A DNA stretch of 64,000 bases from the NCBI RefSeq assembly GCF_001306135.1, contig NZ_LGKP01000025.1:372001-436000 (forward strand). Reading direction: 5' to 3'. Shown here one piece after another: positions 1-64,000 of this stretch. The stretch's first letter is position 1. Each line of letters opens with the position of its first letter. Position numbers and translations under genes: made by a program. This DNA comes from Herpetosiphon geysericola. Its GTDB lineage: Bacteria > Chloroflexota > Chloroflexia > Chloroflexales > Herpetosiphonaceae. Under the pieces are notes generated by a model. It did no database searches. It saw nothing but the letters and a program-made list of their open reading frames with translations, and was not told the origin of the DNA.

Positions 1-78
1 TTCGACCGATTGTTGCTCGTCGGCACTAAGAATGCCAAGCGCATAACCAATCAAGAGTTCTTCTAATTGTGTATCCAT
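1..78 (-). CDS. Anti-sigma factor, N-terminal fragment (runs off the window)
   Basis: The first 26 codons read MDTQLEELLIGYALG followed by an acidic ILSADEQQ stretch, the usual helical start of zinc-finger/RskA-type anti-sigma factors (it continues beyond base 1). The ATG shares one base with the sigma factor's TAA (TAATG), so the two are translationally coupled. Function rests on position next to an ECF sigma factor and this short start; the zinc-binding and membrane segments lie outside the window. Confidence 0.6.
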   Translation of the reverse strand, partial: MDTQLEELLIGYALGILSADEQQSVE

Positions 79-815
79 TATTCGTTCCACTGATGTGTAC
101 CCAAAAGATCGCGCAGTTTCAATAGGCCAAGCCGGACACGAGTTTTAATCGTGCCTAAAGGATTGCCTAATTTATCGGCAATTTCGCGCTGGGTCAGCCC
201 ACTGAAATAGGCCAACTCCAAGGCTTCGCGTTGTTCGGCGGAAAGCGCCTGCATGGCTGAGCGCACAACTGAGCGTTGTTCGCCAAGCCAAACGACTTCT
301 TCAATATCAGCATCGTCGGCAATCGACTCAAGCAATGGTCGTTCTGGATCGTCGTAGGCAGCTTGAGGCCGCGCGGCTCGTCGCCGCAGTTCGTCAATGC
401 TCAGGTTGCGGGCAATGCCAAAGAGCCACGGGGCACAGTTGCCACGGCTGTTATCAAAGGTACTTGCTCGTTGCCAAACCCGCCAAAACGCCTCTTGGGT
501 AATTTCCTCGGCAATCTCGCGTTGGCGCACGATTTTTAGGGCAATCCCCATTACGGTAGCAGCGTAGCGGTCGTAGAGCTGGGATAATGCTTGCTCATCG
601 CCTTGGGCAATCCGTCGAATCAGCACGTTATCGCCCAATGGATCACCTGGCATTGGGCGTTGATTATCGTTAATAGGCACTACGTCCGATGAGTCCGAAC
701 GGATGGTTGAAGCTGCCCACCATACCCCAAAACGCTTGAGCGTTTGAGCAAACCATGGTGGCTTGGAGCTGGCTTTAACTGTGCCTAAACGAATGGTTGG
801 TCGTGCAAATACCAT
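78..815 (-). CDS. RNA polymerase ECF-type sigma factor (RpoE/SigK-like)
   Basis: Directs core RNA polymerase to a regulon controlled by its anti-sigma partner encoded immediately downstream. Region 2 is visible as LYDRYAATVMGIALKI and EITQEAFWRVW, region 4 as SAEQREALELAYFSGLTQ followed by the helix-turn-helix ending in GTIKTRVRLGLLKLRDLL. A start at 815 is chosen because a GAGG sequence lies just upstream of this ATG; an ATG at 653 would give a more typical length, since the conserved domain begins only after about residue 55. The first 55 residues are an unusual extension without recognisable domain. The gene overlaps the anti-sigma gene by one base. Sigma/anti-sigma pairs of this type usually answer envelope or oxidative stress; the signal here is unknown. 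Confidence 0.85.
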   Translation of the reverse strand: MVFARPTIRLGTVKASSKPPWFAQTLKRFGVWWAASTIRSDSSDVVPINDNQRPMPGDPLGDNVLIRRIAQGDEQALSQLYDRYAATVMGIALKIVRQREIAEEITQEAFWRVWQRASTFDNSRGNCAPWLFGIARNLSIDELRRRAARPQAAYDDPERPLLESIADDADIEEVVWLGEQRSVVRSAMQALSAEQREALELAYFSGLTQREIADKLGNPLGTIKTRVRLGLLKLRDLLGTHQWNE

Positions 816-953
816 CAGTACCTCAATTTGAGTGATGAGTACACACAGCATTAAACACGAAAATCTGGAATTGGTACTCAGCAACATTTGGTTTCATTGC
901 GAATCATTGTATCATACTCATTAATCAGTCCATAAGGCGATTTTCGGCTCCCC

Positions 954-980
954 TTGTGGCTTGAAACTCGGTGTTATAAT
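954..980 (+). promoter_or_regulatory. Possible promoter of the histidine kinase gene
   Basis: A perfect TATAAT lies at 975-980, with TTGTGG at 954-959 as the best -35 (spacer only 15). It sits 35 bases before the chosen start codon. Confidence 0.35.
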
Positions 981-1014
981 TTTTAGCCGAAGCCGCATAG
1001 CTGTGGAGTATCCT

Positions 1015-2616
1015 ATGGCCGCGAATGAACCTGGTCTGGTGCCAAGCCCCGAAGATTCATATCAGCGTTTGCGAACCGAGTATGAACGGTTGCAGTTGCT
1101 CTATAGCCTCGCTCAACAGTTTGCGACGATGTTAAGTTTGCCGAATGTCTTGCAACATGTGCTTTCGGCCACCACCCGTTTTACCAACGCGGTTCGGGGC
1201 AGCATCTTTCTCTATGGCGAGCACGACGAAGTGCAAATGCATTTGCTCTCCGAGCGTTTTCAGCAAGCACGCTTAACCCCTTTTACCAACCGAATTCTGC
1301 GCGAAGGCTTGGCAAGTTGGGTGCTGAAACACCGCCAAAGTGCCTTAATTGCCGATACTAACCTCGACGAACGTTGGATCGATTATCCTAGCGATACCTT
1401 GGATGTGCGTTCGGTCTTGTGTGTGCCGCTATTACGTGGGCGCCGGGTGCGCGGAGTTTTGACCTTGGTGCATCCTGACATCGATTTTTTTACCATGGAT
1501 GATGAGGCACTACTGAATGTGATTGCCCAGCATGCAGCCATGGCGATTGAAAATGCCCAACTGATTGCTGATATTAATGATGAGCGGCGCAAATTTGAGG
1601 GAGCCTTCACCGCCATGGAAGAAGGCTTGATTTTGGTCGATGGCGATGGCCGTATCCACTTTGTTAATCCCCAAGCTTTGGCTTTTTTCGCGGTTACGCC
1701 GCCAGTGCCTGAACATCTCAAAGAGCTTTCACAACCAGTTTTGGCCTTATTCAAAGAAGCCCAACAAACTGGCGATAGTGTGCGGGCCGAGATTGTACTT
1801 GAGCAAAATCCGACCACCGATCTGGCCATTCACATTGCCTATATTCCGATTTTCAGCGAGCAAGAAGATTGGTGGACGATTGTGCTCCACGATATTACGC
1901 GGCTGAAGGAATACGATCGGCTTAAAACGCAGTTTGTGGCTAATGCTTCGCATGAATTGCGCACGCCGTTAGCCAACATTAAGCTCTATGCGCGCTTAGC
2001 CCAGCAAGTTAAGGCTAAAACCAAACTGCCCCAATATCTCGAAACTATAGCAAGCGAAGCTGGGCGCTTGGAGGCCATCGTTGAAGACTTGCTGACCTTG
2101 ACCCGCTTGGATAGTGGCTTGATGCATAGTAACCCTGAGTGGGTTGATATTATTGAGTTGTTGCGCAATTTGGCCCAAACCTATCGGCCATTGGCCGAAG
2201 CGCGCGAACAACGCTTGATTTTTCAAGAATGCACCAGCAATTTGCCTGCGCTATGGCTCGCGCCTGATCAATTTATGCGCGTGGTCGTCAACTTGCTGAG
2301 CAATGCGCTCAAGTTTACGCCCGATGGTGGCACTGTCACCCTCTCAGTTGATCGTCAGATTCACGCTGGGCGCGAGGGCACAATTATTACGGTCGCTGAT
2401 ACGGGGCCGGGCATCGCAGCCGAACATCAACAACGCTTATTTGAACGTTTTTATCGCGGTAGCAACCCAACCGAAAGTGGGAGCGGCTTAGGTTTAGCCA
2501 TTGTTCGCGAGTTACTGGCCTTGATGGGTGGCACAATTTCGGTCGCCAGCACCGTTGGTCAAGGCTCGCAATTCACCTGTTGGTTGCCCTTGGAACAACA
2601 TAGCCATACCGCATGA
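1015..2616 (+). CDS. Sensor histidine kinase (GAF-PAS-HisKA-HATPase)
   Basis: Soluble two-component sensor kinase of 533 residues with no membrane segment. An N-terminal GAF domain (about 40-190) is followed by a PAS domain (about 200-305, with GLILVDGDGRIHFVNPQA), a HisKA dimerisation domain whose phospho-accepting histidine is His313 in NASHELRTPL, and a HATPase domain with N box NLLSNALKFTPDGG near residue 426, DTGPGI, and GSGLGLAIVREL. The ATG at 1015 has GGAG six bases upstream, better than the upstream TTG at 961. The response regulator gene begins about 105 bases downstream, so the pair likely forms one signalling unit. The ligand of the GAF or PAS domain cannot be read from sequence. 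Confidence 0.93.
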   Translation: MAANEPGLVPSPEDSYQRLRTEYERLQLLYSLAQQFATMLSLPNVLQHVLSATTRFTNAVRGSIFLYGEHDEVQMHLLSERFQQARLTPFTNRILREGLASWVLKHRQSALIADTNLDERWIDYPSDTLDVRSVLCVPLLRGRRVRGVLTLVHPDIDFFTMDDEALLNVIAQHAAMAIENAQLIADINDERRKFEGAFTAMEEGLILVDGDGRIHFVNPQALAFFAVTPPVPEHLKELSQPVLALFKEAQQTGDSVRAEIVLEQNPTTDLAIHIAYIPIFSEQEDWWTIVLHDITRLKEYDRLKTQFVANASHELRTPLANIKLYARLAQQVKAKTKLPQYLETIASEAGRLEAIVEDLLTLTRLDSGLMHSNPEWVDIIELLRNLAQTYRPLAEAREQRLIFQECTSNLPALWLAPDQFMRVVVNLLSNALKFTPDGGTVTLSVDRQIHAGREGTIITVADTGPGIAAEHQQRLFERFYRGSNPTESGSGLGLAIVRELLALMGGTISVASTVGQGSQFTCWLPLEQHSHTA

Positions 2617-2722
2617 TTACTCACTTAATCGTAATTCTGTTCGTAAACTCTCACCCCTACAGTGGATATGCATTGTCTGTTTTTTACCTGTTTTCGCATC
2701 TGTTCTGAAGAAGGAGTACCCC

Positions 2723-3382
2723 ATGCGGATCCTGATTGTTGATGATCATCCAGTGTTTCGTGAAGGGGTACGTGCCCTGCTCGAAACCCACGATGAGATG
2801 GAAGTGGTTGGCGTGCTTGGGCATGGGCGCGACGCTGCGGTAGTGGCGAAAGATCAATTTGTTGATGTAGCGCTGCTCGATGTGAGCTTGCCTGATATGC
2901 CTGGCTATGAAGTGTGCCGCACGATTGTTGAAGCATCGCCGCGCACGCGAGTTTTGATGCTGACCGCCAACGATACCAATGATGTGATTCGCCAATCGTT
3001 GGCCGCTGGGGCTGCTGGCTATGTGCTCAAAACCGAAGATCCTTCGCGTTTGATTAGTCATATTAGTGCGGTTGCTCAAGGCGAGACCGTGTTGGCTGGC
3101 CCAATTGCCCAAAAAGTTGTGCGCCAACTGTTGGAAGGCCCGCAACCAACCGTCTCGACCAAAACCAACGATGCCCTGAATGCCTTGACCGAGCGCGAAC
3201 GCCAAGTCTTTTTCTTGGCCGCCGAAGGCCGCCGCAACAGCGATATTGCCCAGCAATTAATTCTGAGCGAAGAAACAATTAAAACCCATTTACGCAATAT
3301 TTATAGCAAATTAGGATTGGGCAATAAAGCTGAATTGCGCTTATTTGCTGTGCAAGCTCGGCTCGCACCACCGCAAGTCTAA
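2723..3382 (+). CDS. NarL/FixJ-family response regulator
   Basis: A DNA-binding response regulator of 219 residues. The receiver domain has the acidic pair Asp7-Asp8, phospho-acceptor Asp53 (VALLDVSLPD), the conserved MLTA and GYVLKTED switch residues. The C-terminal LuxR-type helix-turn-helix reads LTERERQVFFLAAEGRRNSD and then SEETIKTHLRNIYSKLGLGN. The start at 2723 has AAGGAG upstream; the longer open frame back to 2528 overlaps the kinase gene and is not coding. It probably receives phosphate from the kinase encoded just upstream, although kinases with HisKA domains more often pair with OmpR-type regulators. Targets are unknown; the adjacent RiPP operon is one possibility. Confidence 0.93.
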   Translation: MRILIVDDHPVFREGVRALLETHDEMEVVGVLGHGRDAAVVAKDQFVDVALLDVSLPDMPGYEVCRTIVEASPRTRVLMLTANDTNDVIRQSLAAGAAGYVLKTEDPSRLISHISAVAQGETVLAGPIAQKVVRQLLEGPQPTVSTKTNDALNALTERERQVFFLAAEGRRNSDIAQQLILSEETIKTHLRNIYSKLGLGNKAELRLFAVQARLAPPQV

Positions 3383-3417
3383 ACTAAAATTCCCACAATT
3401 GAGGGATACAACAGGGC

Positions 3418-3447
3418 TTGGACGTGGAGATCAGTTCATGCTAAGAT
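3418..3447 (+). promoter_or_regulatory. Promoter of the RiPP operon
   Basis: TTGGAC at 3418-3423 and TAAGAT at 3442-3447 are separated by 18 bases, a good housekeeping-type match. It lies in the 110-base gap after the response regulator and about 45 bases before the pqqD-like start codon. Confidence 0.55.
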
Positions 3448-3492
3448 GAAAATCATTGCAATTGCTAACCCTTGTGGTTTGAGTAAACACTT

Positions 3493-3789
3493 ATGAATGA
3501 GCACGCTCCACAACGATTTGTCCGTGATCCGGCGATTGTTACCCGTAGCATTGGGAGTGAAACGGTGTTGGTTCCTGTCCGACCAAACACCGCCGCCCTC
3601 AATGCTATTTTTGCGCTTAACGAAACCGCCGCGCTGGTTTGGCAGGCTTTGGCAACGCCCCAAAGTTTGGCCGAATTGATTGAGCATGTGTGTGCCGAAT
3701 ACGATGTTGAACCGCGCGCCGCCCAAGACGATCTGATTCCGTTGTTGGAATCGATGCTTGCGGCCGCCGTTATTCAGGAGGTTGCCTAA
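3493..3789 (+). CDS. PqqD-family RiPP recognition element protein
   Basis: A stand-alone 98-residue PqqD-like protein. Such proteins bind the leader of a precursor peptide and deliver it to the modifying radical SAM enzyme. The family pattern is visible: N-terminal beta strands (FVRDPAIVTRSIG, ETVLVPV), the NAIFALNETAALVWQAL segment, and the helical end with AELIEHVCAEYDVEP and a closing acidic DDLIPLLESM helix. Only two bases separate its stop from the radical SAM start, indicating co-translation. The ribosome binding site is weak. Length and order (PqqD, radical SAM, precursor) match RiPP cassettes such as those that make sactipeptides or ranthipeptides. Confidence 0.88.
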   Translation: MNEHAPQRFVRDPAIVTRSIGSETVLVPVRPNTAALNAIFALNETAALVWQALATPQSLAELIEHVCAEYDVEPRAAQDDLIPLLESMLAAAVIQEVA

Positions 3790-3791
3790 GC

Positions 3792-4907
3792 ATGGAATTA
3801 TGTGCAGAAACCAACGATGCGGCGTTCAATGTCCGATTATCTGCCTTGGGGCGCGTGCCAGTTTCGATGTCGTTTGAGTTGACCGAGCGCTGTAACTTAA
3901 ATTGCCAACATTGCTATATCAACTTGCCAGTCAATCATCAGGCTGCCCGCCAACGTGAGCTTTCAACCCAAGAATGCAAACGCCTGCTCGACGAGATGGC
4001 GGCTGCTGGCACGCTGTGGTTGTTGCTCACTGGTGGCGAAATTATGGTGCGCCGCGATTTTGAAGAGTTATATCTTTATGCTCGCAACCTTGGCTTTGTG
4101 ATTTCGATTTACACCAATGCTACTATGGTTACCCGCCAACGAGCTGAATTTTTGAGCAACTACAAGCCGCATTTGGTCGAAGTGACGCTGTATGGCGCAA
4201 CCGCCGAAACTTATGAAACCGTGACCCGTGTGCCTGGCTCGTTTGCTAAGTGTATGCAAGGCTTGGCGCTGCTGGCCGAATATGAGCTTGACGTGGTGCT
4301 CAAAACCGTGTTGCTCAATATTAATTCGCACGAATTTTTGGCCATGAAGGCTGTGGCCGAGCACTATGGCTGGGATTTTCGCTACGATGGCATGATTCAC
4401 CCACGCCTAAATGGCGATCGTTTTCCCACCACATTACGGCTGACCCCAGAAGAATTGATTGCAATCGAAAAACTCGATCCCCAGCGGGTTGAGGAATGGC
4501 AGGATTATTGCAATGGCTTTTTGGGCTACCAAATGAAGGGTGGCGAAAAAACGTTCACCTGTGGCGCTGCCAATAAATCGGGCCATGTCGATGCCTATGG
4601 GATGGTCAGCCCGTGTATGATTACCCGCACGCGCGCTGTCGATTGGCGGGCAACCAATTTTATGGATGTTTGGGATGGCTATTTGGCCGAAGTACGCGAA
4701 ACCCGCAACACCGAAGCCACTGCCTGCCATTCCTGCGAAATGTCACTGGTCTGTACCAATTGTCCAGGTTGGTCGACCTTAGAGCGTAACAGCTTGGAAA
4801 ATCGCCCAATCGATTGGGTGTGTGATAGCACGAAGGCGCGGGTTTCAGCGTTTGCTGAAAATGCCGACCGTTGGATCAATAATGCAATTTGTCTAGAGGT
4901 TCGCTAA
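3792..4907 (+). CDS. Radical SAM/SPASM peptide-modifying enzyme
   Basis: A 371-residue radical SAM enzyme expected to modify the peptide encoded just downstream. The first 4Fe-4S cluster is bound by Cys34, Cys38 and Cys41 (TERCNLNCQHC). LTGGEIMVRRDFEEL is the GGE motif that contacts S-adenosylmethionine. The C-terminal SPASM region (from about Cys257) has Cys275, Cys312, Cys315, Cys321 and Cys324, arranged as CGAANK, SPCMI and CHSCEMSLVCTNC, enough for auxiliary clusters. A GGAGG sequence inside the end of the pqqD-like gene serves as ribosome binding site. Reaction type (thioether, carbon-carbon or epimerisation) cannot be fixed from sequence; cysteine-rich substrate and SPASM domain favour thioether formation. 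Confidence 0.92.
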   Translation: MELCAETNDAAFNVRLSALGRVPVSMSFELTERCNLNCQHCYINLPVNHQAARQRELSTQECKRLLDEMAAAGTLWLLLTGGEIMVRRDFEELYLYARNLGFVISIYTNATMVTRQRAEFLSNYKPHLVEVTLYGATAETYETVTRVPGSFAKCMQGLALLAEYELDVVLKTVLLNINSHEFLAMKAVAEHYGWDFRYDGMIHPRLNGDRFPTTLRLTPEELIAIEKLDPQRVEEWQDYCNGFLGYQMKGGEKTFTCGAANKSGHVDAYGMVSPCMITRTRAVDWRATNFMDVWDGYLAEVRETRNTEATACHSCEMSLVCTNCPGWSTLERNSLENRPIDWVCDSTKARVSAFAENADRWINNAICLEVR

Positions 4908-4928
4908 CCGCGCACCGGAGGATGTCTC

Positions 4929-5099
4929 ATGGCACAACAATCATCGACCAAGCCTGAACGCAAGCCCCGCAAAGCCTATGTCAAACCAACTATCGAAACG
5001 GTTGGCCTGCGAATTAAAGAAGATGTGTTGGCGGTGTGCCGCACGACTAGCAGCGCCACATCGGGCGCAAATTGTAAAATCACGCCCTGTTTTAGCTAA
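4929..5099 (+). CDS. Candidate RiPP precursor peptide (56 residues)
   Basis: A short gene between the radical SAM and HPr-kinase-like genes, preceded by GGAGG at 4917-4921 with a 7-base gap. The leader is very basic (RKPRKAYVKP). It contains Tyr17, Pro20, Ile22 and Gly26 in the pattern YxxPxIxxxG, which is the recognition pattern of lasso-peptide leaders bound by PqqD-like proteins. The tail from Cys37 to Ser56 has three cysteines (37, 49, 54), a run of Thr/Ser/Ala/Gly, and a C-terminal PCFS. The peptide is unlike a structural or metabolic protein, and its position makes a precursor the natural reading. Which residues survive as mature core is inferred to be roughly 33-56. Confidence 0.8.
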   Translation: MAQQSSTKPERKPRKAYVKPTIETVGLRIKEDVLAVCRTTSSATSGANCKITPCFS

Positions 5100-5114
5100 G
5101 CGCTATTTTTTGCG

Positions 5115-5945
5115 ATGGTGATGCTTTCCATTGGTGGTTGTCGAATTGCCCTTGATCTGCCAGCATGGCCAGCCATGGTCGACCAGCAATTTCAAATCAG
5201 CAATGCAACCGCTGATCTTCAGATTCGCACCTGTGCTGCCGCTGACCGCTATCCGCTTGGTCAGCGGCTTTTTCAGGCCGATCAAGTTTGGGCGCTCTGG
5301 CAGCACGAGCGGATTCGTAGCATTGTTGGCCAGCCGCCAACCCATGCCGAGCCATTGTGGGTGCTGCAACAAACCGCCGTCGATACATGGTGGCTCAGCC
5401 ATGATCCAAGTATTAGCGCTGCCGAAGTCTTGTTCGATTATCCAGGCTTGCAGTTGATCTTAATTGAATGGCTGAGCGCACATCAAGGCGGCTTGCTGCA
5501 TGCATGCGGTGTGGTTGATGCAGGCCAAGGCTTGCTGCTGGTTGGCCCGCCAGGCGTTGGTAAATCAACCTCAGCGCGCCTTTGGCATAGCGCGGGAGCC
5601 AGCATTTTGAGTGATGATCGGGTGATTGTGCGTTGGCAGGCCAACCATCTGTGGGCCTATGGCACGCCATGGTATAGCAGCGCTGGTTTAATCGCCGCCC
5701 AAGCAGCCCCAGTGCGGGCAATTTGCTATCCCAGCCATGGCCAAACCAACCAAGCCACCAGTTTGAGCAGCGCCCAAGCCTTGCGCCATTGGCTGCCCGA
5801 GCAATTTCTGCCCTTGTGGAACCCAATTGCCCTTGACCAAGCCTTGGAACTTGCCGATTATGCTACCAGCAAAGTGGACCAATGGCACTTGGCGTTTGTA
5901 CCCGAATCTGAGGTAATTAGCTATGTGCGCCAACTCCTTGGCTGA
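5115..5945 (+). CDS. HPr-kinase-like protein of the RiPP cluster
   Basis: A 276-residue protein with an N-terminal domain of about 110 residues typical of RiPP-associated HprK homologues and a C-terminal P-loop kinase fold. Walker A is GPPGVGKST at residues 144-152, preceded by GGLLHACGVVDAGQG and followed by LSDDRVIVRW, the acidic pair of HprK-like active sites. Homologues in lasso-peptide clusters phosphorylate the C-terminal serine of the precursor; the local precursor ends in serine. Others (ScmC-type) are of unknown role. It starts 15 bases after the precursor stop with a poor ribosome binding site (ATG at 5115 or 5121). Its end overlaps the next gene by 23 bases. Confidence 0.82.
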   Translation: MVMLSIGGCRIALDLPAWPAMVDQQFQISNATADLQIRTCAAADRYPLGQRLFQADQVWALWQHERIRSIVGQPPTHAEPLWVLQQTAVDTWWLSHDPSISAAEVLFDYPGLQLILIEWLSAHQGGLLHACGVVDAGQGLLLVGPPGVGKSTSARLWHSAGASILSDDRVIVRWQANHLWAYGTPWYSSAGLIAAQAAPVRAICYPSHGQTNQATSLSSAQALRHWLPEQFLPLWNPIALDQALELADYATSKVDQWHLAFVPESEVISYVRQLLG

Positions 5946-6369
5946 ACGCGTGCTCAGCGCCGCCGAAGCCTACGCATTGGCGCAGGTGGTTGTGCAGGCA
6001 GGGGGCAGGCTCCAACTCCAAGTGGCGGGCCGCAGTATGCAGCCAATCCTGCCCGACCAAACTTTGGTAACAATTGCTGATTTACCAGCAACTATTAGCT
6101 TGGGCAGCGTGGTTTTGGCCAAGGTTGGGCAACGAGTGGTGATCCATCGGGTGCTTTGGCGCAGGCAGCAGCAATATTTGATTGCTGGCGATGCTTGCCC
6201 CTATTTCGATGGTTGGATCGAGCGCTCGGCAATTGTGGCCCAGGCTGTTGCTTGGCAAACCCCAAATGCGCGCTTGAGTCTCAATCTGCTTCGGCGTTAC
6301 GCTCAATGGATTTTGGCGTGGTTGCGCCATGGGCGGCGTTGGTTGATCAAATCGAACTATCTGAGGTAA
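5923..6369 (+). CDS. S26/S24-family signal-peptidase-like protein
   Basis: A 148-residue protein related to signal peptidase I of the SipW/archaeal (S26B) type. The nucleophile motif GRSMQPILP carries the catalytic serine; the second motif is VVIHRVLW, in which histidine stands in place of lysine as in S26B enzymes, followed by LIAGDACPYFD. A C-terminal hydrophobic stretch near SLNLLRRYAQWILAWLR may hold it to the membrane. Small proteins of this kind recur in radical SAM/PqqD RiPP cassettes and are good candidates for leader removal. It overlaps the kinase-like gene and lies two bases before the C25 protease gene. A GTG at 5950 is an alternative start. Confidence 0.75.
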   Translation: MCANSLAERVLSAAEAYALAQVVVQAGGRLQLQVAGRSMQPILPDQTLVTIADLPATISLGSVVLAKVGQRVVIHRVLWRRQQQYLIAGDACPYFDGWIERSAIVAQAVAWQTPNARLSLNLLRRYAQWILAWLRHGRRWLIKSNYLR

Positions 6370-6371
6370 CT

Positions 6372-9300
6372 ATGCTCCAGCGTTGGTTAATTGGCTGTTT
6401 AGTTCTGGCGATGTTGCTCATTCGTCAGCCAGTGGTGGCTCACATTGCTACCGCTCCGCTGACGATCCAACGCCATGGCCAGCGTTTGCAGATTAATCTT
6501 CAATTGCCAAAACCAAACGTATCCGCCAATGCGATTAAGTTGGCTGGTTGGCAGAATGATGCTACCGCCGATCAACCAGCCTTGCCACGTTCAGCTCACT
6601 GGTTAGTTGTGCCAACTGGCTATCGCTTGCAGCTCAGATCGGCTGTCGCCAACGATTTGCAGGCCTATCGCCAGCAACTTCAGCTTAACCAGACCAGTGG
6701 TTGGCAGGTTGACCCATTGCAGCCAAGCAAGGCCGTCGCGACCAGCACCCCAAGCACTGCGCTCAAACAAGCCCAGTATCCAGCAGCATGGGCTAGCCTT
6801 GGTCAAGTTGTCCAAGTGCGTGAGCAAGTGCTCGTGCCCTTGACGATTTTTGGCGCTCAATGGCAACCAGCCAAACAGCAACTATTTGTGCCAAGCTCAA
6901 TTGATATTAGCTTGGAATTTGTGGCTGATGCTCCGCAGCGCAGGCTCCGGCCTGATCCGTTGTGGAATGAGCTGCTGCGCCAACAAGTGCTTAACCCCAG
7001 TGATCTTACTGATCTTAGCTTGAAACCCCAACTGGCGAGCAGCGTGCCCTTGACCACTGGCTTGCGGGTGAGTTTTGCCCAGCCTGGGATTAGCGAAATT
7101 CGCTGGAGCGATTTGCAGGCGGCAGGCGTGCCAAGCCAATGGATTAATCAAGCGGCCAATTTGCAGCTTTGGCAGGGCCGCAAGCAACTGCCGCGTTTGC
7201 TTACCGCTACGGGCATGGTGTTTTATCTCCCACCCTATAATCGCGATCAAAGCCACGCAGGCAGCGTAATTGTGCGCTGGAATTCGCAACAAGCAGGCAC
7301 TGTCTTAGTCAGCGAATCGGTTAATTCTGCTAGCCCAAGCCTCAATTACTACAACGAAACCCTGCGTTTGGAAGAACAAAAACTCTATTTGAGTGCCTTT
7401 CCGGCGAGCGGCACAAACCGTTGGTGGTGGCAATATTGGTATAGCCCGGGCGCTGGTCAAACCGCCCAACCATTGCAGATCAATTGGAATCTTGATAGTG
7501 CGACTCGTTTTGATCAGCCAGCCCGTTTGCGCTTGCGCTTACATGGCGGCAATTTGGGCAATCGTCATCAGGCCGAAATTTGGCTTAACAATCGCTTGCT
7601 CACTACCGTCACCATGACTGGGCATCAATTGCTTGAGCCAACGATTAGCGTACCAAGCGGCTGGCTTAGCCCAACCAACCAGCTAACAATTGCGCCAATT
7701 GGCAACGAGCGCGAAACCAGCTTTCTCGATTGGGTTGAGCTTGATTATCAGCGCCAATTGCAGGCGGTTGCTGGCGAATTGCAGTGGTCAAGCACTCAGC
7801 CAAATCAAACGATCAGCAACATCAGCAGCGAAAATCCATTGCTATTTGATGTGCAAATGCCCTTTGCGCCGCGGCGTTTGGTTGGCTGGAATTTGCAGCA
7901 AGGCCAATTAAGTTGGCAAACGACAGGCAATCGGCGCTATCTAGTGCAAAGCCAACGCCAAACGCCGTTGGGTAGCACATGGTTTAGCCAGCCCGATCTG
8001 AGCGCGCTCAACCAACAAGCAGATTATTTGGTGCTTAGCTACAATCCTGCCAATTCCAGCAGTTGGAGTAACGCTCTGCAACCGTTGCTGGATCAACGAG
8101 CGCGCCAAGGCCTCAAGCCATTGTTAATCGATGTCCAACATATTTACGATCAATTTGGCGATGGGCGGGTTGATCAGCAAGCAATTGCCGAATTTATCAA
8201 ATATGCCTATGCCAATTGGCAGGCTCCTGCGCCGAGTTTCGTGCTATTGGTTGGCGATGGCACTGCCGATCCGCATGATTACGCCGATAGTATTGGCCAT
8301 CCGGTAACCAATTTTATTCCGCCCTATTTGGCTGATGTTGACCCGTGGTTGCGCGAAACTGCCGCCGACAACCGCTATGTGACGGTGGCTGGCAGCGATA
8401 ATCTGCCCGATTTGTTTTTGGGCCGTATTCCAGCTCGTTCGTTGAGCGATGTCGAGAATGTGGTCAACAAAATTTTGAGCTACGAAGCAACCCCAAGCGA
8501 TGCAAGCTGGCTGAATAATTTGCTGTTTATCGCCGATGATCCTGATCAATCAGGCGATTTTCCAGCGCTTTCGAATGAAGTTGTGGAGATTTTACCTACG
8601 ACGATTGATCAGCAATTACTGTATTACACGCCAAATAGCAATCTGACCCAATTTCGAGCCGAGATTGTCAATGCGATCAATAGTGGCCAATTTTTGGTCA
8701 ATTATGTTGGCCATGCGGGAATTGATGTTTGGGCTGAGCCAGCGATTTTTACTCAGCAATCGGTCGCAAACTTGAACAACACAGCCTTGCCATTGGTGCT
8801 TTCGTTGAGTTGCTATGCTGGCCATTATCAACAAAACGATTTGGAATCGTTGGCTGAGATGCAGCTTTTGAAGCAGCAGCGGGGGGCGGTTGGTATCTGG
8901 GCAGCCAGCGGTTTAGGCATCGCCCATGGCCATGATCACCTTGATCGGGGCTTTGTGAATGCCATTATCAACGATGGTTGGCGGGTGGTTGGGCCGGCAA
9001 CGATTCAAGGCAAGCTTGATTTAGCAGCGGCGAATATCTCGCCTGATTTGCTAGATACCTTTACCTTTTTTGGCGATCCGGCGTTGCGCGTGCCGTTGCC
9101 AGCGCTGAATACCTGGCAGCCAAGCGCCGATTATTTCGAAGTCTTGCAATATTCGCAGGCCAATCGGCTAACGCCCTTGGCAAATGATCAAGCCAGTTTT
9201 AGCCAGATTATCAGCTTTGAGCAGCCGCAGCATGGCCGTGCATGGCTCGATGCTGATCAACAAAGCATTCGCTATACGCCTGATCCCATCTATAATGGGT

Positions 9301-9425
9301 TGGATACATTCAGCTATCAAGTGCGCAATTTGAGCCTAAACCAAAGTTTGGCGACAACGGTTACAATAAGCGTGACCGCGATTGCGCCGCAGCTCTATCT
9401 ACCATTGACCGTCGCAGCGCCTTAA
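6372..9425 (+). CDS. Secreted gingipain-like C25 cysteine protease
   Basis: A 1017-residue exported protein with a signal peptide (LIGCLVLAMLLIRQPVVAH). The catalytic domain is recognised by LLVGDGTADPHDY, by NYVGHAGIDVWAE with catalytic His781, and by LSLSCYAGHYQQ with catalytic Cys814, spaced as in gingipains. A C-terminal Ig/cadherin-like module ends at APQLYLPLTVAAP, the kind of short LPL tail seen on several secreted proteins of this phylum. The ATG at 6372 has GAGG upstream and follows the S26-like stop by two bases, so it is co-transcribed with the RiPP genes. It may be a cell-surface maturation protease or an unrelated exoprotease sharing the promoter. Confidence 0.88.
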   Translation: MLQRWLIGCLVLAMLLIRQPVVAHIATAPLTIQRHGQRLQINLQLPKPNVSANAIKLAGWQNDATADQPALPRSAHWLVVPTGYRLQLRSAVANDLQAYRQQLQLNQTSGWQVDPLQPSKAVATSTPSTALKQAQYPAAWASLGQVVQVREQVLVPLTIFGAQWQPAKQQLFVPSSIDISLEFVADAPQRRLRPDPLWNELLRQQVLNPSDLTDLSLKPQLASSVPLTTGLRVSFAQPGISEIRWSDLQAAGVPSQWINQAANLQLWQGRKQLPRLLTATGMVFYLPPYNRDQSHAGSVIVRWNSQQAGTVLVSESVNSASPSLNYYNETLRLEEQKLYLSAFPASGTNRWWWQYWYSPGAGQTAQPLQINWNLDSATRFDQPARLRLRLHGGNLGNRHQAEIWLNNRLLTTVTMTGHQLLEPTISVPSGWLSPTNQLTIAPIGNERETSFLDWVELDYQRQLQAVAGELQWSSTQPNQTISNISSENPLLFDVQMPFAPRRLVGWNLQQGQLSWQTTGNRRYLVQSQRQTPLGSTWFSQPDLSALNQQADYLVLSYNPANSSSWSNALQPLLDQRARQGLKPLLIDVQHIYDQFGDGRVDQQAIAEFIKYAYANWQAPAPSFVLLVGDGTADPHDYADSIGHPVTNFIPPYLADVDPWLRETAADNRYVTVAGSDNLPDLFLGRIPARSLSDVENVVNKILSYEATPSDASWLNNLLFIADDPDQSGDFPALSNEVVEILPTTIDQQLLYYTPNSNLTQFRAEIVNAINSGQFLVNYVGHAGIDVWAEPAIFTQQSVANLNNTALPLVLSLSCYAGHYQQNDLESLAEMQLLKQQRGAVGIWAASGLGIAHGHDHLDRGFVNAIINDGWRVVGPATIQGKLDLAAANISPDLLDTFTFFGDPALRVPLPALNTWQPSADYFEVLQYSQANRLTPLANDQASFSQIISFEQPQHGRAWLDADQQSIRYTPDPIYNGLDTFSYQVRNLSLNQSLATTVTISVTAIAPQLYLPLTVAAP

Positions 9426-9489
9426 GAATTTGCTTTACAATAATGGGTAAAATGATCGCTTTAGTGCGATTTGTAGCCTTTTAGTCCTA

Positions 9490-9518
9490 TTGCGCAATTG
9501 TAAAGAGAGCTATATAAT
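9490..9518 (+). promoter_or_regulatory. Promoter of the sortase gene
   Basis: TTGCGC at 9490-9495 and TATAAT at 9513-9518 with a 17-base spacer. Transcription would start near 9525, leaving a very short leader before the TTG start at 9539. Confidence 0.65.
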
Positions 9519-9538
9519 TTGCGCCATTCTAGGGATGA

Positions 9539-10447
9539 TTGAAGCATATAGAGTACGAGTTTGTAGTGGTACAACCGCCAACCATCGATTCGACACACGA
9601 CGATTTGGGCTTGCTTCAAGAATTGCTGGCAGCACCACCACCAGTGCGTTCGTCATTGCATCGACCTGCCCAACTTCGTTCGCTCAAAGAAGAGCGTAAG
9701 ACTGCACTTCAAGGGTACCGTTTCCGTGGGGTGCTTGATGCTATTTTAGTGCGCTCAGAACGGTTGTTGATCCTTGGGGTGATTGTTTTTTTTGGGTATT
9801 GGGTCGTCAATATCTATGGCCGCGACTGGTGGTATGCGCGCAGCAATCCAGCTGCTCCGGCCCCAGTTTGGGAAGCACTTGCGCCTGGAGCTAGTGCCGC
9901 CGAGCTAGATCAAGTTTTGGGGCAACAACTCCCAGTTATTGCGCCAGCGATTAGTGCTGCTGCACCAGATTATCTTGAGCCTGCGCAGGCGTTTATTTTA
10001 CAACCTGCAACACCAACCCCAACGCCTGATCCCATGAGTCTTGTGCCAAAACGGATTATCGTGCCAACAATGCAACTCGATAGTCCAATCCACGAAGTCT
10101 TTTTGCGTGATGGAATTTGGGAAGTTGCCGATTATGCGGTAGGCTATCATCATGGCACCGCCTTACCAGGCAAGGGCAATACGGTGTTTGCTGGGCATGC
10201 AGGCATTCGTGGCAGTGTTTTTGGCCGACTGAACGAACTTCAGCTGGGCCACGATATTTACGTTGAAACAGCTGATACTCGTTATCACTATCAAGTCCAA
10301 ACCATTCAACAAGTTTGGCCAAACCAAGTCGAAGTTATGTATCCAACCGAGCAAGCAATCATCACCATGATTACCTGTACTGCTTGGGACACCCAACGGT
10401 TGGTTGTCAAAGCTCGGCTGATTGATCAGGCAGCGCTCTCCTCTTAA
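9539..10447 (+). CDS. Sortase (class D/E-like transpeptidase)
   Basis: A membrane-anchored transpeptidase of 302 residues that should attach sorted proteins to the cell surface. One membrane segment lies near residues 73-92 (RLLILGVIVFFGYWVV). The catalytic triad is visible: His220 (FAGHAG), Cys280 (ITCTAW) and Arg287 (TQRLVV). The only start upstream of conserved sequence is TTG at 9539, with AGGG four bases before it. A proline-rich linker follows the membrane segment. The next gene encodes a protein with an IPATG sorting signal, the obvious substrate. The start codon is the weakest part of this call. Confidence 0.9.
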   Translation: MKHIEYEFVVVQPPTIDSTHDDLGLLQELLAAPPPVRSSLHRPAQLRSLKEERKTALQGYRFRGVLDAILVRSERLLILGVIVFFGYWVVNIYGRDWWYARSNPAAPAPVWEALAPGASAAELDQVLGQQLPVIAPAISAAAPDYLEPAQAFILQPATPTPTPDPMSLVPKRIIVPTMQLDSPIHEVFLRDGIWEVADYAVGYHHGTALPGKGNTVFAGHAGIRGSVFGRLNELQLGHDIYVETADTRYHYQVQTIQQVWPNQVEVMYPTEQAIITMITCTAWDTQRLVVKARLIDQAALSS

Positions 10448-10477
10448 TTGCGGAGGCAATAGATCGAGGGGTTTCGC

Positions 10478-12940
10478 ATGAAATCTTTTTTTCGTCGGCA
10501 ACGCCCGACATCCCTCCGCGAACGAGGTAAAGGCAAAGTTCGCTGGACAATCTGGGAGTTAACAGCGCTGGTTGTTAGCATTATTATGATGGCAACGCCA
10601 TTGTTAGCCGCGATTAGCAGTGCTATTTTTCCATTTAATGCTCAGGCTCAAACAACGCCTCGGCCAACATCGCCGGCTACACCAATAACCCCACTGCCAG
10701 CAACGGCTACCCAGACCTATCCGGTGCCAACTGAAACGCCGTTGGTCACACCCTGTCCAACCGCAGAACCAACCACCCCGCCAACCGAGACCGCAACAAC
10801 CTATCCAACGCCGGGTACGCCAGGCACACCAACCGATACACCAAGCGTGACCGATACACCAACGTCCACGAGTGTGATTTCGCCAACCGATACGCCAAGT
10901 GTGACCGACACCCCAAGTTTGCCAACCGATACGCCTGAGTTGCCAACCGCAACCAGTGTGGTTACACCAACGATCACGACGGTGGTGAGCCCAACCGCAA
11001 CGAATGTGGTTAGCCCAACCGCGATTCGGGGTGGCATGGGTGGGAGCACCCGTTTGCACCGACCTTTGGGGCAAACCCCAGATCCGTGTGTAACGCCAAC
11101 GGTCATTATTATTCCAACTGATACGATTCCGCCAGATGAAACCCCAACCGGTACCATTACTGGCGTCGTTACGCTTACCCCAGATAATCCAACGGTTGAT
11201 CCTTGTACGACTGCAAGTTGTACGCCAGTTGCAACCCTTCCAACCGATATTGCAACTGCAACCGAAACAACCTTGCCTGCATCTGAACCGATTGCCGTGG
11301 CTAAGAGTAGTTCACGGGCACTCGTTCAGCCAGGAGAGACGTTTAGTTATATCATCACGGTAAGTTTCCAAGATAATGGTGATGGCCAAACGTCGCGCTC
11401 AGTCACGATTAGCGACCCATTGCCTAGCCAAGTAACCTTTATTGGCGTGCAGCAGCTTGGTACGGCTACCTGTGTTGGCGGCACAACGGTCAACTGTAAT
11501 GGTACCGTGAGCGCTGGTAATCCAATTGTGGTTACCATCCAAGTGCAAGTAAATGCCAGCGTTGCGCTCGGCACCAATATTGTCAATACAGTGAGCGCTA
11601 CAGCTGCCAATCGTACGCTACAAGCAAGCGATACGGTGATTGTGCCTGATGGCTTGCCAACCAGCACAATTGGCACTCCTGGTGCAAGCTTCACGCCGAT
11701 TGTGATTACGACTACGCCAAATACGCCAATTATCGTGACCAACACGCCAGGCAATGGCACGCCAGTCACACCAATTGTCAATACGCCAGTTACGCCGATT
11801 GTTAACACGCCAGTTACGCCAATTGTGACTAACACACCTGGTGGTGGTGGTACGCCAGTTACGCCGATTGTTAACACGCCAGTTACGCCAATTGTTAACA
11901 CGAGCGTTCCGGTTACGACTCGGCCAAACAATACGCCGCGGCCAAATCCAAGTAACACGCCACGGCCAAACCAACCAACCAATACACCACAGCCAAATCA
12001 GCCAAGCAATACGCCACGGCCTGATATTACTTCAGTGCCAGCGACCAACGTGCCAGTTGCTACGGTTGTTCCTCCAAGCAACCCAACCGCAACGCCACGG
12101 CCAGGTGCACCAATAACTTCGGCTACGCCACGGCCTGGTGGTGGTAGCAACCCAACCGCAACGCCACGGCCAGGCGCACCAGTGGCTTCAGCCACCAATG
12201 CACCTGCTGGAAGCCAACCAACCAATGTACCTGCGCCAGCAACCGCAACCCCAACCAATCCTGCTGGGTTTGTCACTGATCCAATCGTGACTGGCTTGCA
12301 GTTCCAGAAGAAGAGCGATTGGGGCAGCCGCTTCGCAGGCGAAAGCTTGGTCTATACAATTACGATCATCAGCCCAACCAATTCGTTGAATGCGGGCACG
12401 ATGCGCGACTTGGTTGTGGTTGATCAATTGCCAAGCAACTTGGAAACCAATGGCCCAATCAAGGTCAGCGACCAAAATGCTCGGGTTGAGCAACAAGGCA
12501 ACCAAATTACGGTTCGGGTAGGGGTCTTGCCAGCTGGCCAAACCTTGACGATCATGATTCCAGTCAAGATCAAAGATGGTGTGGCAGCGCAAACCAGAAT
12601 TGTCAACCAAGCCCAGTTGAACTTCACTGGCTTGGCGCAGCCAATCTACTCCAACATTTCGAGCGTCTTGGTGGTTGGGGCTGCACCTGCTGGTAGCACC
12701 ACAACCGTGCCAAATGCAACCGCTGCTACAGGTGGAGCTGCAACCGCTAACCCCGCAACTGTTACGCCAAATACTGGCGTTGGCAGTGGCCAAGGCAATG
12801 GCGATGGTGGCACAGTAACTGATGTTGGGACGAGCAATCCTGCAACCAACATGGGTATCCCAGCAACGGGCTTTGTGCTCTTTGCAATGACGATGTTAGT
12901 CCACATTGTGCGGGTTCGCCGCGAGATGACCCGGATCTAA
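10478..12940 (+). CDS. Sortase-anchored surface protein with DUF11 domains
   Basis: An 820-residue cell-surface protein. A signal/membrane segment lies near residues 30-50 (LVVSIIMMATPLLAAI), followed by a long Thr/Pro-rich stalk. A DUF11-type beta domain covers about 265-395 (GETFSYIITVSFQDNGDG), then more repeats including TPVTPIVN, and a second DUF11-like domain at about 605-735. The end reads NMGIPATGFVLF followed by a hydrophobic helix and VRVRREMTRI, a complete sortase signal of motif, helix and basic tail. It has GAGGG seven bases before the ATG and lies 30 bases after the sortase gene. DUF11 domains are common in surface and S-layer-like proteins; a structural or adhesive role is likely. 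Confidence 0.88.
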   Translation: MKSFFRRQRPTSLRERGKGKVRWTIWELTALVVSIIMMATPLLAAISSAIFPFNAQAQTTPRPTSPATPITPLPATATQTYPVPTETPLVTPCPTAEPTTPPTETATTYPTPGTPGTPTDTPSVTDTPTSTSVISPTDTPSVTDTPSLPTDTPELPTATSVVTPTITTVVSPTATNVVSPTAIRGGMGGSTRLHRPLGQTPDPCVTPTVIIIPTDTIPPDETPTGTITGVVTLTPDNPTVDPCTTASCTPVATLPTDIATATETTLPASEPIAVAKSSSRALVQPGETFSYIITVSFQDNGDGQTSRSVTISDPLPSQVTFIGVQQLGTATCVGGTTVNCNGTVSAGNPIVVTIQVQVNASVALGTNIVNTVSATAANRTLQASDTVIVPDGLPTSTIGTPGASFTPIVITTTPNTPIIVTNTPGNGTPVTPIVNTPVTPIVNTPVTPIVTNTPGGGGTPVTPIVNTPVTPIVNTSVPVTTRPNNTPRPNPSNTPRPNQPTNTPQPNQPSNTPRPDITSVPATNVPVATVVPPSNPTATPRPGAPITSATPRPGGGSNPTATPRPGAPVASATNAPAGSQPTNVPAPATATPTNPAGFVTDPIVTGLQFQKKSDWGSRFAGESLVYTITIISPTNSLNAGTMRDLVVVDQLPSNLETNGPIKVSDQNARVEQQGNQITVRVGVLPAGQTLTIMIPVKIKDGVAAQTRIVNQAQLNFTGLAQPIYSNISSVLVVGAAPAGSTTTVPNATAATGGAATANPATVTPNTGVGSGQGNGDGGTVTDVGTSNPATNMGIPATGFVLFAMTMLVHIVRVRREMTRI
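11758..11911 (+). repeat. In-frame tandem repeat encoding TPVTPIVN
   Basis: About six near-identical 24-base units encode an eight-residue Thr/Pro/Val repeat, interrupted once by TNTPGGGG. It lies in the stalk of the surface protein and is a candidate for length variation by slippage. Confidence 0.85.
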
Positions 12941-12960
12941 CCAAAGCGTCTGAAACTAGC

Positions 12961-12990
12961 AAAAACCCCGCTCAACCGAGCGGGGTTTTT
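12961..12990 (+). terminator. Intrinsic terminator between convergent genes
   Basis: AAAAACCCCGCTC, loop AACC, GAGCGGGGTTTTT, followed by further T-rich sequence. The symmetric A/T flanks allow it to serve the surface-protein gene and, in reverse, the convergent RusA gene. Confidence 0.92.
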
Positions 12991-12998
12991 GTTTTTGC

Positions 12999-13415
12999 TT
13001 ATTTGATGAGGACTTCGCGATCGTGTTCAAATTGCCAATCGCTGAGGGCTTCTAACTCGACCTCTAGGCGTGGATGCAAGGGATCGATGCGTTTGACCAA
13101 GTGAATATCGACAACCCGATTATCGTTAATCCCAAGGCTGGTACAGATACTATCTTGGGTAATTTTGAGGCCGCCATCAAGGTCGCGGCGTAGCGGCGTT
13201 TCAAAATAAAAATCGAGGAACAAGGCCAAATAGCCTTTTTGGGCGAGAGCTAAAAACTGCTCCGAGATCGTATCGCGTTGCTGAAGCATGGCCAAATGGC
13301 GTTTGACTTGGCGTTTAAAGGTTTGGGCTTCACGGCTCAAGACGCGGCGATTACCAACCGTCACATATTGGCTATTGATTGATGGTGGTAATGGCAAACT
13401 AAATTGAACAACCAC
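12999..13415 (-). CDS. RusA-family Holliday junction resolvase
   Basis: A 138-residue protein of the RusA endonuclease family, which cuts Holliday junctions. The start of the fold is LPLPPSINSQYVTVGNRR. The acidic catalytic segment is RRDLDGGLKITQDSICTSLG followed by INDNRVVDIHLVKRID. Family members usually have DxDN; here the second position reads DLDGG, a small deviation. The GTG start at 13415 is chosen because GGAGG lies five bases upstream; the open frame extends further but without a ribosome binding site. No phage genes surround it, so it may be a domesticated copy. Confidence 0.85.
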   Translation of the reverse strand: MVVQFSLPLPPSINSQYVTVGNRRVLSREAQTFKRQVKRHLAMLQQRDTISEQFLALAQKGYLALFLDFYFETPLRRDLDGGLKITQDSICTSLGINDNRVVDIHLVKRIDPLHPRLEVELEALSDWQFEHDREVLIK

Positions 13416-13523
13416 ATGCCCCTCCAGACAGCGCCAATCGCAAATCTTTGGTTTAGTATAGCACAGGCTTGCCAAACATTTGTGTTATTTTGTTAAGTTT
13501 ACTCAGGTTAAGCGAGAAAATCT

Positions 13524-13552
13524 TTGACTTATGGCGAAGATTATGCTATAGT
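13524..13552 (+). promoter_or_regulatory. Promoter of the infC-rpmI-rplT operon
   Basis: TTGACT at 13524-13529 and TATAGT at 13547-13552 with exactly 17 bases between. Transcription would begin near 13559, giving a leader of about 75 bases. Confidence 0.78.
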
Positions 13553-13635
13553 TGCCAAGCCAACACCCTAACGCTGATGAGGTCGCGTTTAGGGCTTTGT
13601 TGTGTTTTGATGTCCTTTTTTGGAAGGAGCCTCCT

Positions 13636-14244
13636 ATCAGAGACAAGCTACGAATCAATAATCGGATTCGCGTGCGCGAAGTGCGTCTGATCGACGAAAA
13701 CGGGGAGCAAGTTGGGATCATCACGACTCGTGATGCGCTCGACATGGCACATGACCGCGATCTCGACTTAGTTGAGGTTGCCCCGAATGCTAGCCCGCCG
13801 GTTTGCCGCCTTATGGATTACGGCAAGTACCGCTACGAGCAAACCAAGAAAGAACGCGAAGCCCGCAAGAATCAAAAACAGGTCGAACTGAAAGAGATTC
13901 GCATGCAGCCGCGCACCGACACCCATGACTTGCAGGTAAAGGTGAACAATGCTCGCCGTTTCCTCGAAGAAGGGCACAAAGTGAAGTTCTCGGTACGTTT
14001 CCGTGGGCGCGAAATCACTCACCCTGAAATTGGCCGCGATATGCTTGAGCAAATTGCTGAAGATTTACGCGATCATGGGGTGCTTGAGCAAAAACCCACG
14101 CTCGAAGGTCGGGCCTATTCGTTGATCATGGCCCCATCACCAAGCAAAACGCAGCCTGCGAAACGTAGCGACAAACCGGCTCCACCATCATCATTAGGAG
14201 ATATTGATTTCGATGCCGAAGATGAAGACCAACAAGCAGGCTAA
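13636..14244 (+). CDS. infC: Translation initiation factor IF-3, apparent ATC start
   Basis: IF-3 binds the 30S subunit and rejects initiation at non-standard codons. The N domain ([20 protein letters not shown]), the linker rich in Lys/Glu and the C domain ([20 protein letters not shown]) are complete. The chosen start is ATC at 13636: AAGGAG at 13624-13629 lies six bases before it, and the protein then has 202 residues with the family's usual beginning. No ATG or GTG is available at this position; upstream TTG/ATG codons lack a ribosome binding site and add unconserved residues. A non-AUG start in infC is a known autoregulatory device (AUU in Escherichia coli). A Ser/Pro/Asp-rich tail extends past the fold. 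Confidence 0.93.
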
Positions 14245-14416
14245 ACGCCGCTTCAAAATCACTGGCACCGGTAAAATTATGCGTACCAAGGGTGGCAAAA
14301 GCCACTTCCGCCGCCGCAAATCAACCCGGGTCAAGCAGGCGCTCGATAAGATGTTCCCAGTGAGCCCATCAGACGTGAAGCGTCTGCAACGCTCATTGCC
14401 TTACGGCCTGAAATAG
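14213..14416 (+). CDS. rpmI: 50S ribosomal protein L35
   Basis: L35 of 67 residues, starting with the conserved [20 protein letters not shown] and ending in LPYGLK. Its ATG lies 32 bases inside the end of infC in another frame, with AGGAG at 14196-14200, so its translation is probably coupled to that of IF-3. The ribosome binding site is 12 bases away, longer than usual. Confidence 0.96.
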
Positions 14417-14435
14417 TTCGTTCGTCGGAAAAGTA

Positions 14436-14499
14436 GTGCTGGTTCGCAGCGGGATCAGGGTTACAAGCTTGCAATGCTCCTGTACCGTCTCGCCAGCAC
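14436..14499 (+). promoter_or_regulatory. Structured rpmI-rplT spacer, possible L20 autoregulatory site
   Basis: GTGCTGG at 14436-14442 is the exact complement of CCAGCAC at 14493-14499, and CAGG/CCTG pair inside. The structure ends 30 bases before rplT. L20 is known to repress its operon through leader structures in other bacteria; assignment here is by position only. Confidence 0.4.
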
Positions 14500-14529
14500 G
14501 TTGTCTGTACTCACTTTGGAGGTATCTCG

Positions 14530-14886
14530 ATGGCACGTATCAAACGTGGCATTATGACGCACAAGCGTCACAAGAAGCTTTTGAATCAGGCCAAGGGTTT
14601 CCGCGGCAGCCGTTCACACAACTATAAAACCGCTCACGAAGCAGTAATGAAGGCGCTGGCCTATGCCTACCGCGACCGCCGTAACCGCAAACGCGATTTC
14701 CGCCGCTTGTGGATCGTGCGGATCAACGCTGCTGCACGCTTGAACGGTTTGAGCTATAGCAACTTGATCAATGGCTTGAACAAAGCTGGGATCGTAATTG
14801 ATCGCCGCCAATTGGCCGACTTGGCTGTACGCGATGCTGCCGCCTTCACGGCAATTGTCGCTCAAGCTAAGCAAGCTTTGGCCTAG
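14530..14886 (+). CDS. rplT: 50S ribosomal protein L20
   Basis: L20 of 118 residues, needed early in 50S assembly and often the autoregulator of its operon. The conserved basic N-terminal arm [18 protein letters not shown] and the [19 protein letters not shown] core are intact. GGAGG precedes the ATG. It ends the infC-rpmI-rplT group; a methyltransferase gene follows 18 bases later. Confidence 0.97.
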
Positions 14887-14904
14887 TTCAAGGCACGGTG
14901 CTGT

Positions 14905-15705
14905 GTGAGCGACCTCATTACCAGCGCTGCGAATCATCACGTTAAATACCTGCGCTCATTGGTGCGTTCCCGCAAGGATCGCCACAACGAGCGCAGGTTT
15001 GTTGTTGAAGGGGTACGCTTGGTTGCCGAGGCGCTGAACGTTGGTCAACCAAGCGTTTTGCTGTATGTGCCTGAACAATTGGCCAGCACCGAACGCGGCC
15101 AACAACTGCTCGATCAGCTGGCTGCATTGCCTAATGCTTTTGCAACCACCCCGGCAATTTTGGCGGGAATTAGCGATGTTGAAACGCCGCAAGGGATTAT
15201 TGGCGCTGTGCCAATGCCCCAAATCAACAGCCAACTAGCGTCGTTAATTGTGATGCTCGATGGGGTACAAGATCCTGGTAATGTTGGCACGTTGTTGCGA
15301 TCAGCAGAAGCAGCTGGCGTTGGTCAAGTGCTGTGTTTGCAAGGCACTGCCGATGTGTGGAGTCCCAAGGTTGTGCGCTCGGGCATGGGCGTGCACTTTC
15401 GCTTGCCCATCGTCGATGGCCTTCAATGGGAAACTGCTTTGCCTTTGATTGAACATTGTCCCCAACGCTTTGCTGCGGTGCAAGATTCGGCATTGGCTTA
15501 TGATCAGGCTGATCTGCGCCAACCAAGTGTGCTGATTATCGGCAATGAAGCGAATGGCGTTTCGAGCACAACCCTCAGCTATGCCAACACCATTACTATC
15601 CCCATGCTTGGTGCGCTCGAATCGTTGAATGCTGCGGTTGCAGGCAGTGTGCTGTTGTTCGAAGCCGCCCGTCAACGCAGGAAAAGTATGAAGGATGAAG
15701 GATGA
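14905..15705 (+). CDS. TrmH/SpoU-family RNA 2'-O-methyltransferase
   Basis: A 266-residue SPOUT methyltransferase that methylates ribose in rRNA or tRNA. An N-terminal substrate-binding domain (KYLRSLVRSRKDRHNERRF, FVVEGVRLV) precedes the knotted catalytic domain with motif 1 LDGVQDPGNVGTLLRSAEAA, motif 2 IIGNEANGVS and motif 3 IPMLGALESLNAAVAGSVLL. The start is GTG at 14905. It follows rplT by 18 bases, an order seen in many bacteria, and is probably in the same transcript. The exact target nucleotide cannot be told. Confidence 0.92.
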   Translation: MSDLITSAANHHVKYLRSLVRSRKDRHNERRFVVEGVRLVAEALNVGQPSVLLYVPEQLASTERGQQLLDQLAALPNAFATTPAILAGISDVETPQGIIGAVPMPQINSQLASLIVMLDGVQDPGNVGTLLRSAEAAGVGQVLCLQGTADVWSPKVVRSGMGVHFRLPIVDGLQWETALPLIEHCPQRFAAVQDSALAYDQADLRQPSVLIIGNEANGVSSTTLSYANTITIPMLGALESLNAAVAGSVLLFEAARQRRKSMKDEG

Positions 15706-16108
15706 AATTGATCCACGAAGGTTAAGTTTTTTCGCCACGAATTGCCCGAATAAGTATTTTTAGCCAAAGATTGCACAGATTGTTTTGATGATGTTTCTAT
15801 TTCCCAAAGCCAATAGCCAATAGCCCAACTTCTCTGCGCCGCTGCGTTAAAAATCCACAAAGATGACGTTTAGCCACGAATTGCACAAATTGCCCGAATA
15901 ATTATTTTCGCCACAGATTGCACAGATTTGTTTGATTCTTGATCTAATCCCCAGCCCCCGATCCCTATGTTCTATGTTCTATGCTCTCTGTTCTCTGTTC
16001 TCTGTTCTTCCCGATCCCCAGCCCCCAACGACCGATCTCCAATTCCTCTGTTCTATGCTCTCTGTTCTATGTTCTTCTTCATCCTTCATCCCTCTTCCTT
16101 CATCCTTA
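15706..16108. repeat. Composite low-complexity intergenic repeat, copy 1
   Basis: This 400-base gap holds no gene. It contains modules found again in other gaps: GCCACGAATTGCAC and GCCACAGATTGCACAGATT (15735-15930), CCAATAGCCAATAGCC (about 15808), TCTCTGCGCCGCTGCGTTAA (15831), ATCCCCAGCCCCCGATCCC (15949 and 16013), runs of TTCTATGCTCTCTGTTC (15967-16080) and TCATCCTTCATCC (16078-16107). Confidence 0.85.
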
Positions 16109-16147
16109 AAAAAAAGCCCCTCGCCCGCCGAAGCGAGCAAGAGGCAA
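16109..16147 (-). terminator. Terminator of the pyruvate dehydrogenase operon
   Basis: Read on the minus strand: GCCTCTTGCTCGC, loop TTCGGCGG, GCGAGGGGC, then eight T. The stem is interrupted but the CTCGC/GCGAG core and U-tract are clear. It lies just after the pdhC stop. Confidence 0.7.
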
Positions 16148-16170
16148 TATTCAAGTATGCTGCAATTCGC

Positions 16171-17517
16171 TTAGAGCAAGAGCTTGAATGGATTTTGCAA
16201 CAAGTTCTTGAGTTCGACCAAGAACTGAGCAACGGTTGCGCCATCGGTTGCGCGGTGGTCGGCTGAAACCGTGAGATTCATCAAATGGCGAATCACAATC
16301 TCGCCATCGCGAACAACTGGAGTGGCAATGGTGCTGCCAACCGCCAAGATTGCGCTTTGGGGTGGCGTGATAATCGCGATGAAGTTGGTGACATCGAACA
16401 TCCCCAAGTTGCTGACGGTGAACGTACCGCCTTGGAGATCGTCGAGGCCAGCCTTGCCTTCGCGGGTGCGGCTAATCACATCGCGCATTTGGCTCGAGAT
16501 TGCGCCGAGGCTCAAGCTATCGCAATTGCGCACGACAGGAGCCAATAAGCCTGCATCGGTTGCCACGGCCACACTGATGTGAACATCTTTGTGAACCAAC
16601 AATTTATCGCCAGCAAAGGTTGCATTGAGTGAAGGGAACTTCTTCAAGGCAATTGCACAACCCTTGAGCAGCAATTCGGTGACTGAAAGCTTGCCACCGT
16701 GAGCTTCACGCAACTTGGGCAAGAGTTCTTGAATTGCATCCATTTCAATCGTTGACGTAACGAAGAATGGTGGCACTTGTTGTTGGCTTTCGACCATGCG
16801 CTTGGCAGCGGTTTGGCGCAAGCGCGACAGTGGCTCTTCGCTGTAGACCGCATTTGGTGCTGGTGGGGCAAAGACCAAGCCAACTGGTGCTGGCACTGGC
16901 GATGCAGTTAGCGCAGCAGGCGCAGCTTTTGGTTCGCTAGCAGCAGGTGCTGCAGCGGCGGCTGGAGCAGCTTTTGGTGCGCTGGCAGCTGCCAAGACAT
17001 CTGCTTTGACAATCCGGCCATCAGGGCCTGAGCCTTTGAGGCCTGTCAAATTTACGCCGCGTTGTTCGGCCAAACCGCGAGCAGCAGGCGTTGCCACCAA
17101 GCGGCCTGTCGCTTCAGCGGGCGCACTTTCAGCTGGTGCTGCTTCAACTTTTTCTGGTTGAGCGGCGACTGCTGGAGCGGTTGGGGCTGCTTCGGCACCT
17201 TCGCCAACTGCTGGCGCATCGCTGGCTGGGGTAACACTGGCGTTGGCTTCTGCCGATTCCTCGGCTTCGTCATCGCCTGAGCCATCGTCAATTTCGGCAA
17301 TTGGCGCGCCGACTGGCACGGTATCGCCTTCATTGACTAAGAACTTGATAATTTTGCCGGCCTCAAAAGCCTCGATTTCAATCGTGACCTTATCGGTTTC
17401 GACTTCAGCAATTGGTTCACCACGCGAAACTTCATCGCCTGGCTGTTTCAACCATTTGGCCAAAGTACCTTCGACCATATCGTAGCCCATTTTGGGCATT
17501 TCTAGTTTCTTCGCCAT
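16171..17517 (-). CDS. pdhC: Dihydrolipoamide acetyltransferase (E2) of pyruvate dehydrogenase
   Basis: E2 core of the pyruvate dehydrogenase complex, moving acetyl groups from E1 to coenzyme A. One lipoyl domain (residues 1-76) carries Lys43 in EVETDKVTIEIE. An Ala/Pro/Glu-rich linker follows, then the peripheral subunit-binding domain (about 135-172, TPAARGLAEQRGVNLTGLKG), a second Ala-rich linker and the catalytic domain, with His421 in SADHRATDG. Total 448 residues, normal for a one-lipoyl E2. It is the last gene of the pdhA-pdhB-pdhC order. No E3 (dihydrolipoamide dehydrogenase) is present in the window. A branched-chain 2-oxo acid substrate cannot be excluded from sequence alone. Confidence 0.93.
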   Translation of the reverse strand: MAKKLEMPKMGYDMVEGTLAKWLKQPGDEVSRGEPIAEVETDKVTIEIEAFEAGKIIKFLVNEGDTVPVGAPIAEIDDGSGDDEAEESAEANASVTPASDAPAVGEGAEAAPTAPAVAAQPEKVEAAPAESAPAEATGRLVATPAARGLAEQRGVNLTGLKGSGPDGRIVKADVLAAASAPKAAPAAAAAPAASEPKAAPAALTASPVPAPVGLVFAPPAPNAVYSEEPLSRLRQTAAKRMVESQQQVPPFFVTSTIEMDAIQELLPKLREAHGGKLSVTELLLKGCAIALKKFPSLNATFAGDKLLVHKDVHISVAVATDAGLLAPVVRNCDSLSLGAISSQMRDVISRTREGKAGLDDLQGGTFTVSNLGMFDVTNFIAIITPPQSAILAVGSTIATPVVRDGEIVIRHLMNLTVSADHRATDGATVAQFLVELKNLLQNPFKLLL

Positions 17518-17533
17518 CGTGACCTCGTGTGTT

Positions 17534-17597
17534 GGTGGCTTGGCGGGCAGCTTTGGAACTCGTGAAACCGTTTTCTTTAGCTGCCTGCCGAGCCACC
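17534..17597 (-). other. Long intercistronic hairpin between pdhB and pdhC
   Basis: GGTGGCTTGGCGGGCAGCT (17534-17552) pairs with 17579-17597 over 19 positions with two mismatches and a 26-base loop. No U-tract follows, so it is more likely an mRNA processing or stability element than a terminator. Confidence 0.7.
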
Positions 17598-17607
17598 TAA
17601 CCTCAAA

Positions 17608-18606
17608 CTACTGCTGCCGAATCTTTTGGGTCTTGCCTGCCAGCACATTCTTGACTGCTTGAATGACTGAATCGGCGTTTGGCACCACGTGGGCTTCCAA
17701 GTTTTTGGCATACGGCATTGGCACTTCGTCAAAGCCTACGCGCCAAATTGGAGCGTCCAAGTGATCAAAGCCTTCGGTATACAAGCGAGCGGCAATTTCC
17801 GAGCCAACGCCAACTGATGTCCACTCTTCGGTGGCAATCACAGCGCGGTTGGTTTTGCGGAAACTTTCCAAGACTGGCTCCATATCGAGCGGGCGAATGG
17901 TGCGCAAGTCGACCAAGGCTGCGTCGATGCCTTCGCTGGCCAAGGTTTCAACTGCTTGTTGGCAATAAGGAATCATGCGGCCATAGCCCACGATCGTCAC
18001 ATCTTTGCCATCGCGCAACAAGTTTGATTTACCAATCGGAACCGTGTAGCTTTCCTCTGGCACTTCGCCCTTGATGTTGTAAATCCCAGTGTGTTCGATG
18101 AAAATCACGGGATCGGGATCTTCGATGGCGGCCTTCATCAAGCCTTTGGCATCGTATGGTGTGCCGGGCACAACCACTTTCAAGCCGGGCATGTAGGCGT
18201 AGTAGTTATCGAAGGCTTGCGAGTGGGTGGCGCTCAATTGACCGTAGCCGTTGGGCATGCGGAAGACAATTGGGCAGGTAAACTGGCCACCGAACATATA
18301 GTGCAATTTGGCAGCGTGGTTGATAATCATATCCAGCGCCAAAATTGCAAAGTTGGTGGTCATCATTTCGACGACTGGGCGTAAGCCGTTCATGGCTGCG
18401 CCGATGCCTAAGCCAGCGTAACCAGCTTCAGCAATGGGCATATCTTTGATGCGTTCGGGGCCAAACTCTTTTAAAAACCCTTTGGTCACACCGTAAGCGC
18501 TATCGTAGTGAACAACATCTTCACCAATGATAAACACCCGTGGATCGTTGGTCATTGCTTCGCGCAAGGCTTGGCGCAAGGCTTCCGAATAGGTTATAAC
18601 GGGCAT
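17608..18606 (-). CDS. pdhB: Pyruvate dehydrogenase E1 component, beta subunit
   Basis: Beta subunit of the thiamine-diphosphate-dependent E1, 332 residues. Conserved segments include VFIIGEDVVHYDSAYGVTKG, the TPP-binding glutamate region PIAEAGYAGLGIGAAMNGLR, and the C-terminal domain with DLRTIRPLDMEPV and TNRAVIATEEW. It starts ten bases after pdhA ends and pairs with that subunit in an alpha2-beta2 enzyme. Confidence 0.94.
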   Translation of the reverse strand: MPVITYSEALRQALREAMTNDPRVFIIGEDVVHYDSAYGVTKGFLKEFGPERIKDMPIAEAGYAGLGIGAAMNGLRPVVEMMTTNFAILALDMIINHAAKLHYMFGGQFTCPIVFRMPNGYGQLSATHSQAFDNYYAYMPGLKVVVPGTPYDAKGLMKAAIEDPDPVIFIEHTGIYNIKGEVPEESYTVPIGKSNLLRDGKDVTIVGYGRMIPYCQQAVETLASEGIDAALVDLRTIRPLDMEPVLESFRKTNRAVIATEEWTSVGVGSEIAARLYTEGFDHLDAPIWRVGFDEVPMPYAKNLEAHVVPNADSVIQAVKNVLAGKTQKIRQQ

Positions 18607-18616
18607 TGATATCTCC

Positions 18617-19594
18617 TTAGAGCGGCTTCGAGTAGATTTCGGTCCATGCTTCGCTCAGGTCTGGGGCAGGGCTTTCTTCGGCAAATTGCACCACTGCATC
18701 CATTTCCTTTTCAACTTCTTTATCGATTTGTTTGGCTTGTTTTTCAGTCAACAAGTTTTGATCGATCAGTTTTTGCTTGAGCAAAGCAATTGGGTCACCT
18801 GAGCGCCGAGCGTTAATGTCGTCGCGAGTACGATACATTTGGGGGTCGGCAGCTGAGTGACCACGCAGACGGTAGGTCATCGCTTCAAGGAAATAGGGGC
18901 CTTCGGTGCGAGCATGGTTGACAGCGTGAAGGGCGCGAGCACGCATTTCTTCAACGTCGTTGCCATTGACCCGCTCGCCTGGCATAAATGGCGAAGCTTT
19001 TTTGTGAATTTCGGTGACCGAGGTGTGCACGCTCAGCGGCGTACCCATGGCAAATTCGTTGTTTTCGCACAGGAAAACGATTGGCAATTTGTAGAGCGCT
19101 GCCATGCTGACGGCTTCGTAGAACTCGCCGCCATTGGTTGCGCCATCGCCAAAGAAACACATGACGACGCCATCTTGATCGGCTTCGCCAAGTACTTCAC
19201 GCTTGTATTTGATCGAGTAGGCAATGCCCATGGCCAACAGCAAGTGCGCACCAACGATGGCGTAACCGCCCCAGAAATTTTTATTTTTATCAGCAAAGTG
19301 CATTGAGCCGCCTTTGCCTTTACCGGTGCCAGTGCTGCGGCCAAACAATTCAGCCATCAAAGGTTTTGGTTCGAGGCCACGAGCAAGGGCGTGACCATGG
19401 TCGCGATAGTGAGTTACTAAGTGGTCTTGTGCTTTCAAGGCACCAATCGCACCAACCGCGACTGCTTCTTGCCCAACATATAAGTGCAAGAAGCCACCGA
19501 TCCGAGCACGGGTGTACTGCTGCTGGCAATGTTCTTCAAACGAGCGAATCAGCACCATCGTGCGGTAATCGGCAAGTAAATCTTGCTTTTCCAT
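18617..19594 (-). CDS. pdhA: Pyruvate dehydrogenase E1 component, alpha subunit
   Basis: Alpha subunit of E1, 325 residues, binding thiamine diphosphate through GDGATNGGEFYEAVSMAALY ending in CENN. Other conserved parts are GFLHLYVGQEAVAVGA, HYRDHGHALARG and KGKGGSMHFAD. The ATG at 19594 has AAGGAG eight bases upstream and is preferred to an upstream start at 19657 that adds unconserved residues. It is the first gene of the operon, with a leader of about 130 bases that contains an inverted repeat. Confidence 0.94.
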   Translation of the reverse strand: MEKQDLLADYRTMVLIRSFEEHCQQQYTRARIGGFLHLYVGQEAVAVGAIGALKAQDHLVTHYRDHGHALARGLEPKPLMAELFGRSTGTGKGKGGSMHFADKNKNFWGGYAIVGAHLLLAMGIAYSIKYKREVLGEADQDGVVMCFFGDGATNGGEFYEAVSMAALYKLPIVFLCENNEFAMGTPLSVHTSVTEIHKKASPFMPGERVNGNDVEEMRARALHAVNHARTEGPYFLEAMTYRLRGHSAADPQMYRTRDDINARRSGDPIALLKQKLIDQNLLTEKQAKQIDKEVEKEMDAVVQFAEESPAPDLSEAWTEIYSKPL

Positions 19595-19642
19595 CAAGGC
19601 TCCTTTATCGAGGGTTGCAGAAGAAGAAAAGCCATACCATGG

Positions 19643-19666
19643 CCGTTCTATCAACACGGATAGAAC
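19643..19666 (-). promoter_or_regulatory. Inverted repeat in the pdhA leader
   Basis: CGTTCTATC, spacer AACACG, GATAGAACG: perfect 9-base arms, about 50 bases before pdhA. It could be a repressor site or an RNA hairpin; no U-tract follows. Confidence 0.5.
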
Positions 19667-19731
19667 GTCTTTTAAATAAGGAATTAAGGTGATTATTGTC
19701 GTCGTTGACAGGGCCTTTTATACCATTGGCT

Positions 19732-19761
19732 ATTATAGCATATCGCATTGCATGCCGTCAG
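19732..19761 (-). promoter_or_regulatory. Promoter of the pyruvate dehydrogenase operon
   Basis: On the minus strand CTGACG, 18 bases, TATAAT (19737 down to 19732). The start would fall near 19725, about 130 bases before pdhA. Confidence 0.55.
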
Positions 19762-19802
19762 ATAGCTTTATTTTTAGACACAGTGCGTCATGATGAAAAT
19801 CA

Positions 19803-20024
19803 AAAGGCAAAAGTCAGAAGGCAAAATAAATCGAATCTATTTCAAATAAATACGAGGAATATCTATGATGAGCTGAGCATCGTGACCTCAAGCACTTGAT
19901 TAGACCTTAAACTATTGTATTTCATCCATCGTTTTGTTGCGACTCGGTAGTGTCAAGTAAAGCCTTTTTGATTTTTGCCATCTGATTTCTGCTCTTTGCC
20001 TTTTGCCTTCTGACTTTTGCCTTT
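19803..20024. repeat. Two perfect 24-base inverted repeat copies (19803-19826, 20001-20024)
   Basis: The purine-rich 24 bases at 19803-19826 are the exact reverse complement of 20001-20024 (TTTTGCCTTC onward), 174 bases apart. The motif belongs to the composite repeat family. The segment between has no gene. The right copy runs directly into TATAAT at 20024-20029, a likely -10 element for pheT with no clear -35. Confidence 0.8.
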
Positions 20025-20071
20025 ATAATGCTGATTGGCTGAAACTACTAGATACGATGAGGTAAAACGGC

Positions 20072-22588
20072 ATGCGAGTACCGCTTTCGTGGTTACGCGA
20101 ATTTGTTGATATAACGATGAGTCCTGAAGAATTGGCCGAGCGGCTCACGCGGGCGGGCTTGGAAGTTGCCAGCATTGATTATGTTGGGCTGCAAGCGCCA
20201 AATGGCTCGGCTTGGGCCCCAGATTTGAGCAGCGCCACCCCACCAGATTATATTCCGTGGGATCGCGAGACAATTTTTGTGGGCCAGATTGTTGATGTGC
20301 AGCCGCACCCCAACGCTGAACGCCTGAAGTTGCCCAAAATTGCCTATGGCGAAGGCCGCGAATTGACCGTGGTTACTGGAGCGCCCAATATTGAGTTTGG
20401 CATGAGCGGCCAAAAAGTGGTGCTCGCCACCAAAGGCGCGCGCTTGCTCGATGGCCATAGCGAAACCCGCCAATGGTTGACGCTCAAGCCAACCAAACTG
20501 CGCGGCGTGCCTTCCGAAGGCATGGTTTGCTCGGAGATGGAATTGGCGCTCTCCGACGAACACGAAGGCATTATCTTCTTGCCCGATGATGCGCCTGTTG
20601 GCACGCCCTTGGCCGATTACTGGGGCGATGCAGTGTTGGAAATTGAAACCACGCCAAATTATGCTCACACCTTGAGCATTCTGGGGGTGGCCCGCGAAGT
20701 TGCGGCCTTCTCTGGGGCCGAATTGCGCATGCCCAGCTTCGATTTGCCAACCAACGGCCCAGCAATCGCCGACAAAATTCAGGTCGAGATTGTCGATTCG
20801 AGCATTTGCCCACGCTTTGTTGCTGGCTTGATCGAAGGTGTTACCATCGCCCCCTCGCCGTGGTGGATGCAGCGCCGCTTGCGCTTAGCTGGTCAACGCC
20901 CAATCAACAACATTGCCGACATTACCAACTATGTGATGTTGGAACTTGGCGAACCAAGCCATGCCTTCGATGCCGACCAAGTTGCCCAAGGCCGCTTGAT
21001 TATTCGTCCGGCTGCTACTGGCGAAAAGCTCGAAACCCTCGATCATGTTGTGCGCGAATTACGGCCAATCGATACAGTTGTGGCCGACCCCAACGGCCCT
21101 TCGAGCTTGGCTGGGGTGATGGGTGGCGCAGCCTCGGAAATTAGCGATAGCACGATTAATGTGTTGTATGAAGCGGCCTTGTGGAATCCAATTGCGATTC
21201 GACGCACCGCCCAACATTTCAAACTCTTCTCCGAAGCCTCAAAGCGCTTCGAAAAAGGCGTTGACCCAACGCTGCCACCACGGACAGCGATTCGCGGTTT
21301 GAACTTAATTCAGCAAATTGCTGGCGGCACGATTGCCAATGGCTTGGTTGATGTTTGTCCTGAGCCGTTCAGCCGCCGCGAAATTGAGCTAGCCTTGGGC
21401 GAAGTCAAACGCATTTTGGGCATTGAGCTTGCGCTAACCGAAGTAGCCACGTTGCTGAGCCGCTTGGGCTATGAATGCGCCGTGGTCGAATCGAGCCGTG
21501 GCCCAGCCTTGCATGTGCTGGTGCCAGCCCATCGCACCGACGTTGAAATCGAAGCCGATTTGCTCGAAGATGTGGCCCGTATGTATGGCTACGATGAAAT
21601 TCCTGAAGCTTTGATGGCTGATACCTTGCCAACCCAGCGCGCCAATCCATTGTTCGAAGCCACCGAACGTTTACGCGATATGTTGGTGGCTGCGGGCTTA
21701 GATGAAGCAATTAGCTATTCGCTCAGCAACGAAACGCTGCAAAACTCAATCTATGTGAGCGAAAATGGTGCAACTGCTGCCCAATTTGTGCGTTTGGAAA
21801 ACCCATTAACGCCTGATCGCTCGGTGATGCGGCGTTCGATTTTGCCCGAATTGCTGAACATTGTGGTTGGCGATTTGCGCGAACGCGAACGGGTAGCCTT
21901 GTTTGAAATTGGTGCTGTCTTCGAGCCAGTTGTTGGCCAACTGCTGCCCGATGAACCACGCAACGTAGCACTGATTTTGGCGGGCACACGTCAAACCAGC
22001 ACCTGGAGCCAGCCCGAGCCAGAGGGCTTCGATTTCTTCGATCTCAAGGGCGTGATTGAAGAAGTGTTGCGTCGCCATGGCTTGCGCGAACGAGCCAGCT
22101 TCCAAGTGGCGAGCGATGAGCGTTTGCACCCAGGCCGCAGCGCCAAGATCGTCGTCGATGAGGTTGAAATTGGCGTGTTTGGCGAATTACATCCATTAGT
22201 GCGCGACCGCTTTGGCTTCAGCGTGCAACGGGTTTGTGTTGCCGAATTAAGCGTTGATCAACTGCTCAAGGTCAGCAGCCAAACCAAGTATGCCAGCATC
22301 TCGCGCTTCCCTGCCACGGTGCAGGATTTGGCCTTGGTTGCCAACGACGAGCTAGCCGCCGACCTGATTGCCAAAACCATCAAGCAATATGGTGGCGAAT
22401 TCTTGGAAGATGTGCGCTTGTTCGATGTCTACACAGGCTCGCCAATTCCTGCTGGTCAGCGCAGTTTGGCCTTCCGCCTACGCTTCCGCGCGCCCGACCG
22501 CACCTTGGCCGATAAAGATTTGCTCAAAACTCGTGAGAAGCTGCTCAAACAGCTTGAACGTGAACTAGGTGTGCAAATTCGCAGCTAA
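20072..22588 (+). CDS. pheT: Phenylalanine-tRNA ligase beta subunit
   Basis: Beta subunit of phenylalanyl-tRNA synthetase, 838 residues, close to the usual 800. It has the N-terminal MRVPLSWLREFV, an EMAP/OB tRNA-binding domain (VDVQPHPNAERLKLPKI), the B3/B4 editing domain (ELGEPSHAFDADQV), B5, the catalytic-like core and the C-terminal ferredoxin-like anticodon-binding domain (SISRFPATVQDLALVANDE). GAGG lies eight bases before the ATG. The alpha subunit gene pheS, usually adjacent, is not in the window, so the two are split in this genome. Confidence 0.96.
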   Translation: MRVPLSWLREFVDITMSPEELAERLTRAGLEVASIDYVGLQAPNGSAWAPDLSSATPPDYIPWDRETIFVGQIVDVQPHPNAERLKLPKIAYGEGRELTVVTGAPNIEFGMSGQKVVLATKGARLLDGHSETRQWLTLKPTKLRGVPSEGMVCSEMELALSDEHEGIIFLPDDAPVGTPLADYWGDAVLEIETTPNYAHTLSILGVAREVAAFSGAELRMPSFDLPTNGPAIADKIQVEIVDSSICPRFVAGLIEGVTIAPSPWWMQRRLRLAGQRPINNIADITNYVMLELGEPSHAFDADQVAQGRLIIRPAATGEKLETLDHVVRELRPIDTVVADPNGPSSLAGVMGGAASEISDSTINVLYEAALWNPIAIRRTAQHFKLFSEASKRFEKGVDPTLPPRTAIRGLNLIQQIAGGTIANGLVDVCPEPFSRREIELALGEVKRILGIELALTEVATLLSRLGYECAVVESSRGPALHVLVPAHRTDVEIEADLLEDVARMYGYDEIPEALMADTLPTQRANPLFEATERLRDMLVAAGLDEAISYSLSNETLQNSIYVSENGATAAQFVRLENPLTPDRSVMRRSILPELLNIVVGDLRERERVALFEIGAVFEPVVGQLLPDEPRNVALILAGTRQTSTWSQPEPEGFDFFDLKGVIEEVLRRHGLRERASFQVASDERLHPGRSAKIVVDEVEIGVFGELHPLVRDRFGFSVQRVCVAELSVDQLLKVSSQTKYASISRFPATVQDLALVANDELAADLIAKTIKQYGGEFLEDVRLFDVYTGSPIPAGQRSLAFRLRFRAPDRTLADKDLLKTREKLLKQLERELGVQIRS

Positions 22589-22597
22589 ACCACTTGA

Positions 22598-22630
22598 AGC
22601 CCCACTGCTCTAGCCAGCGGTGGGGCTTTT
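22598..22630 (+). terminator. Terminator of pheT
   Basis: AGCCCCACTGCT, short loop, AGCGGTGGGGCT followed by TTT; one bulge in the stem. Confidence 0.82.
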
Positions 22631-22639
22631 GAGGTTAAT

Positions 22640-22962
22640 AGCTAACATCAATTTGATACCAGCAACCCTCGCAGTATAATCTAGCTGATTGTTACTCCAA
22701 GCAAAAGTGAGGGTTAAGCACTGCTTGCTGGTTGCCACAACATTCCTGTCACACTCAACAACTTCAATAACGAAATAATCCTGCAATATAAATCAGCCTA
22801 TAAATGATCAAGTTTTAAATTATTGAAGCTTATGTGTGATTAATGAAATAAGATCATTGAAAATAATCTCTGAATTTGTTAATTAATTGTGCGCACAATT
22901 TTTAGTGTATTTAGTATGATCTTGATGAGCTAAGTGAAAGAATTATGTTGCAAAGGAGGATT
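22640..22962. other. AT-rich island without an ordinary gene
   Basis: This stretch is clearly richer in A and T than its neighbours, most of all 22740-22930. It holds no long open frame. Its only clear signals are the palindrome and the -10-like element described separately, leading into a strong ribosome binding site. Confidence 0.6.
22885..22920 (+). promoter_or_regulatory. Operator-like palindrome overlapping a promoter
   Basis: AATTGTGCGCACAATT at 22885-22900 is a perfect 16-base palindrome. TATGAT at 22915-22920 is a plausible -10; the -35 position falls inside the palindrome, so a dimeric repressor bound there would block transcription. Confidence 0.55.
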
Positions 22963-23022
22963 ATGCCCAGATTGCGCCAAATGCGGCTGATCTGCTGGCG
23001 AATCTTTTTTTGTCAGCAGTAA
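22963..23022 (+). CDS. Micro-ORF of 19 codons with a strong ribosome binding site
   Basis: AAAGGAGG lies just before an ATG that opens MPRLRQMRLICWRIFFCQQ and stops at 23022. It is too short for a domain. It could be a leader peptide, a small membrane-active peptide or the start of a decayed gene. Evidence is only the ribosome binding site and the promoter-like elements upstream. Confidence 0.35.
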   Translation: MPRLRQMRLICWRIFFCQQ

Positions 23023-23053
23023 TCGAATTTAGGATCTTGAAATCGAGCAACCA

Positions 23054-23203
23054 TTGCATGAGCCACAATTTGCTGTCGCTGCGAGTGGGCGATATTGGTA
23101 TCGCGTGATTGGCCCACGCTTGGCCCACTATCCGCTGCAACCAGCCCGTAATTATTCATTAAACGAAGCCTATTTGTGGCTCATGCAGCAAGCCTTAGCT
23201 TAA
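23054..23203 (+). pseudogene. Short coding-like remnant (about 49 codons)
   Basis: The frame ending at 23203 reads GRYWYRVIGPRLAHYP and NYSLNEAYLWLMQQALA with codon use typical of the region. It has only a TTG near its beginning, no ribosome binding site and an in-frame TAG at 23030. Its end overlaps the convergent alaX gene by nine bases. It looks like the 3' part of a small gene whose start is lost, possibly once joined to the micro-ORF upstream. Confidence 0.3.
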
Positions 23204-24358
23204 TGTGCTCAGCGCCAAATCGAGCGCTGCGGCTAAATCGTTGGCCTCAGCAATACCACCTTGGGCTTGTTGCGCGCTGCCACCACCTTTGCCGCCAAAT
23301 GCGCCAACCACTTGACGTAAGATTGCGCCGCAATCAAGGCCTTGGCCAGCAAAAATCAATTGAGGTTTGCTGGTAGCCACGCCAAACAGGGCAACCCCGC
23401 CAGCTTGCGCTACCAAATTCGCCAGTTGGCGCACGCTTTGTGGCTCGCGCTGCCAAATTTGGGCAACTACTTTTAGTTGGCCAATCGTTTGGGCTTGCTC
23501 TACCAGTGCTTTGGCCTCAAATTCGAGCAATTGTTGCTCGGCATGCTGAAACTGTTTGCGCAACTGTTGCTCTTGCTCGCGCAACCGCTGCACCGCTTGC
23601 TCTGCTTGGTTAGGGGCAACACTAAAACTTGCAGCAATTTGGCCAAGCATGGCATTCTTCCAACGCAAATCGTGCAATGCGCGCCCACCACAGACAAATT
23701 CAATCCGTAGGCTATCGCCGCGTTTTTCGCTGCGCCGAATATGAATCTGACCAACTGCACCAGTAGCATTGGGATGGGTTCCGCCACATGCTGAATGATC
23801 AAAATCGCCCGCCGAAACCACCCGAATTGCGCCTGTAACTGTGGGAGCTTTGCGCAAGGCGATGCTAGCTAGCTCCTCGGCGCTGACAAAACGGGCCAAA
23901 ATCGGCAAATTTTGCCAGATGATCTGGTTGGCCAAATCTTCGGCCTCGGCAAGTTGCGCAGGGCTGGCGGCGCTGGTTGTCAAATCAATCGTCACATACT
24001 CGGTGCTGAGATGAAAGCCCACCGTGCGCCAATTGAACAGCTGATCAAAGGCCGCTGAGAGCAAATGCTGGCCGTGATGCTGCTGCATATGGTCAAATCG
24101 CCGTTGCCAATCCAAGCTACATTCCACATTCGTTGCTTCGATTGGCTCAGCGAGTGTGTGCCAAACCACATCATGTTCATCAAGCTGCACATCGACCACC
24201 GCCACCCCGTTAATCCAGCCATTGTCGGCGGGCTGGCCGCCACTTTCTGGATAAAACGCGCTGCGATCAAGCGCAATTCGTTGCTGCTCGCGAGCAACAA
24301 TCTGGGCTGACCATTCGCGCAAATAGGCATCGTGCCAATACAATCGTTCAGTGCTCAT
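23195..24358 (-). CDS. Alanyl-tRNA editing protein, long form (AlaX-L)
   Basis: A free-standing hydrolase that removes serine or glycine from mischarged tRNA-Ala. It matches the editing half of alanyl-tRNA synthetase: FYPESGGQPAD, zinc ligands in QQHHGQHLLSAAF and CGGTHPN, and a DHHA1 oligomerisation domain at the end (GGKGGGSAQQAQGG). A coiled-coil (REQEQQLRKQFQHAEQQLLE) joins the two. 387 residues fit AlaX-L. The ATG at 24358 has AGGAG six bases upstream. It is divergent from the DinB-like gene, sharing a 60-base intergenic space. Confidence 0.9.
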   Translation of the reverse strand: MSTERLYWHDAYLREWSAQIVAREQQRIALDRSAFYPESGGQPADNGWINGVAVVDVQLDEHDVVWHTLAEPIEATNVECSLDWQRRFDHMQQHHGQHLLSAAFDQLFNWRTVGFHLSTEYVTIDLTTSAASPAQLAEAEDLANQIIWQNLPILARFVSAEELASIALRKAPTVTGAIRVVSAGDFDHSACGGTHPNATGAVGQIHIRRSEKRGDSLRIEFVCGGRALHDLRWKNAMLGQIAASFSVAPNQAEQAVQRLREQEQQLRKQFQHAEQQLLEFEAKALVEQAQTIGQLKVVAQIWQREPQSVRQLANLVAQAGGVALFGVATSKPQLIFAGQGLDCGAILRQVVGAFGGKGGGSAQQAQGGIAEANDLAAALDLALSTLS

Positions 24359-24420
24359 CAATGGCTCCTGCAAAACAGAATATGCTATGATAGATCAATC
24401 TGTGTAAAGGAGAAATGGCG

Positions 24421-24906
24421 ATGACGAGTAAAGCTGCTGAGTATTATGCCAAAGAAACCGAGCGGGTTTGGACGCTGGTTGGCGAGCATACCGAGGCCGA
24501 TTTATATAAGCCGATTCGCAATGATGGCTGGAGCACATGGGACATTGTGGCCCATATTGCCATAACCTCGCGCCAACTTTTGCGTTTGGGCCAAAAACAA
24601 CAACAGCAAGCCCAAACAGGCGATACAACTCCCATTTTTGCCCCCGATTTTGATGTTGATCGCATGAATATTGAGCAAGTTGAGGCTTGGCGTGGCAAGA
24701 GCTTTGCCGAAATTCGCCAGCATTGGGATAAAACTGGGGTGCAATTGGCCGATTATTGCGCTAGCTTGCAACTAGCCGATTTGGCCTTGCCCGTTGAGTT
24801 TGTCAAAAAGCAGCACATGACGCTTGATGAACTATTAAATAGAATTTCACTGCATATTCGCCTGCATCGCACCGAAATAGAAACGGGCCTTAGCTCGCTA
24901 GAATGA
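24421..24906 (+). CDS. DinB-like / maleylpyruvate isomerase-fold protein
   Basis: A 161-residue four-helix-bundle protein of the DinB/MDMPI superfamily. WSTWDIVAHIAITS near residue 38 carries the first metal-binding histidine and SLHIRLHRTEIE near the end carries the other two. Members are metal-dependent, often thiol-using transferases of unknown substrate. AAGGAG lies eight bases before the ATG at 24421, a better spacing than for the ATG at 24415. It precedes the dipeptidase gene by six bases, likely one transcript. Confidence 0.75.
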   Translation: MTSKAAEYYAKETERVWTLVGEHTEADLYKPIRNDGWSTWDIVAHIAITSRQLLRLGQKQQQQAQTGDTTPIFAPDFDVDRMNIEQVEAWRGKSFAEIRQHWDKTGVQLADYCASLQLADLALPVEFVKKQHMTLDELLNRISLHIRLHRTEIETGLSSLE

Positions 24907-24912
24907 GGTTTC

Positions 24913-25959
24913 ATGATTCTCGTTGATGCACACCTCGATTTGGCCTATAACGCGATTAACCTTGGCCGCGATTTGACCCAAACGGTCGATGCTGGCCGCC
25001 AACGCGTTGCCGAACATACGCCCGAATGGATTGCCGAAGCTGGCACGCTTACCACGACCTTGCCTGAAATTGGTTTGCACCAGCCAAGCATTGTGTGTGG
25101 CACGATTTTTATTTTGCCCGCCGATGCCCAAACCACGCTTGACGGCGTGGCGTATGCAACCCCCGACGAAGCTCATGATCAAGCGTGGGAGCAACTGAAT
25201 TGGTATAAGCAGCAGTGTGCAGCTGGCCATTTACATTTTATCGATAACCAACAAGCGCTTCAGGCTGTCCAAGCTGGCGCACTGCCTGGCTTGGTCTTGT
25301 TGATGGAAGGCGCCGACGGTTTGCGCACGCCTGCTGAGCTGATCGAGTGGCACGCTGCTGGCTTGCGTTGGCTTGGGCCTGCCTGGCAAGCAACCCGCTA
25401 TGCTGGCGGCACGGGCCAGCCTGGCCCCTTTACGGCTGCTGGATTTGAACTGCTTGGTTTAATGCAAGAGCTTGGGGTTGCGCTCGATGCTAGTCATCTG
25501 GCCGAGGAAAGTTTTTGGCAAGCAATTGAGCATTTTAATGGGCCAATTGCTGCCTCGCACTCCAATTGTCGCAGCTTGTTGGCCGCAGCCGAGCACCAAG
25601 ATCGCTACCTAAGTGATGCCATGATCAAGGCAATTATCGAGCGTGATGGCGTAATTGGGATTGCGCTGTATAACCGCATGCTGCAGGCCGATTGGGATGG
25701 TAGCAAAAACCACGTTAATTTGGCACATGTGGTAGCGCAGATTGAGCATATCTGCCAGCTTGCAGGCAATAGTCGCCACGTCGCGCTTGGCTCCGACCTC
25801 GACGGTGGCTTTGGGGTGGAAATGATTCCAGCAGAAATCGATCGCTGGAGCGATTTGCCCAAAATTGGCCAAGCCTTGGCGGCACATGGCTGGCAAGAAA
25901 CCGATATTGCCAACCTCATGGGCCAAAATTGGCTGCGCTGGTTCCAAACAATTTTGTAA
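24913..25959 (+). CDS. Membrane dipeptidase family protein (peptidase M19)
   Basis: A zinc dipeptidase-type amidohydrolase of 348 residues. Metal-site motifs are VDAHLDLA near the start, LMEGADGL, the histidines in DASHLAEES and ASHSNCR, and the conserved LGSDLDGGFG. No signal peptide is present, so it acts in the cytoplasm despite the family name. Substrates of bacterial members include dipeptides with D-amino acids. It is co-oriented with the DinB-like gene. Confidence 0.9.
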   Translation: MILVDAHLDLAYNAINLGRDLTQTVDAGRQRVAEHTPEWIAEAGTLTTTLPEIGLHQPSIVCGTIFILPADAQTTLDGVAYATPDEAHDQAWEQLNWYKQQCAAGHLHFIDNQQALQAVQAGALPGLVLLMEGADGLRTPAELIEWHAAGLRWLGPAWQATRYAGGTGQPGPFTAAGFELLGLMQELGVALDASHLAEESFWQAIEHFNGPIAASHSNCRSLLAAAEHQDRYLSDAMIKAIIERDGVIGIALYNRMLQADWDGSKNHVNLAHVVAQIEHICQLAGNSRHVALGSDLDGGFGVEMIPAEIDRWSDLPKIGQALAAHGWQETDIANLMGQNWLRWFQTIL

Positions 25960-25971
25960 GGCTAGCGGAGT

Positions 25972-26335
25972 GTTTCGATCCACGAAGGCCATGAAGCACA
26001 CGAAGGACGAAACCGCGCAGGGCGCGAAGATCGCGAAGGTTGAGTTTTCTTCGTCATAGATTGCCCAGCTTGGCGCAGAGTATGCTTTCCCAAAAGCCCA
26101 TAGCCATGCTTTCTCTGCGCCTCTGCGTTAAAAAACAGACCATTTTTAGCCACGAATTGCACGAAGGGTCAGTATTTTAGCCACAGATTGGCACAGATTC
26201 GTAGGATGTAGTTGCTGATCCCTGACCCCTGAATCCTGATTCCTAATCCCTAACTCTCATTTTGCCTTCTGCCTTCTGCCTTCTGATTTTCTATGTTCTA
26301 TGCTCTATGTTCTATAATAAGCCAACAACCAATCA
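25972..26335. repeat. Composite low-complexity intergenic repeat, copy 2
   Basis: The dipeptidase-purM gap holds no gene. Modules in order: GATCCACGAAGGCC and further CACGAAG units (25977-26040), CCCATAGCCATG (26096), TCTCTGCGCCTCTGCGTTAA (26112), GCCACGAATTGCACGAAG (26150), GCCACAGATTGGCACAGATT (26180), CCCTGAATCCTGATTCC (26225), GCCTTCTGCCTTCTGCC (26264) and TTCTATGTTCTATGC (26289). Confidence 0.85.
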
Positions 26336-26358
26336 ATACGGAACTGGAGTAGACAACC

Positions 26359-27387
26359 ATGACCACCTATAAGGATGCTGGCGTTGACATTGCAACCAAG
26401 ATGGATGCGATCCAACAGATGGGAGCCGCAGTGAAGGCCACCCATACCCCAGCAGTGTTGGCCGGTTTAGGCGCGTTTGGCGGCTGTTTTGACCTTGCTG
26501 AGGTTAATACCAAGCATGCCCAACCGGTGTTGGTGGCCTCGACCGATGGCGTTGGCACCAAAACAGCGGTTGCCGCCGCCGTTGGCGATGTACGCACGAT
26601 TGGTGCCGATTTAGTCAACCATTGTATTAATGATATTTTGTGCCAAGGCGCAACGCCACTCTTTTTTCTCGATTATATTGCCGCCTCAAAACTTGAACCA
26701 GCCATGATTGTGGCGGCGGTTGAAGGGCTGGCTGGCGCTTGTCGCGAGGCAGGCATTGCCTTGCTTGGCGGCGAAACTGCCGAAATGCCAGGAGTTTACC
26801 ACGATGGGGCCTTTGATGTAGCAGGCACTATTGTTGGCGTGGTGGATCGGGCCAATATGCTCGATGGTAGTGCAATCAAGCCTGGCGATGTGGCGATTGC
26901 GTTGCCTTCGACTGGTTTACACACCAATGGCTATTCGTTGGCGCGCAAAGTGTGTGCTCCATTGGGTTATGCCAGCCAACCAGCAATCTTGGCTGGGCAA
27001 AGCGTTGGCGAGGCCTTGTTGGCTCCGCATCGAGCCTATTTGCACGAAGTTCAGGCCTTACGCCAGGCTGGGGTTGCAATTCATGGCTTGGCGCATATCA
27101 CTGGTGGTGGCATTTGGGATAACATTCCCCGCGTCTTGCCTGCCAATGTGACGGTTGAATTGGTGCGTGGCTCGTGGCATGTGCCAGCGATCTTTCAATT
27201 AATTGTCGAGCAAGCAGCGTTGGATGAGCACGAAGCCCATCATGTGCTCAACATGGGCTTGGGCATGATTCTGTTTATTGCCGCCGAACAGGCTGAGCAA
27301 GCGCTGGCAACCATCAGCGATGCCCAACTGGTTGGTCGGGTTGTTGAGCAAACCAATCAGGCGCGAGTAGTGCTAGTAGATCGCTAG
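26359..27387 (+). CDS. purM: Phosphoribosylformylglycinamidine cyclo-ligase (AIR synthetase)
   Basis: Fifth step of purine synthesis: ATP-dependent ring closure to aminoimidazole ribonucleotide. 342 residues, standard length. Conserved parts are YKDAGVDIATKMDAI, GAFGGCFDL, ASTDGVGTKTAVA, the NDILCQGATPLFFLDYIA loop and GGETAEMPGVYHDG. It stands alone, without other pur genes beside it. Confidence 0.95.
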   Translation: MTTYKDAGVDIATKMDAIQQMGAAVKATHTPAVLAGLGAFGGCFDLAEVNTKHAQPVLVASTDGVGTKTAVAAAVGDVRTIGADLVNHCINDILCQGATPLFFLDYIAASKLEPAMIVAAVEGLAGACREAGIALLGGETAEMPGVYHDGAFDVAGTIVGVVDRANMLDGSAIKPGDVAIALPSTGLHTNGYSLARKVCAPLGYASQPAILAGQSVGEALLAPHRAYLHEVQALRQAGVAIHGLAHITGGGIWDNIPRVLPANVTVELVRGSWHVPAIFQLIVEQAALDEHEAHHVLNMGLGMILFIAAEQAEQALATISDAQLVGRVVEQTNQARVVLVDR

Positions 27388-27402
27388 TAACTGTGCTATA
27401 CT

Positions 27403-27449
27403 GCCAACCATAGTTTGCCAAGCGTGGTATGAAATTATGGTTGGCAAAC
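27403..27449 (+). promoter_or_regulatory. Overlapping alternative hairpins upstream of the RsbT-like gene
   Basis: The segment 27436-27449 can pair either with GCCAACCATA (27403-27412; ten perfect pairs through 27436-27445) or with GTTTGCCAA (27413-27421; nine perfect pairs through 27441-27449), but not both. TATACT at 27398-27403 may be a -10 element. Confidence 0.5.
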
Positions 27450-27501
27450 GAAAGCTAGTTGTCATCTTCATCACTATCGCAGCCAAAACGGAAACGCTAT
27501 A

Positions 27502-27933
27502 ATGAGTCGTGAACCTCAGACCCAGACGATTGCTCGTGAGGTTGATGTCTACATCGCTGTCAGCCGTGGACGCGAATTATCGCGCGCCTTAGGCTTTGAC
27601 GATGTTGATCGGACGCGAATTGAAATTGCGATTCTTGAATTGACTCGGAATATTTTGGCGCACGCCGAGCGCGGAAGCCTAACAGTTCGCGAAATCGAAG
27701 CCAACGAGCAACGTGGTATTGAAATCGAGGCAAGCGACAATGGACCCGGCATCGCAGATACAGACCTTGCCTTACGTGATGGCTATAGCACCAAGCAAAC
27801 CCTTGGCACGGGATTGCCTGGGGTTAAACGGTTGATGGACGAATTCGAAATTGAATCCCAAGTGGGTGTTGGTACGGTCGTTCGAGCACGACGATGGCTT
27901 CCTCGTCGGCGCGAACGCGGAGGACTAAAATGA
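27502..27933 (+). CDS. RsbT-like serine kinase / anti-sigma regulatory factor
   Basis: A 143-residue GHKL-type protein kinase of the RsbT/RsbW group, part of partner-switching signalling. The N box is EIAILELTRNILAHA, G1 is ASDNGPGI, and G2 is LGTGLPGVKRLMDEFEI. RsbT-type proteins phosphorylate an STAS-domain partner and then activate a phosphatase or other effector. Its stop overlaps the next start as ATGA, so the two are translationally coupled. No STAS protein (RsbS/RsbR) is encoded nearby. Confidence 0.88.
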   Translation: MSREPQTQTIAREVDVYIAVSRGRELSRALGFDDVDRTRIEIAILELTRNILAHAERGSLTVREIEANEQRGIEIEASDNGPGIADTDLALRDGYSTKQTLGTGLPGVKRLMDEFEIESQVGVGTVVRARRWLPRRRERGGLK

Positions 27934-28511
27934 GATTAAATTGGAGCGCCCAAACGCGCAGCAAATATGGTCAATCGGTCTCTGGCGATGGCTATGCGGT
28001 AATCGAAAACCAAAATAGCATTTTAATTGCGGTGATCGATGGTCTTGGTGGGGGCGCTGAAGCAGCGAAGCCAACCAAATTAGCCTTAGAAGAATTGCAT
28101 CAACATTCAACTCGCCCACTCAAAGAATTGATCGAGCGTTGTCATAAAGCGTTACACGGCACGCGCGGCGCAGTCATCGGCCTATTGCGCCTCGAATTCG
28201 ATCACCTGCGGGCTAGCTATATTGGCGTAGGTAATATTGGTATCCATGTCATTAGCGATCGGGTGATTAAGCCTATTTCCAAAAATGGCATCCTCGGGCA
28301 TAATCAATTACCTAGCTTATTGGAAATGACCTATACCTTTAACATTGGTGATATTTTTGTTTTGTATAGCGATGGGATTTCGACCCGCATGATTACCGAT
28401 TCAGCGCTGCATCATGCAATTGACAACCCAGAATCATTGGCGCTTGGCTTGATGGAACGCTATGGCAAAACCACCGATGATGTAACGATTTTAATTGCCC
28501 AAACTCAGTAA
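27930..28511 (+). CDS. RsbX/SpoIIE-type PP2C protein phosphatase
   Basis: A 193-residue PP2C-fold phosphatase. Metal-binding aspartates are visible in AVIDGLGGG near residue 33, in VLYSDGIST and in TTDDVTILI at the end. The length and lack of sensor domain match RsbX, which resets the partner-switching module by dephosphorylating STAS proteins. The ATG lies inside the end of the RsbT-like gene. The large sensor kinase follows 20 bases later, so all three probably form one operon. Confidence 0.85.
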   Translation: MRLNWSAQTRSKYGQSVSGDGYAVIENQNSILIAVIDGLGGGAEAAKPTKLALEELHQHSTRPLKELIERCHKALHGTRGAVIGLLRLEFDHLRASYIGVGNIGIHVISDRVIKPISKNGILGHNQLPSLLEMTYTFNIGDIFVLYSDGISTRMITDSALHHAIDNPESLALGLMERYGKTTDDVTILIAQTQ

Positions 28512-28531
28512 TCTTGCCTCAAGGATGCGCT

Positions 28532-31186
28532 ATGCAGAAAACGTCTACGCCTCAATTGCGTCAATTTCTGATTGATAATGCCGAGCAAGTGATTGCACGT
28601 TGGGTTCAACGATTGAGTAGCGTTGTGCCCAACAATGGCAGTCAATTTCCCTCGGTGCATGTGCGACGTTTATATGAGTTGCTGTTGACGTTACCTACAG
28701 AGCAAACCGACATCGAAGTGGCCTTGGTCGAGTTGGGCATCGATTGGCAAGCGTTTGAATTAACCACCTTGATTCAGCTGAGTTTTCAATTGCGTCCAGC
28801 AATTGTCGATGTGCTGCAAACTCACAAACTTACGCGCTGGCAATCGTCAAACGAGCTTGATCAATTGGTTGAGCGCTGTACGATTTTGCTGACTAACCAC
28901 CACAACACCACGGTGCAAGCTGAATTGCGCGAACAGGTGGCCCAAGCAGAATATTTGCTCGATCATCAGGCCCAAATGGCTTCTGAATCCGATTATTTTG
29001 CCTTGCAAATGTCGACACTCTATGAGCTTTCGCAAGCTATGAGCGCCTCGCTCGATCGCGAAATTCTCGAAGATATTGGCCCGCGGATTCTTTCAGCGTT
29101 CACGGTAGAACGCTGTGCGATTGTGCTGCGCATCGATGACGATACCTGGCTGATCGAACATGCTTGGGGCGAAGATTGGGCAGGGTTAACTGGTCAGCCG
29201 CTTGATCCGCAAAACTTGCCCGAGGCGCTCAAATTGGCGACTGCCCAAGGTATGGTGCAACTCCAACCAGTAATTGAGCCTGCTAGCACCTCGTGGATGA
29301 TTGCTGGCCAAGGCGCGCTGTTTGTGCCGCTGCGTCAAGAAAAGCATGTACTTGGCTGTTTAGTGGCTCAAGGCTCAACCCTGATCGAACGCATCGACGA
29401 TGTGATGATGAATCTTTGGCGGACTGTCGCTAACCAAGTTGTGGTGACGCTGCAAAATATTCGCTTGTATAGCACAGTACAGCAATTAAACGCCGACCTC
29501 GAACGCAAGGTTGCTGAGCGTACCGCCGAATTGAGCGAAGAACGCGACCGCCTCGAAGCGATTGCCGATATTGCCCGCGATATTTCGACCCTCGAAATTG
29601 ATGTGCTGCTCAATCGGATTTTGCAGGCGCTGGCCAATTTGACTGGCGTACACCATGGCTCGGTGATGCTGATCGATGCAGCAACTGGCTTGTTGGTCGA
29701 TCGCGCAACCTTGGCTGGCATTTCGCATGTGCTTGGCTCGCGGCGCTTCCAAATTGGCGAAGGCTTGGTTGGCTGGATCGCCCAACATCGCCAGCCAGCC
29801 TTGGTTAACGATGTGACCAATGATGATCGTTGGGTTCAAGTTGATGCTTTTGGCCAAGAAGTTGGTAAAAATACTGGCTCACTGGTTGGCATGCCGCTGA
29901 TCGCTGGCGATGATATTGTGGGCGTGCTGATGCTCTCGCATCCAACTCCGCACTTTTTCAATCAAAGCCATATGCGCTTGCTCAAGGCGATTGCTGGCGA
30001 GATTGCCATTGCCATTTATAACGCGCAACTGTATGAATATTTGGCAGAACGCACAATTAAGCTTTCGACCATGTTGCGCCATCAAGAAGAAGTTTCGAGC
30101 CAGAACAACGCTATTTTGCAATCGCTTAACGATGCGGTAATTGTGTTCAATCTTGATCGCAATATTATTTTGGCCAACGCTGCCGCCGAATCGATTCTTG
30201 ATCGGCCACTTGATGAGTTGGTGACGCAGAGCTTCGATGAGTTGCTTGAATCGTTGCAGATCAAATTGTCTGGCGATCCGCTGGGCATGGTGTTGAGCAA
30301 CCCCGATTCAGCCCAAACCCAAGATATTATCATCAAACGTGGAACCCAATCGATTAGCGTGACCTTGGTTCCGGTGATGACAGAGCGCGGCGAGTTGCTT
30401 GGAGCTTGTTTGATTGGCCGCGACATTACTCGCGAAGTCGAATCGGATCGCTTGAAAACTGAGTTTATTGGCACGGTTTCGCACGAGTTGCGCACGCCGA
30501 TGACCTCAATCAAAGGCTATACCCAATTGCTGGCCATGGGTTCGCTGGGCGAAGTTAACCCGACGCAAAAGGAATTTCTCAACACGATTGCCCACAACTC
30601 AGAGCGCATGATCGCCATCATCAACGATTTGCTGGATATTACCAAAATTGAAACTGGCAGCGTTGAATTGCAATTGGCGCGTTTGATGATTGCCGATGTG
30701 ATGAGCAGCGTGGTTGGCAATGCCCGAGCCGAAATTAGCCAACGCCAGCAAGAATTCTCGCTGAGCCTCGCGCCCAACTTGCCAACAATTTGGAGCGATA
30801 TGGAGCGGATTCGCCAAGTTGCCTCGAATGTGCTTTCGAACGCGATCAAATATACACCCAATGGCGGCAAAATTAGCGTGCGCGCCTACGAAATTAATAT
30901 CAACGATATTCCAACCAAGCAGCGCGAAGGCTTGCCAGCTGGGCGGCGCTACATTGCTTTGGCGGTGAAGGACAGCGGCGTGGGCATCGATCCTAGTGAG
31001 CACGAAAAAGTGTTTGAGCGTTTTTATCGCACCGAAAACCCCTTGAAGATTGAGGCTGGCGGCACTGGCTTGGGACTTTCATTGGTTCGCCCGTTGATTC
31101 AACTCATGGGTGGGCGAATTTGGCTCGAAAGCGCGGTTAATCAAGGCACAACCTTCACCTTTATTATGCCAGTGGCCGTTGATTAA
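28532..31186 (+). CDS. Multi-sensor histidine kinase (GAF-GAF-PAS-HisKA-HATPase)
   Basis: A soluble 884-residue sensor kinase. The first 150 residues are helical and resemble the N-terminal sensor region of RsbR-like proteins (LRQFLIDNAEQVIARWVQRL). A GAF domain follows (about 165-320), a short coiled coil (NADLERKVAERTAELSEERD), a second GAF (about 345-510), a PAS domain (about 530-640), then HisKA with His651 in GTVSHELRTPMTS and a HATPase with NVLSNAIKYTPNGG, DSGVGIDP and GTGLGLSLVRPL. AAGGA lies six bases before the ATG. No response regulator is adjacent. Location behind rsbT/rsbX-like genes suggests it works with that switch. Confidence 0.9.
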   Translation: MQKTSTPQLRQFLIDNAEQVIARWVQRLSSVVPNNGSQFPSVHVRRLYELLLTLPTEQTDIEVALVELGIDWQAFELTTLIQLSFQLRPAIVDVLQTHKLTRWQSSNELDQLVERCTILLTNHHNTTVQAELREQVAQAEYLLDHQAQMASESDYFALQMSTLYELSQAMSASLDREILEDIGPRILSAFTVERCAIVLRIDDDTWLIEHAWGEDWAGLTGQPLDPQNLPEALKLATAQGMVQLQPVIEPASTSWMIAGQGALFVPLRQEKHVLGCLVAQGSTLIERIDDVMMNLWRTVANQVVVTLQNIRLYSTVQQLNADLERKVAERTAELSEERDRLEAIADIARDISTLEIDVLLNRILQALANLTGVHHGSVMLIDAATGLLVDRATLAGISHVLGSRRFQIGEGLVGWIAQHRQPALVNDVTNDDRWVQVDAFGQEVGKNTGSLVGMPLIAGDDIVGVLMLSHPTPHFFNQSHMRLLKAIAGEIAIAIYNAQLYEYLAERTIKLSTMLRHQEEVSSQNNAILQSLNDAVIVFNLDRNIILANAAAESILDRPLDELVTQSFDELLESLQIKLSGDPLGMVLSNPDSAQTQDIIIKRGTQSISVTLVPVMTERGELLGACLIGRDITREVESDRLKTEFIGTVSHELRTPMTSIKGYTQLLAMGSLGEVNPTQKEFLNTIAHNSERMIAIINDLLDITKIETGSVELQLARLMIADVMSSVVGNARAEISQRQQEFSLSLAPNLPTIWSDMERIRQVASNVLSNAIKYTPNGGKISVRAYEININDIPTKQREGLPAGRRYIALAVKDSGVGIDPSEHEKVFERFYRTENPLKIEAGGTGLGLSLVRPLIQLMGGRIWLESAVNQGTTFTFIMPVAVD

Positions 31187-31209
31187 TCGTTGTTGAATCA
31201 GCTTGATTG

Positions 31210-31242
31210 AAAAACGTAGCTGCTACGTAGGCTACGTTTTTT
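31210..31242 (+). terminator. Terminator of the rsbT-like operon
   Basis: AAAACGTAGC and GCTACGTTTT form ten perfect pairs around a ten-base loop, followed by TT. Confidence 0.85.
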
Positions 31243-31269
31243 GCATCTTCTGGGCGAGCAACCTATAAT
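31241..31269 (+). promoter_or_regulatory. Promoter of the LCP-family gene
   Basis: TTGCAT at 31241-31246 and TATAAT at 31264-31269 with a 17-base spacer, starting right at the end of the preceding terminator. Confidence 0.75.
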
Positions 31270-31302
31270 CAAGCGACGAACAAGCATCCTCAAGGACCTT
31301 GC

Positions 31303-32619
31303 ATGGAATGTCAAGACGTGCGCCGCCAACTTGCGGCAGGAATTCGTCCAGCGGTACGCCCGCCGGAACGCGCTCAACTCGGTTTCCACATCGCCAATTG
31401 TGCCGATTGCTTTGCGTTGCTCGAAGTATTCAAAGTTGAAGAGCAACGGCAGTTATTAACGAGCCTGCTGGCTGAGCCAGTTGTTGCCATACCAAGCGCT
31501 CACATAGCTCAGGCCAAATCAGGCACGCGGCGCTGGCCATTGGCAGTGGTTGCTATGCTTTTGCTGCTGGGTTTGGGCGGCGGTTGGTGGTGGTGGAGCA
31601 CGCCTGCACAAGTCGTTGGGGTGCAAGCAGAGCCAAGCCCAAGCCCACAATCAGTCGCTGCTGGCGGAGTGGGCGAGCCAAACAGCGTTCTCGTGATTCA
31701 GCCAAGCGCCACGCTTGCAGCAACGCTGCTGCCGCAAGCAACTGCTACTATTCAAGCAAGTGCAACGCCCAAGCCAAGCAGCACCCCCCGCCCAACCGCC
31801 ACTCCGCAGCCTTTAGAACAAATGACGATTGCCATTTTGGGTTTAGATCGCCGACCTGGTGAGACCGAGCCAGCCCGTGCTGATGCCTTATTAATCTTGC
31901 ATCTTAATCCAAGCAGCCAAAGCGCCGCCTTGGTTTCTTTGCCGCGCGATCTCTGGGTGGCCTTGCCGCCAGAATATGGCTTCTCGGTCAAATTAAATGC
32001 TGCCTATATGTATGGCGAGGGTGATAACAACGATGCCCAAGCTGGGGCTGAATTGGCTCGTCAAACGCTGAGCACAACAATTGGCCAGCCAATCGATGCA
32101 GTGATTGTTACCACCTTTGAAGAAATGATCACGATGATCGATTTGATTGGCGGGATTGAGGTTGATGTTGCCAAGGAAATTTACGATTCGCGCTACCCAA
32201 CCTTTGATTATGGCTATATGGAAGCGCACTTTTTGCCAGGCGTGCAACATATGGATGGCGCAACTGCCTTGATTTATAGTCGCACCCGCCATGCAGACAA
32301 CGATTTTGAGCGCGGCAAGCGCCAACAACAGGTGCTGCTGGCAATTTTTGCCCGTTTGCAAAACCTGATTCAAACTCATGATAGTGTGGCTACCATCGAA
32401 TTGGTTAGCTCGTTGTACAATACCTTAGAATATACGAGCATCGATTTACCAACGATTTTACGCTTGGTGTTGGCGCTCCAGAATTTCGAGCCAAGCACGA
32501 TTCAGCGCGAATCGATTGATTTAAACTATGGCTATGAAACCAGCACCAGCGATGGCGCTTACATTATTCAGCCTGATTTACCAGCCATTCAGGCCCGAAT
32601 TGTAGAATTATTCAAGTAG
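31303..32619 (+). CDS. LytR-CpsA-Psr (LCP) protein fused to a zinc anti-sigma-like domain
   Basis: A 438-residue membrane protein. The cytoplasmic N-terminus has Cys3 and then His29, Cys33 and Cys36 (FHIANCADCF), the HxxxCxxC pattern of zinc anti-sigma domains. A membrane helix follows (VVAMLLLLGLGGGWWWW, about 80-97), then a Pro/Thr/Ser-rich linker, then an extracytoplasmic LCP domain (about 165-435) with LGLDRRPGETEPARADAL, SLPRDLWVALP and IYSRTRHADNDFERGKRQQQ. LCP enzymes transfer glycopolymers to peptidoglycan. A fused zinc finger would let the cell side report on or control the enzyme. No sigma factor gene is adjacent. AAGGA precedes the ATG. Confidence 0.87.
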   Translation: MECQDVRRQLAAGIRPAVRPPERAQLGFHIANCADCFALLEVFKVEEQRQLLTSLLAEPVVAIPSAHIAQAKSGTRRWPLAVVAMLLLLGLGGGWWWWSTPAQVVGVQAEPSPSPQSVAAGGVGEPNSVLVIQPSATLAATLLPQATATIQASATPKPSSTPRPTATPQPLEQMTIAILGLDRRPGETEPARADALLILHLNPSSQSAALVSLPRDLWVALPPEYGFSVKLNAAYMYGEGDNNDAQAGAELARQTLSTTIGQPIDAVIVTTFEEMITMIDLIGGIEVDVAKEIYDSRYPTFDYGYMEAHFLPGVQHMDGATALIYSRTRHADNDFERGKRQQQVLLAIFARLQNLIQTHDSVATIELVSSLYNTLEYTSIDLPTILRLVLALQNFEPSTIQRESIDLNYGYETSTSDGAYIIQPDLPAIQARIVELFK

Positions 32620-32667
32620 ATTATGCCAAGCATAATCCTAGCGATAGGCTAGCCGAGCTAGGCTATC
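32619..32667 (+). other. Two successive hairpins before a membrane protein gene
   Basis: GATTATGC-CAA-GCATAATC (32619-32637, perfect) overlaps the LCP stop codon. GATAGGCTAGC-CGA-GCTAGGCTATC (32643-32667, one mismatch) ends ten bases before the next ATG and covers the place where a ribosome binding site should be. No U-tracts follow. Confidence 0.65.
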
Positions 32668-32677
32668 TTGATAGCAT

Positions 32678-33535
32678 ATGAAACTGACACCGCGTTTTGA
32701 CCGCATCTTGCCACTCATCAGTTTGGTGGTTTTGGGCTTGATGGTGGTCTTTCTACTCGAATCCAACCCCGATTATCCCTTGGTTGCCCGCATCAGCAAC
32801 GACCTGCCAGTGATTTCGGTGGCTTGGTTTATTATCGCTTTGCTGGTGATTATCATTAGTACTGGGGCCGATTTATTGGCCAAAGCCCACCCTGCGTTGG
32901 AGCATCGCGAACTCTTGCGCCTGCCAGGCCCACTGAGCAAAATTGAAATTGTGCCCTTGTTTTGGGTCTTGCCATCGGCGGTTGTGGTTGGCTCGTTTGC
33001 CTTCTTTCGGCTGTTTCAAGAAACCCTGCAAGGCACAGCCTTTATTTTGGTGTTGATCGTTTGTGGCAGCTTGCTGCTTGGCACGTTGGTTGCCCAACAC
33101 TATGTGCTGGATCGCGATCCTGAAGTGCGCGACAAAGCCCGAATTGGCCTACAAGCGGTGGCCTATTTAGTGGCCTTTGGCATGTTTAGCGCGATTGCCA
33201 ATGCCCACTATCGCATGATTTTCACCGGAATTTTGGCATTTAGCGCCAGCGTGCCCTTGGCCTATCGGCTTTTAGCGCGCAACGTCAACGATCATCAGCG
33301 ACCTTTATCACTGGCTTTGACCGTGGTTGGGGTGGTGATTGCAGAAGCTGCGGCGATGCTTAGCTTCTGGCCTGCGCCATTTTTGATTGTTGGCACGCTG
33401 CTGACTGCACTGTTTTATGTGATGATGAATCTGTTGCATCATGCCCAAGCTGGCACGCTCAATCGGCGAATTGGCTGGGAATTGGGGCTTGTTGGCGCAG
33501 TTGTGTTTGTGATTTTGACCGCGACAACCTTATGA
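32678..33535 (+). CDS. Polytopic membrane protein of unknown function
   Basis: A 285-residue protein with about eight hydrophobic segments, for example LISLVVLGLMVVFLLES, WFIIALLVIIISTGA, VLPSAVVVGSFAFFRLF, FILVLIVCGSLLLGTLVA and FLIVGTLLTALFYVMMN. The loop HYVLDRDPEVRDKARIG is the most polar conserved-looking part. No family is recognised. It has no clear ribosome binding site, only a hairpin before the ATG. It overlaps the Sua5-like gene as ATGA, so the two are translationally coupled. Confidence 0.75.
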   Translation: MKLTPRFDRILPLISLVVLGLMVVFLLESNPDYPLVARISNDLPVISVAWFIIALLVIIISTGADLLAKAHPALEHRELLRLPGPLSKIEIVPLFWVLPSAVVVGSFAFFRLFQETLQGTAFILVLIVCGSLLLGTLVAQHYVLDRDPEVRDKARIGLQAVAYLVAFGMFSAIANAHYRMIFTGILAFSASVPLAYRLLARNVNDHQRPLSLALTVVGVVIAEAAAMLSFWPAPFLIVGTLLTALFYVMMNLLHHAQAGTLNRRIGWELGLVGAVVFVILTATTL

Positions 33536-34155
33536 TCACGCAAATTGCTGATTTTGATGATGCAGGTTTGGCTTTAGCATTACAACACTTGCAGCAAGGC
33601 CAAATTCTCTGCTTCCCCACGGATACCGTCTATGGAATTGGTGGCTCGGCCTTGGATGCTGCGGCGCTTGCTCAAGTTTTTGCGGCCAAAGCGCGTCCAG
33701 CGACGGTGGCCTTGCCAGTCTTGTTGGCCGAGATTAGCGATCTGCCCAAGGTTTCGCGCACTATTCCCGATTTGGCGTGGCGCTTGGCTGAGGCTTGGTG
33801 GCCAGGTGGCTTGACGCTTGTCTTGCCAGCCCTCGCCAATCTTCCTAGCGTGCTGACAGCTGGTAACGCTACGATTGCAGTGCGAGTGCCGAACCATGGG
33901 CAATTACGCAAGCTGATTGGGCAATGTGGCACGCCAATTGCCGGAACTAGCGCCAATCTGCATGGCCAACCAACGCCAAGCATGGCCCAAGGAGTTGCTG
34001 CTCAATTAGCTGGTCGAGTGCCGTTGGTGCTTGATGGTGGGGTTGCAACTGGCGACCAGCCTTCAACGATTGTTGATTTGAGTGGTGAACGGCCAAGCAT
34101 TCTGCGCCATGGCGTGATTTCGGCGACCCAACTCAGCCCTTGGTTGGATACCTAA
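33532..34155 (+). CDS. L-threonylcarbamoyladenylate synthase (Sua5/YciO/YrdC family)
   Basis: A 207-residue single-domain protein of the family that makes threonylcarbamoyl-AMP for the t6A modification of tRNAs reading ANN codons. Conserved parts are CFPTDTVYGIGGSA, the lysine/arginine KARP loop, WWPGGLTLVLPA, IAVRVPNHGQLRKLI and PIAGTSANLHGQPTP, ending STIVDLSGERPSILRHG. The C-terminal Sua5 domain is absent, so the protein is of the short TsaC/YrdC kind. The usual SxTLL-type loop after KARP is diverged (PATVALPVLLAE). Confidence 0.9.
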   Translation: MITQIADFDDAGLALALQHLQQGQILCFPTDTVYGIGGSALDAAALAQVFAAKARPATVALPVLLAEISDLPKVSRTIPDLAWRLAEAWWPGGLTLVLPALANLPSVLTAGNATIAVRVPNHGQLRKLIGQCGTPIAGTSANLHGQPTPSMAQGVAAQLAGRVPLVLDGGVATGDQPSTIVDLSGERPSILRHGVISATQLSPWLDT

Positions 34156-34210
34156 CCCGCTTGAGGTCTGATTCAGCGGATTGGTAGCGCTGCTACAATG
34201 CGTAGGTAAT

Positions 34211-34289
34211 GGGGGCGGCATAGGCAGTCCATCAGTTAAAGCCAACGTGCCATGATGTCCTTTGGGTGCAAGTCCCAACGTCTCCACCA
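34211..34289 (+). ncRNA. tRNA-like element ending in CCA
   Basis: GGGGGCG at 34211-34217 pairs (with two G-U) with CGTCTCC at 34279-34285, followed by A and CCA. Directly before it is a perfect T-arm: TTGGG, loop TGCAAGT, CCCAA (34262-34278), differing from the tRNA consensus only at position 55. Total length of 79 bases fits a tRNA. However, no standard D-arm or anticodon arm can be drawn; CATCA/TGATG or GGCA/TGCC pair instead. It may be a degenerate tRNA, a cell-wall-type non-coding tRNA or a new tRNA-like RNA. Confidence 0.4.
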
Positions 34290-34364
34290 ACCCCTCACGT
34301 AGTCTCCGACGCCTAATCCTGAAGTTTTGGCGATAATTGAGTTATTGCCTGTGATGATGTTCTG

Positions 34365-34411
34365 ATATAGCAGGCCAGGGCAGTATTTGCTACTGCCTTA
34401 GCCTGCTATAT
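34365..34411. other. Very stable hairpin between convergent genes
   Basis: ATATAGCAGGC (34365-34375) and GCCTGCTATAT (34401-34411) are perfect complements; inside, GGCAGTA and TACTGCC continue, with one mismatch and one G-U between, around a five-base loop. It lies 18 bases from the glmS stop. There is no U-tract on either strand. Confidence 0.8.
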
Positions 34412-34429
34412 TCCGCTAGACCTTAACCC

Positions 34430-36274
34430 CTATTCAACGGTTACCGATTTGGCGAGGTTGCGTGGTTGATCCACGTCTGCGCCACGGCGCACGGCCATTG
34501 CATACGAGAAGAGTTGCATTGGAATCACGTTCAAGACTGCGGCCAGCAAGGGCGTGGTTTCGGGCACTTCGATCACATGATGGGCTTTTGAGCGCACCAG
34601 TTCATCGTTTGGATTGACCAAGGCAATCACTTTGCCCCCACGTGCCAGCACTTGCTCCACATTCGAGAGCATCTTTTCGTAGACATGATCTTTGGTTGCA
34701 ATACAAATTACTGGCATACGCTCGTCGATCAAGGCAATCGGGCCATGCTTCATCTCGCCAGCTGGATAGCCTTCGGCATGAATATAGCTAATTTCCTTCA
34801 TCTTCAGCGCACCTTCGAGTGCAATCGGGGCATTCACCCAACGCCCAAGGTAGAGCATATCGGTTGAATGATGATACAAATCGGCCAGTTGATCATACTG
34901 AGCTGTGTCTTTGAGCATAGTGTCGATTTTGGCTGGAATTTCGATCAGCGCTTGGATGTGTTCGCGAATTTCGGCGCTGGTCAGCGTGCCACGGGCTTGG
35001 GCCAAACGCAAGGCAAACAGATAGCCCGCCATTAACATTCCGGTAAAGACTTTGGTCGAGGCCACCGAAATTTCCGGCCCTGAGTGAATGTAGATTGCGC
35101 CACCATCAGCTAAGCGTCCTGCTTGCGAGCCAATTGCATTCAAAATTGCGACGCTTTTTACGCCTTGTTCACGTGCTTCGGCCATTGCAGCCAAGGTATC
35201 GACGGTTTCGCCCGATTGGGTCAAGGCCAACAACAAGGTGCGTTCGTTCATCACTGGGTTGCGATAACGAAATTCGGAGCCATAATCGACTTCAACTCGC
35301 ACCCGAGCCAAGGTTTCGATAAAATATTTGTTGATCAAACAGGCATGCCAAGCAGTGCCACAGGCTACGGCATAGATGCAATCAAGCTTTTGCATTTCTG
35401 CATCGCTCAAGGTCAAGCCGTCAAGATCGATGCGCCCAGTTTCGAGGTCGACTCGCCCGCGCAAGGTGTCGGTTGTGGTGCGTGGTTGCTCGAAAATCTC
35501 CTTATGCATAAAGTGCTTGTAGCCACCTTTGGCTGCTGAAACTGGGTCCCAGGCAACGGTGGTGGTGGTTTTGCTGATTGGTGTGCCATCAAGTTTGATG
35601 TATTCCACGCCAGTCGAGCGAACTAATGCCATCTCGCCATCTTCCAAGAAAACCATTTGTTGGGTGTAATCAACAATCGCTGGTAAATCTGAGGCGACAA
35701 AATTTTCAGCATCGCCATGGCCAATAACCACTGCGCCAGCATTACCAATCCGCGCCGCCAAAATCAAATCAGGCTGCTGTTGATCCATTGCAACCACCGC
35801 ATTGCCGCCGCGTAATTCACTCATCACTTGGCCAAAAGCACGTTGAAAATCGCCATATTCGGCGGTATATAAGCCAAGCATTTGGGCAATGACTTCGGTA
35901 TCGGTTTGCGAATGAAAGCGAATGCCCTGCTCAATCAAACGGTTTTTGAGTTCGAGATAATTCTCAACAATCCCATTTTGAATCACAACCACGCGGCCAC
36001 TATTATCGCGATGCGGGTGGGCGTTGGCTTCGGTTACTGCACCGTGAGTTGCCCAGCGGGTGTGGCCAATGCCCTGATGGCCTGCGGTTGGCTCTGTATT
36101 CAAACGGCGGCGCAAGTTGATCAATTTACCTACCGAGCGGCGCATTTGAAATTCGGCATCCTCTAAAATGGCGATGCCTGCCGAATCGTAGCCGCGATAT
36201 TCCAACAACTCCAAGCCCCGTACAATCACATCGGTTGCTTCGCGTGGGCCAACGTATCCAACAATACCACACAT
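34430..36274 (-). CDS. glmS: Glutamine-fructose-6-phosphate aminotransferase (isomerising)
   Basis: Makes glucosamine-6-phosphate, the first step towards UDP-GlcNAc and peptidoglycan. 614 residues. The glutaminase domain starts MCGIVGYVGPREATD with catalytic Cys2 and has TRWATHGAVTEANAHPH. The isomerase half has two SIS domains (CGTAWHACLINKYFIE, LLALTQSGETVDTLAA) and ends LAKSVTVE as in the family. The leader contains the glmS ribozyme described separately, so expression should fall when glucosamine-6-phosphate accumulates. Confidence 0.97.
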   Translation of the reverse strand: MCGIVGYVGPREATDVIVRGLELLEYRGYDSAGIAILEDAEFQMRRSVGKLINLRRRLNTEPTAGHQGIGHTRWATHGAVTEANAHPHRDNSGRVVVIQNGIVENYLELKNRLIEQGIRFHSQTDTEVIAQMLGLYTAEYGDFQRAFGQVMSELRGGNAVVAMDQQQPDLILAARIGNAGAVVIGHGDAENFVASDLPAIVDYTQQMVFLEDGEMALVRSTGVEYIKLDGTPISKTTTTVAWDPVSAAKGGYKHFMHKEIFEQPRTTTDTLRGRVDLETGRIDLDGLTLSDAEMQKLDCIYAVACGTAWHACLINKYFIETLARVRVEVDYGSEFRYRNPVMNERTLLLALTQSGETVDTLAAMAEAREQGVKSVAILNAIGSQAGRLADGGAIYIHSGPEISVASTKVFTGMLMAGYLFALRLAQARGTLTSAEIREHIQALIEIPAKIDTMLKDTAQYDQLADLYHHSTDMLYLGRWVNAPIALEGALKMKEISYIHAEGYPAGEMKHGPIALIDERMPVICIATKDHVYEKMLSNVEQVLARGGKVIALVNPNDELVRSKAHHVIEVPETTPLLAAVLNVIPMQLFSYAMAVRRGADVDQPRNLAKSVTVE

Positions 36275-36383
36275 AAAATCTATGCTCCAACAATTAAAAG
36301 TAAGCTAAAACACAACATAGCACCACACCGCACCAACCCGTGTCGTCAATGAACGGGGGTGGGGCATGCTGCTATGTAACTGG

Positions 36384-36649
36384 CCACAAGGTGCTGATTG
36401 TGCTTGCTGTTGCCAACAAGTTTTGCAACACCCTTTTGGGCTGTGGTGTACCCAAGAGGCATCCGCTGATTATTCGCTTTTCCCCATCAACCGAGCCAAG
36501 CCTGTTTCCGTGGGCAGCAGCGGGAAGGCTATTCGAGCCGCCAGCCTCACGCACCAACTTGGAGTTGCTAGGTTAGCACTCGCCCTGCGGCGAGGAACCT
36601 CTACCTCGTTTTCTGAATCGCAGCGTAGCTTGATTCAGACCGTTGCGCT
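36384..36649 (-). ncRNA. glmS ribozyme (glucosamine-6-phosphate-activated) with a large insertion
   Basis: Minus strand, between the glmS promoter and start codon. The cleavage site would be between A36649 and G36648 in TTAAGCGC. CTGAATC/GATTCAG forms the first hairpin, followed by AAAACGAGGTAGAGGTT (family: GACGAGG..GAGGUU), then GCGGATGCCTC (36466-36456), then CCACAGCC, whose CCACA pairs with TGTGG at 36388-36384 as the closing P4-like helix. Order, spacing of ends and location match the family from memory. About 125 extra bases lie between GAGGTT and GCGGATG, where the textbook ribozyme has about 20. This is recognition by eye, not a covariance search. Confidence 0.75.
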
Positions 36650-36708
36650 TAAATTGGGTAGCTGTGATTGCTCCTTATCCAATGCTTGGCCATGTGCCAC
36701 GCTTGGGC

Positions 36709-36736
36709 ATTATACTGCATATTGCTATTTTGCAAA
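36709..36736 (-). promoter_or_regulatory. Promoter of glmS
   Basis: Minus strand TTTGCA, 16 bases, TATAAT (36714-36709). The start near 36702 would leave about 53 bases before the ribozyme cleavage site. Confidence 0.65.
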
Positions 36737-36743
36737 GTCTTTA

Positions 36744-36965
36744 TGATCCACGAAGCGCACGAAGAGCACGAAGAACGAAACCGCGAAGAGCGCGAAGGCC
36801 ACGAAGGTTAAGTTTTTAGCCACAGATTGCACAGATGTTTAGGATTAGATTTCTGCTGACCGAAAGCCAATAGCCTATAGCCAACACTTCTCTGCGCCTC
36901 TGTCTTAAAATATTACTAATTTTTTGACTTTTGATTTCTGACTTCTGACTTGCTCTATGTTCTCT
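36744..36965. repeat. Composite low-complexity intergenic repeat, copy 3
   Basis: The gap between the glmS promoter and tRNA-Gly. Modules in order: GATCCACGAAGCGCACGAAG and more CACGAAG units (36745-36810), GCCACAGATTGCACAGAT (36818), CCAATAGCCTATAGCC (36867), TCTCTGCGCCTCTG (36890), TTGACTTTTGATTTCTGACT (36923-36950) and TCTATGTTCTCTGTGC (36954). No gene is seen in it. Confidence 0.88.
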
Positions 36966-36973
36966 GTGCTAAA

Positions 36974-37004
36974 CAAAAAAACACCCCATTGGAATGGGAT
37001 GTTT
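36974..37004 (-). terminator. Terminator of tRNA-Gly
   Basis: Minus strand ACATCCCATT, two-base loop, AATGGGGTGT followed by seven T. One G-U pair in the stem. Confidence 0.9.
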
Positions 37005-37009
37005 GTGAA

Positions 37010-37085
37010 TGGAGCGGGAAACGGGGTTCGAACCCGCAACCTTCTGTTTGGGAAACAGATGCGCTGCCAATTGCGCCATTCCCGC
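37010..37085 (-). tRNA. tRNA-Gly (anticodon CCC)
   Basis: Minus strand, 76 bases with encoded CCA. Acceptor GCGGGAA pairs with TTCCCGC; D-arm GGCGCAATTGGCAGCGC; anticodon stem TCTGT/ACAGA with loop TTCCCAA, giving anticodon CCC for GGG codons; T-arm GCGGG-TTCGAAC-CCCGT, with all standard features. Discriminator base is T. It has its own promoter and terminator. Confidence 0.97.
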
Positions 37086-37100
37086 TCATCAAGCTCTGTG

Positions 37101-37129
37101 AGTATACTCAAAAGCAGCCAAGCTGTCAA
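37101..37129 (-). promoter_or_regulatory. Promoter of tRNA-Gly
   Basis: Minus strand TTGACA, exactly 17 bases, TATACT. Close to a perfect housekeeping promoter, 15 bases before the tRNA. Confidence 0.88.
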
Positions 37130-37241
37130 CCATCGGTTAATTATTAAAAAGCACTGCCCAACAAGCAAATACCGTTAAATGGATCTAACTAAATATGGTA
37201 CACTAGCGCATCAGGCTATTTTTGTTCGTGAGAGGGCAACG

Positions 37242-39137
37242 ATGAGTGTTCTTCAATCAGGTGTTGTGCTCAACCACCAATACGAAATTATTAAAAAGAT
37301 TGGCGGTGGTGGCGGCGGCAACGTCTACGAAGCCTTCGACCAAAACTTGGCTCGTCGAGTTGCGGTCAAACATTTAATTCTCCCAAGCAATGATGCAATC
37401 AAACATTTTCAAAAAGAAGCCCGTTTATTAGCCAGCCTTAAACACCCCAATTTGCCACAAGTCTATAATCAGTTCGAGGAAGGCCCAGGCCATTTTTTAG
37501 TCATGGAATACATCGAAGGTATTGACCTTGATCAATATCTGCGCGATCAAGCTGGCCCTTTGGCCTTAGCCACAGTTTTAGGCTGGGCCGATGAGCTGCT
37601 CAAATTGCTTGAGTATCTACATACTACCCCGAAAGAGCCAGTTATTCACCGCGACATCAAGCCAGCAAATATTAAATTGAGCACAACTGGCCAATTGAAA
37701 TTGATTGATTTTGGCTTGGCAAAAAGTAATTTATCAACCCAAATCAATAATGTGTATATGAGTGTTCGGGGCTATACTTCGACCTATGCACCCTTAGAGC
37801 AATTGGTGCCCAAAGATGATGAGCGCACCGATCAGCGCAGCGACCTGTATGCCTTTGGCGTAACGCTCTATCATTTGCTCACTGGTAGCGTGCCAATCGA
37901 TGCCAACAAGAAGCCGATTGATGCGACCAATCGCTATGCAATGGTTATTCAGTCGAAGCCCGACCCGCTGCTGCGGCCAAAACAGCTGAATCCAGCGATT
38001 CCTGACTATGTTGATGCAGCCATTATGCAGGCGATTGCAATCAACAAAGCTGATCGTTTTAGCTCCGCAGCAGAATTTCGCCAAGCATTAAATCCTTCGG
38101 CGGTTGCTAAGTTTGGCTCAAGTATTTCAGGTTTGCTGAGTGCACGGCCCAAATCGCAGTCTGGCGCTAGCAAATCAAGCCAATCCTCAACCAGCCAACG
38201 CAACCAAACTGCAAAATCAACCGACCAACGCAGCCAACCAGTTCAGCCAATTTCAACCCCACAGATTTCGCGCCCAGCAAGCGATCATTTCGAACCACCA
38301 ATTCCTCCCATGCCAAATCCAACGCCCAAATCTATCAAACGCTTTGTTCCATTGCTCGCTGTGCTGTTGCTGGGCATGGGTGGCGGTGGTTGGTGGTGGG
38401 TTAAGGCCAATCCTAGCAGCAACCCAACCACTAGCCCCAATCAAAATAACCAACCAATTGTCTATAATGCAGAGCAAAATCCTGTTGCAACCATCCCGAC
38501 GAGCAGCAGTGGCAGTGCTGCCCAACCAACCACAACCTTGAGCCAAGCAACCGCGACGCTAGAGCCGAGCACGACCGCCACGCTGGAGCCAAGTGCAACC
38601 GCCACCCTGGAGCCAACAATTGCAGTGGTTGTTCAGCCAACTGCTCGCCCAGCTACCGCGCGCCCAGCTGCCCAACCAACCCAGCGCCCAGCTCCCCAGC
38701 CAACTAACCCACCACCGCCACCATCCGATCGCGATGGCGATGGCGTGGCCGATGCCAACGATCCCTGCCCTGATACCAATGGCCCAAACAATGGCTGCCC
38801 TGCGCCGCCACCACCTGACCGTGATGGCGATGGCGTGGTTGATGCCAACGATCCCTGCCCTGATGTGGCTGGGCCAAATAATGGTTGTCCTGCGCCAGTC
38901 GAAGTTGCCGACCGCGACGGCGATACCATTCCCGATGATCGCGACGATTGCCCGAACGAACCAGGCGATCCGTCACGCCGTGGTTGCCCTAAGCCCAAAG
39001 AACAACCAACCAATCCACCGCCAACCAATACACCAAGGCCAGAGCCAACAGCGGTTCCACAGCCAACTGCTGTACCACCAACCAGAGAAACACCGCCAAC
39101 ACCGAAGCCAAATGTCCCTCCTACACTTGGCCCATAG
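37242..39137 (+). CDS. Membrane Ser/Thr protein kinase with thrombospondin-3 repeats
   Basis: A 631-residue Hanks-type kinase. The kinase domain (about 10-285) has a glycine-rich loop GGGGGGNVYEAF, RVAVKHLIL with the ATP-binding lysine, HRDIKPANIK with catalytic Asp138, and DFGLAK. A Ser/Gln/Asn-rich linker precedes one membrane helix (VPLLAVLLLGMGGGGWWWV, about 368-386). Outside, a Thr/Pro-rich stalk carries three DxDGDG-type calcium-binding repeats (DRDGDGVADANDPCPD, DRDGDGVVDANDPCPD, DRDGDTIPDDRDDCPN) with paired cysteines. AGGG precedes the ATG at 37242. The next gene is a paralogue. Calcium- or surface-sensing is inferred. Confidence 0.9.
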   Translation: MSVLQSGVVLNHQYEIIKKIGGGGGGNVYEAFDQNLARRVAVKHLILPSNDAIKHFQKEARLLASLKHPNLPQVYNQFEEGPGHFLVMEYIEGIDLDQYLRDQAGPLALATVLGWADELLKLLEYLHTTPKEPVIHRDIKPANIKLSTTGQLKLIDFGLAKSNLSTQINNVYMSVRGYTSTYAPLEQLVPKDDERTDQRSDLYAFGVTLYHLLTGSVPIDANKKPIDATNRYAMVIQSKPDPLLRPKQLNPAIPDYVDAAIMQAIAINKADRFSSAAEFRQALNPSAVAKFGSSISGLLSARPKSQSGASKSSQSSTSQRNQTAKSTDQRSQPVQPISTPQISRPASDHFEPPIPPMPNPTPKSIKRFVPLLAVLLLGMGGGGWWWVKANPSSNPTTSPNQNNQPIVYNAEQNPVATIPTSSSGSAAQPTTTLSQATATLEPSTTATLEPSATATLEPTIAVVVQPTARPATARPAAQPTQRPAPQPTNPPPPPSDRDGDGVADANDPCPDTNGPNNGCPAPPPPDRDGDGVVDANDPCPDVAGPNNGCPAPVEVADRDGDTIPDDRDDCPNEPGDPSRRGCPKPKEQPTNPPPTNTPRPEPTAVPQPTAVPPTRETPPTPKPNVPPTLGP

Positions 39138-39155
39138 CAACCGTGCAAAATACGG

Positions 39156-39161
39156 TATAAT
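39156..39161 (+). promoter_or_regulatory. Possible -10 element for the second kinase gene
   Basis: A perfect TATAAT 75 bases before the start codon, in the gap after the first kinase gene; no good -35 at 16-18 bases. Confidence 0.35.
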
Positions 39162-39235
39162 CGGGCGCGTAGCGTTTCGCAACTTCAACCAGCCCCATGC
39201 TACGCGCCTACAACAATGAAACGACGAGGCACGCT

Positions 39236-41047
39236 ATGTTTCCAAATGGCATGATCCTAAATGAAACCTATGAAATTCGTGAGCGGATTGGCCATGGCGG
39301 CGGTGGCGCGGTCTATGCCGCCTACGATATTAAGTTGCGCAAATTGGTTGCGATTAAATATTTGCACCTTGAAGGCGACCATGCGATCAAGGCCTTTGGC
39401 CACGAAGCAAGCCTACTGGCCAATTTACATCACCCCAGCTTGCCCAAGGTTTATTTGCACTTTAGCACCAGCGATGGCCAATTTTTGGTGATGGATTTGA
39501 TCGATGGTGATGATTTAAGCACCTTGCTTGAACGCCAAGGCGGCCCGTTGCCAGTCGATCAAGTGCTTGGTTGGGCCGATCAACTACTGAGTGTTTTGAC
39601 CTATTTGCATAGTTACTATCGCCAGCCGATCATTCACCGTGATATTAAGCCAGCAAATATTAAAATTACAACTCGCGGCGAATTGAAATTGTTGGATTTT
39701 GGCTTGGCGAAGGCTGAAATTTTTACCAATATGCGCAGCGCGATGCATAGCGTGCATGGCTATACCTTGACCTATGCGCCGCCTGAGCAAATCAATCAAG
39801 AAGGAACCGATCCGCGCAGCGATTTATATTCGTTAGGCGCAACGCTCTATCATTTATTAACTGGCCGCACGCCAACTGATGGCGATGGCAAAACCGCCGA
39901 TGCTTTGGCGCGAACCTTGGCACTGGCTAAACGCAAGCCCGACCCGATTATTGCGCCAAAATTGCTTAATCCCGTGATTCCTGAGCATGTCAATCAGGCC
40001 ATTATGCGCTCGTTGGAAATTGATGCTGATGAGCGTTTTGCTTCTGCAGAGGAATTTCGCCAGGTCTTGGCCCAACCCTATGCGCCAATCAACCCTGCCC
40101 AAACCCAAATTTTGCCAACCACCATTCGCTCACGGGCAATCACTGGGCCACCTAAACAAGCGTCAATTCGCGAAAGTAGCCAGCCTCAGTTACCACCAAT
40201 TAGCACGCCAAAAAGCAATTATCCAGCCCAACCAGCGCCTGAGCCAAGCGTGCAAGCCCAGCCAAAAGCGAGTGCTAAACGCTTTCTGCCATTGCTGTTG
40301 GGATTACTGTTGGTGGCGGCTGGCGGTGGTTGGTGGCTGAGCCGTGATGAGCAAACGCCAATCGTCACGGTTAGTCAGGCTACCCACACGGTTGTGGCAG
40401 CCCAACCAAGCCAAGGCATGCCAACAATAACCTTAATCGAGGCCGTAGATCGCCCAACGCTTACCTTGGCTGTGGCTACAAGCGAGCCAACCAACATTGC
40501 CGAAGATCTGGCAACTACGACCGAGCAGCCTGCGCAGCCAACCACTGCTGCGGCACAGCCAACCAATGAGCCAGCAACCGTCCGGCCTGCGGTACAGCCA
40601 ACCAATCGGCCAGCAACTGCCCGGCCTGTGCCGACGAATCCGCCAGCGCTTCAACCAACCAACCCACCAGTCGTTGTGCAGCCAACCAACGATCCGGTTG
40701 TGCAACCAACCAACCAGCCAGCTGCAAGCGATCGCGATGGTGATGGTTTCTTTGATGAGAGTGATGGCTGTCCCGATGTGGCTGGGCCGAACAATGGCTG
40801 TCCAGCCCCAATTGAGCCAACCCAACCGCCAGCAATCACTGATCGCGATGGCGATACGATTCCCGATGATCGCGATGCCTGCCCAAATGAGCCTGGTGAT
40901 CCATCGCGCAATGGCTGCCCGAAGCCAGTTGAGCAGCCAACGGCTGCCCCACCGCCAACAGCTAAACCAGAACCAACACGAGTACCGCCAACCGTTCAAT
41001 CGGAGCCAACCAGACCACCGCCGCCACCGCCAACAGTGCGACCATAA
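39236..41047 (+). CDS. Membrane Ser/Thr protein kinase with thrombospondin-3 repeats, paralogue
   Basis: A 603-residue kinase built like its upstream neighbour: kinase domain with GHGGGGAVYAAY, LVAIKYLHLE, HRDIKPANIKI, DFGLAKAEIF and TYAPPEQ; a linker; a membrane helix (FLPLLLGLLLVAAGGGWWL); then a Thr/Pro-rich stalk with two calcium-type repeats (DRDGDGFFDESDGCPD and DRDGDTIPDDRDACPN). One repeat fewer than the first kinase and different stalks mark a diverged tandem duplication. GAGG lies before the ATG at 39236. All catalytic residues are present in both kinases, so both should be active. Confidence 0.9.
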   Translation: MFPNGMILNETYEIRERIGHGGGGAVYAAYDIKLRKLVAIKYLHLEGDHAIKAFGHEASLLANLHHPSLPKVYLHFSTSDGQFLVMDLIDGDDLSTLLERQGGPLPVDQVLGWADQLLSVLTYLHSYYRQPIIHRDIKPANIKITTRGELKLLDFGLAKAEIFTNMRSAMHSVHGYTLTYAPPEQINQEGTDPRSDLYSLGATLYHLLTGRTPTDGDGKTADALARTLALAKRKPDPIIAPKLLNPVIPEHVNQAIMRSLEIDADERFASAEEFRQVLAQPYAPINPAQTQILPTTIRSRAITGPPKQASIRESSQPQLPPISTPKSNYPAQPAPEPSVQAQPKASAKRFLPLLLGLLLVAAGGGWWLSRDEQTPIVTVSQATHTVVAAQPSQGMPTITLIEAVDRPTLTLAVATSEPTNIAEDLATTTEQPAQPTTAAAQPTNEPATVRPAVQPTNRPATARPVPTNPPALQPTNPPVVVQPTNDPVVQPTNQPAASDRDGDGFFDESDGCPDVAGPNNGCPAPIEPTQPPAITDRDGDTIPDDRDACPNEPGDPSRNGCPKPVEQPTAAPPPTAKPEPTRVPPTVQSEPTRPPPPPPTVRP

Positions 41048-41054
41048 TTGACAT

Positions 41055-41089
41055 AAGCCCAGTAATTTAAATAGATTACTGGGCTTTTG
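41055..41089 (+). terminator. Terminator of the kinase pair
   Basis: AAGCCCAGTAAT and ATTACTGGGCTTTT form a 12-base stem around a nine-base loop with a short T-tract. Confidence 0.82.
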
Positions 41090-41170
41090 CTGCATCCAAG
41101 GAGCAGAATCAAGTATAATCGCTGCTGGTTACTTGGCCATGTGGCTTAATTCGGTTGTGAAGGAAGCACT

Positions 41171-43987
41171 ATGCAGTTGATTCTTGGTTTGCTGTTAGCT
41201 CCAGTTTTGCTTTATCTGCCTGGCTTCGTTTGGGCGCGCTTTGGCCATCGCCCGAGCGATTGGCTTGATCGCCAATTTGAGCGCATGCTGGTTAGTGCGC
41301 TCTGGACTGGCTGGTGGGGTTTGGTTCTGGCAAGCCTTGGTTGGTATAGCTTATTGCATTTGGTGCTTGGCACAGCCGTGTTTTGTGGGCTTGGCTGGTG
41401 GTTTGGCCACAAATTTGGCCTTGCTCCACTAGAACTAAGCAAAGCTCGCCCACGCTGGGAGCGGTGGGTTTTTATTATTGTGCTAGCAATTTTTGCCGCA
41501 ATCGTCGCCCGACCTTTTGAAACCGTTTTGGGTGGCCGCGATGCAGGCATTTACACAGTTACTGGTTTTGCCATAGAGCGCACTGGCAGCATTGTGCAAG
41601 ACGAAGCCTTGGTTGCCGAGATTGTGCGAACAATGAACTATAGCAATCGCGATCTCTCTGAGCCAGCCAAACAAGCGTATACCAACCTGCTTGGCAAACA
41701 AGATCCAGCGCGATTTTTAAGTACGCGCTTTCATCAGCCCAGCTTTTTTATGACCGAGGAATCGGCGGCTGCTGGCAAATCGTACCCTAATAATTTTCAC
41801 CTTTACCCAACCTGGATCGCCATTTGGACGAGCTTATTTGGCTTGTATGGCGGTTTGTTGGCAACAGGCTATTTGGGTTGGTTGGGCGCGTGGAGCGTGG
41901 CCATGGTCGGGCGGCGGGTTGTGCAGGGCAAGGCCAGTGCTTGGATGGGGGTTTTAGCGCTGGCCCTCATCAGCCTCAACAGCTTGCAAATTTGGTTTAG
42001 CCGCTATTCAACTGCCGAAGCAGGGGCCCAATGGACGGTTTGGAGTGGCTTGGCAATGTGGGCAGCGTATAGCAACATCGAGCCAAGCCAGCGCCGCAGC
42101 CGCCGTGGCATCTGGTATGCAGCCCTGTGTGGGATTGCACTTGGCCAATTGGCCTTGATGCGGCTCGAATTCTATTTTGGGGTTTTTCCAGTCGTCTTGT
42201 ATTTGGGTGCGGCCTTGATTCGGCGGCGCTGGGGACGGGGCGAAACTGCCATGGCCTTGGGCTTGGGCACGATGCTGGTGCACGCTGCAATTCACATCAG
42301 CACCATTGGCTGGCTCTATTTTATGAACAATACCTGGGGCAAGTTTCAAGATTTTGCGATTATCTCGCGCTTGGCCCACCCTTTTTATCCGCCAATTATG
42401 CAAGATAGACGTGGCAACAACGCCAAAGCCTGGATTTTAGAGAGCAACAGCCGTTTAGCGCTTGAGTTAGTGATCGTTGGGTTAGGCTTGCTGGCGCTTT
42501 GGGCCTTGTGGCGTTTTCCGCGCTTGCTAAACTGGGTTGAAGCCCAAGCCCAACGCTGGCAACACTGGTTATTGGGTGCGCTGGCAATTGGCCTCGTGCT
42601 GCTGGCAGGCTATGCCTATTTTATCCGGCCACAGCATCTTTCAAGCGCTGCACTGTTGCACCCAATTGAGCATGCCAGCACATGGAATAGCTATATTGGT
42701 GGCATTTTGCCGATTCCTGATGTTAAGCCCCGTCAAACGGCGATTGCCTATGGCAATATGGTGCGCTTAGGCTGGTATTTTTCGCCCTTGGGCATTGGCT
42801 TGGGCATTGCTGGCTTGGCGCTCTGGATTTGGCGCGACATGAATCGACGCTCGTGGCTGATTTTGCTGCTTGGCATTTTGTATGGTGCGTTTAGCGTTAA
42901 TGATTCGTATGGCACTGCCGAACAAGCTTATATCTATATTGCGCGGCGCTTTTTGCCTGGGGCGGTGCCGATGCTCAGCTTGGGCATGGCATGGCTTTTG
43001 GCCAAAGGCTTGGTGCGCTCAAATAAGCTTTGGCGCGGCGCGAGTGGGCTGGCAGCGGCGGCAATGCTCCTATTTTTTATTGCAACTGGTTGGCGCACGA
43101 TTGCCCATATTGAATATAAAGGGGCCTTGGCGGCCCTCACTGAGCTGGCTAGCAAAACCGAGCCCAATGCAATTGTGCTCATGCGTGGCGGCGATCGCGA
43201 TTCCTCAACCAATATTGCCACGCCCATGCACTATCTCTTTGATCGTGATTATTTGGTGGCCTACAGCGATGATCCCACACCCTACCGCGATTTGTTGGCC
43301 CAGCAAGTGCGCAATTGGCAAGCCCAAGGCCGCCCGGTTTATTTGATGCTTGGCTCGCGTGGTGGCATGCTCAATTTGCCAGGCTTTCGTTATGAAACCG
43401 TTGAGCTGTTTGATTTACCATTAAAAGAATGGCAACAATTGCAATTGCAAAAGCCGTTTACTGCTGGCGATATTCGCTTTACCTATCGGATCTATCGGCT
43501 TGTGCCTGATGCTCAGCCCCTTACTGGTCAGCAAACAATTGCGATTGATGATTATCGCTGGCAGCATAGCGGGATTAATCCGGTTGAAACCAACCCCAGA
43601 ACCGGCCAACGCTTTACTTGGACTGAGGGGACTGCACGTTGGATTATGCCCGCAATCAAGACTAGCTCAAATCTCAGCTTTAGTGTAGGATTAGGGTTAG
43701 TACCACCATCACTCGTAAACCAACCAGTTGAGCTTTGTTTAAGCGCAAGCTATTTGATTAAGCAGCCGATTAGCCAAGCGTTGGGCTGCCAAAGCCTGAG
43801 CAGTAGTGAGCCAATCACGCTCACTTGGGAGCTGCCAGCACTGCCAGAGCACGATTGGCTATTGCAACTTAGCCTCAGTCGCACTTGGAGTCCCAACGAT
43901 TATGCAGCAGAATACCCCAGCCCGCCGAACGATGCTCGCAGCCTTGGGATTCAATGGAGTGGCACAGTCTGGCAGATTGATCAATAA
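41171..43987 (+). CDS. Polytopic GT-C-type glycosyltransferase-like protein
   Basis: A 938-residue membrane protein with about a dozen hydrophobic helices in the first 680 residues and a soluble C-terminal part. The first extracytoplasmic loop has VLGGRDAGIYTVTGFAIE; an acidic residue in that place is the catalytic mark of GT-C (ArnT/PMT/Rgt-like) enzymes, which use polyprenyl-phosphate sugars. LYPTWIAIWTSLFGLYGGL follows. Target and sugar are unknown; heavily Thr/Pro-rich surface proteins encoded nearby are possible acceptors. TATAAT at 41114-41119 is a possible -10. The start follows the usual short hydrophobic leader MQLILGLLLAPVLLYLPG. Confidence 0.75.
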   Translation: MQLILGLLLAPVLLYLPGFVWARFGHRPSDWLDRQFERMLVSALWTGWWGLVLASLGWYSLLHLVLGTAVFCGLGWWFGHKFGLAPLELSKARPRWERWVFIIVLAIFAAIVARPFETVLGGRDAGIYTVTGFAIERTGSIVQDEALVAEIVRTMNYSNRDLSEPAKQAYTNLLGKQDPARFLSTRFHQPSFFMTEESAAAGKSYPNNFHLYPTWIAIWTSLFGLYGGLLATGYLGWLGAWSVAMVGRRVVQGKASAWMGVLALALISLNSLQIWFSRYSTAEAGAQWTVWSGLAMWAAYSNIEPSQRRSRRGIWYAALCGIALGQLALMRLEFYFGVFPVVLYLGAALIRRRWGRGETAMALGLGTMLVHAAIHISTIGWLYFMNNTWGKFQDFAIISRLAHPFYPPIMQDRRGNNAKAWILESNSRLALELVIVGLGLLALWALWRFPRLLNWVEAQAQRWQHWLLGALAIGLVLLAGYAYFIRPQHLSSAALLHPIEHASTWNSYIGGILPIPDVKPRQTAIAYGNMVRLGWYFSPLGIGLGIAGLALWIWRDMNRRSWLILLLGILYGAFSVNDSYGTAEQAYIYIARRFLPGAVPMLSLGMAWLLAKGLVRSNKLWRGASGLAAAAMLLFFIATGWRTIAHIEYKGALAALTELASKTEPNAIVLMRGGDRDSSTNIATPMHYLFDRDYLVAYSDDPTPYRDLLAQQVRNWQAQGRPVYLMLGSRGGMLNLPGFRYETVELFDLPLKEWQQLQLQKPFTAGDIRFTYRIYRLVPDAQPLTGQQTIAIDDYRWQHSGINPVETNPRTGQRFTWTEGTARWIMPAIKTSSNLSFSVGLGLVPPSLVNQPVELCLSASYLIKQPISQALGCQSLSSSEPITLTWELPALPEHDWLLQLSLSRTWSPNDYAAEYPSPPNDARSLGIQWSGTVWQIDQ

Positions 43988-44114
43988 TAGCGCAAGCGAA
44001 TTCTTAAACAAAAATTGGTACTATCGCACTATAGGCGAATCGGTATTGACCTGTGTATACTGACCTGAGACCCAAACGTGGAATGTATGCGCATAACCAA
44101 CACGGGAGGTACGT

Positions 44115-44645
44115 ATGAAACGAAAGTCGCGGGGGCAAGCCCTTGTTGAGTTTGCCTTGGTTTTTCCCATTATTATGACGTTCTTATTCGCAACAATTGA
44201 ACTAGGCTATTTTGTCTATTCCTGGTCGCAAGCCAACTATGCTGCGCGCCGTGGTGGCGAACAAGCGTCATCGGGGCCGCCACTCTTGGCGCTTTCCAAA
44301 GCTGAGTATCAGCAAGTCAATAACGGCCCAAACAACCAGCCTGATCCATGCGTTTCGCTGATTCGGGCCGCTGCCATGCGCACCACAATTGGGCTTAATC
44401 AGTCAATGGTTGATATTGCTTACTTTAACCAATATAACGATATTGTGCCTAGAATTGACAGAACCCTACCGAATGATTATCGGCGGGCAGGCAATATTAT
44501 TCAAGTTCAAGTCAATTATGTGTATGTGCCTTTGACTCCCGTTGGTAGTTTGCTGCTTAATAATCGCCGAATCGACGCGACCTCACGGCGCACAATCATG
44601 CGCTACGATTTCTCGAATATCGATCCATTATCGGCATGTCAATAA
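44115..44645 (+). CDS. TadE-like pseudopilin
   Basis: A 176-residue protein with the TadE signature RGQALVEFALVFPIIMTFLF at the start: a prepilin-like helix with Glu near its beginning. TadE/TadF/TadG are minor pseudopilins of the Tad (tight adherence) machinery, placed in the membrane and cleaved by a prepilin peptidase. GGAGG precedes the ATG. The following gene is a second TadE-like protein and the third a TadG/VWA protein. No Tad ATPase or platform genes are seen in the window, so the trio stands apart from a secretion core. Confidence 0.87.
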   Translation: MKRKSRGQALVEFALVFPIIMTFLFATIELGYFVYSWSQANYAARRGGEQASSGPPLLALSKAEYQQVNNGPNNQPDPCVSLIRAAAMRTTIGLNQSMVDIAYFNQYNDIVPRIDRTLPNDYRRAGNIIQVQVNYVYVPLTPVGSLLLNNRRIDATSRRTIMRYDFSNIDPLSACQ

Positions 44646-44669
44646 TTAGATCAGCGAGGGTAATTGACC

Positions 44670-45218
44670 ATGCATAAGCTTAAATACAAGCGCAAACAAG
44701 CAGGCCAAGCCTTGGTTGAGTTTGCACTAACTGTCACCGTCTTATTTGTCTTCCTGGCTGGGATTATTGACTTTGGCTTAGCCTTCTTTGCTTATCAAGG
44801 CCTTAAGGGTGCAGCCCATGAAGCAGTTTCCTATGGCTCGCTCTTTCCACTTGATAGTGCAGGGAATTTCAACTATCAAGAAATTCGCAACCGTTTGCGC
44901 TATGAAAGTGGCGCTCCAACCGATGTTTCAAGCGGAAGTGGCGCTGGGTTACGCTTTGTCGATCTCTTTGACCTTAATAACGATAAAAACCCAGATGGGC
45001 TTACGATGCAACAAACGATGATGCCGATCACGTTTGTCAAAGGCTCAGCCACTGGCGAAAGCCCGCTTGATTGCATGACTCCCCAAACCTTAGCTCGCCA
45101 ATATTGCGATATTCGGGTTACGGTGCGCTATATCTATAAGCCTTTATTCCCATTTGCCGATTTGATCACCAGCGATGGCATTGAACTAAAGGCAGTCCAA
45201 CAACTTACCATTCCCTAG
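44670..45218 (+). CDS. Second TadE-like pseudopilin
   Basis: A 182-residue relative of the preceding protein: AGQALVEFALTVTVLFVFLAG gives the same helix and glutamate, followed by GIIDFGLAFFAYQGLKGAAHEAV. A segment LFDLNNDKNPDGL resembles a calcium-binding loop. The ATG at 44670 has GAGGG nine bases upstream. Only 24 bases separate it from the first TadE gene. Confidence 0.87.
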   Translation: MHKLKYKRKQAGQALVEFALTVTVLFVFLAGIIDFGLAFFAYQGLKGAAHEAVSYGSLFPLDSAGNFNYQEIRNRLRYESGAPTDVSSGSGAGLRFVDLFDLNNDKNPDGLTMQQTMMPITFVKGSATGESPLDCMTPQTLARQYCDIRVTVRYIYKPLFPFADLITSDGIELKAVQQLTIP

Positions 45219-45270
45219 TTAATTATTATCACGATAGAGTGGTATCAACTTTATTCACGGAGGATTGGCT

Positions 45271-47772
45271 ATGAACTTAAGTCGCAAATTGCGACATGTA
45301 GCCCAACCAGTCGCAGGACAATCATTAGTATTCTCTGCTATTTTGTTCTTCGTCTTGATTGGTTTTGCTGCATTAGCCATTGACACAGGCGAGGCATTTA
45401 GCCGCCAACGCCAACAACAAGCAGCCTCAAATGCTGCTTCGATTTCTGGTCTCGAAGCTATGAACGGCTTGGTCGATGGAAGCGATAATGGCGTTCAAGC
45501 AGCGATTGAACGTGCATTGGCTGCCAACGGGATTACCGATGCAGTCTATATCAAGGGCGATTGGGGCAACCTAGACCCGACCAAAAATTACTATCGGGCC
45601 TTCTATACCCAACGCGGTTCACGGGTCGAATACCCAATTGGCAGCGGTGGTTTGGTCTCATCTGAGTTCACTGGGGTGCGGGTTGAGGTTCGTTCAGCAC
45701 GCAACACAATTTTCGCTCAAGTCATGGGCGTTGATACCCTCGAAGTGAGCGCCGATGGTCGGGCAACCCTGTGCCAATGTGCCACCAATATCTTCCCAGT
45801 TGCGATTGCTACCCAAGTCTTTAATGGCGCAGTCTATGGTAGGGATCTTACTGCTACTTGGACGAAGACCAAAGTTACTTCAACCAATGAAGTTAGAGCA
45901 GCTGTTTGGGCTGAATGGCGCTCAGGTAGCACGCCAAACGGCAAGCTTCAAGAGTCGTTGAGCGGCACTGGCGATTATATCTTGGGCTATGGCGAAACCA
46001 GCCCTCCACCGGGCTATAGCAACACCAGCAACAACGGTGTCTTGAATAGCCAAGACTGGACGAAGGTTTCAGATAGTGTCTTAACTCCTGATAACCTTAA
46101 GAGTGGCTACTTTAGCAAACTTGTTGGCAAACGGGTGTTGGTGCCAACCTTTGATAAGTTGGCCTACTCTGGGGCTGCTGGCAGCGAAAAGTACACCTCG
46201 TTCCGCTCAGCGGGCTTTGTGGAAATTCAACTAACCAGCGTATCTGGTAATGCAATCAACTTCAAATATATTAGCTCGAATTCAATGTGTCCATGTGTTG
46301 ACGTTCCGCCACCAGTGCCACCACCAAGTGTCAAGCTGGGCTTGGATCAAAAGTTGGTCTGGTATATGCCAAGCACTCAACAAATGAACTACGATATATC
46401 GCTCGTGGTCGACATTTCAGGTTCGATGAAATCGTGCTGGGATAGCCCAACTGGCACTGGCACCTGTAGCACCAACGCAAATGCTCGTTGGTATAAGATG
46501 AAGAATTTCATCTCCGATTTCGGCTTTGCTATGATTACTGCTTGGAATAAAGGTCCAGCTGGTCAGCCCATGACAAACCCGGTAACTGGTAAAGTTGCTT
46601 ACACCCAGGCGGGAGACAACCGAATTGCAGCGATTCGCTTTAGCGGCAATGCAGATGCAGCCTCGCCGTCGTTTGGTTTTCCATCTAGAGCTTCAACCGA
46701 TACGATTGAAGTTCGGACTGGTAAGCAAACAAACCAACTTAATGCCTTAGTGAGTTGGATTACCCGCGAGAACATGGCTGGCAGTACCTCTGGCGGTCGT
46801 GGTTTGCGCGAAGCTGTTCGCTACTTTGATAATGATGGTCCACCGCGAACTGATAAAAACGGCAATCCAGTTAAATTGGTTGTCGTGATGCTTACCGACG
46901 GTTTGACCAACGTGATGTATGAAGGCCCGCAAGTTAACTCTCAAAATACTCAAACCCTTAAGCATACTCGCTCTGGTGGCTATAAGTATTGTAAGGCACC
47001 AAACGATCCTACTGCTGGCAACGTGTTGACTGCTGGTGGCTCAAGTTATCCAATTACCGATAACCCAGAAGTCCAAGCAACCTGCCCATGGGATGGTCAA
47101 GGTAACGGCAGCGGCTATGCCAAAGCGCCAATTGTTTCCTTGGTTGAGGTTGCAAATACAGCTAAAAATCGCCAATCGCCATTGCGGCCCATTAATATCT
47201 ATGCGATCTTGATGGGCAACCAAGGCTTGTATGATGCAAGCGACTTGCGGATTGACCAAGTTGCCTCACCTGGTGGAGCCTTCTATGCTTCAACGCCAAC
47301 GTCGCTTGATCAAGCCTTGGACGCGATCGTTGATGATTTAGGTGAATTGTGTTATCAACGTGATGCAATCGTGGTGGGTTCAGGGGCCAAAGTTCAGGTC
47401 TACGATGCTGCAGGGAATCCAGTTGCTGGCGCAACCAATCTGACCACCGCACCCAATGGTGAAGTAACCTTTACGGTGCCAGAGCCAGGCAACTATAGCT
47501 TTTCTGCATCACGCTCACTTACCAGTTGGAGTGAATTCCCAATGGGTAGTGGTGAATCGATGAACCCGAACGGCTATAACAACGATCTTCGGCCAGGCGT
47601 TTTGCCCTACATTCCACAATTGGCTAATCGCTTAAAGGCACCTGAAGCAACCCAACTCCAAAACCGAGTTTCCTTCAATGTGCCTGAAGGTGCCGACAAC
47701 CTAATCGATCTTGGCAAATTCACCTTAAATATTGCAGAAGCGCAACAAAACAAGGGTATTTGTCCAGAATAG
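45271..47772 (+). CDS. TadG-like protein with von Willebrand factor A domain
   Basis: An 833-residue surface protein. The N-terminus GQSLVFSAILFFVLIGFAAL with DTGEAFSRQRQQQAASNAA is the TadG/Flp-like anchor. A long beta-rich part follows, then a VWA domain (about 375-700) with the metal-binding DISGSM at Asp381 and VVVMLTDGLTNV. A peptidase-regulatory-like beta domain follows (VQVYDAAGNPVAGATNL). Such proteins act in surface adhesion. GGAGG lies eight bases before the ATG at 45271. It shares the operon with two TadE genes and a Kelch-like protein. Confidence 0.87.
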   Translation: MNLSRKLRHVAQPVAGQSLVFSAILFFVLIGFAALAIDTGEAFSRQRQQQAASNAASISGLEAMNGLVDGSDNGVQAAIERALAANGITDAVYIKGDWGNLDPTKNYYRAFYTQRGSRVEYPIGSGGLVSSEFTGVRVEVRSARNTIFAQVMGVDTLEVSADGRATLCQCATNIFPVAIATQVFNGAVYGRDLTATWTKTKVTSTNEVRAAVWAEWRSGSTPNGKLQESLSGTGDYILGYGETSPPPGYSNTSNNGVLNSQDWTKVSDSVLTPDNLKSGYFSKLVGKRVLVPTFDKLAYSGAAGSEKYTSFRSAGFVEIQLTSVSGNAINFKYISSNSMCPCVDVPPPVPPPSVKLGLDQKLVWYMPSTQQMNYDISLVVDISGSMKSCWDSPTGTGTCSTNANARWYKMKNFISDFGFAMITAWNKGPAGQPMTNPVTGKVAYTQAGDNRIAAIRFSGNADAASPSFGFPSRASTDTIEVRTGKQTNQLNALVSWITRENMAGSTSGGRGLREAVRYFDNDGPPRTDKNGNPVKLVVVMLTDGLTNVMYEGPQVNSQNTQTLKHTRSGGYKYCKAPNDPTAGNVLTAGGSSYPITDNPEVQATCPWDGQGNGSGYAKAPIVSLVEVANTAKNRQSPLRPINIYAILMGNQGLYDASDLRIDQVASPGGAFYASTPTSLDQALDAIVDDLGELCYQRDAIVVGSGAKVQVYDAAGNPVAGATNLTTAPNGEVTFTVPEPGNYSFSASRSLTSWSEFPMGSGESMNPNGYNNDLRPGVLPYIPQLANRLKAPEATQLQNRVSFNVPEGADNLIDLGKFTLNIAEAQQNKGICPE

Positions 47773-47805
47773 GCTACATTCTAGTACAATTATCGAGAGG
47801 TCATA

Positions 47806-47836
47806 GAATACGCACAGCCTTAGGCTGTGCGTATTC
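47806..47836 (+). other. Perfect 14-base-pair intercistronic hairpin
   Basis: GAATACGCACAGCC, loop TTA, GGCTGTGCGTATTC. It lies after the VWA gene and ends only five bases before the ribosome binding site of the next gene. No U-tract, so read-through with attenuation or mRNA processing is likelier than termination. Confidence 0.85.
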
Positions 47837-47854
47837 AATAGTAAGGAGTTTACT

Positions 47855-50215
47855 ATGGGTCGCAATAGGCAGCGCAAACGAGTACTATCGATGGGCTCGT
47901 TCCTTATTACTGCTACGCTTTTTATTACCTTGGTTTCTTCGGTGGCGGCAATTTCGCTGAATGCCACTATTTCAGTCAGTTCCGGTGATTTTGCAAGTGG
48001 TTATTTCGGGTTGACTGGGCTAACCCAGCAAGATCAAGTTATTGATGGGGTAACCTATGGTGGGGTACAACTTATCCCCCAAGGGGCGCTGTCTCAATGG
48101 CAAGATGCCAGCAATCAGCTTTGTCGGCGTTTGGCTGACATGGGCACTGCCTCGTATAAGAATTTTCTGTATACGATTGGCGGCTCGGGAGCATCAAGTG
48201 GTAACGTTGCACCAACCAATGAGGTTTGTTCAGCTCAAGTCATTAACGCTGGGGGCGAGACGAGTGAATGGACGCTCAGCCCACGCACGTTGCCCCACCC
48301 GCTCACTCGGCTGAGTTCGGTGGCCGTTAATCATCCAACAATTGCCAATAAAGGGATTATCTATACCTTTGGCGGTCAAAAAATAACCTCTGGCGATCAG
48401 CAATATAGCAATACGATTTACTCATCGGTGATCAATGCAGATGGTAGCCTTGAACCATGGCAAACTCAAGCATTAACCACAGGCGAAGATTTGATCTATA
48501 GCAGTGTAACGGCCTATACCACTCCCAATAATCAAACCTATATTTATTTGGTCGGTGGTCGCTCCAAAGATTCAACCGATAACTTCGCACCTGAATTTGT
48601 CCGACGTTCAGTGCGCCGCACTCTGGTTGGGGCGAATGGGGTGCTTGGGCCATGGCAAGCAATGCCCGATTTGCCAATTACGCCTGATATGTTTACCTCT
48701 ACCAATGGCTGTGACTCCAAGGTTGGCTTGCATAGCATGGATGTTACCAACTTTGATGCAGTAACCATTGAAAGCGGCCAAAGCACATATCGAGCATTTT
48801 TAGCAGTTGGGGGAACGTTTGAGCTTGGTAACGGTGACCGTGCTAATGAGTGTACTTCAACGATTGAAGCATCAGCCCAAGTTATGCTTGGTAAGCTCGA
48901 TAGCAATGGGATGCTAAGCTGGCAAACCCAAAAATATGTTCTGCCCGAGCCATTGAGTGGCCCACGGGTAATTGGGGTTAACCAAAAAATCTATGTTGTT
49001 GGTGGTAAGCAAGGAGCTTTCGGCGAGCCAACCAACCGGATCTATTCCTCGTTTATCAATATTGACTCATTCTCGTTACCACTCTTCGGCCAAAGCAATT
49101 TCCGCGTTTCGGATAACGCGCTGACTGCTCAACAGGCTCGCTCAGCCCACGGCCTTGAGATGGTCTATATCAATAATCGCCCAGTTGCTTATATGTTTGG
49201 CGGGATTCGGGTTGGCAATACCTATCAAGATGATGTGTTGTTTGGCTTTGTTGGCACTGATGATGATATTGACCTCACGGTAGGGGGCTATCCTTCGCCA
49301 GGCTTATATGTCTCTCCACCGATTCAATTACGTGCGCCTGGTTTTATCGAGCAAGTATTGTGGGATGCCACCCTGCCAAATGCACCAATTAGCACTGATA
49401 TTCAAATTGAATATCGAATGGCAGAAACCCGCGCAGCCTTGGACTCAGTCCTGAATTGGGAAACTGTTGATGGTGATACTAGCTCGGATAAATATTCGAT
49501 CCAAGGCCCTAATACCGGGATTGGTAATCCTTCAATTCAAGGCCGTTGGTTCCAATATCGAGCACAGTTGACGACCCAAAATGCTTCTGAACCAGGGGCA
49601 ACGCCAATTTTGCGCAATCTGCGGATTCGCTATAAAGTTGATGGTCACCCAAGCTTATTCATCGATAACGCTACGATGTCGACGGTTACCCCAGCAGGCA
49701 TCACCGCATTTTCGACCACGATTAAGAATGGGATCAAACCTGGCTCAAATGATACGGAAAATGTGCTTGATGCAGATATTGAATCACAAGGTACCTTCTT
49801 CGTCGATATGTATATCTTGCCACCAGGCTCCGCTGATGTACCACCAAGCAGAAATGGCGATGGGGTTTATCCGTATGGTGTGGCCTTTGCTGAGGTCAAT
49901 CGGTTAAACTTGCCGCAAGATGGCAGTTTTACGCTTGATGGCTTTAACGATAATACACTTTGGCGCCGAAGCTGTACCTTAGCTCCAGTTGATTGTCCAG
50001 TAGTTATTTGGCAAGCATTGTTCAACCAAACTGGTATCTGGAAGGTCTATCTAGTGGTTGATAGCGGTAATAATGTGAATGAAGCTGATACACCATCAGG
50101 GCAACGTGAACAGGATAACCTTTATTCGTTCACTGTTACCTCGACCGTAGCTGGCAGCACGATTCGCTTACCAGTTGTCGGGATCAACTTCTTGAATACA
50201 CCAACCAATCCATAA
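47855..50215 (+). CDS. Secreted Kelch-type beta-propeller protein
   Basis: A 786-residue exported protein with an N-terminal signal/anchor (SFLITATLFITLVSSVAAI). Kelch-like units recur: FLYTIGGSGASSG, IIYTFGGQKITSGDQQYSN, YIYLVGGRSKDSTDN, KIYVVGGKQGAF and VAYMFGGIRVGN, making a beta propeller of about residues 50-460. The C-terminal part has a CARDB-like domain (GIWKVYLVVDSGNNVNEAD) and ends with IRLPVVGINFLN. AAGGAG lies six bases before the ATG. It is the last gene after the TadE/TadG genes and may be displayed by them. No enzyme motif is seen. Confidence 0.82.
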   Translation: MGRNRQRKRVLSMGSFLITATLFITLVSSVAAISLNATISVSSGDFASGYFGLTGLTQQDQVIDGVTYGGVQLIPQGALSQWQDASNQLCRRLADMGTASYKNFLYTIGGSGASSGNVAPTNEVCSAQVINAGGETSEWTLSPRTLPHPLTRLSSVAVNHPTIANKGIIYTFGGQKITSGDQQYSNTIYSSVINADGSLEPWQTQALTTGEDLIYSSVTAYTTPNNQTYIYLVGGRSKDSTDNFAPEFVRRSVRRTLVGANGVLGPWQAMPDLPITPDMFTSTNGCDSKVGLHSMDVTNFDAVTIESGQSTYRAFLAVGGTFELGNGDRANECTSTIEASAQVMLGKLDSNGMLSWQTQKYVLPEPLSGPRVIGVNQKIYVVGGKQGAFGEPTNRIYSSFINIDSFSLPLFGQSNFRVSDNALTAQQARSAHGLEMVYINNRPVAYMFGGIRVGNTYQDDVLFGFVGTDDDIDLTVGGYPSPGLYVSPPIQLRAPGFIEQVLWDATLPNAPISTDIQIEYRMAETRAALDSVLNWETVDGDTSSDKYSIQGPNTGIGNPSIQGRWFQYRAQLTTQNASEPGATPILRNLRIRYKVDGHPSLFIDNATMSTVTPAGITAFSTTIKNGIKPGSNDTENVLDADIESQGTFFVDMYILPPGSADVPPSRNGDGVYPYGVAFAEVNRLNLPQDGSFTLDGFNDNTLWRRSCTLAPVDCPVVIWQALFNQTGIWKVYLVVDSGNNVNEADTPSGQREQDNLYSFTVTSTVAGSTIRLPVVGINFLNTPTNP

Positions 50216-50226
50216 GCAGCTTAACC

Positions 50227-50267
50227 AAAAAGCAGGAATTGGGCTTAGCCCAATTCCTGCTTTTTTT
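50227..50267 (+). terminator. Terminator of the Tad-like operon
   Basis: AGCAGGAATTGGGC, loop TTA, GCCCAATTCCTGCT, then seven T; preceded by A-rich sequence, so it may also stop the convergent golvesin-domain gene. Confidence 0.95.
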
Positions 50268-50286
50268 GTTTGCCTAGTGCTTAAAC

Positions 50287-51726
50287 TTATTTGGTCCAGC
50301 GAATGCTATCAAACCAAATCGCCTTCATGCTATCGTCGGCTAAATCGGAGAGGCTAACAGAGCCGCTGCCATCGAAGCGATAGCGCCCAAGTTCAGCCCA
50401 ATTGCCAGCGTGCTCTGCTTGATTGATCACAACCAAGCTTTCGCCATCGGCGTGCTGCACAACATAGCGAGCTGAGGTTGTGTCGCTCTTGCCGTTGGGG
50501 CAATAAGGTACAAACACGCTGACGCTATATTCGCCAGCTTCCAGCGGAGTTGTCCAGCGTGCATTGTTAACAGCTTTAGCTGGATCATTGGTTGAGAACG
50601 TCCAGAAGGAATGGCGGTTTTTGCCACACGAAAATTCATACCAGGTGACATCTGAGCGGCTGAATTGTTCGCCTTGGTTATCGACCTGAATCGTGCCTGC
50701 TGGTAATTCTTCAACTGGGGCTGGCTCTGGGGTGACGCTGCCAACTGGCATTGGCGCAGGGTTATCGCCTGGATCACGACCCAGCCACAGGAAGGTAATA
50801 TCTAATTCTTCTTGTTCATCATTAAATGGAATGCCCAAGGCAGTCCAGGCTCCATCGCCAACATCGGCAGCGGTTGGGAAGCGTACACGGCCTTTTTCGG
50901 CCCAGCCACCGTTGTAGCCATCGAAATAGGCGGCATGGTCTTGCGGCCAGCCCACAGGCAGATCGCTAAACTTTTCACGCTCAACGTTCCAATAATCATC
51001 GTGAATATTCCATGGCCCGACTTCCCAAACTGGCACGACAATCGAAGTGCCTTTATAGGATAAGCGCGCCATATATTCGCCGCCGCCGCGTGAGGAAAGC
51101 GAGCGGAACGATGGCAATGAAACAAACCAATCATTGGGCTGAATAATATGGCCGTTGGCGGTGCGATCGCCGACCAAGCCCATGCGGGTTGCCCGAATGT
51201 GATAGGTTGGGGCCAGCGGCTCAGCATCCATAATGCTGATTGCTTCGTTTTCTGCAAGCGTGTTGGGCGCAAGTTGCACAAAATCGATCACTGGCGCTGC
51301 ATCATTGGCCAGCAACACCAAGCGATATTGAATTTGGCGGGCAATCGTGGCAAAGGCTACGGTTTGGCCTGCTTGCACATCGAGCGTCCAATCGCTCCAG
51401 CGCTCGCCATTGAAGCCACGTAGATCAAGCCGTACAGCAGCATTTGCTGGCACAGTTGCGGCCCAATTGACGGTAACTTGATTGGCGGGAGCAATCTGTT
51501 GGGGAGCGCTATCGAACATACCAAAGCGTGCAAACGAACCATACACAGCTGCCGCTTGGCTTGCAGTCGGGGCGAGGGTCAGTTGACCAGAATCGAGAAT
51601 GAGGGTATCGGTTGATGCAGCAGCAGCCCACAAGGATGCGGTTGGGGTAGCCTGCGCTCGGAGTGGGGTCATGCTGACAGTCAGCAGACAGCCAAGCGCC
51701 AATAAACGGGCAATGTGTCGCAACAC
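50287..51726 (-). CDS. Secreted protein with C-terminal golvesin-like domain
   Basis: A 479-residue exported protein. The signal peptide is RHIARLLALGCLLTVSMTPL. The middle (about 175-285) has MGLVGDRTANGHIIQPNDWF, SSRGGGEYMARLSYKG and VPVWEVGPWNIHDDYWN, resembling a double-psi beta-barrel domain of cell-wall-active proteins. The C-terminal 130 residues form a golvesin/xanthan-lyase-like beta domain (WTTPLEAGEYSVSVFVPYCP, AEHAGNWAELGRYRF, FDSIRWTK). GGAGG lies before GTG 51726 (four bases) and TTG 51723 (seven bases), so one of these is the start rather than the upstream ATG at 51765. A polysaccharide- or wall-binding role is inferred. Confidence 0.78.
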   Translation of the reverse strand: MLRHIARLLALGCLLTVSMTPLRAQATPTASLWAAAASTDTLILDSGQLTLAPTASQAAAVYGSFARFGMFDSAPQQIAPANQVTVNWAATVPANAAVRLDLRGFNGERWSDWTLDVQAGQTVAFATIARQIQYRLVLLANDAAPVIDFVQLAPNTLAENEAISIMDAEPLAPTYHIRATRMGLVGDRTANGHIIQPNDWFVSLPSFRSLSSRGGGEYMARLSYKGTSIVVPVWEVGPWNIHDDYWNVEREKFSDLPVGWPQDHAAYFDGYNGGWAEKGRVRFPTAADVGDGAWTALGIPFNDEQEELDITFLWLGRDPGDNPAPMPVGSVTPEPAPVEELPAGTIQVDNQGEQFSRSDVTWYEFSCGKNRHSFWTFSTNDPAKAVNNARWTTPLEAGEYSVSVFVPYCPNGKSDTTSARYVVQHADGESLVVINQAEHAGNWAELGRYRFDGSGSVSLSDLADDSMKAIWFDSIRWTK

Positions 51727-51923
51727 AAACCTCCGGAGGTACGCGGTGGATGCAAAACTTGGCATCAGGAATGCAGCTTGGTGGTAGCAACACTGCTACG
51801 CTTCAGGGAGAGATGCCACAACGGCGGCATCGGCATTCCACACCGACTCTCTTGATACAACCCGCCTTCGTGGCGTGAGGACTGCGCTAGAGCTGAGTTT
51901 CCAGCATTTAACACAGCGTCAGG
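51727..51923 (-). promoter_or_regulatory. Long structured leader of the golvesin-domain gene
   Basis: About 190 bases between promoter and start codon. Hairpins include GATGCCGCC-GTTGT-GGCATC and GTAGCA-GTGT-TGCTAC. No known riboswitch class was recognised; a cell-wall-linked class was considered without a convincing match. Confidence 0.35.
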
Positions 51924-51951
51924 ATTATATCATAGCTTTTTCAGATGTAAA
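51924..51951 (-). promoter_or_regulatory. Promoter of the golvesin-domain gene
   Basis: Minus strand TTTACA, 16 bases, TATAAT. Confidence 0.6.
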
Positions 51952-52095
51952 TCAGCAATTTATCAGGTTGCTGTCAGCTTGCGATTTGGCAGTAAAATCC
52001 AACTATTGATGGAGTTGTTTCGGCACAAACATCGGCTAACATAGGCGCGAGAGCTACACATCCGCATAACAAATAACCGCATTAAGGAGCAGATG

Positions 52096-52509
52096 ATGGG
52101 AATGGACTACAGCTACAATCCATACTTTTTTACTGAAGCATATGGGGGCATTAATGAAATTACGCTTTGGGAGGTTGGGCTGAATGCTGGCCAACTTTTC
52201 TTTGCCCAAATTGAAGCGTTTGAAAAGATCTTTAATCAACACAGCGGCTTTTATGATACGCAAGCTGATGCGATTTACCTGCTTGATGCAGGTAAATTAA
52301 AAGCTTTGATTGACGCAATGCTCGGTTATTACAACGCAGCCCGCCACAATCCCTTGCGGTCCATCTTATTTGATTCGTCAATTCAGATTTTATTGGTGTT
52401 GTATAAGCGGGCTATGGGCGAGTGGTTGCCAGCGCCAGCAGCGCTGATGGATACGATTGAACAGATTGAGATCGCGATGGGCAGGGGTTATCTCAAGCGT
52501 AATGATTGA
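52096..52509 (+). CDS. Small protein of unknown function
   Basis: A 137-residue soluble protein, mostly helical: EVGLNAGQLFFAQIEAFEKI, LLDAGKLKALIDAMLGYYNA and IQILLVLYKRAMGEW. No family recognised. AAGGAG lies six bases before the ATG at 52096. It opens a run of five small co-directional genes of unknown function with short gaps (28-120 bases). Sets of small, acidic, unrelated proteins such as these are typical of immunity-protein arrays, but no toxin gene is present in the window. Confidence 0.7.
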   Translation: MGMDYSYNPYFFTEAYGGINEITLWEVGLNAGQLFFAQIEAFEKIFNQHSGFYDTQADAIYLLDAGKLKALIDAMLGYYNAARHNPLRSILFDSSIQILLVLYKRAMGEWLPAPAALMDTIEQIEIAMGRGYLKRND

Positions 52510-52537
52510 TGTTAATGGGATAAGTAGGACTTGAATT

Positions 52538-52963
52538 ATGAAATTTCGCTGCCTTTGCGATAATGTTATTTATGATATGAGTGATGAAGATTCGTTTGAT
52601 ACAAAAGGCTGGCTTTTGCCTTACTATGCCTATTGGGCGCTGAATGAAATCTATTTACCGCTGTTTACCCGCTATGTCGAAGCTGTTGAACAAGGGCGCG
52701 GTCCTGCATGGATTAAAGAGCAGCAGCTTTCTACAATTGAATTATCGATGGAAGATATGGTGCGGCAGATTGCTTGGAATGTCGATTCAATGCCCAATAT
52801 CTATGAATGCTCTCACTGTCAGCGTCTGTGGATTAGCCATCCGCATGCCGAAGGCTATTTTGCATTTAAACCAGAGTTTCCCGAAACCACGCCCCGCAAT
52901 TTTTTGCGTGGCCCGCAGCCTGAAGCAGATCAATCTACGCCAGCAGATAATGAAGAACGTTAA
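52538..52963 (+). CDS. Small protein with a possible zinc site
   Basis: A 141-residue protein beginning MKFRCLCDNVIYDMSD. The CxC pair at the start and CSHCQRLWISHPH near residue 98 could bind one zinc ion. An acidic, low-complexity tail ends it. No family recognised. It belongs to the run of small genes 52096-54283. Confidence 0.7.
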   Translation: MKFRCLCDNVIYDMSDEDSFDTKGWLLPYYAYWALNEIYLPLFTRYVEAVEQGRGPAWIKEQQLSTIELSMEDMVRQIAWNVDSMPNIYECSHCQRLWISHPHAEGYFAFKPEFPETTPRNFLRGPQPEADQSTPADNEER

Positions 52964-52993
52964 TTTGGGTTTGAATCCAAAGAGGGTGGATTG

Positions 52994-53398
52994 ATGCCAG
53001 ACTTGAAATGGGATGTGATCGATTTAATCGATGCACTGGAAGTCTTGCCTGAAGAAGACGATTATCAAACGCATTATCGTTTTACCTTTGAGCGCTTAGG
53101 CCTAACTGGAACGCTTGATCTTTGGCCCTTGGAAGCAACAGCGTTAATCGAACTCCAACAAACTGATTCAACCAACCAAATTATCACGTTTGGCCTATAT
53201 ATTCGCCAATCAATTCAATTAATCCGTCAAGGCAAAAACTCGTTACTTTGCTTCCATGATTGCATCATTACCCGGAATCGTTTTTGGACATGGGATTCGG
53301 TTGATGGAATTTCAACAATTCAATTATGGCAAGATCCATTGAATTGTTATCTCCAAGCGAAGCCAACGATTCATTGCTGGTTTGGCTTTGAGCTATAA
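52994..53398 (+). CDS. Small protein of unknown function
   Basis: A 134-residue protein with mixed alpha/beta character: DLIDALEVLPEEDDYQTHYR, LGLTGTLDLWPLEATALIEL and a C-terminal tail LQAKPTIHCWFGFEL. The acidic start and aromatic-rich beta strands resemble immunity-type proteins, without a named family. The ATG at 52994 is preferred to TTG at 52991. Confidence 0.65.
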   Translation: MPDLKWDVIDLIDALEVLPEEDDYQTHYRFTFERLGLTGTLDLWPLEATALIELQQTDSTNQIITFGLYIRQSIQLIRQGKNSLLCFHDCIITRNRFWTWDSVDGISTIQLWQDPLNCYLQAKPTIHCWFGFEL

Positions 53399-53418
53399 AT
53401 CAAGCTGAGGAGATTAAA

Positions 53419-53802
53419 GTGGAAATGCTCGATTATCATACAATTATTCGTTCGCGCTGTGAGGAATTAGGCTTAGAATACCAATATAAAAATGATTTAA
53501 ATGGTGTTTCCTATCGTTATAGTTTTTTACGCCGCTTAACGCTGATTGAACAACAAACCTTGCCTGAATATGACTGTGTTACCACAGCTACTGGTGAATT
53601 AATTCCTATGACTTGGGCAATTAATCTTTATTATTACAATGAACTGTGGTATGCAGGGGCGGTTTATCATGAAGGTGGTTGGGGGCCAGGTGATTTTGTG
53701 AAGTCATTCGATAGCTTCGAAGCGGCTTTTGCTTGCATTATTGATCATCAAATGAATTGGCAAGGGCCGCCATTTCGCTTGAAAAAAGATCTTGATTCAT
53801 GA
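53419..53802 (+). CDS. Small protein, paralogue A of a local pair
   Basis: A 127-residue protein starting at GTG with AGGAG six bases upstream. Its pattern SYRYSFLRRLTLIEQ, later YNELWYAGAVYHEGGWGPGD and FVKSFDSFEAAFACI, recurs in the next gene, so the two are diverged duplicates. Function is unknown; membership of the small-gene run suggests immunity or a regulatory partner role. Confidence 0.7.
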   Translation: MEMLDYHTIIRSRCEELGLEYQYKNDLNGVSYRYSFLRRLTLIEQQTLPEYDCVTTATGELIPMTWAINLYYYNELWYAGAVYHEGGWGPGDFVKSFDSFEAAFACIIDHQMNWQGPPFRLKKDLDS

Positions 53803-53923
53803 TGAAGCATAATAAATTCTATTTGATAGATTAGTGGTATTGGATTGATAAATATTCTGCTGCAGAACAAATAAATGGCTTATATGTAATCCGTGATTTT
53901 CTAAAGCAAGAAAGGTTAATTGT

Positions 53924-54283
53924 ATGAATTTTGATGAGTATATCATCAATAAGCTCGAAGAAAACGGATTTTTATGGGTAAAATCCCCAATAGCTGAAGG
54001 CATAAACTATGGATATGCCTTTGTGCGCAAACTTACTGCTGATGAAGAATCAAAAATTTTGTGTCCACCTAAATGGGGTATTAATGGTGAGGATTTTGCT
54101 GTAACTACCAGTCTTGAAATTGATCAAGAAAATGGTATATGGTTTATTACCAGAGCTTATCATATTCCTTATTTTGGCCCAAACGATTTTCGCAAACCAT
54201 TTGATTCACTGGATGCAGCGCTTGAATTTGGGATGGAATATCTTCAGCGCTGGATGGAATGGACAACGCTCCGAAACGTATAA
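53924..54283 (+). CDS. Small protein, paralogue B of a local pair
   Basis: A 119-residue relative of the preceding gene: NYGYAFVRKLTADEESK, ENGIWFITRAYHIPYFGPND and FRKPFDSLDAALEF align with the same blocks. Overall identity looks low, near a quarter to a third by eye. The gene and its upstream spacer are richer in A/T than neighbours (for example ATCATCAATAAGCTCGAAG), a hint of separate origin. It ends the run of small genes. Confidence 0.7.
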   Translation: MNFDEYIINKLEENGFLWVKSPIAEGINYGYAFVRKLTADEESKILCPPKWGINGEDFAVTTSLEIDQENGIWFITRAYHIPYFGPNDFRKPFDSLDAALEFGMEYLQRWMEWTTLRNV

Positions 54284-54299
54284 AAGCTGCTAGCAAAGC

Positions 54300-54560
54300 T
54301 TAAGTTTTTAGATACCAATTACCTGCATTTCAGCGCTTGATCGTGCAATAGCCACTCGCCATCCATGCTCTGCGCCTCTGTGTTAAGCAAGGCTCGAGGC
54401 TTTGGGCTGGTGGCTATTGGCTTTTCATCCCTCGTAATTCTGACTTTTGACTTTTGATTTTGACTTGTACCTTCATCCTTCATAATTCTGACTTTTGACT
54501 TTTGATTTTTGACTTGTACCTTCATCCCTCATACTTCATCCTTCATACTTACTACTAATC
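54300..54560. repeat. Composite low-complexity intergenic repeat, copy 4
   Basis: Modules: TCTGCGCCTCTGTGTTAA (54369), GGTGGCTATTGGC (54410), then alternating TCTGACTTTTGACTTTTGA (54438 and 54486) and ACCTTCATCC-type units to 54545. A 35-base stretch of TTCATCC.. TCTGACTTTTG.. occurs twice. No gene is seen. Confidence 0.85.
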
Positions 54561-54673
54561 CCCAATCCTTACAATTTCGAAACAAATGTGCTAAAATGAA
54601 TTAATTCGCGTCATCGCAGGGGAGCCGATGTGCTATACTGCCGATGAAACGTGCAACTAGAGGAGCGACCGCA

Positions 54674-56584
54674 ATGACTGCCCCTGCATCTCGGGCTAAA
54701 ACAAATGCGACACCGCGCCGCGAAGATGATCATGAACTGCGCAATTATCGCTTGGAAGAGCGGATTGGCCAGGAAGAATTGACGACCATCTATCGCGCTC
54801 GCCACCTAACCCTTGATCGCCCGGTTGAGGTGCATGTGTTACGCCGTTCGGATTGGGTTTCGGTCAGTCGTTTTGGGCAGGCTGCCCGTTTGGCTGCACG
54901 GCTCAAACATCCAACGATTGTGCCTGTTGTCGACGCTGGTCACGATGATCGCTTTGGCTACTATTTGGTCACGCCGCCGCTTGGTGGGCGTTTGTTGCAA
55001 GAAGTGCTCGAAGATGGCGCGCTCTCGGTCAGCGATGCAGTGCGGATTTTCAGCGATATTGCTAAAGCCCTCGATACCATTCATGCCGAAAACATTGTGC
55101 ATCGCGATATTCAGCCGGGCACGATTGTCGTCACCGAAACTGTGCATGATCAAGCAGTGAGTCGCCATGGCTTTTTGACCAACTTTAGCTTGGCCTGGAG
55201 TAGCGACGGCCCCGATCTTTCGCAGCTGGAAGAGGCCGATTATCTGACGGCCTATGCTGCGCCTGAGCAAGATTTTAAGCAAAATGCCACCGAGCCAAGC
55301 CTTGATATTTATGCCTTGGGCGCGGTGCTCTACCATATGCTGACTGGCGAAGTGCCCCCAGCCCCGGGCCAAACCCCCAAATCGTTGGCCGATTTCAATG
55401 AAGCGCTCGCGCCTGCCGATCGGGTGTTGCGGCGCTTGCTCTCGCCCCAAGCCTCGGTGCGTTATAGCTCGGCCAACCAAGCTGCGGCGGCCTTGCGCCA
55501 AGCGTTGCGCGAAGCCTTGCCTGCCGAAGCCAGCACCAGTTTAGCGCCAGTTGCCGCCAGCAATGTTGAAAGTGAATGGCTGGAAAATCCGGTTGAAACC
55601 GTGTTGGTGGGGATTCTCGATGGCGATTTTGTGCAGCGAGGCCGTGATTGGGGTCGGCAGTTGCACGAGCCAGCTAATTTGCGGGCGGTGCTCAATCGCT
55701 GGAGCAGCCAAAATATGGTGCGGCGGCGCGATTTGGGCAATGCAATTATGCCTGAGCGGGTGGTCAGCTACAACTTCTATACTTACGAACTGCGCGCCTA
55801 TTACGAAACCCGCACAACCCCAGAGCCGCGCGAAAAACCCTATCAAGGCAGCCGCATTAGCACCAGCCAAAATCCGCCTGGAGTTTGGCAAGTGATCCTG
55901 CCCGATCCTCAGCCATTCGATGAGGTTCGCCCGACCGAGATGGTTATTCCCAACTCCGAGCGGGTTGAGATGTGTATTTATTGCGGCGGCAAGGGCGATC
56001 TGCACTGCACCAAATGCCATGGTCGTGGCTTGCTCGAAACCAAGCGCGTGCAGACCAATCCTGATGGCAGCAAAGAGCGCCGCACAATCACCGTCGATTG
56101 CCCAGAATGCGAAGGCGAAGGCCAATCGGATTGTGGGCGTTGCCAAGGTTCGGGCCAAGTGCTGACCGAAGATGTATTTTATTGGTCGCGTTGGGGCAAG
56201 CTCTGGGAAAATACCGATGATGAGGCGGGCTTGCCGTTGGCCGATATTCGTGAAAAAGCCCAGCAAGTCTATACCGCGCATATTGACGTGCGTGATACCA
56301 AGTGGCATGCGATTGCGCCATTGCACGAGCTATTGCAAGCTGCCGAGAATGTTGATGCAGAGCAACAAACTCGCCTGTTGCATGCCGAATTAACGATTCA
56401 TGGCACGCCAGTTACTGAGGTTGATTACAGCGAGCGCAACCAAGCCCATACTTTGTATATGATTGGCTTTGAGCCAACGATTGTGCGCGGCAATTTTACC
56501 TTGTTTGATCGTGAGCGAATTATGCTGTATAGCGTGATTGGGGTGTTGCTGTTGATTGCGGTCGTTGGTGTATTGATCATCTAA
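54674..56584 (+). CDS. Pseudokinase with DnaJ-type zinc finger and C-terminal membrane anchor
   Basis: A 636-residue protein. Residues about 20-290 follow the Ser/Thr kinase fold (YRLEERIGQEELTTIYRARH, YAAPEQ, DIYALGAVLYHMLTGEVPP) but key residues are lost: the glycine loop is degenerate, the VAIK lysine is absent (PVEVHVLRRS), HRDIKPxN is HRDIQPGT at 143-150, and DFG is NFS at 170-172. A central unknown domain follows, then four CxxCxGxG-like units (CIYCGGKGD, CTKCHGRG, CPECEGEG, CGRCQGSG; about 434-492) as in the DnaJ cysteine-rich domain. A final helix (MLYSVIGVLLLIAVVGVLII) anchors the tail. AGAGGAG precedes the ATG at 54674. Scaffold rather than enzyme is inferred. Confidence 0.85.
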   Translation: MTAPASRAKTNATPRREDDHELRNYRLEERIGQEELTTIYRARHLTLDRPVEVHVLRRSDWVSVSRFGQAARLAARLKHPTIVPVVDAGHDDRFGYYLVTPPLGGRLLQEVLEDGALSVSDAVRIFSDIAKALDTIHAENIVHRDIQPGTIVVTETVHDQAVSRHGFLTNFSLAWSSDGPDLSQLEEADYLTAYAAPEQDFKQNATEPSLDIYALGAVLYHMLTGEVPPAPGQTPKSLADFNEALAPADRVLRRLLSPQASVRYSSANQAAAALRQALREALPAEASTSLAPVAASNVESEWLENPVETVLVGILDGDFVQRGRDWGRQLHEPANLRAVLNRWSSQNMVRRRDLGNAIMPERVVSYNFYTYELRAYYETRTTPEPREKPYQGSRISTSQNPPGVWQVILPDPQPFDEVRPTEMVIPNSERVEMCIYCGGKGDLHCTKCHGRGLLETKRVQTNPDGSKERRTITVDCPECEGEGQSDCGRCQGSGQVLTEDVFYWSRWGKLWENTDDEAGLPLADIREKAQQVYTAHIDVRDTKWHAIAPLHELLQAAENVDAEQQTRLLHAELTIHGTPVTEVDYSERNQAHTLYMIGFEPTIVRGNFTLFDRERIMLYSVIGVLLLIAVVGVLII

Positions 56585-56592
56585 AGAAATGT

Positions 56593-56628
56593 GCCGTCCT
56601 CAATTTCTTCCTCCTAATCGAGGACGGC
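56593..56628 (+). other. Hairpin after the pseudokinase gene
   Basis: GCCGTCCTC and GAGGACGGC are perfect complements around an 18-base loop, ten bases after the stop. No proper U-tract; possible weak terminator. Confidence 0.55.
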
Positions 56629-56699
56629 TTACCCTCTGCTCAATCCTTCAATCCCACAAGCGTTGCGAATGTTGACGTTTGGCGCATGCTGATGTTCCT

Positions 56700-57071
56700 T
56701 TAGCGTTGATATAAACGCATAAAACCAACCCGACTTTGAGGTTGGAGCTGTAATGGTGTGTCTAAATTATGCACAGCGATGCCATCGAGCATCAGCCAAC
56801 AATCGCCAGCGCGAAATGCTGCTTCAGCTTGGCTGCGTACCTGCTCGGCAGCAATCATGCTGTTATGGCTTGGTTTGGCAATCAAATAATTGAGGGCAAG
56901 GCTTGGGAGATCAGTTTGGTGGCTTTGGCTAAGTTCATTGTGCACATGCTCTTGCAGCAATTGGCGCGCTGAAATTTGGCCTTGGGGCAGAGAAATTAGG
57001 CTTGGCGGGGTGCGAAGCTCATTGCCAAGGCCCAGTAGGTGGGTGGTCACTGCGACACAGTTCGTACTCAT
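56700..57071 (-). CDS. Small protein of unknown function
   Basis: A 123-residue protein from the ATG at 57071, which has AAGGA upstream; the longer frame to 57185 runs into repeat sequence. It begins MSTNCVAVTTHLLGLGN and contains SLPQGQISARQLLQEHVHNE, IAAEQVRSQAEAAFRAGDC and a terminal beta-rich LQLQPQSRVGFMRLYQR. No membrane segment and no family recognised. It stands alone between the pseudokinase and recF. Confidence 0.6.
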   Translation of the reverse strand: MSTNCVAVTTHLLGLGNELRTPPSLISLPQGQISARQLLQEHVHNELSQSHQTDLPSLALNYLIAKPSHNSMIAAEQVRSQAEAAFRAGDCWLMLDGIAVHNLDTPLQLQPQSRVGFMRLYQR

Positions 57072-57149
57072 AACACATCCTTCAACACAATTTGCGTGAC
57101 GATCGATAGTATAGCTGGTGGTTGTGTCAATGAGTGTCACAATGTTGTA

Positions 57150-57470
57150 AGTATGAGGGATGAAAAGGCAGAAGGCAAAAGGCAATAGCCCCCTTTACGT
57201 TCTTCGCGATTCCTATCTCTTCGTGGATCGATTTTAACGCAGAGGCGCAGAGAAAGCATGGCTATGGGCTGTAGGCTATAGGAATAGAATCAAAAAAATT
57301 TGGGCAAGTGGTGGTTAAAATACTGGCCCTTCGTGCAATTCGTGGCTAAAAAATAGTCTATTTTTTAACGCAGCGGCGCAGAGCAAATGATGAACAGCCA
57401 AAAGCCAATAGCCAATAGCCTCATCTTCGTGCCCTTCGCGTTCTTCGCGGTTCCTATCTCTGCTTGGTTA
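57150..57470. repeat. Composite low-complexity intergenic repeat, copy 5 (inverted order)
   Basis: Mostly the reverse orientation of the other copies: AAAGGCAGAAGGCAAAAGGC (57163), TTCGCGATTCCTATCTCTTCG (57204), TTAACGCAGAGGCGCAGAG (57234), CTTCGTGCAATTCGTGGCTAA (57330), TTAACGCAGCGGCGCAGAG (57365), AAAGCCAATAGCCAATAGCC (57401) and CTTCGCGTTCTTCGCGG (57434). No gene is seen. Confidence 0.85.
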
Positions 57471-57477
57471 AACAGAA

Positions 57478-58635
57478 TCATGCAGGGAAAATTTGGCCTT
57501 GATCGACGTTCATGCGGGTGATTTGGCTCAAAAAGCTTGGCGAAAAATCATCAAGGTCGGTTGCTGTGATTAAAATTTGTTGCTGAGGCCGCACAATCGT
57601 GGTCAATAAATGCTCGCGCCGTTTTTGATCAAGCTCCGAGAGCAAATCATCAAGCAGCAATACTGGCCGATCGCCAGTGCGAGCATGCATCAGCTCGGCT
57701 TCGGCTAGGCGTAAGGCCAAGGTCGAGGCCCGTTGCTGGCCACGCGAGCCAAAACTGCCAACTTCGCGCTCGGCCAATTGAATCGAGAGATCATCACGAT
57801 GCGGGCCGATCAAGGTCACGCCACGCTCGCGTTCCTCGCGGCGTAATTCCTTCAAGGCTGCCAGAAAACTTGGTACATCGTGGGCTGGCGTGGTATCCAA
57901 ATAGTTTAAGCGCAAGGCCAAATCGCTGCCGCTAATCTCTGCATACAAGCGTTGCGCTAGATTATCCAGCTCGGTAACGGCGCGGCGGCGTTCGCGTAAG
58001 ACATACACGCCTGCTTTGGCCAGCTCTTCATCCCAAAACGCCAAATCTTGTTCGCTGGCAGCGCGGCCCCGCTCGCGGCTAGAACGCAACAAGCCATTGC
58101 GCTGGGTCAACACTTGGTTATAGCGCGAAAGCGCACGCACATAACGCCCATCAATTTGCGAAAGCGTGACATCAAGGTAGCGCCGCCGTTCTGCAGGCGC
58201 ACCAGTGACAAGCTCTAAATCTTGGGGTGCGAACATCACCACCCGTAGTTGACCGATTAAATCGAGGGCGCGGCGGGCAATTTTGTTGATGCGAATAGTT
58301 TTGCTGGTGGTTGGCAATAAATCGCCATCAGCGCCAAATTTGCGTTGCAGCACAATTTCAATTGTTTGCATTTCGGCATCTGGTTGGGGTTGCAAGCTGG
58401 CTGCTAAACGGGCAAATGGTGCTAAACCAAGGTCGCCAGTTGCTTCAAGCGCAATCAATTCGCGTTCGGCGGAGGCGCGGAGTGAGCGAGTTGTGGCCAA
58501 ATAGTATAATGCTTCGAGAATTGTTGTTTTGCCCGCTGCATTGGCCCCATAAAACAAGCATACGCCAGGTGGCAAGGCTAAAACGAGGCTACGATAAATC
58601 CGAAAGTCTTGAAGCTGCAGGCGTGAAACATACAT
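57478..58635 (-). CDS. recF: DNA replication and repair protein RecF
   Basis: An SMC-like ATPase that loads RecA at gaps, 385 residues. MYVSRLQLQDFRIYRSL is the usual start; Walker A is GANAAGKTT near residue 30; the signature is FGSRGQQRASTLALRLAEA and Walker B VLLLDDLLSELDQKRR. It stands alone, without dnaA, dnaN or gyrB, so this is not the replication origin region. Confidence 0.95.
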   Translation of the reverse strand: MYVSRLQLQDFRIYRSLVLALPPGVCLFYGANAAGKTTILEALYYLATTRSLRASAERELIALEATGDLGLAPFARLAASLQPQPDAEMQTIEIVLQRKFGADGDLLPTTSKTIRINKIARRALDLIGQLRVVMFAPQDLELVTGAPAERRRYLDVTLSQIDGRYVRALSRYNQVLTQRNGLLRSSRERGRAASEQDLAFWDEELAKAGVYVLRERRRAVTELDNLAQRLYAEISGSDLALRLNYLDTTPAHDVPSFLAALKELRREERERGVTLIGPHRDDLSIQLAEREVGSFGSRGQQRASTLALRLAEAELMHARTGDRPVLLLDDLLSELDQKRREHLLTTIVRPQQQILITATDLDDFSPSFLSQITRMNVDQGQIFPA

Positions 58636-58736
58636 ACACGGTCACTCAAACGCTAAAATGCAAACAATAGAGCTATTTTAAACCCAAACCTGATTAATAA
58701 AAAGTCAAATATGGGCTTTGTGGGCAAGGATGCTGA

Positions 58737-59525
58737 ATGGATTCAATTAATCGCTTAATTGCTGGTTTTGCTGGGCACTGGTCAGTTGATTTTCGTAGCA
58801 GCACGGGCGCAGTCTATTATCACTACCAAGCAACGCTGCAACTGCCTGCGGCTAGTTTGATTAAACTGTTCTTGGCGTGGCAATGGTATACAACCAATCA
58901 GCCAGTTTGCAACGTATTGATTAGTGAGCCAATGATTGTTGATTGGGATGGGTCGCTGGTCCATGATCTTGGCAGAATGCTTGCCAGCGATCAGCTCATC
59001 CAGCGCATGCTTAATCAATCAGAAAATAACGCCACCAATCTCATCTTGGCGCAGCTTGGTGGGATTGAGGTTGCAAACATGTGGTTGCAGCAACAGGGCT
59101 ATCAGGCAACCAGCTGGGGTCGTGTAATGCTCGATTTTCATGCCCGCCACCATGGTTTCGACAACTATACTAGTGCCGAAGAGGTAACACGTCTGTTGCA
59201 TACCATGACCACTACGGTGAGCAAAGGGGGATTAATGGCTAGTACCCTCGTAAAGAGCCTCGTTAACTCAGCAAGTGACGATAAAATAGTAGCAGGCCTC
59301 CCCCCAAGCGTCGTTTGTGCCCACAAATCGGGGGAGCTTGCTGATGTTGAACACGATGCAGCCTTGATCTACAGCCCTGATACATGGGATAGTTTGGTGA
59401 TTATGGCTGCAGCAGTCCCCGACCCAAGCCTAGCGCGGCAGCAGATTCGCCACCTTACTCGCGAGTTATGGCACAATAAAAACCTGCTCCAGCCAACGGG
59501 TGAGGCAGGTATGATGGATAGGTGA
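58737..59525 (+). CDS. Class A beta-lactamase-like serine hydrolase
   Basis: A 262-residue protein with the penicillin-binding fold motifs: SLIK (nucleophile Ser and Lys) in PAASLIKLFLAW, SENN in place of SDN in NQSENNATNLIL, and HKSG in place of KTG in VCAHKSGELADVEHDA. The general base glutamate of true class A enzymes is not evident in the omega-loop region (HARHHGFDNYTS). There is no signal peptide, so it appears cytoplasmic, unlike resistance enzymes. A peptidase or esterase role is likelier than antibiotic resistance. Confidence 0.8.
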   Translation: MDSINRLIAGFAGHWSVDFRSSTGAVYYHYQATLQLPAASLIKLFLAWQWYTTNQPVCNVLISEPMIVDWDGSLVHDLGRMLASDQLIQRMLNQSENNATNLILAQLGGIEVANMWLQQQGYQATSWGRVMLDFHARHHGFDNYTSAEEVTRLLHTMTTTVSKGGLMASTLVKSLVNSASDDKIVAGLPPSVVCAHKSGELADVEHDAALIYSPDTWDSLVIMAAAVPDPSLARQQIRHLTRELWHNKNLLQPTGEAGMMDR

Positions 59526-59541
59526 TCTCGTGGCGATTGGC

Positions 59542-59778
59542 CTATTGCGGGCCGTAAATATCAAGCGCAATATTATTTCGATTGGTGGGATCAATTTTGA
59601 CTGGCAAGATTGCACCAGGTTGAAACTGAGGAATCGAAATCATCGGAATAACGGCTTTGGTTTCAGTCTGATATTGGCCTAAAGGCCCATTAACGTGGAG
59701 CACTAAACCAATGTGGGGATTGTTATTGACCGTCGTTCCTGTTTGATCGACATTAATAATCGTTGCTTGGCCAGGCAA
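59542..59778 (-). CDS. Short protein or truncated remnant
   Basis: A 78-residue frame with only a TTG start, stopped just upstream by TGA. The content is coherent beta-rich protein: TIINVDQTGTTVNNNPHIGL, VIPMISIPQFQPGAILPVKI and DPTNRNNIALD. This pattern resembles a C-terminal domain attached to membrane helices in longer bacterial proteins, so the gene may have lost its front part. No good ribosome binding site. Confidence 0.5.
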   Translation of the reverse strand: MPGQATIINVDQTGTTVNNNPHIGLVLHVNGPLGQYQTETKAVIPMISIPQFQPGAILPVKIDPTNRNNIALDIYGPQ

Positions 59779-59861
59779 ACCCTGGTGTCATAATTTTTAT
59801 GTGGGCCAAATGCCCGCCAGAGGACAACAAGCGACACATTCGTAGGGTTTGATTGGCTCTC

Positions 59862-59891
59862 TTTACATTGATTTTAGCAATACGGTATACT
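59862..59891 (+). promoter_or_regulatory. Promoter of the PgeF-like gene
   Basis: TTTACA at 59862-59867 and TATACT at 59886-59891 with an 18-base spacer, 35 bases before the start codon. Confidence 0.55.
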
Positions 59892-59925
59892 AATCAGAAT
59901 CGTATACCTGCGCAGGGACTATTCC

Positions 59926-60810
59926 ATGCTGAATGCGCCGTCTGTTGCATCATCGCTTGATCCTGAAGTTTCTCCACCGATTGTTCGCGTGCCCGGTTTA
60001 GTTGGGCTGCCTTTTTTACAGCATGGTTTTTCTACCCGAACCTGTGGAAATTTGGCAACTCGTTATGGCCCACCTGCAGAAGTTGGCGCAGCACGCCGGA
60101 CGTTTGCCCGAGTTGCTGGGATTGATGCCAGCCGCGTGGCTCACTTTGCCCTAACGCATAGCTCACGAGTTGGCTTAGTCAGCGATCCTGATTGTATGGC
60201 GATCGATAGCACGCCACATCGAATCTCGGTACGCGGTTTGTTGGCCGATGCTTCGCCGCGTGACCTTAGTTTTATCAATGCGCAGGGAATTCCCAATCAA
60301 CAAGGGGTCGATAGCCTGATTACGACCACACGCAATTTGGCCTTATTTATGGTGGTTGGCGATGCAGCGCCAGTGATTATTACTACACGCCAAGGCAAAG
60401 CGGTGGCGCTGGTCAACGTGGGTTTGGTTGGCACTGTCAACAATATTTTGTCTCACACAATTGAGGCGTTATGCCATTTGGTGGCTTGTCAGCCAAGCGA
60501 TTTAATTGTCGGCATTGGTCCCACTGTCGGCCCTTGCTGCTATGCTTTGGCCCAATCGCTCACTTGGGCCCAAGTTGTATCGCCTGCCTTTTTTCAACAA
60601 CATGGCCCCAACGCCCCAGGCATTATCATCCGTGATGAACAATATTTCTTCGATTTGCCGCGCATGATCGGCTTTTTGCTTGAGCAAGAGGGCGTGCACA
60701 GCGCCAATATTCACTCAATTGATCGTTGCACTGCCTGCCCCGACACCGCTTTTTTTGGCCATTATGCTGGTGTAGCTGGGCGCTTTGGCGCCTTAGTCGC
60801 TTTGCGTTAG
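59926..60810 (+). CDS. PgeF/YfiH-family protein lacking two metal ligands
   Basis: A 294-residue member of the multicopper-polyphenol-oxidase-like (laccase-domain) family; active members such as PgeF and YfiH use one His-Cys-His metal site. The first histidine is present (FALTHSSRVGL). The usual ADC motif is GDAAPVIITT (Cys replaced by Ala), and HAGWRG is NVGLVGT (His replaced by Asn). GIGPTVGPCCYAL and the closing CTACPDTAFFGHYAG remain. The fold seems intact but the known activity should be lost. It converges on the MBOAT-like gene, overlapping by four bases. Confidence 0.82.
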   Translation: MLNAPSVASSLDPEVSPPIVRVPGLVGLPFLQHGFSTRTCGNLATRYGPPAEVGAARRTFARVAGIDASRVAHFALTHSSRVGLVSDPDCMAIDSTPHRISVRGLLADASPRDLSFINAQGIPNQQGVDSLITTTRNLALFMVVGDAAPVIITTRQGKAVALVNVGLVGTVNNILSHTIEALCHLVACQPSDLIVGIGPTVGPCCYALAQSLTWAQVVSPAFFQQHGPNAPGIIIRDEQYFFDLPRMIGFLLEQEGVHSANIHSIDRCTACPDTAFFGHYAGVAGRFGALVALR

Positions 60811-61751
60811 GGCAAATAGGCTCCAAACAAGCCCAAAACCAGTTCAGGCCGAAAGAGTAATGGAGCCGGAATAATCGTCCAACTTAGCGTCCAAATACTT
60901 TGACGATAGGGCGAACGGCGCAACCAAAACCGCAAGCTGCGCTGACGCTCCAAGCTGGTAGCAGCAATTTGCACCACAAAATAACCAGTTGGCCAGCCCC
61001 AACCCCCAGCCGCTGGATAGCTCAACAGCAATTCATGCAAGAAGCCAGAAACAATAAACACCATTGCTGCTGCCCAGCGCGAGCCAATGATAGGCTTCAA
61101 TGGCTGCCAAACCACCACACTCAGCACCTCGTGGACTGCCATATTCCAGCGTTTACCCCACCACTCGCTTACTGAGCGTGCATAGATTGGAGCTAAAAAT
61201 AAGGGCTGCATTTGCCAGCCAAAGGCTTGCCAAATAGCCAAATAGAGCCTGGTAATCCCAAAAAATAAGCTGATGACTACGCCAACTAAGGCGAGCCAAG
61301 AGCGCCACAACAGCCATAAGCCAACTGTTGGCGTTGGCCAAAACCAAGCAATTAGCCCAATCACCCCACCAAAACCCAACCACAATGCACCATGAGCCAC
61401 GTTTTTGCGCCAAGCAAGATCTGGCTGGCGTGGCAAGAGCCATGGCTCAAGCTGCATGCCCAGCCAAAAAATAAACCCCAAGCTGCGCCAAAAACCTAGT
61501 TGTTTGGTTTGTGAATGCGGGCTGTAGAGTAAGCGCCAGCCTTTAAACGCCAAATAGGTTGGAACCCAAATCGCAATAATTCGGCTCCAAATCGGCCAAG
61601 GCTGGCTGAGCCAAAGCCCATTGCCAATTGCCAAGAAGGCTAAAAACCAAGCTGCCCAGCGTCGTTGCTGAGCATCTCGGAGATACTGGGGCAGGCTCAA
61701 AAGTGCCAAACCAGTGCTAATCAGAAGGCTAATTAACCACACAACCCTCAT
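60807..61751 (-). CDS. Wax-synthase-like membrane acyltransferase (MBOAT-type)
   Basis: A 314-residue membrane protein with about eight hydrophobic helices. The segment SVSEWWGKRWNMAVHEVL is the wax-synthase/MBOAT signature and FIVSGFLHELLLSYP holds the expected catalytic histidine. Members esterify alcohols or sugars with acyl groups at the membrane. Its start overlaps the DinB-like gene upstream by four bases (ATGA), so the two are coupled. The acyl-CoA synthetase gene a kilobase away could supply substrate. The acceptor is unknown. Confidence 0.78.
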   Translation of the reverse strand: MRVVWLISLLISTGLALLSLPQYLRDAQQRRWAAWFLAFLAIGNGLWLSQPWPIWSRIIAIWVPTYLAFKGWRLLYSPHSQTKQLGFWRSLGFIFWLGMQLEPWLLPRQPDLAWRKNVAHGALWLGFGGVIGLIAWFWPTPTVGLWLLWRSWLALVGVVISLFFGITRLYLAIWQAFGWQMQPLFLAPIYARSVSEWWGKRWNMAVHEVLSVVVWQPLKPIIGSRWAAAMVFIVSGFLHELLLSYPAAGGWGWPTGYFVVQIAATSLERQRSLRFWLRRSPYRQSIWTLSWTIIPAPLLFRPELVLGLFGAYLP

Positions 61752-62263
61752 CGAGCGTCGTTGCCTTGAATTGGCTCAAGCTGAACGATGGCGTGGCGCA
61801 ATTGGGCCATATAATCCATTTCTTCAAGGTCGAGGTTGGCGCGTTCGACCGCCAATTGGCTCAAGCTCACCAAGCCGCGCTCAGGATCGTTGACTTTGCG
61901 CTCCCATTGGGTGCTGGTCAGGCTGCGCAACAAGCCCAAGCTGGTTTCGCGAATATCCATAAAGCTGCCAAGCTCCTCTGCTGGGTTGAGCACAAACGCT
62001 TTGGGGTAGCGGTTGAAAATCGTATTCAGCATGGGGTTTTCAGTTTTCAAGGCTTGCTCAACCACGGCGATTAATTCGACTTCACCGCGGCGCAGGCTGG
62101 AAAGGACTTGGGCTAACGAACGAGCAAAGCCTTGGGGGCGCTCTTGTTGAACATCAGGCTGCAAGCCAAAAACCCGCAAGCGCACATTATCGAGCGTGCT
62201 GGCCATAACTGATAAAGCCCAGAGTTCGTTATGAACTGGATCGTAAACATCGGAATGTGCCAT
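61748..62263 (-). CDS. DinB-like protein
   Basis: A 171-residue helical protein. The arrangement VYDPVHNELWALSVMASTLDN, LGLLRSLTSTQWERKVNDPE and LVSLSQLAVERANLDLEEMD follows the four-helix DinB pattern, though the metal-binding histidines are poorly kept (late HA only), so metal binding is doubtful. The ATG at 62263 has AAGGGG ten bases upstream. It is coupled to the MBOAT-like gene. Confidence 0.6.
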   Translation of the reverse strand: MAHSDVYDPVHNELWALSVMASTLDNVRLRVFGLQPDVQQERPQGFARSLAQVLSSLRRGEVELIAVVEQALKTENPMLNTIFNRYPKAFVLNPAEELGSFMDIRETSLGLLRSLTSTQWERKVNDPERGLVSLSQLAVERANLDLEEMDYMAQLRHAIVQLEPIQGNDAR

Positions 62264-62545
62264 GATCAAATATCCCCTTAAATTGGCAATCGATATGCAT
62301 TGCTAAGTATAGCAAAGAGTTGCTAGTAGCTAGCGGATTTGAATAGTTCTGGCGGATTGCAACAGTTGCATTCTCCATAATTGATCTAGTCAGTAACACA
62401 TTGATAATCCACAACATAAATATTAGGGGGTGCTGGGGGATGAAAACTCCCGGCGTTTCTCTCCAGCGCAGGGACGGAAGGGAGGAGAATCTCATAAAGC
62501 CATAAAATCGCAAATCAATGAATCTTTGAACCCAGCCTAAACTAC
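62264..62545. other. Intergenic stretch with a G-rich patch
   Basis: No gene is seen between the divergent genes. A GC-rich patch at 62426-62490 (GGGGGATGAAAACTCCC and a purine-rich GGACGGAAGGGAGGAG) can fold into short hairpins; no RNA family recognised. Confidence 0.4.
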
Positions 62546-62574
62546 TTGCCGCGCAGCTTAAAAAACTGTATCAT
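62546..62574 (+). promoter_or_regulatory. Promoter of the small gene at 62614
   Basis: TTGCCG at 62546-62551 and TATCAT at 62569-62574, spacer 17. Confidence 0.55.
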
Positions 62575-62613
62575 ACCCCTAGATTCCACTACAGTGCATT
62601 TATGGGAGCCTTC

Positions 62614-62814
62614 ATGCAGGTTTTTGTCCACCTCGATGAATTATTAACGCCAGCCTTGCTGCAACAACATCAACGCCATATCGTTGATTTTTTGGAGATG
62701 GAAGGCATCCCGCCTGAGACCGAGGTTGGGCGCACCAAAGTCAGTGAACGCGCCGCCAAAGAATTACTCGCCGAACTAGCCCATGATCTCGATCAAACAC
62801 CAGAAGATCAGTAA
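62614..62814 (+). CDS. Small acidic protein of unknown function
   Basis: A 66-residue protein, MQVFVHLDELLTPALLQQHQ onward, with a helical, charged body and a final ELAHDLDQTPEDQ. GGGAG lies five bases before the ATG at 62614, better than the ATG at 62602. No family recognised. It precedes the acyl-CoA synthetase gene by 150 bases. Confidence 0.65.
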   Translation: MQVFVHLDELLTPALLQQHQRHIVDFLEMEGIPPETEVGRTKVSERAAKELLAELAHDLDQTPEDQ

Positions 62815-62965
62815 TCAGCGCTGATCCTGCGTTCTAGCCACCGATCGTTAATGGCCGTTGCCAGCTGGCAATGATTTAACATCAGCTGTATAGCCCCAAT
62901 ACACTTGCTAACCACAGACGTTGTCGTTCGCCGTTGAATTGTTGCAAAGGTCTATGGAGGTAGCC

Positions 62966-64000
62966 CATGTCGTTTCGTAACCTTGGTGAGTTGTTTCGCG
63001 AGCGTTCCCAAACCTTTGCCCACCTCAACCGCTGGCGAACTCGCCGCAATGGCGAATGGTTGACCTGTACCAATGCCGAACATCAACGCCATGTTTATCA
63101 ACTTATGGCTGGTTTTCAAGCGTTGGGGCTGCAAAAAGGCGATCGGGTGGGGATTATGGCCAACACCAGTGTCGATTGGCTTGAAGCTGATTGGGCGCTC
63201 GTTTGTTCTGGGGCTGTGCCAGTTTCAATTTATCCCTCGCTGCTGGCAGATACAGTAGCTTTTATTGCCCAAGATGCTGAGCTTAAATTCCTGATGATTG
63301 AAAATCGCGAACAATACGATAAATTGCAAGCAGTACGCTCGCAACTTGAGCATATCGAGCGCGTCATTATTTTTGATGGCCGCGACTTGCCCAGCGACGA
63401 CCCTTGGATTTTATCGCTCACCAGTTTGCGCCGCATGGCAACTAACGATTCAACTGCGCAAGAGGTTTTTGCAGCCAACTGCGCCAAACAGATCGAGCCA
63501 GAAGATCTGGCGACGATCGTTTATACCTCGGGCACGACTGGCAATCCCAAGGGGGCAATGTTGGCCCATCGCGCCTTGCTCGGCGAGTTAAATGCCATTC
63601 GCGCGACTATGGGAATGAAGGTCGGCGAAGATGATGTGTTGTTTTTGCCAGCAGCGCATATTTTTGGCCGCTTGCAGCATATGTGCGGGGTGGATAACGG
63701 CCTCAACACAGCGATCATCGAATCGATTAAACAAGTGCTCGACGATGTGCAAGCAATTAAACCAACCTTCTTCTTCAGCGTCCCCCGCATGTATGAGAAG
63801 ATTTTCAGCACAGCGCAAGCCCGAGCTGAAGCCAGCCCGATTCGCAAGCGGATTTTTGCTTGGGCGATCAAGATTGCGCGCCAACAAAGTAGCTACAAAG
63901 CCCAAAAAGCTGTTGCTCCTGCCAGCTTCAAGCTAAAATATGGCTTGGCTGATCGTTTGGTATTCAAAAAGGTGCGCAGTTTGCTTGGCGGCAACATTCG
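62966..64000 (+). CDS. Long-chain acyl-CoA synthetase, N-terminal 345 residues (runs off the window)
   Basis: An AMP-forming acyl-CoA ligase that activates fatty acids. It starts MSFRNLGELFRERSQTFAHL; GGAGGT lies five bases before the ATG. The ATP-binding P-loop is TIVYTSGTTGNPKGAMLAH, and LFLPAAHIFGRLQ and FFFSVPRMYEKIF follow as in FadD/FAA-type long-chain enzymes. The C-terminal adenylation domain lies beyond base 64000. Confidence 0.93.

Follow-up and report, generated by a model that had tools for sequence, protein, structure and literature searches.

The locus analysed here, from Herpetosiphon geysericola, raises the question of what kind of modified peptide its genes would produce, and which of the encoded enzymes would modify and release it. 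The window, that is, the whole 64,000-nucleotide stretch of DNA that was analysed, contains six genes on the + strand that together form the operon, listed with their main sites in Table 1.

Table 1. Positions of the operon features in the window
Feature	Position	Strand	Basis or remark
Upstream intergenic region	3383..3492	+	Much alike among Herpetosiphon species (alignment)
PqqD-family precursor-recognition protein, 98 aa	3493..3789	+	Pfam/NCBIfam matches
Radical SAM/SPASM peptide maturase, 371 aa	3792..4907	+	Pfam/NCBIfam matches, Cys patterns
Precursor peptide, 56 aa	4929..5099	+	Leader and core alignment, codon comparison
Cys37 codon	5037..5039	+	First conserved Cys, 20 residues after leader Tyr
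Cys49 codon	5073..5075	+	Second conserved Cys
Cys54 codon	5088..5090	+	Third conserved Cys
C-terminal Ser56 codon	5094..5096	+	Predicted phosphorylation site
HprK-like peptide kinase (putative), 276 aa, predicted HprK/PEPCK-type fold	5115..5945	+	Weak profile matches, motif, model
Kinase P-loop GPPGVGKS, residues 144-151	5544..5567	+	Sequence motif
Kinase Asp167-Asp168 (DD motif)	5613..5618	+	Spacing as in lasso kinase BsfK
S24/S26-type peptidase	5923..6369	+	Pfam match, residues
C25 (gingipain-family) cysteine peptidase, 1017 aa	6372..9425	+	Pfam match, conserved columns, operon position

Operon organization and protein families

The preliminary description reported five tightly packed genes separated by 2, 21, 15 and -23 bases, and all of these spacings are reproduced. 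It ended the operon at 6369, which is wrong: the C25 peptidase gene starts 2 bases past the S26 stop and is the sixth member. The promoter that it placed in front of the operon was not found either, as a scan of 3383-3492 covering sigma-70-type sites only returned no sigma-70-like site. A Pfam scan of the nine genes between 961 and 10447 lists no lasso cyclase, and there is no dedicated exporter gene within the operon.

The PqqD protein matches PF05402 with 54.1 bits (cut-off 23.4), and among NCBIfam models it comes closest to those for lasso-peptide PqqD proteins, without reaching their cut-offs; none of the NCBIfam matches listed for the first five proteins reaches its cut-off. The radical SAM protein scores 70.7 bits against PF04055 (Radical_SAM; cut-off 29.5) and 17.7 bits against SPASM, less than the cut-off of 21.5, and contains a CxxxCxxC motif and a seven-cysteine SPASM-type pattern. 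The model that covers it most fully, almost end to end, is the mycofactocin maturase (106.6 of 265 bits); this is not a thioether enzyme, which counts against a crosslinked product. The S26-type protein matches Peptidase_S24 (PF00717) with 25.1 bits (cut-off 23.3), has the serine of an SM-x-P motif and the histidine of an HR motif, and by eye shows no N-terminal membrane helix. The family assignments first given therefore stand above cut-off for PqqD, Radical_SAM and Peptidase_S24, but not for SPASM or the HprK-like protein. The C25 protein is a clear member of Peptidase C25, with 300.7 bits against PF01364 (cut-off 23) and the catalytic residues His781 and Cys814 in conserved columns; it has a signal-peptide-like N-terminus and a C-terminal Ig-like domain.

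The precursor peptide and its distribution

The leader of the precursor features Tyr17-x-x-Pro20 and Leu34, and the core starts at Cys37. That the 56-residue ORF is a gene, as was proposed, is borne out by purely synonymous change between close species: there are 9 synonymous and no non-synonymous codon differences from H. giganteus and 13 and none from H. llansteffanensis, while H. aurantiacus differs by 15 synonymous and 4 non-synonymous codons. Pro20 and the three cysteines are invariant across 19 aligned precursors. The core has three or more cysteines in 36 of 39 precursors, exactly three in 30 of them, and the first cysteine is placed 20 residues after the leader tyrosine in 31. Apart from the cysteines and the last residue, the core varies strongly between loci, and no thioether partner motif is conserved among the precursors. 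The conserved cysteines are compatible with a thioether of the sactipeptide or ranthipeptide kind, and no more than that; we lean slightly towards a core with a thioether or other cysteine crosslink.

Two other readings of the precursor were discarded. Its sequence VLAVC resembles a lipobox, but this was rejected because the residue before the cysteine varies and the precursor shows no signal peptide. A double-glycine leader served by a C39 exporter does not fit, Gly-Gly being absent from most leaders. One precursor, in genome G168, adjoins a C39 ABC transporter (locus L059); at the other loci, exclusive of L097-L114, a search for C39 exporters matched only other ABC-type proteins (L087, L088, L065/L096, L009, L010).

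With the radical SAM protein alone as query, matches came from 8 of the 158 genomes searched in the class, and all eight have a precursor-like ORF at this place. No matching locus lacked one, and the initial interpretation of the genes as a RiPP system holds; an encoded precursor with a conserved leader adjoins its maturase, as in radical SAM RiPPs generally, and the genes almost certainly form a RiPP cassette. The search for precursor and gene order in Chloroflexota recovered a recurring cassette of PqqD, radical SAM/SPASM, precursor and HprK-like kinase genes, sometimes followed by S26, with a patchy distribution in the phylum. Cassettes in further families were located by a precursor profile, which at E up to 0.5 hit 112 genomes, with convincing precursors in 16, among the 20 read; four weak candidates (L070-L073) had no cassette and were dropped. 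A related cassette is present in Aminicenantes, the loci of this group and of Omnitrophota coming from one scan of genome contigs. Wzz/tyrosine-kinase-like or sugar-transferase genes lie near L061, L063, L066, L075 and L076, and none was seen in the part of the window that was read; a link to capsule polysaccharide is a lead from these neighbours.

The HprK-like protein and the C-terminal residue

Sequence profiles place the fourth protein at a distance from known HprK families (HprK_rel_B, 33.5 of 200 bits; Hpr_kinase_C, 19.2 of 33.3 bits). Its histidine, three glycines, Lys-Ser and DD motif are nevertheless present with the spacing given for BsfK in PMC10368454. The protein is modelled as an HprK/PEPCK-type fold: the model built from an alignment of 31 sequences has a pLDDT of 91.8, as against 34.6 from the single sequence, and its nearest solved folds are HprK/P and PEPCK. 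All 50 matches listed by VIA-align are PEPCK-type, and the absence of HprK from those listed is no evidence against an HprK fold; in a profile search against the PDB, most matches were generic P-loop proteins, with HprK among them.

According to PMC8498205, lasso-peptide kinases phosphorylate a C-terminal serine, the residue with which the window precursor ends (Ser56); the target of BsfK, of the same family, is core residue 3 and not the C-terminal end (PMC10368454). The last residue is Ser or Thr in 29 of 39 precursors, where 7.9 would be expected from the core composition, a count reached in none of 20,000 random draws; after clustering at 60% the figures are 23 of 32 against 6.0, and as background Ser or Thr is the last residue of 27 of the 189 ORFs of at least 200 residues from 25 of these loci. 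All 20 precursors end in Ser or Thr in the 20 loci with an intact DD, compared with 4 of 12, all Thr, where the motif is ED or DE; three further DD loci, read later, all end in Ser, giving 23 of 23. The match is not independent, because the motif changes only about three times on the kinase tree; with one pair of changes on supported branches, and three at most, the association has no significance once the tree is considered.

Conceivably, the HprK-like protein acts as a regulator, or is an ATPase that has degenerated, and the Ser/Thr end has another cause, such as the preference of a protease or exporter. The weak similarity to HprK models and the Glu that one clade has at the first Asp would agree with this. 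So would the Ser/Thr ends at L069 and L080, which are unexplained, as no kinase gene is seen there before the contig end. Four stretches carry a precursor but no kinase gene: the two precursors of L069 end in Ser, that of L080 in Thr, that of L074 in Pro and that of L075 in Ala. The predicted fold, and the Ser/Thr ending at every one of the 23 loci with the intact lasso-kinase motif, speak against such a role, which we regard as unlikely. The phosphorylation suggested in the preliminary description thus gains support from the BsfK-type motif, the peptide ends and the predicted fold, with the C-terminal residue as the likely target; judged from sequence comparison, the peptide is probably phosphorylated at its terminal Ser or Thr.

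The proteases, related systems and a proposed pathway

Of 32 cassettes whose precursor has a Y-x-x-P leader (29 genomes), 27 have a C25 gene on the same strand less than 6 kb from the radical SAM gene, the loci having been found without use of C25. Four of the five such cassettes without C25 are near contig ends, while none of six cassettes with a W-type leader has one. C25 genes are few (0-7 per genome in 20 genomes searched), and those linked to cassettes cluster in the C25 tree (23 rows; 2 changes versus 14.1 in shuffles). At E 1e-10, C25 was not found in G329, which has the cassette, nor in G279 (88% complete); G006 and G014 have two C25 genes each and no cassette. Very probably, then, the C25 peptidase is part of the RiPP system. 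With a profile at E < 1e-8, 17 of the 32 stretches with a Y-type leader gave an S26 match, one of these about 8 kb off, which weakens its earlier designation as the leader peptidase. The terms C25, gingipain, S26 and signal peptidase do not occur in a review of leader proteases (PMC10885120).

Whether C25 processes the peptide or is its target is, in our judgement, evenly balanced. The modified peptide might act on C25 as inhibitor, activator or covalent partner, making the protease the effector instead of a maturation enzyme. The cassette C25 proteins are large, with domains of their own (Ig-like, fn3, Propeptide_C25), C25 is the most constant extra gene, and L077, L092 and L117 contain two copies. 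A protease encoded next to a peptide precursor is, however, usually its maturation enzyme, and a core that varies so strongly between loci does not favour a shared target; action on C25 in these ways therefore appears rather improbable. The same variability makes it very unlikely that the proteases trim the peptide to a small cofactor of a few residues, since a cofactor would keep its residues. PqqD, radical SAM/SPASM and peptidase genes are indeed the layout of the PQQ and mycofactocin systems, and the mycofactocin maturase model spans the enzyme; the scores nonetheless fall well outside those families (PqqE 71.6 of 381.35 bits and PqqD 16.3 of 46, besides the mycofact_rSAM value above).

The likeness to ScmC/ScmD and GeoRSP cassettes noted at the outset is apt for the kinds of parts, SynChlorMet too having a precursor, a PqqD-like protein, the HprK-like ScmC and radical SAM/SPASM enzymes, but it does not amount to membership. 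The window proteins score 17.1 of 125 bits for ScmC, 16.9 of 100 for ScmD, 78.5 of 400 for ScmE, 73.4 of 400 for ScmF and 52 of 400 for GeoRSP_rSAM, and geo_PqqD_fam is not listed for the PqqD protein at E up to 1. A near-SynChlorMet cassette (L008), in which C25 was not found, comes just under the cut-offs for ScmE (380 of 400) and ScmF (374.5 of 400), with 69.3 of 100 for ScmD. SynChlorMet has a second radical SAM enzyme and a different precursor, whereas the operon has one such enzyme, a C25 gene and a precursor without a match to SynChlorMet models; that it belongs to either system is extremely improbable.

NisP, the extracellular leader protease of nisin-type systems, is likewise secreted and encoded beside a RiPP precursor; it is a subtilisin-type serine protease, in contrast to the cysteine protease C25, and the nisin operon has the exporter that this one lacks. 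C25 proteases are known from gingipains and PorU, whose PF01364 catalytic domain has the same His and Cys. Unlike them, the window C25 is the operon partner of a RiPP cassette, and its 206.2 of 420 bits against NF033707 place it outside the Type IX sortase PorU. Sactipeptides and ranthipeptides share the radical SAM/SPASM maturase and the Cys-containing core, known here from the genes; the window enzyme is far below the cut-offs of StsB, AlbA and PapB, and to our knowledge neither a kinase nor C25 is part of those systems. Lasso peptides with an HprK-type kinase (paeninodin, ThcoK/SyanK and BsfK types) have in common with the operon the YxxP leader block, a separate PqqD-type protein, a kinase with equal motif and spacing and, according to PMC8498205, the C-terminal Ser. 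They differ in their B2-type leader peptidase and asparagine-synthetase-type cyclase, neither of which is among the nine genes scanned, in place of which there are a radical SAM/SPASM enzyme, a Cys-containing core and a C25 protease.

In the pathway that we propose, the PqqD protein would bind the Tyr-x-x-Pro block of the leader and bring the precursor to its maturase. This radical SAM/SPASM enzyme would most likely form thioethers between cysteines of the core and other residues. The HprK-like enzyme would phosphorylate the hydroxyl of the C-terminal Ser or Thr, as lasso-peptide kinases do, and one or both proteases would release the core. C25 is favoured as the processing protease, acting outside the cell, because its sequence suggests secretion and no other protease recurs so constantly with the cassette; the S26-like protein may be an accessory cutter. 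Taken as a whole, this six-gene account is modestly favoured. More tentatively, the cassettes may constitute an undescribed RiPP class, patchy over many Chloroflexota families, with a radical SAM/SPASM-crosslinked three-Cys core, a C-terminal Ser/Thr phosphate added by an HprK-type kinase and a dedicated C25 finishing the peptide outside the cell; in a second branch, with Glu for Asp in the kinase and, for the most part, a core that begins C-[HFN]-[ST]-S, the phosphorylation site would be lost or moved.

The kinase hypothesis hinges on Ser56 and the DD motif. If the proposed pathway is right, HprK-type peptide phosphorylation would extend from lasso peptides to radical SAM chemistry, and C25 proteases would gain a function linked with a modified peptide, in a compact, co-expressible pathway present in cultured Herpetosiphon strains.

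Operon layout and the precursor gene

The operon lies in a 6.14 Mb genome of the Herpetosiphon type (Chloroflexota). Gene coordinates reproduce the five genes of the preliminary description and their spacing of 2, 21, 15 and -23 bases. The gene of a C25 peptidase (1017 residues, with a signal-peptide-like N-terminus) starts 2 bases past the S26 stop codon and is followed, after a gap of 113 bases, by a sortase gene. No transporter gene lies in the operon, which agrees with the earlier statement that a dedicated exporter is missing. The operon's own promoter, also proposed there, is unproven, since a scan found no sigma-70-like site before it. Immediately upstream are a GAF/PAS histidine kinase and a NarL-type response regulator, conserved in Herpetosiphonaceae, which may control the operon. 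On the other side, the sortase (PF04203) is accompanied by an 820-residue protein that is rich in Thr and Pro and carries an IPATG-like motif close to its end; the position of the sortase next to the operon is conserved in Herpetosiphonaceae (loci L021-L024).

Coordinates of the operon, its neighbours and related cassettes
Feature	Stretch	Coordinates
GAF/PAS histidine kinase and NarL-type regulator	window	961-3382
PqqD	window	3493-3789
Radical SAM/SPASM	window	3792-4907
Precursor, 56-aa peptide	window	4929-5099
HprK-like kinase	window	5115-5945
S24/S26-type peptidase	window	5923-6369
Sortase and Thr/Pro-rich protein	window	9539-12940
W-leader cassette	L083	6916-14869
W-leader cassette	L089	8906-15410
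W-leader cassette	L118	373-6444
Near-SynChlorMet cassette	L008	12296-16223

The 56-residue precursor ORF is a gene. Over its 57 codons, 9 synonymous and no non-synonymous differences separate it from H. giganteus, 13 and none from H. llansteffanensis, and 15 and 4 from H. aurantiacus. Homologous loci lacking a precursor, the refuting case named in the preliminary description, did not turn up: a search with the radical SAM protein as query and the precursor unused matched 8 of 158 genomes of the class (E up to 1e-30), and all eight carry the precursor at the same place. Among the eight loci given by a contig scan, it is present in L003-L006 and, within a related cassette, one is present in L007 and L008; none was recognised in L009, and L010 was rejected as unrelated (29% over a part).

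Distribution, subtypes and C25 linkage

With a threshold of E 0.5, a profile of six precursors matched 112 of 400 genomes of the phylum. Sixteen of these were judged convincing; four weak ones were dropped after reading. Precursor-profile matches occur in several classes and orders of Chloroflexota: with two larger profiles in 23/396 and 25/396 genomes of one class, and further in 1/1, 1/29 and 1/148 genomes of three other classes and 3/7 and 4/15 of two orders, the genome sets of these searches overlapping. At profile-found loci the precursor is present by construction, while the other genes are independent of the search.

Two cassette subtypes are seen. The Y-leader type, named for a Y-x-x-P leader block (Tyr17 and Pro20 in the window precursor), contains a single radical SAM enzyme. 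Cassettes of the W-leader type (L083, L086, L089 and L118 in Chloroflexota; L007 and L008 in Aminicenantes) feature a kinase-radical SAM fusion and, in most, additional radical SAM genes; PqqD and S26 are also present in most, and C25 was not seen in any of these six stretches. Six W-type precursors have four to six core cysteines. A sulfotransferase gene lies in the L083 cassette, and a similar-looking gene in L086.

In 27 of the 32 Y-leader cassettes having a radical SAM gene (29 genomes), a C25 gene lies no more than 6 kb from that gene and in the same orientation. This count treats Herpetosiphon duplicates as one and omits L078 and L115, whose stretches have no radical SAM gene, as well as the lone precursors of genome G168. 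At three of the misses (L069, L074, L080) the contig ends 0.3-0.9 kb beyond the precursor; at L020 the contig has room after S26 for one 771-residue ORF without a Pfam match, and the genome has a C25 on another contig. The fifth miss is L065; genome searches found no C25 in its genome or in that of L069. Since the 20 genomes searched hold just 0-7 C25 genes each, the neighbourhood is not expected by chance. Cassette-free C25 genes do exist (genomes G006, G014). A tree was made of 42 C25 domains, leaving out L062, L111 and L114; its backbone is poorly supported. If the domains encoded before PqqD are set aside, the linked ones require 2 changes on it, against 14.1 in shuffles. Three separate branches hold 14 of the 15 unlinked domains, and L106 is the one that groups among the linked. 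In the window protein, His781 and Cys814 occupy columns agreeing in 43/44 and 42/44 domains (window included, linked and unlinked pooled). A literature search, with many journals outside its coverage, found no paper linking C25 to radical SAM or RiPP loci.

Genome G168 holds five precursors with nearly identical cores (L055, L056, L058, L059, L060) apart from its sole full Y-type cassette, L057. Three are on contigs below 4.2 kb; that of L059 adjoins a C39-type ABC transporter, and that of L060 has six additional residues after Cys1. Polysaccharide genes (Wzz/tyrosine-kinase-like, sugar transferase) lie close to the cassettes of L061, L063, L066, L075 and L076.

The kinase and the precursor C-terminus

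Sequence models match the kinase weakly. A structure model from 31 aligned proteins (pLDDT 91.8) has HprK/P as its top Foldseek match (E 1.6e-05, though with a TM of 0.31), and VIA-align gives PEPCK (Z 13.3, rmsd 4.5 over 228 residues). HprK/P and PEPCK are two branches of one kinase superfamily. The residues described as important in the lasso kinase BsfK (His, Gly, Lys-Ser and Asp-Asp; PMC10368454) are all present in the window kinase with identical spacing.

The precursor ends in Ser or Thr in 29 of 39 cases (four further G168 near-copies and three loci read later excluded), where a random core residue would give 7.9; in 20,000 such draws the count never came to 29. After clustering, the counts are 23/32 at 60% (6.0 expected) and 11/18 at 50% (3.3 expected). 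All 20 loci whose kinase has the Asp-Asp motif (DD) have such an end, versus 4 of 12 with ED (11) or DE (1), giving a Fisher value of 4.7e-05, or 2.1e-05 with the three later loci (DD kinase, terminal Ser), both values ignoring kinship. This comparison omits L009 (DD, no precursor recognised) and L069, L074, L075, L080 and L115, whose stretches have no kinase gene. With about three changes of the motif on the tree, and only one to three pairs that are independent of each other, the association counts as a strong hint rather than a test passed. One kinase clade (L063, L064, L066-L068, L076, L081, L084, L087) has Glu for the first catalytic Asp; its partner cores begin C-[HFN], and 6 of 9 have no C-terminal Ser/Thr.

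Relation to known systems and proposed pathway

Several known systems were weighed. A lasso cluster is rejected, as the nine genes scanned include neither a B2 nor a C gene, which bears out the reported absence of a lasso cyclase. The partial likeness to ScmC/ScmD-type and GeoRSP-type cassettes proposed earlier does not extend to membership of either by model scores: the window gene is at best about 320 bits short of the ScmE/ScmF cut-offs, and GeoRSP, like the PQQ and mycofactocin pathways, is rejected by family-model scores. By comparison, the near-SynChlorMet cassette of L008, an Aminicenantes stretch that also holds a W-leader cassette, scores 380/400 bits for ScmE and 374.5/400 for ScmF, 20 and 26 bits short and thus far closer.

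In the proposed pathway, PqqD would recognise the leader, as its family and the YxxP block suggest, and the radical SAM enzyme would then modify cysteine. Three cysteines are invariant in a 19-row precursor alignment, while the distances between them differ (spacers of 11-18 and of 3-9 residues where there are three Cys), and cysteine is therefore singled out as the likely site of modification; L085, L088 and L092 have two core cysteines each. By analogy with known SPASM enzymes, the product may be a thioether. The C-terminal residue, Ser56 in the window precursor, would be phosphorylated, a step with comparative support. Release is predicted to involve C25, S26 or both. The case for C25 is its linkage and signal-peptide-like start; that for S26 is the presence of Ser and His motifs and its occurrence in 17 of the 32 stretches, where in L084 it lies some 8 kb away from the radical SAM gene. 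On this reading, the operon would resemble a lasso-type phosphopeptide pathway in which a radical SAM enzyme takes the place of the cyclisation machinery.
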